Assembly (NCBI GenBank): GCA_017479705.1
Contig: JAFVCA010000028.1
Location: 1-59,360, forward strand
Direction of reading: 5' to 3'
DNA from: Bacteroidales bacterium
GTDB taxonomy: Bacteria; Bacteroidota; Bacteroidia; Bacteroidales; P3
DNA: 59,360 nt
The position numbers and the translations under genes are program-made. Position 1 is the stretch's first letter; each line of letters begins with the position of its first letter. Under the pieces are notes generated by a model. It was not told where the DNA came from and searched no databases. It saw nothing but the letters and a program-made list of their open reading frames with translations. Below, piece by piece: positions 1 through 59,360 of the stretch.

Positions 1-1
1 A

Positions 2-109
2 GGCATCAACAACAAAATCAAAACTCTTAAACGCATGGCCTACGGTTTCCGTGACGACCGCTACTTTACTCTCCGTCTTCTCGCTCTGCATGACTTCAAA
101 TTCTCTTAA
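2..109 (+). CDS. ISL3-like transposase, C-terminal fragment cut by the window edge
   Basis: The open frame entering from the left edge encodes 35 residues including GINNKIKTLKRMAYGFRDD and ends in TAA at 107-109. The pattern N-N-K-I-K-x-L-K-R-x-A-Y-G-F-R is typical of the end of the DDE catalytic domain in ISL3-family transposases of Bacteroidota. Everything upstream, including the catalytic residues, lies outside the window, so intactness cannot be judged. No terminal inverted repeat is recognisable just downstream. An edge inside an insertion sequence also suggests that the contig may end at a repeated element here. Confidence 0.7.
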   Translation, partial: GINNKIKTLKRMAYGFRDDRYFTLRLLALHDFKFS

Positions 110-176
110 ACCCACCTAAGCAATTTTATGTTGAACCAAATAAATAATAGTATCACAATGGAAAGGAACAACCAAA

Positions 177-422
177 ATGAGTCATTACAGCACCAAATGT
201 TTTTGAAAACGGCTAAAATGAATCATTACAACGCCAATTGATTTTGGAGATGGCTGAAATGGGTCATTACAACGCCAAGCAGATTTGGAAACGGCTGAAA
301 TGGGTCATATAACCCCCAAGCAAATTTGGAAACGGCAAAAATGAGCCATTACAACGCCAAGCAGTTTTGGAAATGGCCGAAATGAGTCATTACGACCCCG
401 TGCAGGTTTTGAAACGCAAAAT
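177..422 (+). repeat. Six tandem copies of a 41-bp repeat
   Basis: Units begin at the ATG triplets at 177, 218, 259, 300, 341 and 382, an exact 41-bp period. Most copies read close to ATGGGTCATTACAACGCCAA followed by GCAGATTTGGAAACGGC. The fourth copy (300) has a small substitution cluster and the sixth is the most diverged. Because 41 is not a multiple of three, no frame crosses the array and each copy would encode only a short peptide starting M-x-H-Y-N-A-K. The array fills the gap between the transposase tail and the next gene, stopping about 25 bp before its start codon. Confidence 0.9.
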
Positions 423-446
423 AATCACCAAAAAAAGATAAAGACT

Positions 447-1196
447 ATGGACGCAACGAAATTCAATGAAAAAGCTTTGAGCAATTTCCCAGTGGCTTAC
501 TATTTCAGCGCGGTGCAGGCTTTCGACAAGAGAATCCTGGCCGCGGAGTGCGCTTTGGACCGCTTCGTGCGGATGCGCGACGAGTACGACCGGCTTTTCA
601 AAGCATTCGACGAGGCATATAAACGGACGCAGAAGAGCGAATTGACGGAGAAAATCCGTCTGCTGGATGCCGAGCGCGACGGCTATGCGTATGTGATTCA
701 GCGTGTGGCAGAACTTTGGGGCGAGAAGCTGACGGACGAGAGCCTTGCCGCCCACGGCAAACGTGTGGCGCAGGTGTTCGTAGACTATAAGTTCCGCAAC
801 CGCGAGGCGCTGGTGGCTGAGAACGCGAAGATTCACAATATGGAGCAGAAGCTGGCAGAGCGCGAGCTGGTGGCCGACCTGCAGATGATGGGCCTGACGG
901 AGCTGAACCGCCGCCTACTGAACCGCACGGAGCAGATTGAGCAGACGATGGGCAAGCGCAACGAGGAGAAGAGCGACGTGGTGGTGGGCGAGCTGAAGGC
1001 GGCGCGCGAAAAGCTGGACGGCCACTACCGCGCTTTCATCACCTACCTCAACGCGGTGCAGGAGCTGCAGCCCGAGGAGAGCCTGTCGAAGGCGGCGCAG
1101 TACTACAACGCCGACCTGGCGAAAATCGACCTGCAATACCAGCAGAGCCGCAAAAAAGGCGGCAAGGACGAGCTGCTGGCCGGGGAGGAGAACTGA
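447..1196 (+). CDS. DUF6261-like coiled-coil protein
   Basis: This 249-residue soluble protein has no signal peptide or membrane segment. It opens MDATKFNEKALSNFPVAYYF and is dominated by charged helices, with a likely coiled coil around residues 135-190 (NMEQKLAERELV to ELKAAREKLDG) and a Lys/Glu-rich tail. Length and the opening layout resemble the DUF6261 family, which is largely confined to Bacteroidota and has no assigned function; the family name is my recollection and not a search result. The start follows the 41-bp array after an A-rich stretch, and there is no better in-frame ATG upstream. It stands alone, ending 18 bp before a strong hairpin. Confidence 0.75.
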   Translation: MDATKFNEKALSNFPVAYYFSAVQAFDKRILAAECALDRFVRMRDEYDRLFKAFDEAYKRTQKSELTEKIRLLDAERDGYAYVIQRVAELWGEKLTDESLAAHGKRVAQVFVDYKFRNREALVAENAKIHNMEQKLAERELVADLQMMGLTELNRRLLNRTEQIEQTMGKRNEEKSDVVVGELKAAREKLDGHYRAFITYLNAVQELQPEESLSKAAQYYNADLAKIDLQYQQSRKKGGKDELLAGEEN

Positions 1197-1214
1197 CCGC
1201 CACTGGAGATACAA

Positions 1215-1256
1215 CGGGCGAGGCCCGCGACGGAACGTCGCGGGCCTCGCCCGTTT
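1215..1256 (+). terminator. Hairpin terminator after the DUF6261-like gene
   Basis: A perfect 17-bp GC-rich stem (1215-1231 paired with 1237-1253) closes on a five-base loop (GGAAC) and is followed by a short TTT. The position, 18 bp after the stop codon, fits an intrinsic terminator. The run of T is short, so efficiency is uncertain. It also lies just beyond the 3' end of the convergent radical SAM gene and could serve both strands. Confidence 0.75.
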
Positions 1257-1351
1257 ACGTGAATTGCCACGAATTGACCATTAGTTGCTGTTGCGAAAAG
1301 AATTAATGGATGATTATATGGCAATCAGTGTTTCCAACAGCCCTGCGGCAA

Positions 1352-2383
1352 TCAGATGGTTTTCCAGCACTGGGGGTCGGGGGCGAGCCAGGAACGATGG
1401 TAGCCGTAGGCCACGGCGGGGCAGCCGCGGCAGAAGCGCAGCAGCTCGCAGCGCGAGCATTTCTCCATCCGCTCGTGCTGGCGGTAGCGGTCCATCTCCG
1501 GGCCGTTCCAGATGTCGTACATATTCTGTTCCACCTTGCCGACATAGCTCTCCATCCGGCGGCAGGCCATCAGGTGCCCCTCAGCCGAGATGGTGAAGTG
1601 GCAGTGGGCGAAGTTGCAGCCGTCGTAGATGGTGTCGGCCTCCAGGTGGTCGGGGATGCGGTAGATGCCACGCTCGTGGAGGTAGAGCGTCCACAGGTGG
1701 TCCTTGAGGTTGAAGTAAGTGCCGCTGTCGCGGTGCTGCTCGAACTTGCGCCAGCAGCGGTCCAGCAGGTTGCGGTAGGCCAAGGGCTCAATGTGCCAGC
1801 CGCGGTCGGGCTGTGCCTTGTCCTGCACCGTGGGGCAGTAGCGACCGAAAGCGAAGATGTCGGCCTTGTGCGCCACCACGACATCAATCAGGTCGGGGAT
1901 TTCGTCGATGTTCACACCGCTCACGGTGGTCATCACGGCGCAGTCCATCCCCGCGCGGCGTATGGTGGCGATGGCCTCCAGCGTGGCGTCGAACGAGCCG
2001 GGCTTGCGGAAGGCGTCGTGCGTCGTGCGCAGACCGTCGAGCGACAGCTGGTATTTGCGGCAGCCCAGAGCCTTCAGGCGGGCGCACACCTCGTCGTCAA
2101 GGTGGAATGGGTTGCCCATCAGGCAGAAAGCAATGCCGCGGCGGTGCACCTCCTCCAGCAGGTCCCAGAAACGGCCGTGCAGGATGGGGTCGCCGCCAGT
2201 GATGTAGAGGTATGGCAGACGGTGCATCCGGCCTGCCATATCCTCGATATTCGCCAGCACACGCATCATCTTCTCCCACGGCATTTCCACCAGCTGCGGA
2301 TGGCCTTCGGAAAAAATGTAACAATGCTTGCAACGTTGGTCGCAAGCATCGGTGATGTGCCATTGGAATGCGAAGTAGTCCAT
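1352..2383 (-). CDS. Radical SAM/SPASM peptide-modifying enzyme (ACGX-type RiPP maturase)
   Basis: The 343-residue protein carries the radical SAM cluster motif C14-x3-C18-x2-C21 (CDQRCKHC) and a glycine motif (YITGGDP, near residue 60). A Cys-rich C-terminal SPASM-type region follows: CNFAHC, then MACRRME, then CSRCELLRFCRGCP and a last Cys before the end, enough for auxiliary Fe-S clusters. SPASM enzymes install cross-links or other changes on ribosomal peptides or act as anaerobic sulfatase-maturing enzymes. The neighbour decides here: the stop codon of a 51-residue Cys-Gly peptide is immediately followed by this ATG with no spacer, so the two are probably translationally coupled. The chemistry performed is inferred only. 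Confidence 0.85.
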   Translation of the reverse strand: MDYFAFQWHITDACDQRCKHCYIFSEGHPQLVEMPWEKMMRVLANIEDMAGRMHRLPYLYITGGDPILHGRFWDLLEEVHRRGIAFCLMGNPFHLDDEVCARLKALGCRKYQLSLDGLRTTHDAFRKPGSFDATLEAIATIRRAGMDCAVMTTVSGVNIDEIPDLIDVVVAHKADIFAFGRYCPTVQDKAQPDRGWHIEPLAYRNLLDRCWRKFEQHRDSGTYFNLKDHLWTLYLHERGIYRIPDHLEADTIYDGCNFAHCHFTISAEGHLMACRRMESYVGKVEQNMYDIWNGPEMDRYRQHERMEKCSRCELLRFCRGCPAVAYGYHRSWLAPDPQCWKTI

Positions 2384-2539
2384 TTACTTCTTGTCTCCGG
2401 CACCGCAGGCTCTACCGCAAGCGGCGGGTTTCTCCTCGGCGGGCTTGTCTCCGGCACCGCAGACGCTGCCGCAAGGGGTGGCAACAGTCTTGATCATTCC
2501 TTGTGCCGTGTGGGCAATGTTCCAAGCTGTACGTTTCAT
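2384..2539 (-). CDS. ACGX-type RiPP precursor peptide, 51 residues
   Basis: The frame encodes MKRTAWNIAHTAQGMIKTVA as a leader-like first part. The core follows, with two Cys blocks, CGSVCGAG (residues 23-30) and ACGRACGAG (40-48), separated by an acidic, proline-containing linker (DKPAEEKPA), and it ends DKK. The two blocks look like a duplicated core unit, each offering two cysteines. It is encoded directly upstream of the radical SAM/SPASM gene; the TAA abuts its ATG. Small peptides with Ala-Cys-Gly repeats beside such enzymes are known as ACGX-system precursors, and their mature product is, as far as I know, undescribed. No transporter or leader peptidase is adjacent in the window. Confidence 0.85.
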   Translation of the reverse strand: MKRTAWNIAHTAQGMIKTVATPCGSVCGAGDKPAEEKPAACGRACGAGDKK

Positions 2540-2571
2540 AACATTAATTGTATTTGATTATTATTACGGTG

Positions 2572-2579
2572 CAAAGATA
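2572..2579 (-). promoter_or_regulatory. -7 box of a Bacteroidota promoter for the RiPP operon
   Basis: On the minus strand the sequence reads TATCTTTG, a full match to the Bacteroidota TAnnTTTG element, 32 bp upstream of the precursor-peptide ATG. A TTTG element lies upstream at a 12-bp spacing, shorter than the usual 19 or so, so the -33 element is not convincing. Confidence 0.6.
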
Positions 2580-2716
2580 TGAAATATTCTCCAAACGACA
2601 GACTGCTTTCCAAATAATATGTCACTTTCCTTTGGGTATGTAATGGGAGAAAACGCGGTTTTCAAAGTAGACATTTTAATAATTATTATGAATGTTTCCA
2701 ACGCTTCTATAGCCGA

Positions 2717-2932
2717 AATCGCCCTGTTGGAGACACAATTAGTTGGTCACCTCCGCACCGTCCACGATGATGTATTCGCGGGTATACCTTGCTCGAAGAA
2801 AAGGACGCGGTCGGTCTGGCTACCTTCGCGCACCAGCAGGTCGCCCCGCTTCACCTCGCGCTCGGCAAAAAAACTTTTCCACCTCCGAAGCCAAGTGGTG
2901 GTCATGGTGCAGCTCCTGAATGAGAAAAACAT
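2717..2932 (-). pseudogene. Decayed Crp/Fnr-family regulator fragment (cyclic-nucleotide-binding domain)
   Basis: A minus-strand frame encodes KSFFAEREVKRGDLLVREGS followed by RVLFFEQG, the layout of the start of a Crp/Fnr effector-binding beta roll (F..REVKRGDLLVREG...FFEQG). After about residue 49 the match continues in another frame as REYIIVDGAEVTN, where the family usually has REYY..DGKEVT. Further downstream only scraps such as SAIEALE remain, and no helix-turn-helix is present. This is a short, frameshifted remnant of a regulator that once preceded the RiPP operon on the same strand; it could not make a working protein. Confidence 0.55.
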
Positions 2933-2986
2933 TTAGTTTCATGATGCAAAGTTAATTTTTTTCGTAATGCGTGAAACCTCCGCAGG

Positions 2987-3075
2987 TATTAGAATGCGTG
3001 AATGCGTTTGAGAATGTGTTAATGCGTGAATGCGTTAATGTGTTAGTGTTTGTATACGCAAATTTCAATTTTCAA
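2987..3075. repeat. Dispersed AT-rich repeat (copy 1), after the TolC-like gene
   Basis: Runs of GAATGCGTGAATGCG/TTAATGTGTTAGTG are followed by a conserved core close to TTGTATACGCAAATTTCAA and repeats of TTTTCAATTT. The same block recurs at 4560-4700 and 23487-23603, with looser related sequence at 9405-9490 and 21066-21150. It sits at gene boundaries and forms the last codons of the TolC-like gene. Confidence 0.75.
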
Positions 3076-4562
3076 TTTAATCGGTGCGCCGCTTTCAATT
3101 TTCCGCTGGTGAGCTGGCTGTGGCGTTTGCTCTTGATGAGGTAGTCTATGACTTGGTCCACCCACTGGTTGCGGGCTTGCGAAAGGAGGGTGTAGGCCTC
3201 GAGCAGCTCGGTCATACTGGTCATGCCTGCATCGAAATGGTTCTTGACTTCGACAAGGTTGTCCGCAGCCTGTTCCATGCCTAAACGGCGGACGGCAATG
3301 AGGGCGTAGGCCTCGGAGGTCTGGTTCCATGATTGGAGGGTTTGGAGGGTGAGCTTCTGCTGCATGTCGGCACGGGTGTTTTCGGCCTTCTGACGTTGGA
3401 GTTCGTTTTTGCGGATGTCGTGGGTGCTCTGCCACCAGGCGGTAAGGGGGACGCTGAGGGTGGCAAAGATGAGCCCGTTGGGACGCATGGGGGTGTGGGC
3501 AATGTTGTTGTAGCCGTAGGTGGCACCCACGGCAAGGGTGGGCAGGGCCTGGCCTACGGTCATGAGTTTCTGCAAGCGGGCGGCCTCGACACTCAGATGG
3601 AGGAGGCGGCTCTCCGGCCTACCCTCGGCATCGACGGACGGCGAACCACTGCTGGTATTTAATGTGGCAGTAGGGAGAGCAATGGGGGTGTCGAAAGGAA
3701 GGGTGTCGAAGCGGAAGGGTGCTGCGGTGTCCGGCACGCAGATATATTGCCTCAATGCCCAGGTGGCAAGGGCTATACCATTGTCCAGCTGGAGGGCGGA
3801 GACGGAGGTTTCGTTCTGCTTGATTTGTACTTTGAGGAGGTCGTTCCGGCCGGTCAATCCCGCGGCAACGGCAACGGCGACATCGCGTTCCAAGGTGTCG
3901 AGCATGCGTTGCAGATAGTGGAGGGTGCGCTGTTTCTCGTAGAGTGAGACTATCTGCCAGTATAGGGTGTAGGCATGGAGTTCCACTTGGTCGCGCGCAA
4001 GGTCGAGTTGCAGGGCAGCAGCTTCGACACCCACGGCGGCCAGTCTGTTGCCATTGACAATGCGGCCTCCGGCAAAGAGGGGCTGAGTGAGAGTAAGGTT
4101 GGCAAAGACCCCGTGGTCAAGCATCTGCAACTGGGCATCGACGGAGAGTCGGTCAGTGAACTGGCTGACCAGCTCGGAGGCATTGACATCATAGCCCAGA
4201 AGGGCGAGGAGCTGCTGAAGGAGCCGCTCGGTCTCCTCGGCAGTGATGGGATGCCCGTCAAAAGCAGCCGAGAGGGAGAGGCTCTCCCTGTTCTCGGAAG
4301 CGGAGAGGTCAATGAGCGGGTGCTGCGCCTTGAAATAGCCCGCCTGAAGAGCGATGGAGGGGAAGAACTGGGTGAAGGCGGCACGGCGCGTCTCGCGGGC
4401 AGCGGAGAGGTCGAGAGCAGCATTCTTGACAGCCACCTGGTTGCGCAGAGCCATGGCCACACAGCTGTCGGGGCTGAGGGGGACAGGCGACGGGCCGGGC
4501 TGCGCCCAGAGGGGCGCGGAAAGGACGAGGAACAATATTATGGACAGGGGTTTCATTGTCAT
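3072..4562 (-). CDS. TolC-like outer-membrane efflux channel (OMF family)
   Basis: The 496-residue protein starts MTMKPLSIILFLVLSAPLWA, a signal peptide with likely cleavage after the second Ala before QPGP; Met3 could also be the start. It then shows the duplicated helical-hairpin plan of outer-membrane factors: SPDSCVAMALRNQVAVKNA near residue 30, the FAGGRIV/GNRLAAVGVEAA helix near 165-185, and the second half with VEAARLQKLMTVGQALPTLA and the closing helix DAGMTSMTELLEAYTLLSQA near 445-465. It is the outer-membrane exit duct for the pump and adaptor encoded just upstream in the same operon. The last residues (KLKAAHRLN) run into a dispersed repeat. Substrates cannot be read from the sequence. 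Confidence 0.9.
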   Translation of the reverse strand: MTMKPLSIILFLVLSAPLWAQPGPSPVPLSPDSCVAMALRNQVAVKNAALDLSAARETRRAAFTQFFPSIALQAGYFKAQHPLIDLSASENRESLSLSAAFDGHPITAEETERLLQQLLALLGYDVNASELVSQFTDRLSVDAQLQMLDHGVFANLTLTQPLFAGGRIVNGNRLAAVGVEAAALQLDLARDQVELHAYTLYWQIVSLYEKQRTLHYLQRMLDTLERDVAVAVAAGLTGRNDLLKVQIKQNETSVSALQLDNGIALATWALRQYICVPDTAAPFRFDTLPFDTPIALPTATLNTSSGSPSVDAEGRPESRLLHLSVEAARLQKLMTVGQALPTLAVGATYGYNNIAHTPMRPNGLIFATLSVPLTAWWQSTHDIRKNELQRQKAENTRADMQQKLTLQTLQSWNQTSEAYALIAVRRLGMEQAADNLVEVKNHFDAGMTSMTELLEAYTLLSQARNQWVDQVIDYLIKSKRHSQLTSGKLKAAHRLN

Positions 4563-4700
4563 GTGTGTGAATGTGGGAATGTTTGAATATGTTTGGGAAT
4601 GTGTTAATGCTTGAATGTGTTAATGTGTTAGTGCTTGAATACGCAAATTTCAATTTTCAATTTTCAATTTCCCTGAGTCTTGTTTCAATTTTCAATTTAT
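4560..4700. repeat. Dispersed AT-rich repeat (copy 2), between the channel and pump genes
   Basis: The block has the run GAATGTGTTAATGCTTGAATG, then the core TTAGTGCTTGAATACGCAAA, then TTTCAATTTTCAATTT repeats. It fills the 94-bp gap between the pump stop and the channel start and continues into the 3' end of the pump gene, supplying codons for its last residues. Confidence 0.8.
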
Positions 4701-7700
4701 CCGAGCGTCTGTCGAACAACTTCCAGTATGCCACGGGGAGCACGGTGACGATAAGGGCGATGGCCAAGAGGGTGCCGAAACAGATGACTATGCCCATGGG
4801 CATCCAGAGCGTGCTGCGATGGATGATCATGGGTATGACACCGACGGCTGTTGTCGCAGAGGTAAGGAAGATGGGCCTCATGCGGCGGCGACCCGCTTCA
4901 AAAGCCACCTGCTTGAGGGGAAGGCCTTCGGCGCGGAGCTCTTCGGCATAGTCGAACATGACAATGGTGTTACGGACATTGATGCCGATGAGGCTGACGA
5001 TGCCGATGATGGCGGTGAGGCTGACATCGGCCTTGAAAATCCACAGCCCCACAAAGCCGCCCAACAGGCAGAGACTGGTGCCGCAAAGGGAGAGGAGCGT
5101 GAGACGTATCTTCTTGAAGTTGAAAAGGAGGAAGAAAAAGACTATGGCGACGGCGGCAATAAGGCCTACGATGATGCCGTGCATGTTGTCCTCGTTGACG
5201 GCGTCGAGGCCGCCGTAGGACATGGAGACTCCCTCCGGCAACATCTCGGAGAATTCCCCTTCAAGCCATGGCTTGAGTTTCTTGACCACGGTGGGCTGGC
5301 TGCGGCCAAAGCGCAGGTCGGCACCCACGGTGGCACAAGGGATGCCACCCCAATGGGCAATCTGGGCGGGCTGCCAGTCGGGCTGAATGGTGGCCACCTG
5401 GCGCAAGGGTACCCACACTCCGGGGATGGCTGTGGGGACAAGGGCGTTCTGCAGCTGCTCGAAATCGACAGGCAGCGAACCATCGCTGGGTGGCGCACCG
5501 CCGTCGGAAAGGCGGAGGACGACCCGCAGGGGATAATCCTGTTCCCAAAGGGTCGTGACCGGGAGGCCGCCGAAGAGGGTGGCCAGATTGGCCGAGAGGA
5601 CTGCCTTGGTGACCCCCAGGCGCGAAGCCTCGTCCTGCTTGAGGTCTATGCGGACCACCGGCAGACTGCCATCCATATCATTATGTACCCATACAAGGTC
5701 GTCGCCATGCATCTGCATGAAATGCTTCAACGTGTCAGCATATTGCCCCAGCAGGGTGCGGTCCTCGCTGTAAAGCCTCACCTCGACGGGGTTCTTTACA
5801 CCTTGGTAGTCCAACTGCTTGACGCGGATGGTGGCATTGGGATAGGCGTCGACATAGGTGTCCTTATACCGCTCAACGACCCGCTCGGTGACGGCATAAC
5901 CCTTGGTGCGCACTATCATCTGGGCATAGTTCTTGGCGGGCATGTTGGGGGAATAGGCAGCCATGAATCGCGGCGAGCTGCTGCCCACAAAAGTGGTGAC
6001 GCTCAACACATCCTCATCGCCCCGCAGCACCTGCTCGAAATCTCTGCACACCTGCGCCGTCTGCGGGAGCGACGCCCCTGCGGGCAAATGAACCTCCACG
6101 GCAAAACTGTCGCGTTCCGCCTTGGGCATAAGCTGCAAAGGGAGATTGAAAAACAGCAGCACCGCCAATCCAACTGAAAGGAGACCGGCGCCGATGGTGG
6201 GCCAGGGATGGCGGAAGCAGAGCCGCAACAGGCGCTCGTAGCCCGTCTCCAAGAGGTAGAAGAAACGGTTTTGGACCCTCGTCACCATATTCTGGCGGCG
6301 TTGCCCCGGCTTAATCATCCGCTGCTCAAGCCAGGGTGTCAGCAGCATGGCCAACGCCAACGAGACGCCCAACGAGATGCTGATGGTGGTAGGGAAGAAC
6401 TTGACGAAATCGGCCAAAGGCCCCACCATGGTGAACAGGAAAGGGAAGAAAATGGCACAGATGGAGATGGTGGCCACAATGAGCGAAGGGAAAAAAGTCT
6501 TGGCGCTGTGCACCGCGGCCGCCCACGGGCGTTCGCCGCGGCGCAAGTTGTCCATATAGCCGTCAATCATCACAATGCTGTCGTCCACAATCATGCCCAG
6601 CGTGACGATAAGAGCCGCCAGCGTGACAGTGTTCATCTCATAGCCGATGATGTACATCACGGAGATAGTGATGGCCGTGGTGAGGGGAATTTCGATGGCG
6701 GGGATGAGCGCCGAAGTGATGGGGAAAAGCAGCAGCATGACGGCAATGACCACAACGATGGCCGTCAGCAGGTCCTTGAGGAACGACCAGATGCTGTCGT
6801 CCACCACCCGGGGGAGGTCGGTGATGCGGGTGAGCGAAACCCCGTCGGGCAGCAGGCGGCGGAAGTCCTGCAAAACCACATCCACATCCTCACCGAACTT
6901 GACAATATTGTTTCCCGGTCTCATCTCAATGCTCAGCACCAAAGCCTCATGGCCATCGTGAGTGATATAGCTTGTGGGAGAGGCGTAGTTGCGCTCTATG
7001 CGCGCTACATCCTGCAAACGGACAGCCTCCCCTCCCGGTGACCAACATATCACCTGCTCGCCCAGCTCCCGTTCCGAATGGTAGGGGGAGGCCACATGCA
7101 GGGGCACCGTCTCACCCCCTCCCGCAAGGGTGCCGCCCATGCTCAGCAGCCCCTGGCTGAAGAGCTGCGCCGTGAGGAGCTGATAGCTAATGCCGTAAGA
7201 GGCAAGCCTCTCTTTGTCGATATACACATCCAGCTCCTCCTGCCGTCCGCCGAAAGACCTGACATTGCCCACGGCCGGCACCCTGCGCAGCCGCCCCTTG
7301 AGGAGGCCCATGTAGCGTTCCATCTCGCGGTAAGTCTTGTCGCGTGCGTCGAGCGTCACCAACATCGACGACGTGTTGCCGAAATCGTCCACCACCACCA
7401 CCGCCGCCACGCCGGGCGGCAACTGGCTCTTGAAATCCTTCAACCCATGGCGTATCTTCGACCACACCTCCGCCTGATTCATCACGCTGTTGTCCAACTC
7501 CACGTATATATACACCACACCCTCCTGCGTGTAGCTATGGGTGCGGCTCTTGCTCACCTCCTGAAAGGTGAACAGGTAATCCTCCAAAGGCGTGGTGACC
7601 TGCTGCTCCACCTCCTCACACCCCGCGCCAGGGTAGACCGCCGCAACAATCCCCTGACGGATGACAAACTCGGGGAACTCCTGCTTGTTCATCCTGTCAA

Positions 7701-7797
7701 GACCATAGATGCCCAAGACCACCAGCAATGCGACTATCAGGAAGATAATCTTGGGATTGGCCATCACGGTCTCTATGATTCCTCTTCGTTGCTTCAT
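4657..7797 (-). CDS. RND-family efflux pump (AcrB/MMPL-like inner-membrane transporter)
   Basis: This 1046-residue protein has the RND plan: one N-terminal membrane helix (IIFLIVALLVVLGIYGL, residues 17-33), a long periplasmic loop, a bundle of helices near 345-560 and a second loop and bundle with the last helices near 870-1030. The fourth helix contains GMIVDDSIVMIDG at about residue 405, which keeps the paired aspartates used for proton relay. The N-terminal porter region (YPGAGCEEVEQQVTTPLED) is also typical. It drives export together with the adaptor (12 bp upstream) and the channel (downstream). The C-terminal tail KLKIETRLREIEN is encoded by a dispersed intergenic repeat, so it is probably not functionally constrained. 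Drug or lipid substrates are unknown. Confidence 0.93.
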   Translation of the reverse strand: MKQRRGIIETVMANPKIIFLIVALLVVLGIYGLDRMNKQEFPEFVIRQGIVAAVYPGAGCEEVEQQVTTPLEDYLFTFQEVSKSRTHSYTQEGVVYIYVELDNSVMNQAEVWSKIRHGLKDFKSQLPPGVAAVVVVDDFGNTSSMLVTLDARDKTYREMERYMGLLKGRLRRVPAVGNVRSFGGRQEELDVYIDKERLASYGISYQLLTAQLFSQGLLSMGGTLAGGGETVPLHVASPYHSERELGEQVICWSPGGEAVRLQDVARIERNYASPTSYITHDGHEALVLSIEMRPGNNIVKFGEDVDVVLQDFRRLLPDGVSLTRITDLPRVVDDSIWSFLKDLLTAIVVVIAVMLLLFPITSALIPAIEIPLTTAITISVMYIIGYEMNTVTLAALIVTLGMIVDDSIVMIDGYMDNLRRGERPWAAAVHSAKTFFPSLIVATISICAIFFPFLFTMVGPLADFVKFFPTTISISLGVSLALAMLLTPWLEQRMIKPGQRRQNMVTRVQNRFFYLLETGYERLLRLCFRHPWPTIGAGLLSVGLAVLLFFNLPLQLMPKAERDSFAVEVHLPAGASLPQTAQVCRDFEQVLRGDEDVLSVTTFVGSSSPRFMAAYSPNMPAKNYAQMIVRTKGYAVTERVVERYKDTYVDAYPNATIRVKQLDYQGVKNPVEVRLYSEDRTLLGQYADTLKHFMQMHGDDLVWVHNDMDGSLPVVRIDLKQDEASRLGVTKAVLSANLATLFGGLPVTTLWEQDYPLRVVLRLSDGGAPPSDGSLPVDFEQLQNALVPTAIPGVWVPLRQVATIQPDWQPAQIAHWGGIPCATVGADLRFGRSQPTVVKKLKPWLEGEFSEMLPEGVSMSYGGLDAVNEDNMHGIIVGLIAAVAIVFFFLLFNFKKIRLTLLSLCGTSLCLLGGFVGLWIFKADVSLTAIIGIVSLIGINVRNTIVMFDYAEELRAEGLPLKQVAFEAGRRRMRPIFLTSATTAVGVIPMIIHRSTLWMPMGIVICFGTLLAIALIVTVLPVAYWKLFDRRSDKLKIETRLREIEN

Positions 7798-7809
7798 GGC
7801 TATTGGGAG

Positions 7810-8862
7810 TTACCGTTTTGACTGCGGACTCACCTCCATGCCCTCGGACACTTTCAGCATACCGTCCACAATAACGGTGTCGTTTTCGCAAAGGCCCTCA
7901 TTGATTAGTACTCCTGTGCGCGTCAAATCCGCCACGCGGACAGGCTGTCTGTGGGCTTTGCCCTGCCTGACGAGCCAGAGGTAGCGGCTGCCGTCGTTGG
8001 CCATCTGCACGGCACGTCCTGGCAACTCGTAACCCTCGCCCATCTCTTCGGCGGGGAGCCGACAGGTGCATACCATGCCTGGCAAGAGGCCTTGGGGTTT
8101 CCGCAATAACCGGATACGGAAACTATAGCTGTGTGCAACCACATCGGCGGTAACGTCACGCTCCGCCACAATCCCGGGCAGAGCCATCCCGACGGAATCC
8201 TGCAAGGCTGCGACATCCACTACCACCCGCGTGCCGACACGGAGACGGTTCACATCCACCTCAGGCACACCGATGCGGACATAGAGGGCTGAGAGGTTCA
8301 CAATATTCATCAGGGGCATGCCCGGCGCGACGTGCGACCCCGCTTCCGCCACTATTCCCTCCACCGTCCCGCCCACCGGGGCATAAAGGCTGCAATCCTC
8401 CAAACGGCGTTTGGCAATCTGGTATGCACCCTGTGCCTGACTGTAGCGCGTCTGCACCTCCACCCATTTGATTTCTGGCAGACTGCCTTTTTCATACACC
8501 TGCTTGGCGCGGTTGTATCCATCCCGGGCCTGGTCAAGGGTGGCTGCGGCCACGTCGCATGCATTGGCCGCGTCGCGGCTGTCGATGGTGGCCAGCAGGT
8601 GACCCGCCTCAACCTGCTGCCCGTTCCTTACATGGATGGCTGCCACCCTTCCCCCTATGCCGAAGCCCACAGGCGTGGAGGAGGCCTCCTCCACGGTGCC
8701 CACATAGCTGCGATGGCTGTGCGCCGTTCCGCCCCGGACGGCCATCACACCGACCGACACGGGGTCACGCTCCCCCTCCTGCGGCTGCGCCTGGCATCCG
8801 GCAATCAGCAGCAAGGCCGACAACAGCAGGGCATTCCCCACCTCTTTGGCATACCGACCCAT
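7810..8862 (-). CDS. Periplasmic adaptor lipoprotein of the RND pump (membrane fusion protein)
   Basis: The protein is 350 residues from the ATG at 8862; an in-frame GTG one codon earlier is possible but overlaps the upstream gene more. It begins with a lipoprotein signal ending LLLIAGC, so it should be lipid-anchored. A barrel-sandwich (lipoyl) half follows (GGRVAAIHVRNGQQVEAGHLL), then an alpha-helical hairpin around YNRAKQVYEKGSLPEIKWVE, then the second lipoyl half with GGTVEGIVAEAGSHVAPGMP and beta-barrel strands. It links the pump to the TolC-like channel. Its start overlaps the stop of the upstream gene (TGATG), so the two are coupled in translation. Confidence 0.9.
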   Translation of the reverse strand: MGRYAKEVGNALLLSALLLIAGCQAQPQEGERDPVSVGVMAVRGGTAHSHRSYVGTVEEASSTPVGFGIGGRVAAIHVRNGQQVEAGHLLATIDSRDAANACDVAAATLDQARDGYNRAKQVYEKGSLPEIKWVEVQTRYSQAQGAYQIAKRRLEDCSLYAPVGGTVEGIVAEAGSHVAPGMPLMNIVNLSALYVRIGVPEVDVNRLRVGTRVVVDVAALQDSVGMALPGIVAERDVTADVVAHSYSFRIRLLRKPQGLLPGMVCTCRLPAEEMGEGYELPGRAVQMANDGSRYLWLVRQGKAHRQPVRVADLTRTGVLINEGLCENDTVIVDGMLKVSEGMEVSPQSKR

Positions 8863-9404
8863 CACAGCTGGCGCATTTCCTGTTTCAGAAATTCGAGAGC
8901 CGGAGCTGTGGGCTGTTTGCCCTCGGCCACCGTGGCGAAGATGATACCCGCCAAACGGGCAGGGTCGGCATCGGCCGGCACAGTGATGGCAGCCGAATTG
9001 ATGACACCCACCATCTCATCCTTGGCCTTGCGGATGAGGTTCCAAGCCTCGGACGAGATGTAGACCTGCTGGCTGAGGTTGTGTTCCCACTCGTCGCGGA
9101 TGGTCTTGGTCATCACGCCCTGCAACAGCTTAGTGTCCATGCCTGGCTGGTAGCAGCGGAGCACGAGGCTCTCCGGCGAGATGCGCTCTAAGAAGAGAGC
9201 CATGCGCTCGTATGCCTGCAACCTGATGGGGGTGACCAGCTTCACCGCCTCGCGGTGCTCTTCCACGCGCATTTGCAGCATTTCCAGCTTCTGCTGATTG
9301 TCAAAATACCGCTTCGTGATGCGGAAAAAGATGTACCCGGCCAAAGCCAGCGTGGCCAAAACAGCCACCAAGGCACTAAGGAAAGCAATGAGAAATATCT
9401 TCAT
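8862..9404 (-). CDS. Conserved Bacteroidota membrane-anchored protein (DUF7935-like), first gene of the efflux operon
   Basis: The 180-residue protein has one N-terminal transmembrane helix (residues 3-27, FLIAFLSALVAVLATLALAGYI read in part), a short basic and coiled-coil stretch (KRYFDNQQKLEMLQMRVEEHRE), then a soluble domain containing LQAYERMALFLERISPESLV and a helical C-terminus. Proteins with this N-terminal helix plus LQAYERM...LER motif are widespread in Bacteroidota and lack a known role; DUF7935 is the family I think it belongs to, not confirmed. It overlaps the adaptor gene by one base, which suggests co-expression but not necessarily a shared function. Confidence 0.7.
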   Translation of the reverse strand: MKIFLIAFLSALVAVLATLALAGYIFFRITKRYFDNQQKLEMLQMRVEEHREAVKLVTPIRLQAYERMALFLERISPESLVLRCYQPGMDTKLLQGVMTKTIRDEWEHNLSQQVYISSEAWNLIRKAKDEMVGVINSAAITVPADADPARLAGIIFATVAEGKQPTAPALEFLKQEMRQL

Positions 9405-9612
9405 AAAGTGAAAATTGAAAACAATACAAACAATTAAAAATTAAAACGCGACTCACACATTCAAACATTCCCACATTCAAAATTGATTCACGAACTATTT
9501 TTTACATATAATCTTCATATAATTGACTATTAATTAATGGATAATTCATGGTAATTCGTGTAGAAAATATGCATATTAATTCAGGTTGTTTACTTATTCT
9601 GATGAATTGGAT
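9405..9612. other. Intergenic gap between the efflux operon and lepA with repeat scraps
   Basis: The first half carries AAAATTGAAAAC and CACATTCAAACATTCCCACA runs related to the dispersed AT-rich repeat, in inverted orientation. The second half is very AT-rich (TTAATTAATGG) and ends in a short ATTCATGGTAATTCGTG stretch similar to one at 1258-1285. I see no gene and no clear TAnnTTTG promoter for the efflux operon. Confidence 0.5.
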
Positions 9613-11418
9613 TTAATCCAGTTTCAGGACGGCGAGGAAGGCGCTTTGGGGCACTTCGACGTTGCCGACCTGGCGCATGCGTTTCTTGCCTTCTTTCTGT
9701 TTCTCCAGCAGTTTGCGCTTGCGGGTGATGTCGCCGCCGTAGCATTTGGCAGTGACGTCCTTGCGCACCTGGCGCACTGTCTCGCGGGCGATGATTTTGC
9801 TGCCGATGGCGGCCTGTATGGCTACGTCGAACTGCTGCCGGGGTATGAGTTCTTTCAACTTCTCGCACATGCGGCGGCCTATGGGGTAGGCGTTGTCGAC
9901 ATAAGTGAGGGTGGAGAGGGCATCCACGGGGTCGCCGTTGAGCAGGATCTCGAGTTTCACCAGCTTGGAGGGTTGGAATCCGTTTATGTAGTAGTCGAAC
10001 GAGGCGTAGCCTTTGGAGATGCTCTTGAGCTTGTCGTAGAAGTCGAACACTACTTCGCCTAACGGCAGGTCGAAGGTTATCTCTATGCGGTCGGTGGTCA
10101 GATAGGTTTGGTTTTTGAGTATGCCGCGCTTGTCCATGCAGAGCTTGATAACCGACCCGATAAAGTCGGCCTTGGTAATTATCTGGGCGTGGATATACGG
10201 TTCATACACCTCGGCAATATTGTTGGGCTCAGGCATGCCGGAGGGGTTATACACATCCTTCTCCTCGCCGTTGGTCAGTTTCACCTTGTACTGCACATTG
10301 GGCACCGTGGTGATAACGTCCATGTTGAACTCGCGTTCGAGGCGTTCCTGCACGATTTCCATGTGCAGAAGCCCCAGGAAGCCGCAGCGGAATCCGAAGC
10401 CGAGGGCTAAGGAGCTTTCGGGTTCGAAGGTGAGGGAGGCATCGTTGAGCTGCAATTTCTCCAACGAGGCGCGCAACTCCTCATAGTCGTCGGTGTCGAC
10501 GGGATAAACGCCGGCAAACACCATAGGCTTGACGGCCTCAAAGCCCTCAATGGCCTTTTCGCAGGGCCGCTGCACATGGGTGATGGTGTCGCCCACGCGC
10601 ACCTCTTTGGAGGTCTTGATGCCGCTGATGATGTACCCCACGTCGCCAGCGCGCAGCTCTTTGCGGGGTTCCATGTTGAGGCGCAGCACTCCAATCTCGT
10701 CGGCATGGTAGTCCTTTTCGGTGCTGACAAACATCACATGGTCGTTGGTACGCAGGGTGCCGTTGACGATGCGGAAGTAGCTGATGATGCCGCGGAAGGG
10801 ATTAAACACCGAATCGAACACCAAGGCCTGCAGCGGGGCCTCCGGGTCGCCCTGCGGGGCGGGGAAACGGTCGACAATGGCCCGCAGCACCTCCGGCACA
10901 CCCATACCCGTCTTGGCGCTACAGGAGAGGATTTCCTCGCGCTTGCAACCCAGCAGGTCGATAATCTCGTCGGCCACCTCCTCGGGCATGGCGCTGTCGA
11001 GGTCAATCTTATTCATGACGGGGATAATCTCCAGGTCGTTTTCCAACGCCAGGTAGAGGTTGGAGATGGTCTGAGCCTGGATGCCCTGGGTGGCATCCAC
11101 CACCAGCAGGGCGCCCTCGCAGGCGGCGATGGAGCGGCTCACCTCATAGCTGAAGTCCACATGGCCGGGTGTGTCAATCAAATTCAGCACAAAGTCCCGG
11201 CCCGCGTTAGCGCCGTCGCCGTCGTAGCGGTAGTTCATCTGGATGGCGTGGCTCTTGATGGTGATGCCGCGCTCCTTCTCCAAATCCATGTCGTCCAGCA
11301 CCTGGTCCTGCATCTCGCGCTGCGAAACGGTGGCGGTATACTCCAGCAAGCGGTCAGCCAGCGTGCTCTTGCCGTGGTCGATATGGGCTATAATACAAAA
11401 ATTGCGTATGTTGTTCAT
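9613..11418 (-). CDS. lepA: Elongation factor 4 (LepA), ribosome back-translocating GTPase
   Basis: The start is taken at the ATG giving [19 protein letters not shown], the usual LepA beginning; an ATG 21 bp further upstream would add seven unconserved residues. The product is 601 residues, normal for the family. GTPase motifs are AHIDHGKST (P loop), DTPGHVDF (G3) and NKID (G4), followed by domain II, EF-G-like domains III and V, and the LepA-specific C-terminal region ending in [19 protein letters not shown] and AVLKLD. It binds ribosomes and remodels stalled elongation complexes, acting in the cytosol. It appears monocistronic with its own promoter upstream. Confidence 0.97.
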
Positions 11419-11488
11419 CGTGTAGTAAGTGTCGTTCAATTACTTGCCGCCTACAAGTCGCCCTGCCGACAGCATAAAATCAAAAATG

Positions 11489-11496
11489 CAAATATA
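11489..11496 (-). promoter_or_regulatory. Promoter -7 box for lepA
   Basis: The minus strand reads TATATTTG, a perfect TAnnTTTG element, 71 bp before the chosen lepA ATG. The position 19 bp further upstream reads TTCA, only a partial match to the TTTG element. Confidence 0.6.
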
Positions 11497-11552
11497 CACT
11501 TTTTTTTTGAGAAATTGAAAATTATGCGATTTATAATGATGGTTTGATAGCA

Positions 11553-11725
11553 TCCCGACAGGAACGAGACCTTGCATAACACGGTACAAGAGGACGGAGT
11601 CTTCACAGTGCCGTGACAAGACAACCAATAGACCAGCGTCCCGACAGGTACGCGACACAAAACGAATAAAATAAATTCACCTAAAGTGTCTGTGATGGCT
11701 CTTCGACCCTTCTTCAATCCCCCTT
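11553..11725. repeat. 86-bp hairpin repeat, left copy (one full unit plus terminal half-unit)
   Basis: One complete 86-bp unit starts at 11553 and the next begins at 11639, but the latter breaks off after TCCCGACAGGTACGCGACAC into a conserved end block (AAAACGAATAAA ... ACCTAAAG ... TTCGACCCTTCTTC). The same unit and the same end block occur on the other side of the ATPase gene in the same orientation. The unit contains the hairpin GAGGAC-GGA-GTCTTC inside CACGGTAC...AGTGCCGTG, where GTCTTC keeps pairing through a G-U pair. Confidence 0.85.
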
Positions 11726-11759
11726 CACAGGCTCTTCTATTTCATGGCACTTATCTCAG

Positions 11760-12968
11760 TCAATACAGCATCCCGAACATCCATAGCGGAATGCGGTTGC
11801 GGCTGCCAATCTCAATACAGTCAATGGCAAGAAAACTATCCTCCACATCCTTTATCTGCTCAAAGGTCTTGTTCTTGCCCCCCACCTCAAACAGATATTT
11901 GTTGTCAACAAGGAAATCCCCTTGCTTGGGATAACACACCTCATGGTTGCACAACATTTGATTTAAAAAGAATGTCTCTCGGAGAGTGCCTGTATTAACT
12001 TGTGTGGTCAGAGCATACATCAAGTTTGTATTGTTTAGATATATTTTCTCAGGTCTCGACATCTTATTGATGCTCTTTGCATCGTCGCCAAGCAAATTCA
12101 CCAGCCCGCTCCGCTGTAGTGCATAAAGCATCTTCAGTCCTTGGTTTCTGTCCGTGTCCAGTTCTCGAAACAGCTGGCTCATATTCAACTTCTGTGGGAC
12201 GGACTCAGCCAATATCATCAACATTTTACGAATCTTTCTGATAGTGGAAAGCGTCACCTCCTCAACCGCAGGATAGTCCCCTTCCAGTATCTGGTTCACC
12301 ACACTTGTCAACCGCTGTTCGTAGCTCTTGCGTGCCTCTTTGTAGAACGGATAGTACCCCGCCATGCAGTATCTCTCAAAGGCAGGTATTACCTTGATAT
12401 TCGATGTTAGCTCCATGGCAATTGCGGTATGATTCATCACCAGCTCCTCAAGTGTAAGCGGCTTCAAATTATACAACCCTTCATACAGCAGGTACTCCCT
12501 AAACGACATACCCTGCAAAGTGTACGTCCGCAACCTGCGCGACAAGTCGGCTTGTGCGTTATCGATTTTCAGCATCGACGAGCCGCTAAAGACAATATTC
12601 ATGTCGGAATACTCGTCATAGATATTCTTTATCAAACGCTGCCAAAGAGGAAAATAATGAACCTCATCAAGAAAGAGGTATTTCCCGCCATGTGTGTAAA
12701 AATACTCCACAAGGTCTCTTACATCGTGAGTGGTAAACCATAAGTCGTCTAACGACACATAGAGCACACTCTGTTTGTCTGATATCTCCTCTTTGATATG
12801 TTGAAACATCAAAGTAGTCTTGCCACTACCTTTCGGCCCCTTTATCCCGATAAGACGGTTTGTCCAGTCAATCTCATTATAAAGATAGCGGTGAAAGGAT
12901 GTAGGAGCCGTGCCTATCCGCCTATTGCTAATGCGTTCCAACTGGCTGAAATCAAATTGGTCTATCAT
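11760..12968 (-). CDS. AAA-family ATPase with C-terminal DUF4143-type domain
   Basis: The 402-residue protein has Walker A GPKGSGKTT (residues 44-52), Walker B KYLFLDEVH (near 95-103) and a sensor-like VFSGSS (near 126-131), followed by an arginine pair in LSRRLRTY. The second half holds a winged-helix-like segment and a restriction-nuclease-like end (QGDFLVDNKYLFEVGGKNK), the usual form of the AAA_14/DUF4143 ATPases common in Bacteroidales. Their function is not established; they are abundant, variable and often mobile. It stands alone and both flanks carry homologous 86-bp hairpin repeats, which sets it apart from neighbouring housekeeping genes and suggests it moves or is exchanged as a cassette. 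Confidence 0.88.
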   Translation of the reverse strand: MIDQFDFSQLERISNRRIGTAPTSFHRYLYNEIDWTNRLIGIKGPKGSGKTTLMFQHIKEEISDKQSVLYVSLDDLWFTTHDVRDLVEYFYTHGGKYLFLDEVHYFPLWQRLIKNIYDEYSDMNIVFSGSSMLKIDNAQADLSRRLRTYTLQGMSFREYLLYEGLYNLKPLTLEELVMNHTAIAMELTSNIKVIPAFERYCMAGYYPFYKEARKSYEQRLTSVVNQILEGDYPAVEEVTLSTIRKIRKMLMILAESVPQKLNMSQLFRELDTDRNQGLKMLYALQRSGLVNLLGDDAKSINKMSRPEKIYLNNTNLMYALTTQVNTGTLRETFFLNQMLCNHEVCYPKQGDFLVDNKYLFEVGGKNKTFEQIKDVEDSFLAIDCIEIGSRNRIPLWMFGMLY

Positions 12969-13024
12969 GATAATTATTTTTTAGCAGCAATAACGAATAA
13001 TATCTGAAAATATTGTTTTAGCGG

Positions 13025-13080
13025 CAAAAATAATGTTTACAAACACTAAATTATATTCAAAATCAATGTTTGGAAACACT
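13025..13080 (-). promoter_or_regulatory. Promoter and paired palindromes before the ATPase gene
   Basis: The minus strand has TATTTTTG (13025-13032), a full -7 element, 57 bp before the ATPase ATG. Immediately upstream lie two 16-bp sites spaced 33 bp apart, AATGTTTACAAACACT (13032-13047) and AATGTTTGGAAACACT (13065-13080). Each is itself a near palindrome (GTTTnnAAAC), as expected for operators of a dimeric regulator. Binding is inferred. Confidence 0.55.
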
Positions 13081-13214
13081 GTTTTTAGCATCTTTTTCGC
13101 TTTTGCAAAAGTGAATTTTACATCTTTTTTCACTTCTCAAAAAGCGAATGCCACTTGTCGGCAATCGCCTTTTGCATGAGGCATTCAGTGAAAGAGTAGA
13201 AAACTGGCGATTCG

Positions 13215-13710
13215 TCCCGACAGGAACGAGACCTTGCATAACACGGTACAAGAGGACAAAGTCCTCGCAGTTCCGTGATAAGACTGTCTGAGAGCCAGCG
13301 TCCCGACAGGGATGCGACCTTGCATAACACGGTACAAGAGGACGAAGTCCTCGCAGTGCCGTGAGGAGACCGTCTGAGAGCCAGCGTCCCGACAGGGACG
13401 CGACCTTGCATAACACGGTACAAGAGGACGAAGTCCTCGCAGTGCCGTGAGGAGACCGTCGATGAGCCAGCGTCCCGTCAGGGACGAGACCTTGCATAAC
13501 ACGGTACAAGAGGACGAAGTCCTCGCAGTGCCGTGAGGAGACCGTCGATGAGCCAGCGTCCCGACAGGGACGCGACCTTGCATAACACGGTACAAGAAGA
13601 CGGAGTCCTCGCAGTGCCGTGATAGACCGGCGTCCCGACAGGGACGCGACACAAAACGAATAAACCTACCTAAAGAGAGTGTGATGGTTCTTCGATCCTT
13701 CTTCGGTCTC
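13215..13710. repeat. 86-bp hairpin repeat array, right copy (five units plus terminal half-unit)
   Basis: Units start at 13215, 13301, 13387, 13473 and 13559, an exact 86-bp period, and the final half-unit begins at 13633 after a 74-bp unit. Each unit has a small hairpin (CGTCCC-GACA-GGGACG) and a larger one: CACGGTAC (13414-13421 in the third unit) pairs with GTGCCGTG (13442-13449), enclosing GAGGAC-GAA-GTCCTC (13424-13438). Substitutions such as GAAGAC opposite GTCCTC keep the stem through wobble pairs. The end block from 13633 matches the one at 11639. Minus-strand frames stay open through the array by chance, since 86 is not divisible by three; they are not genes. Confidence 0.9.
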
Positions 13711-13856
13711 TCGGCGAGGTCGGCCTATCCATCAGGTGGATTATGCCTGATATGACCCCAATCAGTATGCAGAAAAAAGGAAGTGCCACTTCGGGTTTTC
13801 AACGAATAGCCGAAGTGGCGCTTTGAGATTTATTTGTTTTCATGAATGGCTTTGCT

Positions 13857-15590
13857 TTAGTGCGTGTACCATGTGATTATGCTATTATCGAGGCCTGTTC
13901 CACTTTGCAATTCGGTCTGTATAACTGTAGGACAAGTGATAGCGCAGGCACCAGAGATAGAAGCGAGACCTGAACACATTTGGTATTTCCCAGTTTGCCC
14001 ATTATGATTAGAAAGAGCATTCATGTCAAAGTCATTAAGATTGAGACTTGTTAGTCTGCTACAATTACAGAACATGTACCGCATATCATTCACATTGGAT
14101 GTGTTGAAGTTGGAGAGATTGAGGCTTGTTAGACCACTGCAACCAATGAACATATTTGACATATTCGTGACACTGGATGTGTTAAAGTTGGAGAAGTTGA
14201 GGCTGGTTAGGCTGCTGCAACCAACGAACATCCTATTCATATTTGTAACATTGGAAGTGTTGAGGTAAGAGAGATTGAGGCTGGTTAGGCTTCTACAATT
14301 AAAGAACATTGATCTCATATCCGTGACATTGAAAGTGCTGAAATTGGAGATATTGAGGCTGGTCAGGCTGCTGCAACCAACGAACATATTTGACATATCC
14401 GTGACATTGGAAGTGTTGAAGTTGGAGAGGTTGAGGCTGGTCAGATCTCTGCACTCCCAGAACATCCCAGACATATTAGTGACATTAGAGGTGTTGAAGT
14501 TGTTCCCAAAATCAATACTGGTGAGTGCTTGGCCGTCAAACATGTTGCCACTGTTAGTATTGGCGTTAATTCTATTGGATGAAGTAGAAACCACCCAGGT
14601 GGTGCCGTTCATATTGCCATAAATTGGATATTGAGATGTGGCTATGGAAAGGGTTGTACCCGATGTAACATAGGCATTATTGTATTCAAAACGTATCGCT
14701 GTGGCATTCTGGGGAATGGCTGCATTGAATGTTGGTCCATCAACAAGTTCAGCAGCGATGATTTGGGCCAATTCATCCACATTGACGGTAACGGTAGTAA
14801 TAGTGTTGTGAGCTAGAGTGGCATCCTCGATGGGAATAGACTTATAACCCGTGGGAGTCGTGACAGTAACGGTTACGTCGCTTGGGGTGGAGAATTCAGA
14901 TACTATCACATCAAAATATTCTGTTGCCAAAGGCTCAACTGTTTTCATCGGGTTGTTGTCTGTCTTGCAAAGGCTAACCGAATGAGAACCTGTTGAAGAG
15001 GGGATAGTGATAGCATCCGTGCTTTCGCCAGTGATAGTGGCGGTACCTGTACCGCTGAGAATAGCGCTTTCAGCAGTGATGGTGATGCTTGTAACAGGTA
15101 GTTGGGCATTGATGGCGTTGCTGACATACACCCTCACCACAGAGCAAAGGTTGTGAAACTGTAGAGTGCTACCCCTGTTGATAAAGGCACCCATGGGGAC
15201 ATCCACCCGCTGATGGGTGCCCACCATTTCAAACACCTGTGTTGCAGGCAGGGTAACAGCCACAGAGCTACTGCTGTTGATATTGTCATTGCTATTGGTG
15301 AGAATACCGGCAGGAAAGATGGCGCGGTAACCCGAAGTACTGTTTGCCACATTAGGTATCTGTGCGGAATTCTCCATTGCCGTCTGCAACGAGTAATCGG
15401 CATCGTTGATTCTTATCTGGTCACCATTATGCCAATAGGGTGTGTGGTCGTTGATATAGACCTTTGAGTCGTTGCTGACTTTCTGGATGACCGCGTTGAG
15501 GGTGACGACATCCTTGTCTTTCTGACAGCTGACGGCACTGAGAGCCAGCAAGGCTGCAAAGAACGAAAAAATGACATATTGCTTCTTCAT
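13857..15590 (-). CDS. Fimbrillin-like lipoprotein with BspA-type (DUF285) leucine-rich repeats
   Basis: The start is placed at MKKQYVIFSFFAALLALSAV, a lipoprotein signal ending AVSC, giving 577 residues; the longer frame upstream would bury the signal peptide. Residues about 25-300 look like a Bacteroidales fimbrillin/Mfa-type domain (WHNGDQIRIND, YRAIFPAGIL, VTLPATQ, LQFHNLCSVVRVYV). From about 356 to 512 there are six 26-residue repeats of the form LTSLNLSNFNTSNVTDMSNM plus a Phe-x-x-Cys end, the BspA/DUF285 repeat known from adhesins. A 65-residue cap closes the protein. It is probably surface exposed and adhesive. It follows a small companion gene by 38 bp. Confidence 0.85.
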   Translation of the reverse strand: MKKQYVIFSFFAALLALSAVSCQKDKDVVTLNAVIQKVSNDSKVYINDHTPYWHNGDQIRINDADYSLQTAMENSAQIPNVANSTSGYRAIFPAGILTNSNDNINSSSSVAVTLPATQVFEMVGTHQRVDVPMGAFINRGSTLQFHNLCSVVRVYVSNAINAQLPVTSITITAESAILSGTGTATITGESTDAITIPSSTGSHSVSLCKTDNNPMKTVEPLATEYFDVIVSEFSTPSDVTVTVTTPTGYKSIPIEDATLAHNTITTVTVNVDELAQIIAAELVDGPTFNAAIPQNATAIRFEYNNAYVTSGTTLSIATSQYPIYGNMNGTTWVVSTSSNRINANTNSGNMFDGQALTSIDFGNNFNTSNVTNMSGMFWECRDLTSLNLSNFNTSNVTDMSNMFVGCSSLTSLNISNFSTFNVTDMRSMFFNCRSLTSLNLSYLNTSNVTNMNRMFVGCSSLTSLNFSNFNTSSVTNMSNMFIGCSGLTSLNLSNFNTSNVNDMRYMFCNCSRLTSLNLNDFDMNALSNHNGQTGKYQMCSGLASISGACAITCPTVIQTELQSGTGLDNSIITWYTH

Positions 15591-15628
15591 AGTATGAGTA
15601 TTCAATGTTTGATAATTTGATAAATTGT

Positions 15629-15865
15629 TTAATTCCATGAACCTGTGCCGAAGACATCGGTACCCTGAGAGGAACCGCTGTTCCATCCGGCATCTCCGAA
15701 ACGGTTGGCTTCTGTATTTGATGTCGGTCCATCCCATGTGTCACTATCGAAGAGGGGCAGTTCGAATCCATCCGTCCGAACCGACATCTGTAACCCCTCT
15801 TCCACCACAAAGGATACCAATGTAACCTTAGGCGGGTCATAATTGAGTTTGTATTTCTTTTCCAT
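15629..15865 (-). CDS. Small Bacteroidales companion protein of a fimbrillin-like operon
   Basis: The 78-residue product starts MEKKYKLNYDPPKVTLVSFV, continues VEEGLQMSV and ends in a Gly/Ser/Asp/Trp-rich tail (DVFGTGSWN). It has no signal peptide or membrane helix. Short proteins of this design, with a basic start, an EEGLQ-like motif and an acidic Trp-containing tail, are common just upstream of fimbrillin-type lipoproteins in Bacteroidales. Their role is not known to me. The internal ATG at 15865 is preferred over one 54 bp upstream because that extension runs into the inverted-repeat leader. Confidence 0.6.
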   Translation of the reverse strand: MEKKYKLNYDPPKVTLVSFVVEEGLQMSVRTDGFELPLFDSDTWDGPTSNTEANRFGDAGWNSGSSQGTDVFGTGSWN

Positions 15866-15905
15866 AGGCAAGAATTGTATAATGTTGTTCTGTTTAGTGT
15901 TTTCG

Positions 15906-16044
15906 TATTGTACGGGCATAAGAAAATCGTGGAACTTTTCTTACGACTTCTTAGGTGTTCCACGACCCGTACAATCAATAAGTAAAGCCCACGATTTCTC
16001 GTGAGCGTTTACCGCTTTATCTGATTGTACTTGATATGTGGAAC
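15906..16044. repeat. Three-part inverted repeat upstream of the fimbrillin-like operon
   Basis: Copy A has ATTGTACGGG (15906-15915) and CGTGGAAC (15927-15934). Copy B is the inverse, GTTCCACG (15957-15964, with the G at 15956 also fitting) followed by CCCGTACAAT (15966-15975). Copy C repeats A: ATTGTAC (16024-16030) and GTGGAAC (16038-16044). B can pair with A or C but not both. A small CACGA-TTTC-TCGTG hairpin lies between B and C. The element lies 3' of the methyltransferase operon and 5' of the small companion gene. Confidence 0.75.
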
Positions 16045-16184
16045 TTCAAGAAGTCAGCAGAAGCGAAAACGCTTTATTCTATGTTATTTATCTACATTAT
16101 TCTTCTTTCGATATGTTGTCTTTTTAGTTGTTATCATTTCCTATTTCTGGGTATTCATTTATCTTTGTATCAGATACACGTATT

Positions 16185-16808
16185 TCAGTATGCATGTTTT
16201 AACTCTTCTCGAACATGGTCGAAAAGATTATTAAGCCAATTTGCAACTTGAGATTCATCTGTGAAATCATTTACCATATTATCTCTGTTTCCGCTATGCC
16301 AATTCCCTGACATTGCAAAATGCATTTTAGGAAGATTCACTTTACGTTCCTCGTTTTCAAGCTCTGCAAAAGGACTGTCTTCATCAACACCAGCCTCCTC
16401 TTTCAAGGATTCAAAACCATCTTCTATAGTAGAAGTAATATGCCAATGAGGTTGTGGGTGGCTTTTCTGATTGTAATTATCCCACTCTGCTCGGAACAAC
16501 TGATTCAGTATTCCATCATTTTCTTGAAAAAACGACACACTTATAAATGGTATCTCTGAGATGCCGTCATTATCTATTTTAATCTGAATATTAACATAGT
16601 ACCAAAAGATATCAAACCAATGCGTCGCCTTTACATAACTTTGTATAGTGTCTGGACGATTTAGAGCCTCACGTGTACCTTGGCTAGTTATAACATCTCC
16701 AACCCGGTCAAAACAAGCGAAATCAATGGTGTCTAGTTGCTTTGCCACGAGATAATTAAGCACATATTGCAATCTCTCTGATAGCCGTTTATTATTTTTC
16801 TTCGCCAT
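16185..16808 (-). CDS. His-rich partner protein of the DNA methyltransferase, unknown function
   Basis: The start is set at MAKKNNKRLSERLQ, giving 207 residues and a 17-bp overlap with the upstream methyltransferase; an ATG 33 bp earlier would lengthen the overlap. No signal peptide or membrane helix is seen. The most striking part is HPQPHWH (His117, His121, His123) followed about 40 residues later by MHFAMSGNWH (His163, His171), a spacing that could bind a metal or form a catalytic site. Acidic stretches (EEAGVDEDSPFAELENEE) lie between. I do not recognise the family. Its overlap with the methyltransferase argues that the two proteins work together, perhaps as a modification/defence pair. 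Confidence 0.7.
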   Translation of the reverse strand: MAKKNNKRLSERLQYVLNYLVAKQLDTIDFACFDRVGDVITSQGTREALNRPDTIQSYVKATHWFDIFWYYVNIQIKIDNDGISEIPFISVSFFQENDGILNQLFRAEWDNYNQKSHPQPHWHITSTIEDGFESLKEEAGVDEDSPFAELENEERKVNLPKMHFAMSGNWHSGNRDNMVNDFTDESQVANWLNNLFDHVREELKHAY

Positions 16809-19134
16809 AACCCGGATAGAAATTGTCCACCAAATGACCAAATTTTTCTTTTGTTATCGGTATACCTTTCGAGTACATTTCCGCCAATTCTACAAGCTTT
16901 TGATAAGCGCATGTTGTTCGGATGCCAGAGTTTTCAGTTACATCAATAATGGGAATATCTTTAATATTTCTATTTCCTAGATCATATCCTTTCATCAATG
17001 TTCGTGCAAAAATGGATAGGAGATGTTCAAAAGTTGAACTACTAAAATATGCCAAATAGAAGTAGTAGTCAGATTTAACAACATTCTCCGATTTGAATAT
17101 AAAGGCATTTCCATCTTTAATGACAAACTCTGACGAGGCAATGGCAAAAGAAGAAGAATCCCCAAAACGTTTGGAACACAAACGCATAGCGGGTTCATAT
17201 TGCCATGTGCGCGATCTTGTTGGCTCCCACCAATTCTTTATACCACTTCTATTTAACAGTTCGGTTTTGTGTGGTGCTAACCAACAATATGTCCATTCAT
17301 ATTGGCGTAGCTGGTCTTCATTTTCAATGATAAGTCCTCTCTTATTGTAAGGATACCAAATATAGTTACCTCTTTTAATCTGACCATCTTCAATTGTAAA
17401 AGATGATGCTATATTGCGAAATAACTTTCTCTCCTTCTTTGGAATATCCTCGTATTGAATATCACTGACTTCAAAGATATCACGAATACCTGTTATAATT
17501 CCTTGTTTTACATCAAATACTTCGGAAAGATGTTTCAAGTCACCAGTTCCAACTCGTATTTTCAATTGTTGAACTAATCTGTCGTCTTTCATTGGAATTG
17601 TGTTCCATGTTTCACCAACGACAGGGAAACGTGATGGAGTATATATATTATAATCAGCTTTGATGCGGCTTGTCAAATTATCATACTGCATCTTTCTAAG
17701 GCCACGAATCGCATTAAAAGGAGCCCCCTCTTGATTCTTACACCACACCGTTAATGGTATGCTGAATGTGGGGTCCCGACGTTTTGCTATCACAATACTT
17801 GCATCAGTCAAAGCATCACTAAATGCAAAATTTCCCAATTTGGCAATAATATCCAAATCAAACATTGATCTTATTGACTCACGTAACGATTGATATTGTT
17901 CCAACAATAAGAGAGAAGAAGGCAATACTGCGCCAAGTACACCATTAACATTCAGAGACTTTATCGCCTTATATAAAAATGCAGCAGCCATATTGGGCCG
18001 TTTCTTCATATTAAGTTCCTTTAAAGTTTCCCTAACAGCATCCTTGGTTATGGAATCTTTAATTAATTCCATTGCTATATATGGGGGATTCATCAAAAGC
18101 AAATCACATTTGGGCCAATCTGTTACAACAGAGTCACGAACATCCACTTGATAAGTCATGTGTTGCTCATCCCATTGCCTTCTCTGTTCATAAGACAGCA
18201 AAAATTTTGTCGTACTTACTGCCATATCAGAATTGTCATAAGCAAAGACCTCAATTTTCCCAAGAAAATTCTGCTCTTTCAGTTGCTTAAGCGCCTCTTG
18301 TAAAAAAGCGCCAGATCCACAAGCCGGATCAAAAATTCTAATTACCTCCTGTTCCTTATTAATTTGTTTTAAACTGTTTTCTACGATACTCCTAACCAGA
18401 TACCTTGGTGTATAGTGAAGGCTTGAATAATTGCTGGTGTCTGACAATGTCAATTCTGCGGAAATACCGCCAAACAAATCCCATTGTGGATTGAATGACA
18501 GTGCTGTCCTATGTGCCATCTCGAATAGTCTTCCAGAACCATGTCTAAGAATGAAGTCCAGATTTGGTTTGATTTGTAGTGCACCTTTACGTATGGAATC
18601 TACCAATCTATCAAAACCATTGGGTAAAACAATATCTATGACGTTCCATCTTTTGCACACATCTGCATCTATATTATTTTCCTCAATAGAAACAAGTAAT
18701 TTAAATAAAAGATTCATTGCCACAATTGGCTGTTTCGTTTCCTGAGTCAGGTTTCGCAGTTGTGCAAAAAGGCCAAGAAGAAATGGAGTTACATCATCTG
18801 AAGAATTAATACTAGTTGAGTTAATGATTTTTAAAAATTGATGGAACTTTTGCTCTACAAGTGCGAGTTTCATTGTGTCGCATCGACGATTCTTCCAATT
18901 ATATACGCTAACATTCTCACCCTGCACACGAATATAGTTTTTTACGTCCGACGACCAAGCGTAGGAATTATAATCACTTTCTGTGCAATCTTCAATATCA
19001 AGGTCAAGACAGAACTCATAGTAGCCACCATCTAGCATAATATAACGCTCTCCCATATTGTGCGGAGCCAAATGCATGGGTAATAAGCCACTGTCAATAG
19101 CCCAATCTTTTTTTTCCAGCAATTTTGTTGGCAT
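16792..19134 (-). CDS. N6-adenine DNA methyltransferase (type I/IIG-like) without a visible nuclease domain
   Basis: The 780-residue protein has an N-terminal region of about 230 residues of unknown role, then an amino-methyltransferase core. Motif I is FDPACGSGAF (near 275), which binds S-adenosylmethionine, and motif IV is LLMNPPY (near 343), which marks adenine-N6 or cytosine-N4 methylation. The C-terminal 350 residues (GVLGAVLPSSLLL, then VFDVKQGIITG and WYPYNKRG) match the target-recognition part of Eco57I-like enzymes. I find no clear PD-ExK motif, so it is either a stand-alone methylase or relies on the overlapping downstream gene. It has its own promoter and differs in base composition (AT-rich) from its neighbours, suggesting transfer. 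Confidence 0.88.
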   Translation of the reverse strand: MPTKLLEKKDWAIDSGLLPMHLAPHNMGERYIMLDGGYYEFCLDLDIEDCTESDYNSYAWSSDVKNYIRVQGENVSVYNWKNRRCDTMKLALVEQKFHQFLKIINSTSINSSDDVTPFLLGLFAQLRNLTQETKQPIVAMNLLFKLLVSIEENNIDADVCKRWNVIDIVLPNGFDRLVDSIRKGALQIKPNLDFILRHGSGRLFEMAHRTALSFNPQWDLFGGISAELTLSDTSNYSSLHYTPRYLVRSIVENSLKQINKEQEVIRIFDPACGSGAFLQEALKQLKEQNFLGKIEVFAYDNSDMAVSTTKFLLSYEQRRQWDEQHMTYQVDVRDSVVTDWPKCDLLLMNPPYIAMELIKDSITKDAVRETLKELNMKKRPNMAAAFLYKAIKSLNVNGVLGAVLPSSLLLLEQYQSLRESIRSMFDLDIIAKLGNFAFSDALTDASIVIAKRRDPTFSIPLTVWCKNQEGAPFNAIRGLRKMQYDNLTSRIKADYNIYTPSRFPVVGETWNTIPMKDDRLVQQLKIRVGTGDLKHLSEVFDVKQGIITGIRDIFEVSDIQYEDIPKKERKLFRNIASSFTIEDGQIKRGNYIWYPYNKRGLIIENEDQLRQYEWTYCWLAPHKTELLNRSGIKNWWEPTRSRTWQYEPAMRLCSKRFGDSSSFAIASSEFVIKDGNAFIFKSENVVKSDYYFYLAYFSSSTFEHLLSIFARTLMKGYDLGNRNIKDIPIIDVTENSGIRTTCAYQKLVELAEMYSKGIPITKEKFGHLVDNFYPGYGEEK

Positions 19135-19480
19135 ATATCATCTTTTTTTTACCATTGATATTTCATTTTTTTAAAAGGAGATAACGCAATAAACTATTTA
19201 TTATTGTTCACTCATACAATTTACACACCTTTCTCATCATTCATTTCTATTTTTTCACGCTGCAAAGATACGAATCTTTTCTTATTCATCAAACAATCTT
19301 TAGTGGTCAGCCCTCCGTTCGATTCTCCCAATGCGGCGGGCTGCCTCCAAGATTTTGCGTATCTAACGTTGCAACAGCTCCTTGGATGGCAACTCAGTCA
19401 TCTTAATTCTTGTACGGTGTTATGAAAAGTCTCACCTCTCCAAGGTGATTTATAGAAGTTTTCTTAATATAAGCTGCCGC
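19135..19480. other. Gap before the methyltransferase operon, promoter only
   Basis: Apart from the promoter at 19263-19293 I see no gene. The stretch 19318-19380 is more GC-rich than its surroundings and has a T-loop-like TTCGATTCTCCC, but no cloverleaf can be drawn. Confidence 0.5.
19263..19293 (-). promoter_or_regulatory. Promoter of the methyltransferase operon
   Basis: On the minus strand TTTG (19290-19293), a 19-bp spacer and TATCTTTG (19263-19270) match the Bacteroidota housekeeping promoter exactly. The implied transcript starts about 120 bp before the methyltransferase ATG. Confidence 0.8.
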
Positions 19481-19774
19481 TCATAGTTCATAACGGCTTG
19501 CCAGCTCTTGTTTGTAGTCGAAGTCCTCTGGTGCAGTCGCTATGCCGCGGAGACGTTGCCAACGACCTTTCATTAACTCATACAAATATGCCGGGCTTTG
19601 TACGTATAATTCGTTCTCTTCATCTTGCAGGGCTTCCATCAGCGGGGATGTATAGACTTTCTCCATTGCCTGCTCGATGCCGCAACCGGTGTCCTCCATT
19701 ACATATTTCACCAGCTCGCTCAAGACATAATCTGTCAAGTACGTTGCTATCTGATGATGGTTAGGCTGGTTCAT
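19481..19774 (-). CDS. Small third gene of the DUF3791-DUF3990 operon
   Basis: The 97-residue product begins MNQPNHHQIATYLTDYVLSE and is mainly helical and acidic, with MEDTGCGIEQAMEKVYTSP and LYELMKGRWQRLRG. It has no signal or membrane segment. Its ATG overlaps the stop of the ADP-ribosyltransferase-like gene in an ATGA junction. Proteins of this outline tend to accompany DUF3990 genes, and one plausible role is antitoxin or cofactor. I cannot assign a function. Confidence 0.65.
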   Translation of the reverse strand: MNQPNHHQIATYLTDYVLSELVKYVMEDTGCGIEQAMEKVYTSPLMEALQDEENELYVQSPAYLYELMKGRWQRLRGIATAPEDFDYKQELASRYEL

Positions 19775-20259
19775 ACTGTTTCGGCATTAATCTTATGAAG
19801 GTAAACGAGGGCTTTCTCCGTCCCAAAATAATACTGCTGGTCAAGATATTTGTCTTGCAACAACTGGGCAGCTTGTTCTGGAGAATATATGCCTTCATGA
19901 TAATTGGTCAACTGCAGCACAACACCGTCGTTGGCTATGGGTCCTATTACAATATCGTATTTGTGTATAGGTGCGGAGTTTTTTCGGTCTCGGTTTGCGT
20001 CAACAAATAAGAACCATTCTACCGAAGCTTTCTCTGGAAATCGTTTAATCTTCAAATCAGAGCGAAATGCTAACTCATCTAGTTCATAGGTGATAAGTGT
20101 AGCTGTTCTACCGAAAAGCCTTGCACGTTTTTGTGCCATACGAACGGCAGTAACTCTGTCAGGGGTTGCATAGAAACCTTTGCCAAAATCTTTGTATCGT
20201 AATCCTTGGCTAAGGTCAATCGTTTCAATATCGATATTTGTGCCGTGATATAGTTTCAT
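19771..20259 (-). CDS. DUF3990-family protein, predicted ADP-ribosyltransferase-fold toxin
   Basis: The start is set at MKLYHGTNIDIETIDLSQGL (162 residues): its ATG overlaps the stop of the preceding gene (ATGA) and a GGAGG lies 9 bp before it; an upstream ATG inside that gene would add nine residues. The LYHGT beginning, the KDFGKGFYATPD segment and the later EKASVEWFLFVDANRD match the DUF3990 family, which has been related to the ADP-ribosyltransferase fold (His/Arg in beta strand 1, Tyr/Ser in the middle). In this fold the protein may modify a target using NAD. The tight three-gene arrangement resembles a toxin with neutralising partners. Toxicity is inferred. Confidence 0.8.
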   Translation of the reverse strand: MKLYHGTNIDIETIDLSQGLRYKDFGKGFYATPDRVTAVRMAQKRARLFGRTATLITYELDELAFRSDLKIKRFPEKASVEWFLFVDANRDRKNSAPIHKYDIVIGPIANDGVVLQLTNYHEGIYSPEQAAQLLQDKYLDQQYYFGTEKALVYLHKINAETV

Positions 20260-20471
20260 GCGAGCGTACCTCCATTCTTTTGACAATAAACAATCAGGTC
20301 GTCGACGGTCTCGTCCATCGACTGCAAGTGTTCCACATCGTAGAACTCTATCAAGAACGCCAACCCCTTATGCTCGTGCAGATAATTGAACGCCGCCTGT
20401 CGCGTCATCGCGAAGCGTTCTCCAAAAGCATGCACCGCAGCTGTAAGGAATGGTATCTCATACTTGCTCAT
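20256..20471 (-). CDS. DUF3791-family small protein (putative antitoxin), gene immediately upstream of DUF3990
   Basis: The 71-residue protein begins MSKYEIPFLTAAVHAFGERF and ends LIVYCQKNGGTLA. The pattern of an N-terminal helix, the QAAFNYLHEHKGLAFL block and a closing FYDVEHLQSMDETVDDL segment fits DUF3791, which is regularly encoded directly before DUF3990 genes. Its stop overlaps the DUF3990 ATG by four bases. A neutralising role is inferred from the arrangement only. Confidence 0.78.
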   Translation of the reverse strand: MSKYEIPFLTAAVHAFGERFAMTRQAAFNYLHEHKGLAFLIEFYDVEHLQSMDETVDDLIVYCQKNGGTLA

Positions 20472-20540
20472 AGTTGTTCTGTTTCGTTATACTCTCTCCA
20501 AATCTCTTCTGCCAGATACTTGTCACTGCGACAATGTAAA

Positions 20541-20783
20541 TCACTTTATCATGTTAACCGTATAGGAACTATCCAACACTCCTTTCTCTTTCATATACTC
20601 AGTCAAATCCTCCATGAGATAGCGGGAGCTAAAGGTATGTAGCACATCATAGGAGGGGACGATATACCCATATAGAATACCCGAACTTTTCAATCGTCGA
20701 TAGACCTCTTGTTGCGGCAGCTTAAGTGCTGCGGACAACTTGGCAATGCAGTATGTGACAAATTCCAGCGTTTTCCTATCCAT
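20541..20783 (-). CDS. Second DUF3791-like small protein
   Basis: The 80-residue product begins MDRKTLEFVTYCIAKLSAAL and contains QQEVYRRLKSSGIL and SYDVLHTFSSRYLMEDLTEY, the same layout as the neighbouring DUF3791 protein: helix, x-x-VYRxL-x-x-G, and a closing YDxLHTxS...DL. It lies first in the operon, 69 bp before its paralogue. Two diverged copies in one operon could mean a duplicated immunity gene or a second specificity for which the toxin has been lost. Confidence 0.72.
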   Translation of the reverse strand: MDRKTLEFVTYCIAKLSAALKLPQQEVYRRLKSSGILYGYIVPSYDVLHTFSSRYLMEDLTEYMKEKGVLDSSYTVNMIK

Positions 20784-21153
20784 GGTCTCTATTCTATTTC
20801 GTTGTAGCCATCAGTCATCGGCAGACACATTTAGAAACACGCCCTGCAAGGCCGCATCCCCTGACCCATTGTAATATGTTCTACCCCGTATCATGACTTT
20901 TTCTGTTATACAATTTCAATTTGCAAAAATACAACTTTTTTCCGACTTAAAGGGAAAAAACTTGCCTCCGAACAGAAATAAGAAACCATCTATTCTTTAT
21001 TTTGGCCGAAACCTCTTAACTTACGTGGCAGTTGTGCGTGTTTCTCAACTGATCTGTGGCATCATATATGAATGCTTGATTGTTTGATTGTCTGGTTGTT
21101 TGAGTATTTTGACCGTGCCAGTGACTCAAGCATTCACACATTCACACATTCTT
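20784..21153. other. Gap between the DUF3791 operon and the TonB-plug barrel gene
   Basis: The stretch holds the promoter box at 20924-20931 and, at 21066-21150, TGATTGTTTGATTG and CATTCACACATTCACACATTC runs related to the dispersed AT-rich repeat. No gene is supported. Confidence 0.5.
20924..20931 (-). promoter_or_regulatory. Promoter -7 box of the DUF3791-DUF3990 operon
   Basis: The minus strand reads TATTTTTG, fitting TAnnTTTG, 140 bp before the first ATG. No TTTG occurs at the expected distance upstream, so activity may be weak or regulated. Confidence 0.5.
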
Positions 21154-23484
21154 TTACGAGTCCCCCTCTCTAGCTAGGCGTTGGAGTTCCATCTTGCCGA
21201 AGCGGAGGGTGACGGAGAGGCTAATGAAGCGGCTGTCGGTGTGTGAAGTGCTGTAGTCGAGGAGGTAGGGGTTGGTGTTCCACGACTGGGAGCGGTTCCA
21301 GTTGAAGAGGTCGGTGACGTTGAGCACCACCGAAAGACGTTTCTCCCAGAAGTCAGCGCTGAGGCCCATATCAATGGTGTAGCCGCTCTGACGTTCGACG
21401 AAGAGGGCTTGTGTGGGCGACGAGTAGTTGCCCGAGATGTTCAGCCGCACCCGACCCGCGATGTTTGCCCAGCAGTTGAGACGGAAGCTGTAGGAGGTCA
21501 TGGCACTGCTGTAGTGTCCCGCCTTGGGGTGGTCTACCTCGTAGCCCGAGCGGTAGAGGTTGGCATAGAGGCGGATGTTGAGCCACGCCGCGGGGCGGTA
21601 GGTGAGGTTGCCTTCGACACCGGCCCGGTAGCTGCTGCCCACGTTGTAGGGGGTGCTGTAGGAGATGAGGCGTCCGAGATAGGGGTCTATTTCGCTGGCT
21701 GCCTCGCGGCAGTAGTTGATGTCGTTGGAGGAGAGGCGGGCGTAACTCTCTATGCCCACCGAGCCGTGGGAGGCGAAATAGCGGTTCCAGCTGATATCGA
21801 GGCTGTGGGTGTGACCAGCCTTGAGGTCGGGGTTGCCCACCTTGTAGGTGTCTTCGTCGTAGCGGCGGGCGGTGGAGAGGTTTTCGGCCGTAGGCATGGA
21901 GGTGGCGAGGGAGTAGGCGAAGCGGAAATAGTGCATGCTCTTGGTGCGATAGGTGAGGCGTAGGGAGGGCTTGAGATAGAAATAGGCGAAAGTGGTGTCG
22001 TCGGGGAAGAAGGCGTAGAGCGAATAACGGCATTGGTTCCAATATCCACGCAACCCCAGGGTCATGGTGAAGGCCTTCCACTTGTGCCGCCAACTGGCAG
22101 AGGCAGAGGTCTGCATAGTGCGGTTAGTCTTATCGAAACGGCGCAGTAGGTCGAGACTGTCGTATGTCATTGTGGTAGAGCTGAAGAAGCTGGGTGACGA
22201 ATAGTCGCTCGCCTGCGAGGGGACAAGCGAGAGCCCCAACGTCAGTTCGTCGTCGAGGGTGAGCGGGCGGTTGTAGTCGGCACTGAGGGTGAGGCTGTTG
22301 TTGGTCATGCCGCCGAGGTAGGTTTTGTCGAAGTCGGCCAGTTCCTGTGGCAGTATGCCTTCAAGCAGGGTGTAGTCGCGCCGTAGGGTGCGCTCACTGT
22401 GGCTATAACCACCATTTCCGTAGAGGGTTAGGGATAGGTTGTGCCCTTCGTTGTCGAACCTGTGTTTCCAATTCAGATTGGCCATACCAGTCAGTCTGAA
22501 GGACTTGCTCTCCTGGCTGTTTGAAAAAGTGTAGTGCAACATCTGTGGGAAGTAATACCATTGGTCGGTAGTGGAAAGCGTTTTATTAATGGCAGGGAAA
22601 GCCACTGCCAAGCCGAAAAGGGAGAGGTCGTTCAGGGAGTCGATTTGATAGCTGAGGCTGACGGCCATGGTGCCGATGTAACGATTGTTACTGTTTTCTG
22701 TGGCAGTGGTGGTAGAGGCCGTAGTGTCGAATCCTTCAGTGCCATCCTGACGGAATAGCGAGCTGGACTGCTCCGTCTTGTGGGTGGGTGTGCTGTTTAC
22801 GCCCAAGTAGAGGTTGGCATAGAACTTTTCGTTCTTGACGACATAGCTTGCCCACGGGCTGAGCGATGGGCGGTTGCTGCCGCCGAGGCCAAAAGAGAGG
22901 AAATGGCTGTTGCGAATCTTGGCACTGGTGACGATGTTGATGATGTGGCACCCTTCCTGGACCATGTATTTGGCGGAGGGGTTCTTGATGACCTCGATGC
23001 GGTCGATGGCGTCGGCGGGCAGCGACTCGAGATAGACTTTCAGCGTGTTGCCATCCATGTGGGTGGGGTAGCCGTTAATCCATACCTCTATGTTGGTGGA
23101 GCCGCGCATGGTGATGTTGCCTTCGATGTCCACCTCCACGCTGGGGGCATTCTGCAGGGCGTCGAGAGCAGTAAGACCTCGGACGGTCTCGTCTTCTGCC
23201 ACATTGTAGCTTACCACCTCGCCTTCCATGCTGTAGATGGGTCTTGGGGCGCGGACGGAGATGGCCTTGAGGGTTTTGACCCGCTGCTGGAGCAGAAGGC
23301 TGTCCTGCCGCAGCGAGTCTTGGTGTGACATCACATGGGTGCTGTCGGCCTTAGAGGTGTCAGTCTTGGGTGCCTGCTCGGCCACAGCGGCCCGAATGGC
23401 ATCCATCATTTCAGGGGGAATCTGCGCCATCCCCTTGGCGATAGGGCATAGTATGAGCCCTATGAGGAAAACAACTTTCTTCAT
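21154..23484 (-). CDS. Outer-membrane beta-barrel protein with TonB-plug domain
   Basis: The 776-residue protein has a signal peptide (MKKVVFLIGLILCPIAKGMA, cleaved before QIPPE), a short Ser/Asp-rich linker with helical content, and a plug domain at about 80-190 (GLTALDALQNAPSVEVDIEG, WINGYPTHM, RIEVIKNPSAKYM). A long C-terminal barrel follows, rich in alternating aromatic residues and ending in SLSVTLRFGKMELQRLAREG. This is the outer-membrane beta-barrel_3 type, TonB-receptor-like but without an N-terminal carboxypeptidase-regulatory domain or a clear TonB box, found in Bacteroidota. It closes the ECF sigma operon, so its expression is probably under that sigma factor. The ligand is unknown. 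Confidence 0.85.
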   Translation of the reverse strand: MKKVVFLIGLILCPIAKGMAQIPPEMMDAIRAAVAEQAPKTDTSKADSTHVMSHQDSLRQDSLLLQQRVKTLKAISVRAPRPIYSMEGEVVSYNVAEDETVRGLTALDALQNAPSVEVDIEGNITMRGSTNIEVWINGYPTHMDGNTLKVYLESLPADAIDRIEVIKNPSAKYMVQEGCHIINIVTSAKIRNSHFLSFGLGGSNRPSLSPWASYVVKNEKFYANLYLGVNSTPTHKTEQSSSLFRQDGTEGFDTTASTTTATENSNNRYIGTMAVSLSYQIDSLNDLSLFGLAVAFPAINKTLSTTDQWYYFPQMLHYTFSNSQESKSFRLTGMANLNWKHRFDNEGHNLSLTLYGNGGYSHSERTLRRDYTLLEGILPQELADFDKTYLGGMTNNSLTLSADYNRPLTLDDELTLGLSLVPSQASDYSSPSFFSSTTMTYDSLDLLRRFDKTNRTMQTSASASWRHKWKAFTMTLGLRGYWNQCRYSLYAFFPDDTTFAYFYLKPSLRLTYRTKSMHYFRFAYSLATSMPTAENLSTARRYDEDTYKVGNPDLKAGHTHSLDISWNRYFASHGSVGIESYARLSSNDINYCREAASEIDPYLGRLISYSTPYNVGSSYRAGVEGNLTYRPAAWLNIRLYANLYRSGYEVDHPKAGHYSSAMTSYSFRLNCWANIAGRVRLNISGNYSSPTQALFVERQSGYTIDMGLSADFWEKRLSVVLNVTDLFNWNRSQSWNTNPYLLDYSTSHTDSRFISLSVTLRFGKMELQRLAREGDS

Positions 23485-23486
23485 AA

Positions 23487-23603
23487 CGTGTTTTGAATGT
23501 GTGAATGTGTTAATGTGTTAATGCGTTAGTGCTTGAATACGCAAATTTCAATTTTCACTTTTCAATTTTCAATTTTCAATTTACAATTTTCAATTTTCAA
23601 TTA
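23487..23603. repeat. Dispersed AT-rich repeat (copy 3), inside the sigma operon
   Basis: GAATGTGTGAATGTGTTAATG runs are followed by TTAGTGCTTGAATACGCAAA and six tandem variants of TTTCAATTTTCA. The block fills the 116 bp between the exported-protein gene and the barrel gene and is nearly identical in its core to the copy at 4560-4700. Confidence 0.8.
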
Positions 23604-24269
23604 ATCAGATACCGCCCTCTTTACCGTGGTTTTCAGCACATACCTCATGGACTGCGCATACACCTCGTCGGTAGGGCAATGGAACACGAGCGCGGTCTTT
23701 GTGTCTTCAGAGAGATAGATGAGATACAGCCCCTTGTCGCCGGGGAGGGGGTCAGCGGCGCGACAGTAGATATGCAGCATCTTCACTTGCTTTGACGAGG
23801 CTGTCAGGCTGTCATTTTCAAGGCTCACCTCCAAATCCATATTCTTCATCTGGCCCAAGAAGGCTGTGGCTATAGACCCTTTGAGTGTGGAAACATGTCT
23901 GAACTCAGGGATACTGTCGAGCTCAGACATAAAATCGCGTATCCGCTTATTCCCAATGCGTGGCATGCTCTTCGTCTGAGGGCAATTAACGATGGTGTCG
24001 CCGGTCCTCTCTGACTTAGGCCCGCTATAAGGCAATGTCTTCAGGCTCTTCTTCAAATGGTGGAACGCGGAGGAATCACTTGCCTCCAGCATGGTGATGG
24101 TCACCTTCAGACCATTCCCTATAGGATAGTTCTCGATGCAGGAGGCATTGATGCCCGTGCGGCCCACATAGATTTTGTAGAGCGAGGTCTGCGCCACCGC
24201 ACGGCTGCCGCAAGCACCCGACATTAACAGCAAGGCTGCCCATAGAAGATATGTCTTGACGTGTTTCAT
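23601..24269 (-). CDS. Exported protein of unknown function in the ECF sigma operon
   Basis: The 222-residue product has a signal sequence (MKHVKTYLLWAALLLMSGAC, lipobox-like SGAC) and so is probably a lipoprotein. The mature part is soluble and mixed alpha/beta (YKIYVGRTGINASCIENYPI, then DSLTASSKQVKMLHIYC, then YLIYLSEDTKTALVFH). The layout vaguely resembles DUF4252-type lipoproteins that travel with anti-sigma genes, but I cannot confirm this. It ends in the AT-rich repeat and starts one base after the anti-sigma stop. Confidence 0.65.
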   Translation of the reverse strand: MKHVKTYLLWAALLLMSGACGSRAVAQTSLYKIYVGRTGINASCIENYPIGNGLKVTITMLEASDSSAFHHLKKSLKTLPYSGPKSERTGDTIVNCPQTKSMPRIGNKRIRDFMSELDSIPEFRHVSTLKGSIATAFLGQMKNMDLEVSLENDSLTASSKQVKMLHIYCRAADPLPGDKGLYLIYLSEDTKTALVFHCPTDEVYAQSMRYVLKTTVKRAVSD

Positions 24270-24270
24270 A

Positions 24271-24675
24271 TTACTGCAATGTTTCGATTATATGTTTCAT
24301 TCTGTCCAACACCTCGTCGGCGTTGCAATTGTTATCGCAATAGACCCTCACCCCATCAGACGTCTCTGAGTAGGCATAATCCGTGCGTGACGCCACAAGC
24401 TGGGGGGCTGCCGTGTGCCGTACTTCCTCCAACTGCTGCCACACGGACTGCGGGACATCGGCATGTGCCACTTCCGGCATCCGCGGCTCTTGCCGCAAAG
24501 GCAACAGCAACACACCTGCCATTATCACCGCCGCCACCGCCGCGGCATACCGCCACAGCGGACGTGAACCCCAGCCCAAAAGCGGCACCGGTCTCTCATC
24601 CGGAGTGCAGCCGCTTTCCAGTCGCCGTCGGCCTGTTTGGTGAATCTGCTCTATCAGTTGGTCAATATCTTTCAT
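24271..24675 (-). CDS. Putative membrane-bound anti-sigma factor
   Basis: The 134-residue protein has a short cytosolic part, one transmembrane segment at about residues 43-60 (YAAAVAAVIMAGVLLLPL) and a periplasmic C-terminal part with CDNNCNADEVLDRMKH. It is encoded 7 bp after the sigma gene, the usual partner arrangement. It lacks the FecR-type signature, so it is not a SusC/D-style anti-sigma. The role is inferred from position and topology. Confidence 0.7.
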   Translation of the reverse strand: MKDIDQLIEQIHQTGRRRLESGCTPDERPVPLLGWGSRPLWRYAAAVAAVIMAGVLLLPLRQEPRMPEVAHADVPQSVWQQLEEVRHTAAPQLVASRTDYAYSETSDGVRVYCDNNCNADEVLDRMKHIIETLQ

Positions 24676-24682
24676 GATTGCA

Positions 24683-25156
24683 TTATGCTTTTAACGATAA
24701 ATCCTTTAGTTTTTTCTTTATTCTCGACATGCGGGTTTGCACAAGGGTCTCGCTGATGCCCAACATCTCCCCTATCTCCGCCTGTTTCCAGCCGTCCAGG
24801 TAGAGCCGCAACAGCTGCTGGTCCTTGACGGGCAACTGGCGGATCAACTCGTGGAGGTACGTCAACTCTTCGTGTGAAACAACGTCGTCCGGCACTTCCA
24901 ACCCCTCGATGGGCATCGTCTCCACCTGTCGTTTGCGGTGTCGCAGCCACGATATGCCCGTGTTCACCGCCACACGCCACACCCATGTCACCGGCTTGGC
25001 TGCGGGACGGTAGCGGCTCCATCCTATCCAGAGGTTCATGACAATATCCTGGCGCAAGTCCTCGCGGTCTTCTGCCGTGTGGCAGAACGACCGGCACACA
25101 CGGTTTATCGCCCCTGCATGCTCCTCGACCAATGCCAAAAATGGATGTTGCTTCAT
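24683..25156 (-). CDS. ECF-type RNA polymerase sigma factor
   Basis: The start at MKQHPFLALVEEHAGAINRV gives 157 residues, normal for ECF factors; the longer upstream frame adds unconserved residues. Region 2 is seen at about 20-75 (RVCRSFCHTAEDREDLRQDI then WVWRVAVNTGISWLRHRKRQ) and region 4 at about 105-150 (LPVKDQQLLRLYLDGWKQAE, then IGEMLGISETLVQTRMSRIK), with the helix-turn-helix. It leads an operon with an anti-sigma, an exported protein and an outer-membrane barrel, so it probably responds to an envelope signal. Its own upstream region has TGTAGCC and GACGTTTAAT motifs that may be an autoregulatory ECF promoter. Confidence 0.9.
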   Translation of the reverse strand: MKQHPFLALVEEHAGAINRVCRSFCHTAEDREDLRQDIVMNLWIGWSRYRPAAKPVTWVWRVAVNTGISWLRHRKRQVETMPIEGLEVPDDVVSHEELTYLHELIRQLPVKDQQLLRLYLDGWKQAEIGEMLGISETLVQTRMSRIKKKLKDLSLKA

Positions 25157-25162
25157 ACCCTC

Positions 25163-25202
25163 ATTAAACGTCAAAAATCGAAAAAAATCACACCAGGCTA
25201 CA
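25163..25202 (-). promoter_or_regulatory. Candidate ECF-dependent promoter of the sigma operon
   Basis: The minus strand has TGTAGCC (25196-25202), a 23-bp spacer, and GACGTTTAAT (25163-25172) directly before the sigma ATG. A TGTAACC...GTCTTA pattern is a recognisable feature of autoregulated ECF operons in Bacteroidota, and these elements are near matches. No start site data are available. Confidence 0.35.
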
Positions 25203-25440
25203 TTTTTTAGGGAATTTTGATGTCGTGGATTGCAGACTGTGTTACTCCGCTGCAATGCAACAACCTGAAACAGCTGACACCATAGCATCCCCAAAACTTC
25301 ACATCTCAGCCCATGCGGAGGATACCTATCTCACATCTTTCTTCGCCATTCATCGTGCATTTCGCATTCATTTATTCAACATTTCCTGTTCCTTAGGAGG
25401 AATAAGTGCAGGCCACCTGTCGTGGAACGATGGATGAAGA

Positions 25441-25475
25441 AAGGGACATTGAACGTCGTCGGTTCAATGTCCCTT
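25441..25475 (-). terminator. Hairpin downstream of the lipoprotein gene
   Basis: AAGGGACATTGAAC (25441-25454) pairs perfectly with GTTCAATGTCCCTT (25462-25475) around a seven-base loop, 62 bp after the lipoprotein stop. No T-run follows on the minus strand, so it may terminate weakly or protect the 3' end. Confidence 0.55.
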
Positions 25476-25536
25476 GGCTGGGGGAGGTGCCCACCCCTGA
25501 CGGATGCTACCCTGTGCAGGGATTATTCGACATGGT

Positions 25537-26271
25537 TCAATCCAGATTCCACAGATTGCTCCAGCCAGTGGTGTCGTATACATGGAATTGGATGTCCAAG
25601 TGGTGCGTGATGCCGGGGGGGATGCTGTCCAGCCCCAATTGGCTGAGATAGTGTCGCGTGCCATCAGTGTGAAGCTGAAGCTGGTCCTCGGCCAGATAGG
25701 GCGGACGGAGGCCGTAGTGGGCGCGTGCCTCGACCCATTCCCACACAGCGTTGGCATGCTCACGGGCACGCTGGACAAAGAGGTCGTGCGTCCGCACATC
25801 GCCGCCGTCAACAGCGTTGAGGATGTCCGGCCGCAAATACCAATAGAAAGAACCCCCTATGTAGCCGTCCGGGTGGCGGCTGTACATTTCCTGTTCGAAC
25901 CGAACCATCTGGTTCTGCATCCACTGCTGCCGCCGTGAAAAGAGCGAACAATGGAGTGTCCACAGCGTGTCGTTCAGGCCGAAGGTCTGCAAGACGAAAA
26001 TCCCTGTGTCGTCCTGGCGCAGATATGTCACCCTGCGGTATCCACCGGCAATGGTGTCGCTTGTCAATGCATAGTTGTAATTCCCTGCATATTGCTCTAC
26101 TGCGGCATGCCATCGCGGCGACTCGCGCAGCTGCCACAGGGGCAGCAGACTGTTGTATAAACTGGATGATTTGGCGGTCTCCGGGAAAACCTCCTCCTTG
26201 GTGCACGATACGGACAGCATCGCTACACAAAAGGCGAAAGCAAATGCCCATAGGGAAAACGGTTTCTTCAT
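25537..26271 (-). CDS. Lipoprotein of unknown function
   Basis: The start at MKKPFSLWAFAFAFCVAMLS gives 244 residues; an ATG four codons earlier is equally open. The signal ends SVSC followed by TKEE, so it is a lipoprotein. The mature protein contains several Trp/Tyr-rich segments (YNYALTSDTIAGGYRR, FSRRQQWMQNQMVRFEQEM, FYWYLRPD) and ends TTGWSNLWNLD. I do not recognise the family. It stands alone between the sigma operon and eno. Confidence 0.65.
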   Translation of the reverse strand: MKKPFSLWAFAFAFCVAMLSVSCTKEEVFPETAKSSSLYNSLLPLWQLRESPRWHAAVEQYAGNYNYALTSDTIAGGYRRVTYLRQDDTGIFVLQTFGLNDTLWTLHCSLFSRRQQWMQNQMVRFEQEMYSRHPDGYIGGSFYWYLRPDILNAVDGGDVRTHDLFVQRAREHANAVWEWVEARAHYGLRPPYLAEDQLQLHTDGTRHYLSQLGLDSIPPGITHHLDIQFHVYDTTGWSNLWNLD

Positions 26272-26283
26272 GTTATTCTGCAT

Positions 26284-26663
26284 TTTTTATAATAAGACGC
26301 AGACAGGTGGAAAATCTTACGCTGTTTAAGAAAGTTTAACAATTTTTCGATCGGGGCGGCCTCCTATATTATCATCCCGAACTGGCCGTGAAGCCCGGCA
26401 CAAAGAAGGCAAGTGGTTGATATGATTCAGATCGCGTTTATTCTACCCCTAATGATGGGCATTAGAAAAAATGGCGCACAGGGGATTGTCTTCTTGTTGC
26501 TTGGATGGTTTTGCCTGTTTCTACGGAGCGGCCGGGGAATGTTTGAGTTCCATGCTGACGACCGATTGGGGGGTATGGCGGCCGAGCACGTTTTGAGATA
26601 GCAATACCCTGCATGGGTTCGCATGCAGGGTATTGCAGTAATGTGTACAAAACGAGGAGGTTC
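26284..26663. other. Gap between the lipoprotein gene and eno, no gene seen
   Basis: It contains an AAACTTTCTTAAAC-type palindrome (26325-26341) near the lipoprotein gene and the eno hairpin at 26601-26636. A GCGTCTTATT element at about 26291-26302 resembles ECF promoter elements. Confidence 0.45.
26601..26636 (-). terminator. Hairpin terminator after eno
   Basis: A perfect 15-bp stem, GCAATACCCTGCATG (26601-26615) with CATGCAGGGTATTGC (26622-26636), closes on GGTTCG and lies 28 bp after the eno stop. On the minus strand no strong T-run follows, so its strength is unclear. Confidence 0.65.
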
Positions 26664-28112
<1,449 letters not shown>

Positions 28113-28604
28113 TTATTCGGCCTTGGGGGTTTCTTCGACTGCGGGAGTTTCTGCAGCAACAGGAGCCTCGGCAGTTTCAGCCTTCTTGGCGCGGCTACGA
28201 CGGGTGGTCTTAGCTTTCTTCTCGGCGATGGGTTTAAGCATATTCTCGTTGTAGTCGACGAGTTCGATGATGGCCATAGCAGAGTTGTCACCATGACGGA
28301 TGCCGGTCTTCAGGATGCGGGTATAGCCGCCGGGGCGGTTGGCGACCTTCTGCGAGATTTCGCGGAAGAGTTCGTTGACGGCCTCTTTGCTGTGGAGGTA
28401 GCTGAAGACAACACGGCGGTTGTTGGTGGTGTCCTCTTTGGAGCGATTGATGAGGGGCTCGACATATACTCGGAGTGCTTTGGCTTTGGCCAGCGTGGTC
28501 TCAATTCTCTTCTCAAGGATGAGAGAGGTGGCCATGTTGGAGAGCATAGCAACGCGATGTGCGTGGGTTCTTGACAGATGATTTATTTTACAACCGTGTC
28601 TCAT
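28113..28604 (-). CDS. rplQ: Large-subunit ribosomal protein bL17
   Basis: The 163-residue product opens [17 protein letters not shown], the L17 signature. Like other Bacteroidota L17 proteins it has an extended C-terminal tail rich in Ala, Glu and Pro ([20 protein letters not shown]), so it is longer than the 120-residue Escherichia form. The gene is the last of the run, 6 bp after rpoA, before the terminator. Confidence 0.97.
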
Positions 28605-28610
28605 TTCTAT

Positions 28611-29603
28611 TTATTCTTTATCTAATTTAAACTTACTAATATTCATACCGAATTCGAGGTTCTTAGAAGCAACAAGGTTCTCAAGCTCGGTGAGCGATTT
28701 CTTGCCGAAGTTTCTGAACTTCAGAAGGTCGGCCTTATTGAAAGAGACCAAATCGCCAAGGGTCTCGACCTCGGCAGCCTTAAGGCAGTTGAGCGCACGG
28801 ACGGAGAGGTCCATGTCGACCAACTTGGTCTTGAGGAGCTGACGGGTATAGACGGTGCTTTCGTCGAACTCTTCCTGCACGGGCTTGGGTTCGGCTTCGA
28901 GCGTGATGCGCTCGTCGCTGAAGAGCATGAAGTGCTGGATGAGGATGGTGGCAGCTTCTTTCAAAGCCTCTTTCGGATGGATGGAGCCGTCGGTCTGGAT
29001 GTCGAAGGTCAGTTTTTCGTAGTCCGTACGCTGTTCAACGCGATAGTCGGAGACTTCGTACTTGACGTTTTTGATAGGCGTATGGATAGAGTCGACAGCG
29101 ATAACACCGATTGGGTCGCCCGGCTTCTTGTTCTCGTCGGCGGGGACGTAGCCGCGGCCTTTCTCGATGGTGAGTTCTACCTTGAGTTCGGTGGTAGTCT
29201 CCATGTGGCAGATTTCAAGTTCGGGGTTGAGAACTTGGAAGCCATTGAGATGGCTGTTGAGGTCGCCAGCCTTGAAGACAGGCTGTCCGACAACAACAAA
29301 AGAGACCTTCTCCGTCTCAAACTCTTCGATTTGGCGACGAAAACGGATTTGCTTCAGCTTAAGGATGATGTCGGTCATGTCCTCGACCACACCGGGGAGG
29401 GAGGAGAATTCATGGTCGACACCTTCAATGCGTACAGAGGTGATTGCAAAACCTTCGAGGGAAGAGAGCAATACACGGCGCAGCGCATTGCCGATGGTGA
29501 TGCCGTAGCCGGGTTCCAGGGGACGGAATTCGAAAACGCCACGGAAATCGTCGGCCTCGAGCATGACCACCTTGTCGGGTTTCTGGAAAGATAATATTGC
29601 CAT
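28611..29603 (-). CDS. rpoA: RNA polymerase alpha subunit
   Basis: The start at [20 protein letters not shown] gives 330 residues, standard for the family; an upstream ATG would add ten residues. The N-terminal dimerisation and assembly domain occupies about 1-230 ([20 protein letters not shown] is diagnostic). After a linker the C-terminal DNA-binding domain begins near 245 with [20 protein letters not shown] and [16 protein letters not shown]. It assembles core RNA polymerase. The 101 bp between rpsD and rpoA hold a weak hairpin. Confidence 0.98.
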
Positions 29604-29704
29604 TTTAATTGCTTTCTTGATAATTTGTTTCACTGACCCTGACTCTTATGTACTGGCTGCAAAGAAGGGCAGACAGTAGCAAGCCTTGGGCTACGAAAAC
29701 GCTA

Positions 29705-30310
29705 CTACTTGGAGTAGAGTTCGACAATGAGCTGTTCGTTGATGTTCTCCGGGATTTCGGTGCGCTCGGGGTAGTTGATGAACTTACCGGAGAGTGTGGC
29801 ACCATCCCACTCCAGCCAAGCATAGTTGTTGGCACGGGAGGCGAGATTGTCGGAGATAATCTCCAAGGACTTGGAACGCTCACGGACGGAAATGACATCA
29901 CCCACTTTCAATTCGTAGGAGGGGATGTTGACTACGTTGCCATTGACAGCGATGTGACGATGGGACACGAGCTGGCGGGCTTGTGCACGGCTGCAGGCGA
30001 TGCCGAGACGATAGACAACATTGTCCAGACGGGATTCAATGAGTTTCATGAGCTCTTCACCAGTAATACCGCCACGACGGGAGGCTTCGGCGTAGAGTTT
30101 GCGGAACTGGCGTTCGAGAATGCCGTAGGTATATTTGGCTTTCTGCTTCTCCTGAAGCTGGATGCCATACTCCGAGACTTTACCGCGGCGGCGGTTCTGG
30201 CCGTGCATGCCCGGAGCGTAAGGTTTCTTTTCGTAGTTCTTATCGGGACCGTAAATAGGTTCGTGGAACTTTCTTGCTATTTTGGTTTTTGGACCTGTAT
30301 ATCTTGCCAT
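29705..30310 (-). CDS. rpsD: Small-subunit ribosomal protein uS4
   Basis: The 201-residue product starts [20 protein letters not shown] and carries the S4 RNA-binding domain in the middle ([20 protein letters not shown] and [19 protein letters not shown]). S4 is a primary 16S binder and in many bacteria the autogenous regulator of the alpha operon. A 10-bp hairpin lies 33 bp upstream of the gene, a plausible place for such control. Confidence 0.98.
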
Positions 30311-30342
30311 TGTTTACTGTTTTGAAAATTGTTACAGACTGC

Positions 30343-30380
30343 GAACAGAGGGTGGAGACACGGGGTGCTGCCCTCCGTTC
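30343..30380 (-). promoter_or_regulatory. Hairpin in the rpsK-rpsD gap, candidate S4 autoregulatory site
   Basis: On the minus strand GAACGGAGGG (30371-30380) pairs with CCCTCTGTTC (30343-30352) through ten base pairs including one G-U, around an 18-base loop with CACCCCGTGT. It begins 8 bp after the rpsK stop and ends 33 bp before the rpsD ATG. Regulation is inferred from its place and structure only. Confidence 0.4.
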
Positions 30381-30388
30381 AAATCGAA

Positions 30389-30778
30389 TTAGACGCGACG
30401 GCGTTTGGGGGGACGGCAACCATTGTGGGGCAGCGGGGTGACGTCGACGATTTCGGTCACTTCAATGCCACAGCCATTGATAGCACGGATAGCAGACTCG
30501 CGCCCTGAACCAGGTCCTTTTACAAAGACTTTGACTTTTCTTAGGCCCAAATCATAAGCAACTTTACCGCAATCTTCCGCAGCCATCTGAGCGGCATACG
30601 GAGTGTTTTTCTTCGATCCGCGGAAGCCCATTTTTCCAGCAGACGACCAAGAAATCACTTGACCGGCATTATTAGTCAACGAAATAATTACGTTGTTGAA
30701 AGAAGCAAAGATGCATGCTCTTCCAAGAGGTTCAACTTTTACGACTCTCTTTTTGGTCGGTTTAGAAGTTTTTGCCAT
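30389..30778 (-). CDS. rpsK: Small-subunit ribosomal protein uS11
   Basis: The 129-residue product has the S11 core ([55 protein letters not shown]) and the basic end PPKRRRV. It sits in the platform of the 30S subunit near the mRNA exit. The gene is 87 bp after rpsM. Confidence 0.98.
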
Positions 30779-30865
30779 AATTTTTTAATTGTGCTTGATT
30801 CTACTTTGTTTACCTTCTGCTCCTTGTTCAAATATAGTCCGCAGAGGGTTGCTACACTTTATTTA

Positions 30866-31243
30866 TTATTTGGTAGCTTTCTTTTTGTTAGCGATTGTTT
30901 TCTTCTTACCCTTACGTGTACGGGCGTTGTTCTTGGTGCTCTGACCACGCAGAGGGAGACCGAGACGGTGACGGATGCCGCGATAGCAGCCAATGTCCAT
31001 CAGTCGTTTGATGTTCATTTGAACTTCGGAACGGAGCGCACCTTCGACTTTGTACTCGTCATTGATGATGGTACGGAGGGTGTTCTGTTCATCGTCGGTC
31101 CAGTCTTGCACTTTCTTGTTCTCGTCGATACCGGCTTTTGCCAGAATCTCGGAAGCAAGGCTTCTACCAATACCGTAGATATAGGTGAGACCTATAACTC
31201 CTCTTTTGTTTTTGGGTAAGTCAATACCTGCAATTCTTGCCAT
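30866..31243 (-). CDS. rpsM: Small-subunit ribosomal protein uS13
   Basis: The 125-residue product begins [20 protein letters not shown] and shows the helix-two-turns-helix [13 protein letters not shown] and the C-terminal [20 protein letters not shown] followed by [12 protein letters not shown], which contacts tRNA and 16S. Start and length are normal. Confidence 0.98.
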
Positions 31244-31272
31244 AAATTCTTTTTATTCTTTTTGTTAGTTAA

Positions 31273-31389
31273 TCATCCTTGTCTTTGTTTGAACTTAGGA
31301 TTCTTCTTGTTGATTACATAGACGACCCCGTGACGGCGAACAACCTTGCATTCAGGGGATCTTTTCTTTACAGAAACTCTTACTTTCAT
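31273..31389 (-). CDS. rpmJ: Large-subunit ribosomal protein bL36 (zinc-free form)
   Basis: This short gene encodes 38 residues, [19 protein letters not shown] then [19 protein letters not shown]. Of the usual CxxC...C...H zinc ligands only Cys14 remains, so this is the zinc-independent type common in Bacteroidota. It lies 63 bp after infA and 29 bp before rpsM. Confidence 0.96.
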
Positions 31390-31452
31390 TTTTTATTGTA
31401 TTAATCGATTAATTCTAATATCAGTTTCACTGAGCGGTGTGTGCGACAACAA

Positions 31453-31671
31453 TTATTTGTGACGATAGGTGATGCGGCCTTTGGTAAGATCATAAGGCGA
31501 CATTTCGATGGAGACTTTGTCTCCAGGGAGAATCTTGATGTAGTGCATGCGCATCTTGCCGGAAATGTGGGCAATGATTTGGTGCCCATTTTCCAATTCG
31601 ACGCGGAACATGGCATTGCCTAAAGATTCGGTCACTGTTCCGTCAAGTTGTATGGATGATTGTTTAGCCAT
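31453..31671 (-). CDS. infA: Translation initiation factor IF-1
   Basis: The 72-residue product is a single OB-fold: [40 protein letters not shown] and [17 protein letters not shown]-1 binds the 30S A site and helps IF-2 and IF-3 select the initiator tRNA. It follows map by 28 bp. Confidence 0.98.
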
Positions 31672-31699
31672 TTATTATTTCTACTTATCGTAACTATAA

Positions 31700-32470
31700 T
31701 TATTGTTGTTCAATGAAATCGAATGTAGAGAGAATGTCGGGTCCGTTTACGCCAATGGCGACTGTGTGCTCAAAGTGGGCTGCGGGCTTGCCATCTTTGG
31801 TGCGGCAGGTCCAGCCATCTTCACGAGAGAAGACAACATTCTTGGAACCCATGCAGACCATTGGCTCGACAGCAATGACCATGCCTTCTTTGAGCAATGG
31901 GCCAGTGCCGGGGACACCATAGTTGGGGACATTGGGGCTTTCGTGCATTTTGAAACCTACGCCATGACCACAGAGCTCACGAACGACAGAGTAGCCATTC
32001 TTTTCACAATGTTGCTGGACGGCATGGCCTATATCACCGACACGGTTGCCGGCTTTGCACTTTTCGAGACCGATATAGAGTGCCTCTTTGGTCACTTTCA
32101 ACAGACGCTGAAGTTCGGGAGTGCACTCGCCACAGGTGAAAGTATAGGCAGAATCAGAGACGTAACCATTCAACTCGATGACACAATCAAGGGAGACGTT
32201 GTCGCCTTCTTTGATGAAGAATTTGTCGGAAGGGATGCCGTGCACGACGACATCGTTGACAGAGATGCAAAATGCGGCAGGGAAACCTTCATAGCCCTTG
32301 CAAAGGGGGATGCCCCCATTGTCACGGATATACTGCTCACCTATGTTGTCAAGGAAAGCAGTTGTAACACCAGGCTGAATATGACGGCCCACCTCGGCAA
32401 GAGTCTTGCCGAGGAGACGGGCACTATCACGTATCAGTTCTATTTCTTCTTTTGTCTTGAGGAGTATCAT
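31700..32470 (-). CDS. map: Methionine aminopeptidase, type I
   Basis: The 256-residue enzyme removes the initiator methionine from new proteins. The metal ligands are visible: Asp in DNVSLDCVIELNGYVSDSAY (two), His in HGVGFKMHESPNVPNYG, Glu in VIAVEPMV and Glu in FEHTVAI. It has no N-terminal zinc-finger extension. Its place between secY and infA is a Bacteroidota arrangement. Confidence 0.97.
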   Translation of the reverse strand: MILLKTKEEIELIRDSARLLGKTLAEVGRHIQPGVTTAFLDNIGEQYIRDNGGIPLCKGYEGFPAAFCISVNDVVVHGIPSDKFFIKEGDNVSLDCVIELNGYVSDSAYTFTCGECTPELQRLLKVTKEALYIGLEKCKAGNRVGDIGHAVQQHCEKNGYSVVRELCGHGVGFKMHESPNVPNYGVPGTGPLLKEGMVIAVEPMVCMGSKNVVFSREDGWTCRTKDGKPAAHFEHTVAIGVNGPDILSTFDFIEQQ

Positions 32471-32489
32471 TACGCAATGATTGAGTTAT

Positions 32490-33848
32490 TTATGCCTGTA
32501 CTGACATAGAGGTACGACCTTTGATGCGGCCAGTCTTGGTGAGACCATCATAGTGGCGCATGAGCAGATGGCTTTCAATCTGCTGCAGAGTATCGAGGAT
32601 AACACCGACCAGAATGAGCAGCGAGGTGCCGCCATAGAACTGGGCGAACTGGGTATTGACACCAAAGAGACGGATGATAGCAGGAAGAATAGCAACGATG
32701 GCCAGGAAGATGGAACCGGGAAGGGTAATCTTGGAGAGGATGCCCTCAAGGTATTCGGCAGTCTTTTTGCCGGGTTTGACACCGGGGATGAAACCACCGT
32801 TCTTTTTCATATCTTCAGCCATCTGGTTAGGATTGATAGCAATTGCCGTGTAGAAGTAGGTGAACAGGACAACTAAGATGAAGAACACCACATTGTACCA
32901 GAAACCATTGAAATCGGTAAAAGCCATCCAGAACTTGGAATCGGAGTTGCCAGTGAAACCCATGAAAGTAATGGGGATGAACATGATTGCCTGAGCAAAA
33001 ATGATAGGCATAACACCTGCAGCATTGACTTTGATGGGGATGTACTGACGGACTCCACCGTATTGACGGTTGCCGACAATGCGCTTGGCATACTGCACGG
33101 GGATTCGGCGGGTACCCTGAACCAGCAGGATGACGAGCAGAATGACGGCGAGCAGGGCGACAATCTCAATCAAGAACATCACAAGACCACCACCAGCATC
33201 GGTGAGACGTGAAACGAATTCACCAAAGAGGGCAAAAGGCAGACGAGCGATGATACCAATCATGATCAACAGAGAGATACCGTTGCCTACACCTTTTTCG
33301 GTGATACGCTCACCCAACCACATGACAAAGAGAGTACCGGCAATCAAGATAATGATGCTGGATGCCCAGAATGTCCAAGTGGGGGAGCTGCCGTCGAAAG
33401 GATAAATGGCGGTCGAGGAGGCACCAAGCTGATACATCATGTTGGTGATGTAAGCGGGGGCTTGGAAACCAGTAATGGCAACCGTGAGCAGACGGGTAAT
33501 CTGATTCATCTTTCTGCGGCCGTTTTCACCGTCGTGCTGCATCTTCTGGAAATAGGGGACAACCATGACAAACAACTGTATCACGATGGATGCAGTGATG
33601 TAGGGCATGATACCCAAAGCGAAGATGGAGGCATTGGAGAATGCACCACCAGAGAACATGTTCAACAGACCCATCAGACCATCAGAACCCTGATTCTGCA
33701 GATTCTGCAACTGCGTAGGATCGACACCAGGCAGGGCGACATAGCAACCAATGCGGTAAACAAGCACTAAACCCAAGGTGTAAAGGATTCGTTTCCGCAG
33801 GTCTTCAATCGACCAGATGTTTTTGAGTGTCTGTATTAATCTCTTCAT
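32490..33848 (-). CDS. secY: Preprotein translocase subunit SecY
   Basis: The 452-residue integral membrane protein has ten predicted helices, beginning with RILYTLGLVLVYRIGCYVAL and including the plug region (GLMGLLNMFSGGAFSNASIF) and the cytoplasmic loop QGTRRIPVQYAKRIVGNRQY that docks SecA or the ribosome. It forms the Sec channel with SecE and SecG, which lie elsewhere. A 93-bp gap with an imperfect inverted repeat separates it from rplO. Confidence 0.98.
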   Translation of the reverse strand: MKRLIQTLKNIWSIEDLRKRILYTLGLVLVYRIGCYVALPGVDPTQLQNLQNQGSDGLMGLLNMFSGGAFSNASIFALGIMPYITASIVIQLFVMVVPYFQKMQHDGENGRRKMNQITRLLTVAITGFQAPAYITNMMYQLGASSTAIYPFDGSSPTWTFWASSIIILIAGTLFVMWLGERITEKGVGNGISLLIMIGIIARLPFALFGEFVSRLTDAGGGLVMFLIEIVALLAVILLVILLVQGTRRIPVQYAKRIVGNRQYGGVRQYIPIKVNAAGVMPIIFAQAIMFIPITFMGFTGNSDSKFWMAFTDFNGFWYNVVFFILVVLFTYFYTAIAINPNQMAEDMKKNGGFIPGVKPGKKTAEYLEGILSKITLPGSIFLAIVAILPAIIRLFGVNTQFAQFYGGTSLLILVGVILDTLQQIESHLLMRHYDGLTKTGRIKGRTSMSVQA

Positions 33849-33852
33849 TATA

Positions 33853-33938
33853 TTGTTTAATTTTAAGTTTTGAAGTTGATGGAGTCATGAAGTTGATGAA
33901 GTTTTGCTACTACAACATTAACTACATCAACTCCATAA
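33853..33938 (-). promoter_or_regulatory. Inverted repeat in the rplO-secY gap
   Basis: ATGAAGTTGATG (about 33884-33895) and CATCAACTCCAT (about 33924-33935) can form a 12-bp stem with one mismatch, in a region made of GAAGTTGATG-like direct repeats. Its role, if any, is unknown; it could be a transcript-processing or attenuation site in front of secY. Confidence 0.3.
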
Positions 33939-33941
33939 ACT

Positions 33942-34391
33942 TTATTCTATAACTGTGGCAACGCCACCCTTGGTCTCGATAGCCTGTTTGGCAGTAGCCG
34001 AGAAAGCGTGGGCTGTTACGTTGATGGCCTTGCTCAATTCTCCACGGCCAAGGATTTTGATGCGATCCTTGCCAGAGATGAGGCCGTTCTGCTTGAAAAC
34101 ATCAACGTTGAAGTCGGTAATATTCTTGGCCTCGGCAAGAGCATTGAGGGTATCAATGTTGATACCAACATACTCGATGCGGTTGATGTTCTTGAAGCCG
34201 AACTTGGGAAGGCGACGATAGATGGGCATCTGACCACCTTCGAAACCAACCTTCTGGTGATAGCCAGAACGAGCCTTGGCACCCTTGTTACCACGGGTGG
34301 AAGTGCCACCTTTACCAGAGCCGGCACCACGACCGACACGTTTGGAATGATGGATGGAACCTTTTGCGGGTTGGAGATTATTTAAGTTCAT
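33942..34391 (-). CDS. rplO: Large-subunit ribosomal protein uL15
   Basis: The 149-residue product has the long basic N-terminal extension (SKRVGRGAGSGKGGTSTRGN then KGAKARSGY) and a globular end (NGLISGKDRIKILGRGELSK). The start MNLNNLQPAKGSIH is normal. Confidence 0.97.
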   Translation of the reverse strand: MNLNNLQPAKGSIHHSKRVGRGAGSGKGGTSTRGNKGAKARSGYHQKVGFEGGQMPIYRRLPKFGFKNINRIEYVGINIDTLNALAEAKNITDFNVDVFKQNGLISGKDRIKILGRGELSKAINVTAHAFSATAKQAIETKGGVATVIE

Positions 34392-34466
34392 AATATTCTT
34401 TTTTGTAGTTTTGAAGCCACCAACTCAAGTCGCAGACCCCAGCAGGTGGCTGCATTTCAACATTAA

Positions 34467-34652
34467 TTATATTTCTTCAACAGTGATTAAGTGTTTCACC
34501 TTCTCAATCATACCAAGAATCTGGGGGGTTGCGACCACCGTGCGTTCGTGGTTGATTTTTCTGAGACCCAAAGCAGCCATTGTTTTCTTCTGACGTGCGG
34601 GATGTCCGATGGTGCTTCTAACCTGCTTAATCTTTAAAGTCTTTTCTGCCAT
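34467..34652 (-). CDS. rpmD: Large-subunit ribosomal protein uL30
   Basis: The 61-residue product MAEKTLKIKQVRSTIGHPAR and LGLRKINHERTV is a full-length bacterial L30. It follows rpsE by 18 bp. Confidence 0.96.
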   Translation of the reverse strand: MAEKTLKIKQVRSTIGHPARQKKTMAALGLRKINHERTVVATPQILGMIEKVKHLITVEEI

Positions 34653-34670
34653 GATTCTGTTCTCCTATGA

Positions 34671-35189
34671 TTAACCATTAAACACTTTGTCGAGAGTGAT
34701 ACCACGGAGCTCGGCAACCATGTAAGGATCTTTCATTTGCAACAGTGCGTTGATGGTAGCCTTGACAACACTATGGGGGTTGGAAGAGCCTTTGCACTTA
34801 GCAAGCACGTCCTTCACACCAACGCTCTCCAAAACGGCACGCATAGCACCACCGGCGATAACACCAGTACCAGGGGCGGCGGGTTTGAGGAACACGCGAG
34901 CACCGCTGTACTTGCCGCACTGCTCGTGAGGGATGGTGCCTTTCAGGACAGGAACCTTGATGAGGTTCTTCTTAGCATCGTCAACACCCTTCTGGATGGC
35001 AGCTTGAACTTCCTTAGCCTTGCCCAGACCGTATCCAACAACACCGTTTTCGTTGCCGATAACGACGATGGCCGCAAAGGTGAATGTTCTACCACCCTTG
35101 GTGACCTTGGTTACACGATTGATTGCAACAAGACGATCTTTAAACTCGATTTCGCTCGATTTTACTCTTTTAACGTTTACTTCTGCCAT
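34671..35189 (-). CDS. rpsE: Small-subunit ribosomal protein uS5
   Basis: The 172-residue product has the double-stranded-RNA-binding-like N-terminal domain ([39 protein letters not shown]) and the ribosomal S5 C-terminal domain ([20 protein letters not shown]). It contributes to decoding accuracy. Confidence 0.98.
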
Positions 35190-35193
35190 GACT

Positions 35194-35547
35194 TTAGAAT
35201 TTTAAACCACCTTCTCTGGCACCATCGGCCAACGATTTAACACGACCGTGGTAGAGATAACCGTTGCGGTCAAACACCACAGCATTGATACCAGCAGCGA
35301 CGGCGCGCTCGGCCAAGAGTTTACCAATCTTGGCGGCCATTTCGCTTTTTGTGCCACTCTTTTCAACACCTTTCTCGCGAGAGGAAGCTGCGGCCAGTGT
35401 CACACCTTTTACATCGTCAATAACCTGTGCATAAATTTCCTTATTGCTTCTGAACACAGACAGACGCGGCATCTCAGCAGTACCGCTTATCTTATGACGA
35501 ATGCGGAATTTAATTTTTGTTCTTCTTATATCTTTTCTTGTAGCCAT
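35194..35547 (-). CDS. rplR: Large-subunit ribosomal protein uL18
   Basis: The 117-residue 5S rRNA-binding protein shows [20 protein letters not shown], a basic N-terminus and the end [20 protein letters not shown]. It lies 4 bp before rpsE. Confidence 0.97.
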
Positions 35548-35577
35548 AATTGTTTTTCTTTGGCGTTCTAATGATTA

Positions 35578-36132
35578 TTACTTAGCAGCAGCCTTACCAG
35601 CTTTCTTTCTAATCTCTTCGCCCTGGAAACGGATACCCTTGCCCTTATAAGGTTCAGGTTTGCGCAGAGAACGGATTTTGGCAGCGGCCTGACCTAAAAT
35701 CTGCTTGTCGCAGCAGGTCATGGTGATGATAGGATTCTTACCTTTCTCGGTGACAGTCTCGACATGGATTTCGGGAGCCAACTCAAAGAAAATCTTGTGG
35801 CTGTAGCCCAAATCCATCTCCATGACATTGCCAGTAGCCTGCACTTTGTAGCCGACTCCGATGACTTCCTGTACACATTTGAAACCTTCAGAGACACCTT
35901 TCACCATGTTGGCGACTAAAGCACGGTAAAGACCGTGCATAGCCTTATGCTCTTTGCTGTCGGAGGGACGCTCGAAATGGAGAACACCATCCTCAAGTTT
36001 GACATTAATGGCAGGGTCGACCTTCTGAGTCAACTCACCCTTGGGGCCTTTGACGGTAATAACGTTGTCGGAAGAAACTTTCACTTCAACACCTGCGGGC
36101 AGGCTGATGGGCATTTTACCTATTCTTGACAT
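35578..36132 (-). CDS. rplF: Large-subunit ribosomal protein uL6
   Basis: The 184-residue product has the two repeated L6 domains (MSRIGKMPISLPAGVEVKVS; GLYRALVANMVKGVSEGF) and the C-terminal RKPEPYKGKGIRFQGEEIRK. Length and start are normal. Confidence 0.98.
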   Translation of the reverse strand: MSRIGKMPISLPAGVEVKVSSDNVITVKGPKGELTQKVDPAINVKLEDGVLHFERPSDSKEHKAMHGLYRALVANMVKGVSEGFKCVQEVIGVGYKVQATGNVMEMDLGYSHKIFFELAPEIHVETVTEKGKNPIITMTCCDKQILGQAAAKIRSLRKPEPYKGKGIRFQGEEIRKKAGKAAAK

Positions 36133-36153
36133 TTCTTAACTCCTCTCTTTTGA

Positions 36154-36555
36154 TTAGCTAATATAACAAATCACTTCTCCGCCTACATTAAGCGTACGGG
36201 CTTCCTTGTCGGTCATAAGACCTTTGGACGTGGAGATGATAGCGATGCCAAGACCGTTGAGAACACGGGGCATTTCATCAACAGAGACATAGCGGCGCAG
36301 ACCGGGAGAGCTGACGCGCTTTAGCTCGGAGATGGCGGAAATCTTAGTCACAGGATGATATTTCAGAGCAATCTTGATGCTCTGGTTGTGCTGTCCCTCA
36401 TTCTCGAATTTGTAGTTCAGGATATAACCTTTCTCAAACAAGATCTTGGTGATCTCTTTTTTCAATTTAGATGCAGGAATTTCAACAATCCGATGCTTAG
36501 CAGCAATAGCGTTGCGCATACGGGTCAAGTAATCTGCAATAGGATCTGTTACCAT
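36154..36555 (-). CDS. rpsH: Small-subunit ribosomal protein uS8
   Basis: The 133-residue product begins [20 protein letters not shown] and closes with [20 protein letters not shown], the conserved RNA-binding end. S8 binds helix 21 of 16S rRNA and in many bacteria represses the spc operon. Confidence 0.98.
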
Positions 36556-36634
36556 GTTATTATTCTTGATTTTAAGTTTTGTAGTATTGGTCTTTTGCCA
36601 ACTTGCAAAGCTACCAATGATTACTGATTAATTA

Positions 36635-36934
36635 TTACCAACTTGACTTTTTAACACCCGGAATCAGTCCACTGACTGCCATCTCGCGGAAGTTGATACG
36701 CGAAATGCCGAACTGACGCATGTAACCCTTAGGACGTCCAGTGAGCTGGCAACGGTTGTGCATGCGGATGGGGCAAGCATTCTTAGGAAGCTTCTGAAGA
36801 GCGATGACAGCCTTCTCGACCTCCTCGGGCTCACCCGTGCGGACGATTTCCTTCAGAGCAGCACGCTTGGCAGCATAACGGGCCACCATCTTGGCTCTCT
36901 TGCGTTCTCTTGCTTTGATTGATTCTTTTGCCAT
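36635..36934 (-). CDS. rpsN: Small-subunit ribosomal protein uS14 (zinc-free form)
   Basis: The 99-residue product is the longer S14 type without the CxxC...CxxC zinc site; only single cysteines occur. [20 protein letters not shown] and [19 protein letters not shown] are diagnostic. A 79-bp gap separates it from rpsH. Confidence 0.97.
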
Positions 36935-36940
36935 TATCTT

Positions 36941-37501
36941 TTATTTTTGTTGATTCTTAAAAGGTATGCCAAACAGTTTGAGCAGGGACATAGCCTCTTT
37001 GTCGGTGTTGGCAGAGGTCACGAAAGTGATATCCATACCCTGAATGCGATCGATTTTGTCAATGTCAATCTCAGGGAAGATAATCTGCTCAGAGATGCCG
37101 AAGGTGTAGTTACCCTTACCGTCAAAGCCCTTGTCATTGATACCGCGGAAATCACGGATACGCGGGATTGAGGCAGTGATAAGGCGCTCAAGGAACTCAT
37201 ACATGCGTTCGCCACGGAGGGTCACACGGACACCGATAGGCATACCGCGACGCAGTTTGAAGTTCGAAATATCTTTGCGTGACTTGGTGGCAACGGCTTT
37301 CTGTCCGGCAATAAGAGTCATCTCTTCAATACCCTTGTCGATAACTTTTTTATCAGCGATAGCAGCCTTGCCAAGACCTTGGTTCAAAGTAATTTTCTTC
37401 AGACGGGGAGCCTGCATGACAGTTTTATAGTCATACTCTTTCATCAGCGCGGGCAGAATCTCCTCCTTGTATTTGGTCTTTAATGTAGGAATGTATGCCA
37501 T
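36941..37501 (-). CDS. rplE: Large-subunit ribosomal protein uL5
   Basis: The 186-residue 5S rRNA-binding protein shows [40 protein letters not shown] and [20 protein letters not shown]. Its start codon shares one base with the rplX stop (TAATG), so translation is coupled. Confidence 0.98.
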
Positions 37502-37815
37502 TATTTAATCTCCTCCCCTGATTTTTTTGAATAACGAACGAGTTTACCTGTCTTTTCGCTGATTCTACGGCCAATGCGGGTGGGAGTTTTACCATCCATG
37601 ACCATAAGGTTAGACAGATGGATAGGTGCTTCCTGCTCAATGATACCACCCTGAGTGTTCTTGGCACTGGGTTTGGTATGTTTCTTGACAAGGTTACGAC
37701 CTTCCACGATGGCGCGATTCTTTTCGGGATAGACCTTCAGGACCTTGCCGGTCTTGCCTTTATCTTCGCCGGCAATCACCATAACGGTATCCCCTTTTTT
37801 TACGTGCAATTTCAT
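37501..37815 (-). CDS. rplX: Large-subunit ribosomal protein uL24
   Basis: The 104-residue product contains a KOW motif ([39 protein letters not shown]). It initiates 50S assembly. It follows rplN by 22 bp. Confidence 0.97.
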
Positions 37816-37837
37816 TTCTTTCTCTTCTTTTTAATGT

Positions 37838-38206
37838 TTACAATACTTCGGGAGCCAATGAAACAATCTTCGTGAACTGTTTGTCGCGGAGTTCGCGTGC
37901 GACGGGTCCGAAGATACGGGTGCCGCGAAGCTCATCGTTGGCGGTGAGCAAGACACATGCGTTGTCGTCGAAGCGGATGTAGCTACCATCATTACGGCGA
38001 ATCTCTTTCTTGGTGCGGACAACCACAGCCTTAGAAACGGCTCCTTTTTTAATGTTGCCGGAAGGAATGGCATCTTTGATGGCCACCACAATAGTGTCGC
38101 CAATAGTGGCATAGCGCTTCTTGGTGCCACCGAGGACGCGAATACAGAGAGCACTCTTGGCTCCACTGTTATCGGCAACGGTCATTCTGGTTTCTTGTTG
38201 TATCAT
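37838..38206 (-). CDS. rplN: Large-subunit ribosomal protein uL14
   Basis: The 122-residue product opens [20 protein letters not shown] and contains [13 protein letters not shown]-like [20 protein letters not shown] and the end [14 protein letters not shown]-like [14 protein letters not shown], the standard L14 signature at the subunit interface. Confidence 0.98.
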
Positions 38207-38242
38207 TTCTTTTCAATCTTTTTGTCTTGGACGTTGTGACAA

Positions 38243-38497
38243 TTACTTAGCTTTCTCGACGATTTCAACGAGGCGCCAGCACTTATTCTTGCTCAGCGGG
38301 CGGGTTTCCATGATACGGACGGTGTCGCCAATGTTGCACTCGTTCTTCTCGTCATGAGCCATGAATTTGGTGGACTTTTTAACGAACTTGCCATACAGGG
38401 GATGCTTGACCTTACGCTCGACCTTGATGACAATAGTCTTGTCCATCTTGTTGCTCACCACAACACCAACTCTTTCTTTTCTTAAATTTCTTTCCAT
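38243..38497 (-). CDS. rpsQ: Small-subunit ribosomal protein uS17
   Basis: The 84-residue OB-fold protein begins [20 protein letters not shown] and has [20 protein letters not shown] and [19 protein letters not shown], the diagnostic S17 block. Confidence 0.98.
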
Positions 38498-38505
38498 ATC
38501 TACTG

Positions 38506-38715
38506 TTAGTTCTGCTTCTGCTCAGCAATCTCGCGGGCGCGAAGTTCAGTGAGACAGCGGGCAATGGTTTTTCTACTTTCTTTTATTTTGTTAGGATTCT
38601 CCAAGGGCGAAACAGCATGGGTCATCAGCATCTTCTGATACATGGAACGCTCGGTATCCAGTTTTTCCTTTAACTCGGCAGTCGTGAGTTCTTTTAAAAC
38701 AATTTCGTTTTTCAT
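38506..38715 (-). CDS. rpmC: Large-subunit ribosomal protein uL29
   Basis: The 69-residue helical protein shows [20 protein letters not shown] and the end [21 protein letters not shown]29 lies at the polypeptide exit with L23 and trigger factor. It is 8 bp before rpsQ. Confidence 0.97.
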
Positions 38716-38729
38716 GACTGTATCTTCTT

Positions 38730-39152
38730 TTATTCTTCGATATAATCTCTTTTAACAACAAACTTGGTCGAGATAGGGAGCTTTTGGGCTGCAAGACGGA
38801 GAGCCTCCTTTGCAATGTCCATGGGGACACCCTCGCACTCGAACAAGATGGTGCCGGGCATAACACGAGCCACAAAGTACTCGGGAGCACCCTTACCTTT
38901 ACCCATACGGACCTCATTAGGTTTCTTGGTGATGGGCTTGTCCGGGAAAATACGAATCCATATCTGACCTTCACGTTTCATGTGACGTGTTACAGCTTGA
39001 CGTGCAGCCTCTATTTGACGGCCTGTGATGAAACAGGTCTCCAGGGACTTGATACCAAAGGTACCGAAAGCCAACTCGTGACCACGGAAAGCATTGCCTT
39101 TAATTTTACCCTTCTGCTGCTTTCTATATCTTGTTTTCTTAGGTTGTAACAT
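38730..39152 (-). CDS. rplP: Large-subunit ribosomal protein uL16
   Basis: The 140-residue product begins [20 protein letters not shown] and carries the conserved [20 protein letters not shown] near the A-site tRNA contact, and the [20 protein letters not shown] block. Confidence 0.98.
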
Positions 39153-39214
39153 TTTCTCTTATTGTTTAGCGTTGAGTGTTTAGCGTTTTTCTATAACTCC
39201 AACCACTAACCTAT

Positions 39215-39973
39215 TTATTTACTGTTGTTATTTCTGTTATTGCCCGAACGACGACGGGGTGAACCATTGCCAGAACGACGCTCGCCACCCATTGCAGGAC
39301 GGTGATCCTTCTGCTGGCCGCCAACGGTCGAAGGAACCAATTCACGCTTGCCATAGACAACTCCACGGCAGATATAGACCTTCACACCGATACGGCCATA
39401 AGTGGTATGAGCCTCGGCATGAGCGTAGTCGATGTCAGCACGGAGAGTGTGGAGAGGGGTACGGCCCTCTTTGTAGTGCTCGCTACGAGCGATTTCAGCG
39501 CCACCGATACGGCCAGCGATAGAAACCTTAATACCCTCGGCACCAGAACGCATCGTGGACACAATGGCGTTCTTGATGGCGCGGCGATACTGCACGCGAC
39601 CCTCAATCTGCTTAGCGATATTCTGGGCAACAAGGACAGCATCAAGTTCGGGGCGCTTCACCTCCGAAATATTAATCTGGACATCCTTGCCAGTGAGTTT
39701 TTTCAATTCTTCTTTCAGTTTGTCGACCTCACTGCCGGCCTTTCCGATAATCAGACCCGGACGAGCGGTGTTGATAGTCACGGTAAGGAGCTTGAGGGTT
39801 CTCTCGATATAAATCTTCGAGACGCTGGCCTTGGCGAGACGGGCATTGAGATATTTACGGATTTTGTCGTCCTCAACGAGCTTCTGCTCGAATCTGCGGC
39901 CGCCAAACCAGTTAGAATCCCATCCGCGGATAATGCCTAAACGATTTCCAATTGGGTTAGTTTTTTGTCCCAT
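39215..39973 (-). CDS. rpsC: Small-subunit ribosomal protein uS3
   Basis: The 252-residue product starts [20 protein letters not shown]. The KH domain has the GxxG motif in [20 protein letters not shown], and the C-terminal domain contains [20 protein letters not shown]. The tail is basic and rich in Asn, Gly and Arg ([13 protein letters not shown]). It forms the mRNA entry site with S4 and S5. Confidence 0.98.
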
Positions 39974-39998
39974 TGTTGACTTTCTTCTTATTTAATTA

Positions 39999-40436
39999 CT
40001 ATTTGTTTTCTTCTTCAGCTTTAGGAGCCACGGGAGCCTCTTCAACACGGCTGCCGAGAATGACAGTGATGTGGTTGCTACGTTTGCGGATTCTGTATCC
40101 ACGGCCTTGGGGAGCGGTACGCATACGTTTCATCGTGCGGCCCTCATCAACCATAATCTGTTTCACATAGAGTTGACTGTCCTCCAAACGCTTGCCCTCA
40201 TTCTTGGCCTGCCAGTTAGCAACAGCGCTAAGCACCAGCTTGTACATCTTGGGGGCTGACTCTCTGGGGCTGTACTTCAAAATGCCCAGAGCTTTATCTA
40301 CATCAACGCCGCGAATCATGTCAGCGACGAGACGGGTCTTGCGCGGCGAAGTGGGATTGTTCATCAACTTTGCCACGTAGAGGGTCTTATTGGCTTCTTT
40401 GCGTGCATCTGCACTATTCTTTTTTCTACGTCCCAT
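39999..40436 (-). CDS. rplV: Large-subunit ribosomal protein uL22
   Basis: The 145-residue product has the L22 fold with [20 protein letters not shown] and the extended hairpin ending in [20 protein letters not shown], which lines the exit tunnel. An acidic tail ([12 protein letters not shown]) follows. Confidence 0.97.
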
Positions 40437-40464
40437 TTCTTATTTATCTTTCTATTTGGACTTA

Positions 40465-40743
40465 TTATTTCTTAGCTTTGTCTTTAGATCCGGCATGGCC
40501 GCGGAAGATGCGGGTGGGAGCGAACTCGCCCAGCTTGTGTCCTACCATATTCTCGGTGACATACACAGGGATGAACTTGTTCCCATTGTGCACAGCGATA
40601 GTCTGTCCCACGAAATCAGGAGAAATCATAGAGGAGCGGCTCCAAGTCTTGATGGTGACCTTCTTGTTTGACTGCTGGGCATCAATGACTCTCTTCTCCA
40701 GTTTATGGAAGATATACGGACCTTTCTTTAATGAACGACTCAT
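40465..40743 (-). CDS. rpsS: Small-subunit ribosomal protein uS19
   Basis: The 92-residue product begins [19 protein letters not shown] and has [20 protein letters not shown] and [20 protein letters not shown], all diagnostic for S19 in the 30S head. Confidence 0.98.
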
Positions 40744-40762
40744 TTTCTTCTTCTTTTAATGG

Positions 40763-41587
40763 TTACTTCTTTCTTCTTTCGACAATGTACTTGCTCGACT
40801 GTTTCTTCGGAGCGCGTGTCTTGTAGCCCTTAGCCGGGATACCCTTACGGCTGCGAGGATGTCCGCCGCTCTGACGGCCCTCACCACCGCCCATCGGGTG
40901 GTCAACAGGGTTCATGACAACACCGCGGTTGCGCGGACGGCGACCCAGCCAACGGTTGCGGCCAGCCTTACCTCCAACCTCAAGGTTGTGCTCAGGATTC
41001 GAGACAATACCCACAGTGGCGCGGCAAGCCTGAAGAATCATGCGCATCTCACCACTCGGCATCTTGATGATTGCATACTTGTCGTCGCGGGACATCAGCT
41101 GAGCATAAGCACCAGCGCTGCGCACCATCTTGGCGCCCTGACCGGGACGAAGCTCAATGTTGTGAATCAGCGTGCCGAAAGGGATCTCGGACAGCAAAAG
41201 CGTGTTACCCACTTCGGGTGCCACACCCTTACCAGACATAACGGTCTGACCCACTTTCAAGCCCTGGGGAGCGAGGATGTAACGCTTCTCACCGTCGGCA
41301 TAGAACACCAGTGCGATACGGGAGCTGCGGTTGGGGTCATACTCAATAGTCTTTACAACAGCAGGAACACCGTCCTTGTCTCTCTTGAAATCAACAAAGC
41401 GATACAACTGCTTATGACCACCACCCAAATAGCGCATGGTCATTTTACCTTGGTTATTGCGGCCACCGCTCTTGGAGTAGCCACACACCAAACTCTTTTC
41501 CGGCTTGCTGGTTGTAATGTCGTCATTGGTGACAACAATCTTGTGACGCTGACCGGGGGTTGTCGGTTTAATTTTCTTTAAAGCCAT
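40763..41587 (-). CDS. rplB: Large-subunit ribosomal protein uL2
   Basis: The 274-residue product has the RNA-binding N-terminal part ([20 protein letters not shown]) and the conserved peptidyl-transferase-proximal loop [20 protein letters not shown]. Its end is [20 protein letters not shown]. Confidence 0.98.
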
Positions 41588-41653
41588 TTCTTTTCTTTTT
41601 AGTCGCTTATCAGTGGACTATTACTATTATTTATTATTGTTGTTTTTAATATT

Positions 41654-41688
41654 GCCGAAGGCTTGGAAAGGATTTCCGCGCCTTCTGC
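41654..41688 (-). promoter_or_regulatory. Hairpin in the rplW-rplB gap
   Basis: On the minus strand a stem made of GAAGGC...GCCTTC and an inner GGAAA...TTTCC around TCC can form in the 110-bp gap before rplB, the widest gap in the S10 part. No T-run follows, so it is not a simple terminator. It may mark a processing or autoregulatory site. Confidence 0.4.
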
Positions 41689-41697
41689 CATTGTTTT

Positions 41698-42048
41698 TTA
41701 AATATTTGCGTAGAAGTCGATGCTGTCACCTTCGGCCAGAGTCACTATAGCTTTCTTGAAAGCGTTGGTGCGACCCACAAGATAGCCGGCCTTAGTGTAG
41801 CGAGCCTTCACCTTGCCTGAATAGTTCATGGTGTTCACGTCAAGAACTTTTACACCATAGAACTGCTCAACAGCATTCTTAATCTCAATCTTATTGGCAC
41901 GCTTGTCGACAACAAAGCCATAACGATTCAGCACCTTCGGGGCGGGCTTGTTCTTGTCGCGCTGAATGCGGTTCAGCTTGGGAGAAGCGGCTGCCTCGGT
42001 GATTCTCGTCATCTTTTCGCTTATCAGAGGTTTTACTATGATATTCAT
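41698..42048 (-). CDS. rplW: Large-subunit ribosomal protein uL23
   Basis: The 116-residue product begins MNIIVKPLISEKMTRITEA and contains RYGFVVDKRANKIEIKNAVE and VKVLDVNTMNYSGKVKARYT. It carries an extra basic, proline-rich insertion near residue 25 (KLNRIQRDKNKPAPKVLNR). L23 docks trigger factor and SRP at the tunnel exit. Confidence 0.97.
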   Translation of the reverse strand: MNIIVKPLISEKMTRITEAAASPKLNRIQRDKNKPAPKVLNRYGFVVDKRANKIEIKNAVEQFYGVKVLDVNTMNYSGKVKARYTKAGYLVGRTNAFKKAIVTLAEGDSIDFYANI

Positions 42049-42082
42049 CGTTAAACTTTCTTAATTCGATTTACTAACTACT

Positions 42083-42715
42083 TTATTTTGTTGCCAAAAC
42101 GCGGCTAATTTCGCCGAATGAGCCTTCAGTGATGAGGATATTGGTTGCATTCATAATGTCGTAAGTATTTAACTGCGACACGCTTACAACCTTTACCTTC
42201 TGGAGGTTTCGAGCAGACAAAGATACGAAATTATTTTGATTCTCAACAACAATTAATGATTTTTTATCAGCCAATTTAAGATTGTTGAGTATCTCAATCA
42301 TCTTTTTTGTCTTGGGAGCCTCGATGTTGATGTTATCGACAACGGTCATTGCGTTCTCGGCAACCTTAGCGCTGAGAGCGGAACGGCGAGCCAGACGCTT
42401 CACTTTAATGTTCAGCTTAAAGCGGTAGTTACGGGGCTGGGGTCCAAAGATACGGCCACCACCCACGAAAACGGGGCTCTTCAAATCGCCGGAACGTGCA
42501 CCGCCGGTACCCTTCTGACGTTTCAGTTTACGGGTGCTATGGGCGTTTTCGCTGCGCTCCTTGGCCTTATGGGTGCCCTGGCGGTTGTCTGCCAAATACT
42601 GTTTGCAATCGAGATAGATTGCATGCTGGTTGGGCTCAATAGCGAAGATAGAATCGTCGAGGGTGATGGTTCTACCGGTTTCGCTTCCGTTGATGTTATA
42701 AACTTTTAACTCCAT
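42083..42715 (-). CDS. rplD: Large-subunit ribosomal protein uL4
   Basis: The 210-residue product has the tunnel loop ([20 protein letters not shown]) and the globular domain with [20 protein letters not shown]. Its start lies inside the rplC end, a 10-bp overlap. In many bacteria L4 autoregulates the S10 operon. Confidence 0.97.
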
Positions 42716-43335
42716 CTTTCAAGTTTTATTATTGATCCTTTGGGTCCCGGTACAGAACCTTTCACTAACATTAAATTCTTTTCGGGGATAATCTTGACAA
42801 CCTGAAGATTCTGAATCTTCACCTTGTGGTTACCCGTCTGACCAGCCATACGCATGCCTTTGAAGATGCGCGAGGGATAGGAACTTGCGCCGATTGAACC
42901 GGGGGCACGCAGGCGGTCGTGCTGGCCGTGAGTCAAGTCACCGACACCGCCAAAACCGTGTCTCTTGACAACGCCCTGGAAACCCTTACCTTTCGAGGTT
43001 CCCACAACGTCGACAAACTCGCCTTCCTGGAAGACTTCTACTGTCAAAACTTCACCATATTTCTTCTTGTGGCCTTCCTCAAAGCGGCTGAACTCTGCGA
43101 GATAGCGTTTGGGAGTAGTATTGGCCTTTGCAAAATGGCCTCTCATAGGCTTGGTGACGCGGCTTTCCTTCTGCTCACCAAAAGCCAACTGGATGGCCTC
43201 ATAACCATCTTTCTCGATGGTTCTCACTTGTGTTACCACACAAGGACCAGCTTCAATAACTGTGCACGGAATTTGCTTTCCGTCGGCATCAAAAAGACTG
43301 GTCATTCCAATTTTTTTACCAATTAATCCTGACAT
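42706..43335 (-). CDS. rplC: Large-subunit ribosomal protein uL3
   Basis: The 209-residue product begins [19 protein letters not shown] and has the conserved [20 protein letters not shown] and [20 protein letters not shown] blocks that reach the peptidyl-transferase centre. Confidence 0.98.
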
Positions 43336-43422
43336 TGTTTTTACTTTGGATTGTTTTGATTGTTAGTTTTCAGCTTATTCTCGTCATCGGTCGATGACTA
43401 CGCACATTGGCTGAGTTTAATT

Positions 43423-43731
43423 TCACACTTTGATTTCCACTTCAACACCACTGGGCAGTTCCAGCTTCATCAGCGCATCGATGGTCTTGGCACGGTCGTT
43501 GATGTCAATGTCCATAAGACGCTTGTAGGTGCTCAGTTCAAACTGCTCGCGGCTCTTCTTGTTGACGAAAGTAGAGCGGTTGACAGTGAAAATCTTTTTG
43601 TTTGTCGGCAGCGGAATGGGGCCATTCACAACTGCGCCCGTCATTTTGACGGTCTTAACGATCTTCTCGGCGGACTTGTCGACGAGATTGTGGTCGTAAG
43701 ATTTCAGTTTGATTCTAATTCTTTGACTCAC
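43423..43731 (-). CDS. rpsJ: Small-subunit ribosomal protein uS10
   Basis: The 102-residue product has [40 protein letters not shown] and the end [21 protein letters not shown] (in part). S10 also takes part in transcription-translation coupling with NusB/NusG. It follows fusA by 14 bp, so the str and S10 blocks are joined without tuf. Confidence 0.98.
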
Positions 43732-43745
43732 GGTTGATGAATTTA

Positions 43746-45836
43746 TTAATTATTATATTTATTCTTTAGTATGTTCTCCTGCTGGTCACGGCTCACCTCG
43801 GCATAGTGCGAGAACTCCATCGTCGAGTTGGCACGTCCCGAAGTGATGGTGCGCAGCGATGTCACGTAGCCGAACATCTGCTCCAGCGGCACCTTGGCAT
43901 GGATGGCCTGTACGCCCACCTTGGCCACGATGTTCTCCAGCATACCGCGGCGGCGGTTCAGGTCGCCCGTCACATCGCCCACGTATGCATCCGGGGTCAG
44001 CACCTCAAGCTTCATGATAGGCTCAAGCAGTACAGGCGAAGCCTTGCGGCAAGCCTCCTTGAAACCAATCTTGGCGCAAACCTCAAACGACAACTGGTCG
44101 CTGTCCACGGGATGGAACGAACCGTCCAGCACCGTGACCTTCATGCTGTCCATCGGATAGCCAGCCAAAACGCCGTTCTGCATGGCCTCCTTGAAACCCT
44201 TCTCGATAGCAGGGATATATTCTTTAGGAATGTTGCCACCCTTCACCTCGTTGACAAACTGCAGACCCGTCACGCCCTCGTCGGCAGGACCGATTTCGAA
44301 CAGGATGTCAGCAAACTTACCCTTGCCACCCGTCTGCTTCTTGTAAATCTCGTGGTGCTGGACCGTGGCAGTGATAGCCTCCTTGTAGGCGACCTGCGGA
44401 CGGCCCTGGTTCACCTCGACCGAGAACTCGCGGCGCAGACGGTCCAAGATGATGTCCAAATGCAGCTCGCCCATGCCACTGATGATGGTCTGGCCCGACA
44501 CTTCGTCGCTCTTGACGCGGAATGTGGGGTCCTCCTCCACCAGCTTGGTCAGTGCGTTGGTCAGCTTGTCCATGTCGCCCTGCGTCAGTGGCTCGACGGC
44601 GATGCTGATTACGGGTTCCGGGAACTTCATCGATTCAAGGATGATCGGATGTTTCTCATCGCACAGGGTGTGACCCGTCTTGATGTCCTTGAAACCGACA
44701 GCGGCTCCGATGTCACCGGCCTCGATACGGTCCAGCGGGTTCTGCTTGTTGGAGTGCATCTGCATGATACGGCTGATGCGCTCCTTCTTGCCAGTGTTGG
44801 CATTGTAGACATACGAACCCGACTCTAACGAACCGCTGTAGACACGGAAGAAACAAAGACGGCCCACATAAGGGTCTGTGGCAATCTTGAAAGCCAAAGC
44901 CGAGAAGGGAGCTTTCACGTCGATGGGGCGCATCTCCGGCTGCTCGGTCTTGGGGTTGATGCCGTCCACCTCTTTCATGTCAAGAGGGCTGGGCAGGAAG
45001 GCAGCCACAGCGTCAAGCAGTGTCTGCACACCCTTGTTCTTGAAGGCCGACCCGCACATCACAGGCACAATCTTCTTGGCCAGAGTGGCCTTGCGGATTT
45101 CGGCGATAATCTCTTCGGCAGTGATAGAATCGGGGTCGTCAAAGAACTTCTCCAGCAGAGCCTCGTTCTCCTCGGCCACGCCTTCGACAAGTTTCTGACG
45201 GTACTCGGCGGCTATCTCTTTCAGGTCGGCAGGCATAGGAATCTCCTCGAAACGCTGACCGTTCGACGATTCATCCCACACCAATGCCCTGTTTGCAATC
45301 AGGTCCACAACACCCTTGTACAAATCCTCCTGTCCGATGGGAATCTCGATGGGGATAGGGTTGGCGCCCAAGCGCTCCTTAATCTGGTTCACCACACCGA
45401 AGAAGTCGGCACCTGCACGGTCCATCTTGTTGACGAAAGCAATGCGGGGCACGCCATACTTGTCGGCCTGGCGCCACACCGTCTCCGACTGGGGTTCCAC
45501 GCCGCCCACCGCGCAGAAAATGGCGATGGCGCCGTCGAGCACGCGCAGCGAGCGCTCCACCTCGACCGTGAAATCCACGTGACCCGGAGTGTCAATGATG
45601 TTGTACTTGTAGCGCTGGTCATGCCAGTCCCAATATACAGTTGTAGCGGCGGAGGTGATAGTGATACCACGTTCCTGCTCCTGGACCATCCAGTCCATTG
45701 TGGCGGACCCCTCGTGCGTCTCTCCCAGCTTGTAGTTCTTGCCGGTGTAGAAAAGTATGCGCTCGGTCGTCGTCGTCTTGCCGGCGTCGATATGGGCCAT
45801 GATGCCAATATTCCTTGTATATTTTAGGTCTGACAT
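43746..45836 (-). CDS. fusA: Translation elongation factor G
   Basis: The 696-residue GTPase has the P loop [21 protein letters not shown]2 [15 protein letters not shown]3 DTPGHVDF and G4 NKMD near the start, followed by domains II to V with [18 protein letters not shown] and the domain IV tip [20 protein letters not shown]. It drives translocation. It is 71 bp after rpsG in the canonical str order. Confidence 0.98.
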
Positions 45837-45907
45837 GTAATTTAGATTTTGCTTGGGCTCTTAATATTCCTTTTGGAAAGAATCTTATAGAATTTCGTAA
45901 TTAATAA

Positions 45908-46375
45908 TTAGAAACGGAAGTGCGAGAAAGCCTTGTTGGCCTCTGCCATGCGGTGGATATCCTCTTTACGTTTGAAGGCGGCACCCTCTTCCTTGTAGGC
46001 AGCCTGAATCTCAGCGGCCAGTTTCAGGGCCATGGTCTTCTCACTGCGCTTGCGGCTGAAGCTGATAAGGTTCTTCATGCCGATGGACTGCTTGCGCTCG
46101 GGGCGGATTTCGGTAGGCACCTGGAAAGTGGCGCCACCGATGCGGCGGCTCTTCACCTCGACAGAAGGAGTGATGTTGGCCAGAGCCTTTTTCCACACTT
46201 CGATACCGTCTTCCTTGGTGCGGTCGGCCACAACGTCGATTGCCTCATAGAAAATCTTGTAGGCGATGGTCTTCTTGCCGCCCAACATCAGGTTGTTGAC
46301 AAACTTGGTAACGAGCACGTCGTTATATTTGGGATCCGGGAGGATGATACGTTTTCTGGGTTTAGCTTTTCTCAT
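45908..46375 (-). CDS. rpsG: Small-subunit ribosomal protein uS7
   Basis: The 155-residue product starts [20 protein letters not shown] and has [40 protein letters not shown] and the tail [20 protein letters not shown]-like [21 protein letters not shown]7 organises the 30S head and is the usual repressor of the str operon. Confidence 0.98.
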
Positions 46376-46443
46376 TTCTCTTTTGCATTAACGAACTGTC
46401 TGCGCAGTTCCTTATTCATTTTATATCCTTATAATCTTGCTTA

Positions 46444-46827
46444 TTACTTCGAAGCCTGTTTCGGGCGCTTAGCACCGTATTTGGAACGACGCTGGCGACG
46501 GCCGTCAACTCCGCTGGTATCCAATGCACCACGGATGATATGATAACGCACGCCGGGAAGGTCCTTTACACGGCCACCACGGATCATGACAATGGAGTGC
46601 TCCTGCAGGTTGTGACCCTCGCCGGGGATGTAGGCGTTGACCTCTTTCTGGTTGGTGAGGCGCACACGGGCAACTTTACGCATTGCCGAGTTAGGTTTTT
46701 TCGGGGTGGTGGTGTACACACGGGTGCAGACGCCGCGACGCTGGGGGCAGCTGTCCAAGGCGGGAGATTTCGACTTATACTCCATCTGCTGGCGTCCTTT
46801 GCGAACTAATTGCTGAATTGTTGGCAT
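46444..46827 (-). CDS. rpsL: Small-subunit ribosomal protein uS12
   Basis: The 127-residue product begins [20 protein letters not shown] and has the decoding-centre loop [20 protein letters not shown] with lysine at the position where streptomycin-resistance mutations occur, and [20 protein letters not shown]. By sequence it is streptomycin-sensitive. It is the first gene of the long ribosomal run. Confidence 0.98.
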
Positions 46828-46872
46828 TTTGTCTTTTGATGTTATATATTTAATTATTAATGTTTTCCGTCA

Positions 46873-46902
46873 ATTTCAAGGGGCATAAATTACCCTTGAA
46901 AT
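46873..46902 (-). promoter_or_regulatory. 5' leader hairpin of the str operon
   Basis: ATTTCAAGGG (46873-46882 on the plus strand) pairs perfectly with CCCTTGAAAT (46893-46902) and lies at or just after the expected transcription start. The transcript would therefore begin with a 10-bp hairpin, a candidate regulatory or stabilising leader. The function is inferred. Confidence 0.5.
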
Positions 46903-46908
46903 GGAATG

Positions 46909-46939
46909 CAAAATTACAACTATTTTTTCACCCCACAAA
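46909..46939 (-). promoter_or_regulatory. Promoter of the rpsL-rplQ ribosomal run
   Basis: The minus strand carries TTTG (46936-46939), a 19-bp spacer and TAATTTTG (46909-46916), an exact match to the Bacteroidota promoter, about 82 bp before the rpsL ATG. Confidence 0.85.
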
Positions 46940-47303
46940 ATAACAACGTGATTACCCGGCGTTAAATAATCTTAAAATTCTTTGGGAGAACTATATTTCA
47001 GCGTTTTACAAAAACAAATCGGTACATTTTTATTGTCTCTGACCACAAGTTATCAACAGCCCCTGCCCCGCCCCCTTCAAAACGCCCGTCGGCGTGCGTC
47101 CGGGCGCAGGGGCGCGGCACAATCAGCGCGCCGCAGAACCTCCGCCACAGGCACATTGATTCTGTTTTGCCACTACTTTATTTCTACTTAGTTTCTATTT
47201 CGATTCTGCGCAAGCGTAGAAACAGAGAATATGAAGGAGTCATCAGTGGAAGAGCGGTCGGCGGGAGGGCAATGGGGAGGGGCCGCCAGCTGGCCCGCGA
47301 CGG

Positions 47304-48059
47304 TCAGTCGCTGTAATGGTACTGCCCCTTGCCGCGGGTGGCGCGGCCAAACTGGACGGCGTTTTGCGGGCAGTAGTGGTAACAGGCCTCACAATGTGTG
47401 CAGTGGCCATTCCAGCGGGGTCTGCCGCCGACAAGGGCGATATTCCGCAGGGGGCAGACCTCCACGCATCGGCCGCATGAGACACAGGCATCCGTGGCGT
47501 GGAAGGCTTTGTCGCTCAAACTCTGGTTAAAGCCTGCGCCGATGGCGTAGGTCTTTGTCCGGGGGAAAACGCCGCGCTTCAGTTCCACCCCTTTGCGTCG
47601 CTCCCGGATGGAGCGGGCCAACAGCGGCAACGCTTCCTCGGCTCGGACCAGCTTGCGCTGTGCCACCTCGGGAGGGTCTATATTCATGAACGACATGTTG
47701 ACATACGTGTTGGGCATTGCCACCCCGAAGGCGGCGTCCAGCCGCAGTCCCTTTGCGGCCAAGACTTTGTCCAACATACGGTCGGCCATTCCGGCATCGT
47801 CGCCGTAGGTCGTCACCATATAGATATAACCCGGCGCCCCCGCCAGGCGGAGCCGCTCCACAAAGTCCAGCACCAGCCGCGGCGGCTGCCAAGAATAGAT
47901 CGGGAAGACGAAACCGAGGCTCTCGCCCTCGGCCAGTGCATAATCGTAGTCCTCCCGGCGGGCAGCCTGAGGGATGAAGACCAGCTTTTGCCCAAGGCGG
48001 GCAGCAAGCTGCTCGGCCACATGGCGGCTATTGCCGCAACCTGAATAGTAAAAAATCAT
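47304..48059 (-). CDS. Flavodoxin-ferredoxin fusion (EFR1-type electron-transfer protein)
   Basis: The start is set at MIFYYSGCGNSRHVAEQLAA, the beginning of a flavodoxin fold, giving 251 residues; the longer upstream frame is unconserved. GNSRHVAE resembles the FMN phosphate loop, and VFPIYSWQPPR and MVTTYGDDAG follow. The C-terminal third is a 2[4Fe-4S] ferredoxin with CVSCGRCVEVCPLRNI and CTHCEACYHYCPQNAV. EFR1-family proteins of anaerobes carry electrons between ferredoxin and flavin partners, and the exact role is unknown. It is divergent from nrdJ and transcribed away from it. Confidence 0.88.
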   Translation of the reverse strand: MIFYYSGCGNSRHVAEQLAARLGQKLVFIPQAARREDYDYALAEGESLGFVFPIYSWQPPRLVLDFVERLRLAGAPGYIYMVTTYGDDAGMADRMLDKVLAAKGLRLDAAFGVAMPNTYVNMSFMNIDPPEVAQRKLVRAEEALPLLARSIRERRKGVELKRGVFPRTKTYAIGAGFNQSLSDKAFHATDACVSCGRCVEVCPLRNIALVGGRPRWNGHCTHCEACYHYCPQNAVQFGRATRGKGQYHYSD

Positions 48060-48429
48060 AATGCACTTGTTTTTACAATAATAACTATGCTGGCCTATGC
48101 CGCATTCACAATGCAAAGATACAACATATTTTGCACACCTAAGAAAAAAAGATACACGCGCGACCACCACTTTCACCAACCCGCGACGTGGAGGTGGAAA
48201 AAAGGAGCAAAGGTGAGAAAGAGGCAGGAGCCAGCGGCCGGCATCCGGACAGAATGCGTTATTATCGGATTAGGGGTTGTGCTACAGGGTTTTGAGGGTA
48301 AAAGAATGGGGGTTGTTGATAACTCATTTCGTGTTATTAGGAAAGTTATGTGTACTTTAGCAGCCTGAAAAAAAAATGCGTCAACGCAGTAATCATTTGT
48401 TATTGTCAAACTTATAAATTTTTGCCCCT
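48060..48429. other. Divergent promoter region between the EFR1-type gene and nrdJ
   Basis: On the minus strand TATCTTTG (48114-48121) is a full -7 box for the EFR1-type gene, 55 bp before its ATG. On the plus strand TACTTTAG (48353-48360) is a near match in the 70 bp before nrdJ. No gene is supported in between. Confidence 0.6.
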
Positions 48430-51009
48430 ATGCAGTCCGACATGTTTTTGGATTTTGGTAATGATAATCAACACATTAGACCGAAGACGTATACGCAATA
48501 TGCGCCAGACGAGATCATGAAATCATCCATCGAATACTTTGGTGGAGACGAACTTGCGGCCAATGTGTGGATGAACAAATACGCCTTGCGCGACGACAAC
48601 AAAATCTACGAACTGAACCCGGACATGATGCACCACCGCCTGGCCTCGGAGTTTGCCCGCATAGAGCGCAACTACCCCAACCCGATGGAGGAGGAGACAA
48701 TATATGAATTACTGAAAGATTTCCGCTACGTCATACCGCAGGGCAGCCCCATGTCGGGCATCGGCAACGACTTCCAGGTGGTGTCGCTGTCCAACTGCTT
48801 TGTGATTGGCAACAGCGGTGCCAGCGACTCGTATGGCGGCATCATGAAGATAGACCAGGAGCAGGTGCAGCTGATGAAGCGGCGTGGCGGCGTGGGGCAC
48901 GACCTGACGCACATACGCCCGGCGGGCAGCCCCGTGAAGAACAGCGCGCTGACATCGACGGGCATAGTGCCCTTCATGGAACGCTACAGCAACACCACAC
49001 GCGAGGTGGCTCAAGGCGGCCGCCGCGGGGCACTGATGTTGAGCATCAGCATCAAGCATCCCAACGCCGAGCAGTTTATTGATGCCAAGCTGGAGCAGGG
49101 CAAGATTACGGGAGCCAATGTGAGTGTGAAGATTACGGACGAGTTTATGCGGTGCGTGCGCGACGGGAAACCTTTTGTGCAGCAGTACCCGGTGGACTCG
49201 CCCAACCCCATGGTGCGGCAGGAGATCGACGCCCGCGCCCTGTGGAAGAAGATTATCCACAACGCCTGGGCCTCGGCCGAGCCCGGCGTGCTGTTCTGGG
49301 ACACCATCCTGCGCGAGAGCGTGCCGGACTGCTATGCCGACTTTGGCTACCGCACCGTCTCCACCAACCCCTGCGGCGAAATTCCGCTGTGCCCCTACGA
49401 CAGCTGCCGACTGATAGCCGTGAACCTGTACAGCTATGTCGACAACCCCTTCACGCCCGAAGCCACCTTCAACTTCGACAAGTTCCGCGACCATATTGCC
49501 AAGGCTCAACGCCTGATGGACGACTTGATTGACCTTGAGCTGGAGAAGGTGAACAAGATACTGGCCAAGATTGACAGCGACCCCGAAGGGGACGACATCA
49601 AGAGCGTGGAGCGCAACCTGTGGCTGAACATCAAGATGAAATGCCTTGAGGGCCGCCGCACGGGATTAGGCATCACCGCCGAGGGCGACATGCTGGCCGC
49701 CATGGGACTGCGCTACGGCACGGACGAGGCGACGGACTTTGCGGTGAAGGTGCAGCGCACGCTGGCCTGCGCAGCCTACGGTTCGTCGGTCACTATGGCC
49801 AAGGAGCGCGGCAGCTTCCCCCTGTACGATGCCAACCGCGAAAAGCTGAATCCCTTCATCCAACGGCTGGCAGAGGCCGACCCGAAACTGTACACCGAGA
49901 TGGTGCAGAACGGCCGGCGCAACATCGCCCTGCTGACCATTGCGCCCACAGGCACGGTGAGCATCTGCACGCAGACCACTTCGGGCATCGAGCCGGTCTT
50001 CCTGGTAAGCTACAAGCGCCGCAAGAAGATTAACCCCAACGACAAAGACACATCGAAGCACAAAATAGTCAAGGACGAGAACGGCGACTACTTTGAGGAG
50101 TACAATGTGCTGCATCCCAAGTTCATCGACTGGCTGAAGCTGAAGGGCTACAACCAAGAACAGATAGAGAACATGGACGACAAGGAGATTGACCGCCTCA
50201 TAGCCACCTCGCCCTACCACAAAGCCACCTCGGCCGACATCGACTGGGTGAACAAAGTGAAGATGCAGGGTGCCATCCAGAAATGGGTGGACCACTCCAT
50301 CAGCGTCACCGTCAACATCCCGAAGGAGACCACGGAGGAAATAGTAAGCACAATCTATCGGACGGCGTGGGAGTCGGGCTGCAAGGGATGTACCATCTAT
50401 CGCGACGGCTCCCGCCACGGCGTGCTGGTGTCGAAGAGCGAGAACAAGAACTGCAATGAGTTCATTGAGAACAAGGCACCCAAACGCCCCAAAAAGCTGG
50501 AGGCCGAGGTGGTGCGCTTCAAAAACGAGAAGGAGGACTGGATTGCTGTGGTGGGTATGTACGAACACCGCCCCTACGAGATTTTCACTGGCCGCGCGGA
50601 GAGTTTCGTTCTGCCCAAATGGGTTGAGAAAGGCTGGGTAATCCGCGTCAAGGAACCCGGACAGGAGCACGCGCGCTACGACTTCCAGTACTTGGACCAA
50701 GACGGCTACCACGTCACCATGGAGGGTTTGTCCCGCATGTTCAAGAAGGAGTACTGGAACTATGCCAAGCTCATCAGCGGCATCCTGCGCCACGGCATGC
50801 CGATACCCAATGTGGTGGACCTGATTGGCAAACTGAACTTCGACGTGGACAGCATCACCACATGGTCCAACGGCGTGGCCCGAGCCCTGAAACGCTATAT
50901 CAAGGATGGCACCGAGACGGGAGAGACCTGCCCGGACTGCGGCTCGAAAATCATCTACACCAACGGATGCAAGAGTTGCCCGAACTGCGGCTGGTCCAAG
51001 TGCAGCTAA
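48430..51009 (+). CDS. nrdJ: Adenosylcobalamin-dependent ribonucleoside-diphosphate reductase (class II)
   Basis: The 859-residue enzyme begins MQSDMFLDFGNDNQ; Met5 is an alternative start. The catalytic barrel shows SLSNCFVIGNSGASDSYGGI (active-site Cys), MKRRGGVGHDLTHIRPAG, the substrate motif NPCGEIPLCPYDSC, and the radical-site region GIEPVFLVSYKRRKKI. A long C-terminal region follows and ends with a zinc-ribbon-like CPDCGSKIIYTNGCKSCPNC. It makes deoxyribonucleotides using vitamin B12, independent of oxygen, which fits an anaerobe. The gene is monocistronic, ending before the hairpin at 51184. Confidence 0.94.
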   Translation: MQSDMFLDFGNDNQHIRPKTYTQYAPDEIMKSSIEYFGGDELAANVWMNKYALRDDNKIYELNPDMMHHRLASEFARIERNYPNPMEEETIYELLKDFRYVIPQGSPMSGIGNDFQVVSLSNCFVIGNSGASDSYGGIMKIDQEQVQLMKRRGGVGHDLTHIRPAGSPVKNSALTSTGIVPFMERYSNTTREVAQGGRRGALMLSISIKHPNAEQFIDAKLEQGKITGANVSVKITDEFMRCVRDGKPFVQQYPVDSPNPMVRQEIDARALWKKIIHNAWASAEPGVLFWDTILRESVPDCYADFGYRTVSTNPCGEIPLCPYDSCRLIAVNLYSYVDNPFTPEATFNFDKFRDHIAKAQRLMDDLIDLELEKVNKILAKIDSDPEGDDIKSVERNLWLNIKMKCLEGRRTGLGITAEGDMLAAMGLRYGTDEATDFAVKVQRTLACAAYGSSVTMAKERGSFPLYDANREKLNPFIQRLAEADPKLYTEMVQNGRRNIALLTIAPTGTVSICTQTTSGIEPVFLVSYKRRKKINPNDKDTSKHKIVKDENGDYFEEYNVLHPKFIDWLKLKGYNQEQIENMDDKEIDRLIATSPYHKATSADIDWVNKVKMQGAIQKWVDHSISVTVNIPKETTEEIVSTIYRTAWESGCKGCTIYRDGSRHGVLVSKSENKNCNEFIENKAPKRPKKLEAEVVRFKNEKEDWIAVVGMYEHRPYEIFTGRAESFVLPKWVEKGWVIRVKEPGQEHARYDFQYLDQDGYHVTMEGLSRMFKKEYWNYAKLISGILRHGMPIPNVVDLIGKLNFDVDSITTWSNGVARALKRYIKDGTETGETCPDCGSKIIYTNGCKSCPNCGWSKCS

Positions 51010-51183
51010 TCTCTGCCCCCCCAAAAGGTGCCAAGAGGCGCCCTTAGGGAAGAGCGAAAGCCCTGCAAGGCAACATAGAGAGCATCTTTGGCAGAGCCCG
51101 TCAGGCAAGCGACGGCGAACAGAGCGACAAAGTGCTCATTATTGGAAAACAATACTTTATTGACATTTTTGATATCACCGGAG

Positions 51184-51214
51184 AAGCCTCTCGAATGGGA
51201 GGCTTTCTTTTTTC
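51184..51214 (+). terminator. Rho-independent terminator after nrdJ
   Basis: AAGCCTC (51184-51190) pairs with GAGGCTT (51199-51205), followed by TCTTTTTT. It lies about 175 bp after the nrdJ stop, directly before the promoter of the giant gene. Confidence 0.75.
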
Positions 51215-51250
51215 AGCAAAATGCAAACTGCATATATAAAAAAAAAGTTG

Positions 51251-51258
51251 TATTTTTG
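51251..51258 (+). promoter_or_regulatory. Promoter -7 box of the giant secreted protein gene
   Basis: TATTTTTG matches TAnnTTTG and stands 30 bp before the ATG at 51289. The expected -33 position reads CTGC, only a weak match. A purely A/T leader precedes the start, as usual in this phylum. Confidence 0.6.
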
Positions 51259-51288
51259 CACAGCAATTTATATATAAAAAAAGTATCC

Positions 51289-54200
51289 ATGCAATATATA
51301 AACAGACATCTTCCCGTAAGAATAATCATGTTGCTGATAGCCCTGTTGCCAAGTTTGATGGTGGGTCAACAAGTAGTGGTAATGCCCCACCGAGGGACTG
51401 ACTCGCTGACTATCAACAGGCAGAACTGCTACACTATCCTCGACCCCGGCGGATACTCGAACTACGTGAACAATGAGGACTCCTGGCTGTATATCCACTC
51501 CACATCGGGCAACTTCATCCTGCAGATGAACTATCAGACCAGTGCCAACAACGATTGCAGCGACTACTTTGACGTCTACTACACCACCGACAGCAATGGC
51601 ATCTACTCGCGTTACTGCAATACGGGGACAACCACCTGGCGCTCACAGTATGAGGGCACGCTGATTCATTTCCGCTCAAACGCCTACGCCTCCTTTCAGG
51701 GCTTGGAAATACAGATTCTTTTCCCCAACACCATCTACAACTGGGCCTCGCAGGTGGTGGACGACAGCACCGTCACCCTGACATGGGAGGACCGACTGAC
51801 GGACGCCACGGAGTGGACCATCACCTATTTCTGCGACGAGGACTCGTTGCAGACCGTCACCAGCAACACCCGCTCCGTCACCATCACGGGGCTGAGAAAC
51901 AACACCTACTATGGCTACTACATCGAGAGCAACGCCACGGCCTGTATGGAGACCGTTCGGAAATACTTCATCGTCGGCCATCCGGACAACATGCTCTACA
52001 CCGAACCGAGCGGCAGCAACTTCATCTTGACAAGCGGCACCTGCTACACCCTCAACGGCACCTCAGGTCCTGCCAACAACCACCTGTCCTCAGGGTGGGT
52101 AAACACAACCATCACCACGCAGGACAGCACCGGCTTCTACGCCGACGGATGGTCCTCCAACTACTACTTCAGTGCCAGCTGGAACACGGGCTACGGGTTT
52201 GGGAGCGAAATCTCCTACTGGGACCAGAACACACAGCACCGCCGCAAATTCTACTTCCCCAATGGCAGAGCCACCTTCAGGCATACCGGCAACACCAAGT
52301 TCCTCTACAACACCACATGGGAAAACAACCATGTGGTCGTCCCCACCGTCACCGGCACCACAGCCACCACAGCCACCCTGCAATGGACGGACACCTCGGC
52401 CTCAACCCAATGGACAGTCCGCTATTCCAGCACCGACGGCAACTGGCATAGCCGCACCGTTGCAGCACCCAGCGTGACGCTCACCGGCCTTGAACCCGGA
52501 ACGCAGTATATCTACACCATCGAGGGCAACATCGTCCAACCCTGCATGGTCCCCTACCGCCACTCCTTCATTACCACCGGCATGACCGACACCCTCGTCA
52601 TGCCCTACCGCAAGGTGGACACCACCGTGCTGATGCCTGGCAACTGCTACACCGTTGTCGATGCCGGCGGAGACGGTGGCTATTTCCACTCCGACTATTC
52701 TATCTACACCCTCCGCACTGCCAACGGCGAAGGTTTCCGCCTGAAGGGGTGGTACAGCATTACCCCTCCGGACCGCCTTTGCATATACTACGAGGGCGAA
52801 TGGCACAACTACAACAACAGCAACAGCAACTTTGAAATCTATTGTGCCGACGGCACCTGTACCCTTGGCTTCACATCCGACCCCGACGAGAATGGCCTGG
52901 GCTTTGCCTTCAACATCATACAGATGGACACCGCCATCACCAACCTCCAAGCCACAGCCGTGGCCGCCTCCACCGCCACCCTGTCGTGGAACGATCCTAT
53001 GTCTACCTCCGACGGCTGGCAAGTCCACTACGGCTATGCCGAGGACAACTTTGCCACCGTCTTCTCCGCCACACCCTCCGTCACGCTGACGGGACTTTTG
53101 CCTGGCACGCAATACCTCTACTACGTCACCCGGCAGGGAGCCTCCTCCACATGCCAGTTCCCCGACCGCAGGGCCTTCATCACCCAAGGCGGCGACAGCA
53201 ACACCGTCATCATGCCCTACCGCGGCGTGGACACCCTCCGTGTCGTCCCCGGCCAGTGCTACACCATTCTCGATGCCGGCGGCGTGGAGAACAATTACTT
53301 CAACTACGACACCAGCCAACTCATCATCGTCTCCACCGACGGGAGCGATTTCTTCCTCACTGGCGAGTTCGACTACGAGAGTCTGACCGACCTCCAGCGA
53401 AACAGCTACGACGCCACCGACAAACTGTGCGTTGGCTTTAATCGCACCAATAGCAACATCTTCAACAGCTGTTTCGACGGCAGCTGGACATGGTACAATG
53501 GCAACCGCTTCCGTGTCCAAAGCCAAAACGGTTTCATCCGTCTGCGCTGGTGCACCAACGAGCAGACCTTCCGCAATGGATTCCATCTCCACATTGACCA
53601 GGACACCCTCCCCATCGAGAATGTGCAGGTCTCCCACGTCAAGAGCACTACTGCCGACATCCAATGGACCGACAACGGCAACTACTCCGGCCCGTGGCAC
53701 ATCAGCTACACCTCCGGCGACACCTGGACAACCATCCAGAGCGCCACCAACCACACCACCCTCACGGGTCTCCAACCCTCCACCAACTATCGTTTCCGCA
53801 TCAGCCGCACAGCCTCTGCTCAATCCTGCAACCTGCAAACCTACAACTTCGCCACACTCAATACCAACGACATTGTCATGAACTCCCACTCGCGGGACAC
53901 CGTGTGGATTACCCCCGGCGAGTGCTACACCGTCTATGACCCCGGCGGAATCGGCGACTACTACTCCAGCGACACCTCCATCCTCGTCATCCGTTCCACC
54001 ACAGGGCTGGGGTTCCGCCTTTTCGGAAACATCGATGTCAGTGACCTTATCTCCTTCCACAGCGACGGCTCCAGCAGCTACCCCCACTGGGGATACTTCG
54101 ATAATTACTACCCCGACGGCATTGCCCACATCACCCTCACCACCAACGAAGCCCTCAACAGCTCCGGCTTTGCCTTAAAGATCTCCTTCTACCCCACCCT

Positions 54201-57200
54201 CCACTCCCTCGACACCCTTTGGCAAACGGACACCTCCATGGCCATCACCTGGCAGGACACCTCCGTCGCCAACCAATGGACCGTTACCTATGGTCTCCAC
54301 ATGGACTCCCTCCGCACCATCACCACCTCCACCCCGCAAGCCACCCTCACCGGTCTGCACCGCAACGCACAGTGTTATATTGACATTGAAAGCAACTTCA
54401 GCTCCACCCCCTGCGTCATTCCCTCCGTCTACGGCATCCGCATGCCCCATGACCCCAACATCTGGATTACGCAATACCATAACACCCTTCTCGGCATCAT
54501 TGGCCGCCACTCCAATGTCGAAGGTAATTTTGACCACATCCCCTCATCCGAGTGCGTCCACATCTACGACAATGGCGGCTTCAACCCTCCCTTCCCGGAC
54601 TGCACCATGGACCACGACTTCAACACCTCCGACGGCCGGGGCTTCTCCATCAACGGCAACTACAACCTTGGCAACAGCTACCTCCACCTCAACACCGGTC
54701 GCACCGCTGCCGACTATGGCGGCATTGGCAACACCTTTGTCTCCTCCCCCACCGGCTACCTCTGCATCGAAGCCTACACCCTTTCCGACATCCACGGCAA
54801 TGGCGAAGGGTTTGACCTGGAAGTGCTGATGAACTATGCCATCCATCAAATCACGCCCTCCGCCGTCACCTGTTCCACCGCCACGCTTACCTGGGTCGAC
54901 ACCTCCGACGCTACCCGCTGGTGGATAGCCTACGGCCCCGACGAGCGCATGCTCGACACCGTCACCACCACCACCCGCTCCTACAACTTCACCGGCCTCA
55001 CACCCGACCGCCAGTACGTCTGCTACCTCTGGAGCAACGAGAGCGTAGTGAGCTGCAACGCACCCGTCAAATCCAGCTTCATCACCACCTGCGACTCCTC
55101 CATCATCATCATGCCCTACAACGCCGACACCTCCCGCACCCTCGACATCAACCAGTGCTACACGCTCCTCGACATCGGCGGTCCGCACAATTACCACTAC
55201 AACGGCAACCAAACCCTCCACCTCCACTCCAACACCGGCGACCCCTTCGTCCTCCGTGGCAACATCCACGTCCATGGCCCCGACAACATCACCATCTACG
55301 ACGAGGGCTCCTGGACCTGGTACTACTCCAACTGGAGCGGCGACAACGACAACGTCGAAATCCATTCCAACACAGGCAACCTCTGCATCCAGTTCACCAG
55401 CAACGGCGATACCCTCAACAACTCAGGCTTCCAATTCCAAGTCTTCTTCAACACCATCGGTAACATCCGTACCGACCTCATGACCGACACCACCTGCCGC
55501 ATCCGCTGGGATGACAACAGCTCCGCCAACCACTGGACCCTCTGGTACGGTCCCGACCGTGACCACATGGACTCCATCTCCACAGACAACCGTACCGTAC
55601 ACCTCAACAACCTCATCGACGGCACCCTATACCAACTCTACATCACCAACAACGCCATCGAGTGCATCGACACCACCTGGTTCCAATTCTGTGCCGGAGG
55701 CGACAAATGCATCGACTTTGCCAACCTCTACTCCTGCCACACCCGCTGCCGCTACGGCGACGTCGACTCCCCCGACAGCTACGCCGGCGTCATCGACTAC
55801 GGCCCCGAAAACATCTACTCCCGCCACACCGTCATGACCGACACCTCCTTCCGCGACCCCCGCACCGGCAACCAACTCCGCGCCATCCCCGAAAACTACG
55901 ACTACTCCGTCCGCTTAGGCAACTGGAACTACGGCGGCGAGGCCGAAAGCATCACCTATGAGTACCTCGTCGACACCGTCAACGCCGACATCCTCCTCCT
56001 CCGCTACGCCGCCGTCCTCGAAAACCCCAACCACCAGCCTGACGACCAGCCCCGCTTCCGCTTCTCCATCGTCAACGAACACGACACCCCCATCCTCCCC
56101 GAATGCTACTCCGCCGACTTCGTCTCCTCCGACTCCCTCAACTGGAACACCTACCAATACGACACCTCCACCGTCCTCTGGAAAGACTGGACCGCCGTAG
56201 GCATCGACCTCGAACCCTTCCAGGGACAACGCATCTACGTCAAACTCACCACCTACGACTGCGCCCAGACAGGTCATTTTGGCTACGCCTATTTCACCCT
56301 CTCCTGCGACCAGAAATACATCAAGGCCGGCTCCTGCGGCCAGGTGCAGACCAACACCTTCACCGTCCCCGAAGGCTTCCGCTACCGCTGGTACAACGTC
56401 GACAGTGTCAGCGTCATCCTCGACTCCACCCGCACCTTCACCACCTCACAACCCGGCACCTATATCTGCCGCGCCTCCTTCGTCGGCAATGCCGAGTCCA
56501 ACTGCTACTTCGAGAAAACTGCCATCGTCGGCGACATCTACCCCTCCCCCAACTTCTCCTACCGCTTTATCGACACCACCGACTGCCGCGTCACCGTCCA
56601 ATTCTACAACCTCAGCCGCGTTGCCACCGACCCCGAACTCACCCAGTTCACCTCCATGGAGTGCGACTCCTACCTCTGGGACTTCGGCGACGGCGACAGC
56701 AGCTACCTCCGCCACCCCACCCACATCTTCGAGCCCGGCTACCACTACGTCCGCCTCCGTGCCTCCCTGGCCTACGGCTCCTGCTACAACGACACCGTCG
56801 TCCGCATCCTCGTCCCCTCGCCCTGCATCCACTACGACACCCTCCGCACCGCCATCTGCCAGGGTGACACCTTCCGCCTCGGCAACTCCACTTTCACCCA
56901 AAACGGCGTCTACATCATCCGCCAAACCCCTGCCCCGGACAGCATCATCGAAACCCTCCTCTTCCTCACCGTCCACCCCTCCTACCTCTTCACCATCACC
57001 GACACCCTCTGCACCAACCAATCCTACAACCGCTACGGCATCACCGTCCCCGCGGGCACCGACCCCTACACCACCACCCCCTATCAGAGCGACTACACCA
57101 CCATCCATGGCTGCGACAGCCTCTACCGCCTCACCCTCGTCACCATGCCCCATTTCGAGACCCACTCCGATACCGACGCCTGCGACGACCGCGGCTACCA

Positions 57201-58542
57201 ACTCTACAACCGCGTCGTCTACCAAAGCGGAACCTACACCGACAGCCTCCTCACCCACGCCGGATGCGACAGCGTAGTCCACATCAACCTCACCATACAC
57301 CACGCCTTCCATGACTACACCGTCGACACCGTCTGCGACGGTGCCGCCTACCGTTTCCACGACACCCTCCTCACCTCCTCCGGCAGCCACTCCGTCACCT
57401 ACCGCAACGCCTCCGGCTGCGACAGTGCCTACCACATCAACCTCACCCTCCACCCCCGCTACGACTTCTACGACTCTGTCACCCTCTGCCCCCGCCAGCC
57501 CTTCTACCTCCACGGCCAAGCCTACTATGCCCCCTCCATCGTCACCGACTCCTTCCTCACCCTCCAAGGCTGCGACAGCCTCTACCATACCAAACTCAAA
57601 CTCAGCAACCCCGACTTCCACGCCCGCTGGGAAATCTCCGACGACTCCCTCCATTGGGTCTCCCTTGCCGACACCCTCTGGGAAGGCTGCAACCCCTACA
57701 CCCTCTACTTCCGCAACCGCTCCAACCTCGCCACCTCCGCCATCTGGCACTTCGGCGACAGCACCACCCGCGCTCAAGGCGCTGGCCCCTACGACAACAC
57801 ACACACCCTCATCCACACCTACAAGACTGGCTCCTACTCCTTCCTCCTCGCCGTCACCGACGAGACCGGCTGCACCGACACCCTCTTCAACCCCTCCGGC
57901 GTCCACGTCATCCCCTCACCCACCGCCTCCTTCTACTGGGACACCACCCAAACCTCCGAACTCCACCCCTGGGCCACCTTCCACAACAACTCCATCCCGC
58001 TCGACTCCACCTGCTCCTCCCTCTGGCAGTTCGAGCCCCAGCCCTCCACCACCGACCAAGACACCCCGACCGACGGCTGCGACACCTCCTCCGCCCTCAA
58101 CCCCACCTACCACTGGGACATCACCGACGTTGAACTCCCCGCCATCTACCGCGTATGGCTCACCCTCACCCAGATGAACATCGGCCTCCACGGCGACACC
58201 CTCTACTGCTCCGACACCACCTTCGACACCGTCCGCATCGTCCCCTCCTCGCTCCAATTCCCCAACACCGTCACTCCCAACAACGACGGCTACAACGACC
58301 TCTTCCGCATCGCCAACCTCATCGAATACAACCGCTACCCCTACAACAAACTCTCCATCTACGACCGCTGGGGTCACCTCGTCTACCAAGCCGAAAACAT
58401 CAGCCGCGAAGACCAGTTCTGGAATCCCGAACTCACCAACACCCCCGACGGCACCTACTTCTACCGCTTCGTAGGCCAAGGCAGCGACGGCAGCATCCAG
58501 CACAACGGCGTCATCGAAGTCCTCCGCAAACCCAACCAATAA
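51289..58542 (+). CDS. Giant type IX-secreted surface protein with CUB-like/FN3 repeats, PKD domains and a gliding-motility-type C-terminal domain
   Basis: The start at MQYINRHLPVRIIMLLIALL gives 2417 residues with a signal peptide cleaved before QQVVV; a more distal open extension is unconserved. Seven modules of about 205 residues follow, with a CYTILDAGG-like start at about 46, 251, 452, 657, 879, 1087 and 1289. Each is a CUB-like beta domain (PGQCYTILDAGG, then FRL.G) plus an FN3-like domain (TATLQWTDTS, then TLTGLQPSTNY). At 1473-1674 there is a jelly-roll-like domain, at about 1790 and 2144 PKD domains (LWDFGDGDSSYLRHPTHIF), and at 1854-2104 five CDSLY-type repeats. The last 100 residues (PNTVTPNNDGYNDLFRI, YDRWGHLVYQ, TPDGTYFYRFVG) form the type B T9SS sorting domain. 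It is probably exported and attached to the cell surface. Codons are increasingly C-ending along the gene. Confidence 0.88.
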   Translation: MQYINRHLPVRIIMLLIALLPSLMVGQQVVVMPHRGTDSLTINRQNCYTILDPGGYSNYVNNEDSWLYIHSTSGNFILQMNYQTSANNDCSDYFDVYYTTDSNGIYSRYCNTGTTTWRSQYEGTLIHFRSNAYASFQGLEIQILFPNTIYNWASQVVDDSTVTLTWEDRLTDATEWTITYFCDEDSLQTVTSNTRSVTITGLRNNTYYGYYIESNATACMETVRKYFIVGHPDNMLYTEPSGSNFILTSGTCYTLNGTSGPANNHLSSGWVNTTITTQDSTGFYADGWSSNYYFSASWNTGYGFGSEISYWDQNTQHRRKFYFPNGRATFRHTGNTKFLYNTTWENNHVVVPTVTGTTATTATLQWTDTSASTQWTVRYSSTDGNWHSRTVAAPSVTLTGLEPGTQYIYTIEGNIVQPCMVPYRHSFITTGMTDTLVMPYRKVDTTVLMPGNCYTVVDAGGDGGYFHSDYSIYTLRTANGEGFRLKGWYSITPPDRLCIYYEGEWHNYNNSNSNFEIYCADGTCTLGFTSDPDENGLGFAFNIIQMDTAITNLQATAVAASTATLSWNDPMSTSDGWQVHYGYAEDNFATVFSATPSVTLTGLLPGTQYLYYVTRQGASSTCQFPDRRAFITQGGDSNTVIMPYRGVDTLRVVPGQCYTILDAGGVENNYFNYDTSQLIIVSTDGSDFFLTGEFDYESLTDLQRNSYDATDKLCVGFNRTNSNIFNSCFDGSWTWYNGNRFRVQSQNGFIRLRWCTNEQTFRNGFHLHIDQDTLPIENVQVSHVKSTTADIQWTDNGNYSGPWHISYTSGDTWTTIQSATNHTTLTGLQPSTNYRFRISRTASAQSCNLQTYNFATLNTNDIVMNSHSRDTVWITPGECYTVYDPGGIGDYYSSDTSILVIRSTTGLGFRLFGNIDVSDLISFHSDGSSSYPHWGYFDNYYPDGIAHITLTTNEALNSSGFALKISFYPTLHSLDTLWQTDTSMAITWQDTSVANQWTVTYGLHMDSLRTITTSTPQATLTGLHRNAQCYIDIESNFSSTPCVIPSVYGIRMPHDPNIWITQYHNTLLGIIGRHSNVEGNFDHIPSSECVHIYDNGGFNPPFPDCTMDHDFNTSDGRGFSINGNYNLGNSYLHLNTGRTAADYGGIGNTFVSSPTGYLCIEAYTLSDIHGNGEGFDLEVLMNYAIHQITPSAVTCSTATLTWVDTSDATRWWIAYGPDERMLDTVTTTTRSYNFTGLTPDRQYVCYLWSNESVVSCNAPVKSSFITTCDSSIIIMPYNADTSRTLDINQCYTLLDIGGPHNYHYNGNQTLHLHSNTGDPFVLRGNIHVHGPDNITIYDEGSWTWYYSNWSGDNDNVEIHSNTGNLCIQFTSNGDTLNNSGFQFQVFFNTIGNIRTDLMTDTTCRIRWDDNSSANHWTLWYGPDRDHMDSISTDNRTVHLNNLIDGTLYQLYITNNAIECIDTTWFQFCAGGDKCIDFANLYSCHTRCRYGDVDSPDSYAGVIDYGPENIYSRHTVMTDTSFRDPRTGNQLRAIPENYDYSVRLGNWNYGGEAESITYEYLVDTVNADILLLRYAAVLENPNHQPDDQPRFRFSIVNEHDTPILPECYSADFVSSDSLNWNTYQYDTSTVLWKDWTAVGIDLEPFQGQRIYVKLTTYDCAQTGHFGYAYFTLSCDQKYIKAGSCGQVQTNTFTVPEGFRYRWYNVDSVSVILDSTRTFTTSQPGTYICRASFVGNAESNCYFEKTAIVGDIYPSPNFSYRFIDTTDCRVTVQFYNLSRVATDPELTQFTSMECDSYLWDFGDGDSSYLRHPTHIFEPGYHYVRLRASLAYGSCYNDTVVRILVPSPCIHYDTLRTAICQGDTFRLGNSTFTQNGVYIIRQTPAPDSIIETLLFLTVHPSYLFTITDTLCTNQSYNRYGITVPAGTDPYTTTPYQSDYTTIHGCDSLYRLTLVTMPHFETHSDTDACDDRGYQLYNRVVYQSGTYTDSLLTHAGCDSVVHINLTIHHAFHDYTVDTVCDGAAYRFHDTLLTSSGSHSVTYRNASGCDSAYHINLTLHPRYDFYDSVTLCPRQPFYLHGQAYYAPSIVTDSFLTLQGCDSLYHTKLKLSNPDFHARWEISDDSLHWVSLADTLWEGCNPYTLYFRNRSNLATSAIWHFGDSTTRAQGAGPYDNTHTLIHTYKTGSYSFLLAVTDETGCTDTLFNPSGVHVIPSPTASFYWDTTQTSELHPWATFHNNSIPLDSTCSSLWQFEPQPSTTDQDTPTDGCDTSSALNPTYHWDITDVELPAIYRVWLTLTQMNIGLHGDTLYCSDTTFDTVRIVPSSLQFPNTVTPNNDGYNDLFRIANLIEYNRYPYNKLSIYDRWGHLVYQAENISREDQFWNPELTNTPDGTYFYRFVGQGSDGSIQHNGVIEVLRKPNQ

Positions 58543-58610
58543 AGGATTGCTGCAATACACCCACACCCCAGCCCCTTTGAAAAGGAAATGACCCGCTCCC
58601 GCGAACTCCC

Positions 58611-59360
58611 CTTTTCAAAGGGGTTGGGGGTATGTAACACTCTCCTCTTCATACCCCTAACCCCTCTCAAGAGGGGAACGGCTGCCGCACCACAGGGCGC
58701 TCCTAACAACCATGCAATTGCTAAATGCCGCAACCTGTGACCCGCAACCGCGACCTCCCCTTTTCAAAGGGGTCGGGGGTATGTAACACTCTTTTCTTCA
58801 TACCCCTAACCCCTCCCAAAAGGGGAACGGCTGCCGCACCACAGGGCGCTCATAACGACCGTGCAATTGCTAAGTGCTGTAACCTACAACCTGTGACCCG
58901 CAACCGCGCACTCCCCTTTTCAAAGGGGCTGGGGGTATGTAACACTCTATTCTTCATACCCCTAACCCCTCTCAAGAGGGGAACTGCTGCCGCACCACAG
59001 GGCGCTCCTAACGACCATGCAATTACTAAATGCCGTAACCTGCAACCTGTGACCCGCTCCCGCGCACTCCCCTTTTCAAAGGGGTCGGGGGTATGTAACG
59101 CTCTATTCTTCATACCCATAACCCCTCTCAAGAGGGGAACGGCTGCCGCACAACAGGGCGCTCCTAACGACCGTGCAATTGCTAAATGCCGCAACCTGTG
59201 ACCCGCAACCGCGCACTCCCCTTTTCAAAGGGGGTGGGGGTATGCAACACTCTATTCTTCATACCCCTAACCCCTCTCAAGAGGGGAACTGCTGCCGCAC
59301 CACAGGGCGCTCCTAACGACCATGCAATTACTAAATGCCGTAACCTGCAACCTGTGACCC
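58611..59360. repeat. Palindromic 149/156-bp tandem repeat array, truncated by the window end
   Basis: CTTTTCAAAG marks units at 58611, 58760, 58916, 59072 and 59221, with spacings of 149, 156, 156 and 149; the 7-bp difference is an extra AACCTGC-like heptamer. Each unit can fold as a nested hairpin: CCCCTTTTCAAAGGGG, GGGGGTATG pairing with CATACCCC, and CCCCTCTCAAGAGGGG. A partial copy starts at about 58570. Units also share GGCTGCCGCACCACAGGGCG and TGCAATTGCTAAATGCCG. The array starts 68 bp after the giant gene and contains no supported gene. Confidence 0.9.

What the first reader, a model, noticed from the sequence alone, without database searches (positions are those of the whole stretch)
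1352..2539. ACGX-type RiPP pair with a duplicated Cys-Gly core and an abutting maturase
A 51-residue peptide ending in two CGxxCGAG-type blocks is encoded immediately before a radical SAM/SPASM enzyme, with stop and start codons adjacent. The repeated core suggests two modification sites per precursor, possibly thioether or other Cys-based cross-links. No transporter, peptidase or immunity gene is nearby, so export and cleavage may be done by genes elsewhere. The mature product of such systems is, to my knowledge, undescribed.
Basis: partly seen in the sequence, partly recalled or inferred. Interest (0 to 1): 0.75.

Follow-up and report, generated by a model that had tools for sequence, protein, structure and literature searches.

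The report
Redox-stress peptide with its radical maturase
A gut-type bacterium carries a tiny cysteine-glycine repeat peptide beside the radical enzyme that probably modifies it; many relatives, on plasmids, in a phage-like element and in an archaeon too, keep the pair beside a redox-type regulator and reductases, so it probably serves the cell's own oxidant and electrophile defence rather than being an exported antibiotic.

Summary
Observation confirmed. The 51-aa peptide (acgA, 2384-2539, -) and the radical SAM/SPASM enzyme (acgM, 1352-2383, -) abut with no gap and pass the curated cut-offs of NCBIfam TIGR04341 and TIGR04340, the "ACGX system". The kind is thus already named; no paper on it turned up in the held library.

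New is the context. The peptide lies just upstream of the enzyme in 24 of 27 loci. Within 5 kb of acgM are HxlR regulators (20 of 27), FMN/4Fe-4S (9), quinone-oxidoreductase-like (9), nitroreductase (8) and SirTM/Zn-macro genes (3), in Bacteroidales, two Bacillota plasmids, an archaeal plasmid and a phage-like contig. The window has none of these, but its contig ends 1.35 kb beyond acgM; its link rests on relatives and on a 24-bp site shared with the only HxlR locus found in its genome.

AcgM's nearest characterised family is SbtM, which turns Cys into thiooxazole. AcgA shows no signal peptide. Best reading: a cytosolic, redox-induced, Cys-modified peptide. Shown: genes, families, linkage. Inferred: chemistry, role. 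The thioether guess is unsupported.

The parts
1352..2383 (-). acgM: radical SAM/SPASM maturase, 343 aa, TIGR04340; begins directly with the radical SAM domain
   Evidence: 535.6 bits, cut-off 400; Radical_SAM, SPASM; QWHIT before CxxxCxxC; CX2CX5CX2C
2384..2539 (-). acgA: 51-aa ACGX-repeat precursor peptide, TIGR04341; stop codon abuts the acgM start
   Evidence: (35.5 bits, cut-off 28)
2477..2539 (-). leader part of AcgA (residues 1-21; the boundary is my reading), not strongly hydrophobic
   Evidence: sequence; (maximum 12-residue hydropathy 1.06 against 2.39 for the candidate SbtA)
2450..2476 (-). core block 1, PCGSVCGAG (residues 22-30)
   Evidence: sequence
2396..2422 (-). core block 2, ACGRACGAG (residues 40-48)
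   Evidence: sequence
2571..2579 (-). TATCTTTGC, like the Bacteroidetes -7 promoter box (consensus recalled, from no call)
   Evidence: sequence
2621..2644 (-). candidate HxlR operator, 105 bp before the acgA start; 20 of 24 bases as in the site before the cupin/Zn-macro/SirTM/HxlR genes of contig C14 of the same genome
   Evidence: mixed out-of-sample support

Best explanation
The pair makes a ribosomally synthesised, Cys-modified peptide that stays in the cytosol and belongs to a mobile defence module against thiol-reactive oxidants and electrophiles (quinones, disulfide stress, reactive chlorine, possibly soft metals). Step 1 (inferred): an HxlR/DUF24-type regulator with an N-terminal Cys senses the stress and switches on acgA-acgM together with flavin and NAD(P)H reductases (nitroreductase, FMN/4Fe-4S protein, quinone-oxidoreductase-like protein). 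Step 2 (inferred from kinship to SbtM): AcgM oxidises the Cys of each A-C-G-X unit by four electrons without O2, giving 5-thiooxazoles in pairs. Step 3 (inferred): the paired sulfur heterocycles act in the cytosol as scavenger or redox partner; no cleavage or export is needed. In the window's genome the only HxlR gene found is unlinked (contig C14), beside SirTM/Zn-macrodomain genes, and may reach acgA through a shared operator. Shown: the genes, their families, conserved pairing and recurrent neighbours. Not shown: expression, chemistry, function. By part: ACGX pair 0.97, redox-stress module 0.75, thiooxazole chemistry about 0.4.
For: Families. Pairing in 24 of 27 loci. HxlR: 22 ACGX genomes hold 23 strong HxlR genes (E < 1e-20; five weaker matches left out), 16 of them within 5 kb of acgM; simple proportion would give about 0.1 (my arithmetic). 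The FMN/4Fe-4S protein occurs (E <= 1e-25) in 4 of 72,556 plasmid records, from three organisms, the same 4 that hold acgM above 50% identity. Tally within 5 kb, 27 loci: HxlR 20, FMN/4Fe-4S 9, quinone-oxidoreductase-like 9, nitroreductase 8, SirTM 3, Zn-macro 3; none in the control stretch window 13001-59360. Same parts on Bacillota and archaeal plasmids. Literature: B. subtilis HypR, YodB and CatR sense HOCl, quinones and diamide by a conserved N-terminal Cys, and nitroreductase YodC is in that set (PMC6943732, passages). Operator: only two genome sites at <= 3 mismatches to a pattern fitted to both; 1 of 1000 shuffled promoter pairs does as well. Chemistry: SbtM is the next-best family for all 6 ACGX enzymes whose tables I read, ACGX next best for the one SbtM scanned; QWHIT in 23 of 23 ACGX, 4 of 4 SbtM, 2 of 11 other rows; SbtM makes thiooxazole by loss of 4 H (PMC11002830, passages).
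Against: The window's locus has no HxlR or reductase of these kinds in the 10.6 kb upstream examined nor in the 1.35 kb to its contig end downstream; its clade mates G041, G042 and G036 also have none in what could be seen (3.2, 5.4 and 1.6 kb downstream to contig ends), and G036 has no HxlR match at all. G572 and the 504-kb viral contig have neither peptide nor module genes in the stretches seen; G159 has an ABC transporter where acgA should be. The FMN/4Fe-4S and quinone-oxidoreductase-like genes were not found in the window's genome at the thresholds used; that genome is only 74.72% complete. The operator was found by eye, its search pattern was fitted to both sites, and the motif failed at the two quinone-oxidoreductase/HxlR loci tested (G041, G042). 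The branch joining ACGX and SbtM is weak (68/67). AcgM lacks the N-terminal region of SbtM, and AcgA lacks the signal sequence of the candidate SbtA. The 27 loci are not independent. No expression data exist here.
Confidence: 0.55

Rival explanations
1. Cytosolic soft-metal (Cu(I)) buffer: the O2-independent counterpart of captophorins/bufferins, whose MNIO enzymes install 5-thiooxazoles on EGKCG repeats. Same chemistry as the best explanation, but the job is copper binding.
For: 5-thiooxazole peptides bind copper, and HvfA has three AEGKCGEGKCG blocks, paired Cys-Gly units like CGSACG (PMC12668002, PMC13419390, passages). SbtM is the nearest characterised family. No transporter cluster recurs in more than 2 of 22 genome loci.
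Against: None of the recurrent neighbour families that I identified is a copper gene; not every neighbour was identified. AcgA shows no signal peptide, whereas bufferin and oxazolin precursors have one (PMC12452194, passages). The regulator is HxlR-type.
Confidence: 0.2
2. Thioether RiPP (sactipeptide or ranthipeptide) made for export, with transport and cleavage elsewhere.
For: Cys-rich core and a SPASM enzyme; SkfB is the best PDB sequence match. ABC transporter genes lie near acgM in G159 and G162.
Against: Thioether maturases score far lower than SbtM for the window's enzyme: SkfB 54.5, PapB 50.3, StsB 49.6 against SbtM 165.8 bits. No transporter cluster recurs in more than 2 of 22 genome loci. 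The residues next to the core Cys are mostly Ala, Gly and Ser, with no conserved bulky acceptor.
Confidence: 0.1
3. The peptide is scaffold for a small redox cofactor (as in PQQ or mycofactocin) used by the neighbouring oxidoreductases.
For: SPASM enzyme next to reductases; the mycofactocin locus fetched likewise holds an OYE-family oxidoreductase.
Against: Repeat number varies (0 to 4 doublets in 23 peptides) with units kept alike, which suits a multi-site peptide better than a cofactor cut from one site; no peptidase was seen among the recurrent neighbours that I identified.
Confidence: 0.08

Closest known systems
ACGX system (NCBIfam TIGR04340/TIGR04341; acgM/acgA in NCBI annotation)
   Same: Both proteins pass the curated cut-offs; adjacent genes in the same order (acgA/acgM names)
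   Different: The window peptide is the shortest of the 23 compared (51 aa, 2 doublets), with V26 and R43 unlike most units; AcgM has F258 where 21 of 23 aligned enzymes have Cys
SbtA/SbtM thio(seleno)oxazole system (TIGR04082)
   Same: Nearest characterised enzyme family; QWHIT and CX2CX5CX2C shared
   Different: AcgM lacks the N-terminal region and scores below the SbtM cut-off (165.8 against 350); AcgA shows no signal peptide and uses ACGX, not GKKCAG, units
Captophorins / bufferins / oxazolin (MNIO-made 5-thiooxazole peptides)
   Same: Repeated Cys-Gly units with several modified Cys per peptide (papers, passages)
   Different: Maker is an MNIO using O2, not a radical SAM enzyme; precursors carry Sec signal peptides; copper context
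HxlR/DUF24 redox regulons (HypR, YodB)
   Same: HxlR protein with N-terminal Cys beside nitroreductase or quinone-oxidoreductase-like genes
   Different: Here the neighbourhood includes a RiPP pair; I know of no such case (recall)
SirTM/Zn-macrodomain oxidative-stress operon
   Same: SirTM and Zn-macro genes stand with flavin or quinone-type oxidoreductases in three acg loci
   Different: No GcvH-L or lipoate ligase is annotated in the Roseburia stretch, and none appeared among the 4 Subdoligranulum and 5 G158 further ORFs scanned; an ACGX peptide and maturase stand there instead

Membership tests
ACGX system | Enzyme above the TIGR04340 cut-off (400 bits) | tested here: met
   535.6 bits
ACGX system | Adjacent peptide above the TIGR04341 cut-off (28 bits) | tested here: met
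   35.5 bits; gap 0
ACGX system | Pairing conserved in relatives | tested here: met
   24 of 27 loci; not seen in G159, G572 and the IMG/VR 504-kb contig
SbtM thio(seleno)oxazole maturase | Above the TIGR04082 cut-off (350 bits) | tested here: not met
   165.8 bits; works-like-SbtM is a hypothesis, membership is not claimed
SbtM thio(seleno)oxazole maturase | Common clade with SbtM | tested here: inconclusive
   wider group 94/92 that holds three other rows too; branch joining ACGX to SbtM plus L047 68/67; shared motifs
SbtM thio(seleno)oxazole maturase | Cys loses four hydrogens, giving thiooxazole | not testable with these tools
   needs co-expression and MS
Captophorin/bufferin | MNIO (DUF692) enzyme | tested here: not met
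   the adjacent enzyme is radical SAM/SPASM; the rest of the genome was not searched for MNIOs
Captophorin/bufferin | Sec signal peptide on the precursor | tested here: not met
   maximum hydropathy of 23 peptides 0.29-1.12 against 2.39 for candidate SbtA; no signal-peptide program was available
HxlR-controlled redox module | HxlR gene within 5 kb | tested here: not met
   not met in the window (contig ends 1.35 kb downstream); met in 20 of 27 loci
HxlR-controlled redox module | Shared operator in the window's promoter | tested here: inconclusive
   for; mixed

The most novel reading that the evidence does not exclude
AcgA is the redox carrier and the ADP-ribosylation target of the SirTM/Zn-macrodomain system in anaerobes without the GcvH-L operon. 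AcgM builds a sulfur-based redox group on the peptide, as LplA2 loads lipoate on GcvH-L; SirTM switches it off by ADP-ribosylation, the Zn-macrodomain switches it on, and the nitroreductase and FMN/4Fe-4S proteins use it. It rests on three loci where acgA-acgM stand with SirTM and Zn-macro (Roseburia, Subdoligranulum, G158) and on the open question, stated in PMC11490716 (passages), of what SirTM targets besides GcvH-L. Against it: in the window's family SirTM is hardly commoner with acgM (7 of 18) than without (59 of 172), so AcgA cannot be the only target.
Probability: 0.08. Interest if true: 0.9.

Novelty: new variant of a known kind. Interest (0 to 1): 0.62.

Why it matters
RiPP searches mostly look for exported toxins, antibiotics, metallophores or signals. 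The evidence points to a radical-SAM-made peptide that works inside the cell as part of an oxidant/electrophile response and that is found in Bacteroidales, on Bacillota and archaeal plasmids and in phage-like contigs. If the chemistry is thiooxazole, anaerobes have an O2-free route to the group that aerobes make with MNIO enzymes. It would also give an orphan maturase family a function that can be tested in a sequenced gut isolate (Roseburia sp. 831b), and a candidate partner for SirTM systems whose target is unknown.

Tried and rejected
Thioether RiPP as best reading: rejected because SbtM outscores the thioether maturases. Efflux set beside the pair as its exporter: set aside; among 22 ACGX genome loci, RND and membrane-fusion clusters recur only in the window and G039, ABC transporters in G159 and G162, two symporter types in two loci each. 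SirTM as an obligate partner: rejected, 7 of 18 with acgM against 59 of 172 without. Operator rule for all HxlR loci: failed at G041 and G042; a site of 18.1 bits lies before the HxlR/Zn-macro/SirTM genes of G061, while the best other site in the whole window scores 11.4. Phage records: only weak partial matches, 3 of 50,697. An opposite-strand choice made me scan another SPASM gene of G793 first (L074); the right one is L047. Papers on the system: none found (one search listed 20 of its 28 papers, 8 of 11). Structure prediction gave nothing.

Full report
WHAT IS THERE. On the minus strand, 2384-2539 encodes a 51-aa peptide and 1352-2383 a 343-aa enzyme; the stop and start codons touch. The peptide scores 35.5 bits against TIGR04341 (cut-off 28) and the enzyme 535.6 against TIGR04340 (cut-off 400), the two models of the ACGX system. 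Pfam sees a radical SAM domain from residue 10 and a SPASM domain. The window starts at the first base of contig C45 of a 2.1-Mb, 74.72%-complete draft genome, so only 1.35 kb lie beyond acgM. The closest named match to the enzyme, 90% identical by tblastn, is LPNH01000017.1, titled bacterium P3; NCBI's taxonomy files that name under Bacteroidales, and the contig equals G009's by length.

CONSERVATION OF THE PAIR. The enzyme passes the cut-off in 18 of 190 genomes of the window's family, 5 of 393 sampled from its order and 1 of 395 sampled from its phylum, the window's own genome counted each time. It is rare and patchy. I compared 27 loci: 22 genomes (the 18, plus G449, G534, G542 and G572), three plasmid organisms and two IMG/VR contigs. 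A small same-strand ACG-repeat peptide lies just upstream in 24 of 27: 19 of 22 genomes by the CGxxCG doublet, G449 with single ACGA units, three plasmids and one of two viral contigs. It was not seen beside G159, G572 or the 504-kb contig; in G159 an ABC transporter gene stands there. In the 23 peptides measured (all but the viral one) 143 of 152 Cys are followed by Gly; eight of the other nine lie in the leader, one in the first block of G449 (my count). Doublets number 0 to 4; the window has 2 and its nearest relative G009 has 4. Window and G009 peptides, units paired by hand, differ at 9 synonymous and 3 non-synonymous sense codons, so the short peptide looks constrained.

CHEMISTRY. For the window enzyme the next family after ACGX is SbtM (165.8 bits), then heme b synthase AhbD (124.4). 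SbtM is likewise second for the five further ACGX enzymes whose tables I read. In reverse, a protein over the SbtM cut-off (G609, 487.5 bits) has ACGX second at 157.4 and the next family at 84.4. All 23 ACGX enzymes and 4 SbtM proteins in the tree set share QWHIT before the CxxxCxxC motif and a CX2CX5CX2C SPASM motif; of 11 other radical SAM rows two have QWHIT (L047, L077) and two the SPASM form (L047, L028). The tree puts ACGX (92/98) and SbtM (100/100) in one wider group (94/92) with three other rows; the branch that joins ACGX to SbtM plus L047 is weak (68/67) and end branches are long. SbtM forms thiooxazole from Cys with loss of four hydrogens (PMC11002830, passages; the primary paper was not held). 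The candidate SbtA beside two of these SbtM genes has an apparent signal sequence and Cys units such as GKKCAG. MNIO enzymes make 5-thiooxazole on EGKCG units, paired in HvfA (PMC12668002, PMC13419390, passages). So ACGX units look like thiooxazole substrates, but no call tests this.

CONTEXT. Clustering of neighbours and Pfam showed recurrent HxlR regulators, zinc-type quinone-oxidoreductase-like dehydrogenases, nitroreductases and a fused PNPOx/4Fe-4S protein; apart from acgM, acgA and these, only a lumazine-binding-like family (3) recurs in more than 2 of the 22 genome loci. The tally within 5 kb of acgM, for 27 loci, is HxlR 20, PNPOx/4Fe-4S 9, quinone-oxidoreductase-like 9, nitroreductase 8, Zn-macro 3, SirTM 3; the control stretch (window 13001-59360) gave none. 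Six loci have none: the window, G041, G042, G036, G572 and the 504-kb viral contig, several cut short by contig ends. The loci are related, so they are not 27 independent events, but they span Bacteroidales, Bacillota and Archaea. In 22 genomes there are 23 strong HxlR genes and 16 lie within 5 kb of acgM. The PNPOx/4Fe-4S protein is in 7 of 22 genomes, in 6 on the acgM contig within 3 kb, in the seventh near a contig start. In the plasmid collection it is found only in the 4 records that carry acgM. The Roseburia plasmid has HxlR (divergent), then acgA, acgM, nitroreductase, 4Fe-4S, ADP-ribose hydrolase and Sir2 genes; Subdoligranulum has the same set with the last two swapped; the Methanosphaera plasmid has 4Fe-4S, HxlR, acgA, acgM (annotated as two pieces) and the dehydrogenase. 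The Sir2 and macro proteins match the solved chains 5a3a and 8rsi/5kiv best; that these are SirTM and Zn-macro structures is partly recalled. IMG/VR contig L119 carries acgA, acgM, an ABM-domain gene, a nitroreductase and HxlR between a phage amidase and a tape-measure gene.

THE WINDOW'S OWN LINK. The window has no module gene in the 10.6 kb upstream examined or the 1.35 kb downstream. Its genome has one HxlR gene at E <= 0.001, on contig C14, following cupin, macro and SirTM-like genes. The promoters of that locus and of acgA share a site, 20 of 24 bases, 98 and 105 bp before the start codons. A pattern fitted to both finds only these two in 2.1 Mb at up to 3 mismatches, reversed-pattern control 0. 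1 of 1000 shuffled promoter pairs matches as well, and none of 400 other window pieces did (maximum 19). An out-of-sample scan found a fair site (18.1 bits) before the HxlR/macro/SirTM genes of G061 but none at the dehydrogenase/HxlR loci of G041 and G042. I count this as suggestive.

HOW IT LIKELY WORKS. HxlR/DUF24 proteins such as HypR and YodB sense HOCl, quinones and diamide by an N-terminal Cys (PMC6943732, passages); the HxlR proteins printed keep a Cys near their start. AcgA has no strongly hydrophobic start (0.29 to 1.12 against 2.39 for the candidate SbtA) and no recurrent exporter or protease was identified beside it, so it probably stays in the cytosol. The best reading is a stress-induced, Cys-modified peptide acting with reductases. 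Rivals are a copper buffer, an exported thioether peptide and a cofactor scaffold. The boldest reading, AcgA as partner of SirTM/Zn-macro in place of lipoylated GcvH-L (PMC4518038, PMC11490716, passages), is open, but SirTM is not enriched with acgM in the family (7 of 18 against 59 of 172).

NOVELTY. The family is named in NCBIfam and NCBI uses acgA/acgM. Searches for the model names, ACGX system, ACGX-repeat, acgM and related word sets found no paper on it in the held open library; subscription papers are not covered. The same searches showed no paper on the HxlR/reductase/SirTM association. I rate it a new variant of a known kind: a radical SAM RiPP with an apparently intracellular redox role.

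Noticed in passing
L119 (IMG/VR 3300010998_001242), about 4743-7245: A phage-like contig carries acgA-acgM with an ABM-domain gene, a nitroreductase and HxlR between an amidase and a tape-measure gene, as if the redox module were phage cargo.
   Followed up: partly
L120 (IMG/VR 3300028886_000026, 504 kb), 4989-6026: A jumbo-phage-sized contig with a tail-collar gene encodes a full ACGX enzyme (480.9 bits) with no recognisable ACGX peptide in the 11 kb fetched; its substrate is unknown.
   Followed up: no
window AcgM residue 258 (1610-1612, -): The window and G009 enzymes have Phe or Leu where the other aligned relatives have Cys (GCNCG), but keep Cys 261; several other members have Cys 258 and lack 261, as if a SPASM ligand can swap place.
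   Followed up: partly
L086 6971-9456 (contig C14 of the window's genome): Cupin, Zn-macrodomain, SirTM-like and HxlR genes in a row, with no GcvH-L or lipoate ligase noticed among the ORFs listed: a SirTM locus type whose target is unknown.
   Followed up: partly
L047 370-1806 and L074 (G793:C124): A 478-aa enzyme between ACGX (225.5 bits) and SbtM (159.1), with QWHIT, lies on a contig with four similar small peptides resembling nif11-type precursors (recalled resemblance; no NCBIfam match for the one scanned) and another SPASM maturase.
   Followed up: no
L095 7667-9019 (Methanosphaera plasmid pNP174): The archaeal acgM is annotated as two CDS pieces; its peptide has seven single CGx units and no doublet and gives no TIGR04341 match.
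   Followed up: no
window 2747-2932 (-): Short ORF resembling part of a cyclic-nucleotide-binding domain (recalled resemblance), perhaps a gene remnant between acgA and the efflux set.
   Followed up: no
window 174-421; 13213-13629; 58589-59360: Tandem arrays with 41-bp, 86-bp and 156-bp units; the first precedes the DUF6261 gene, the last runs to the window end.
   Followed up: no
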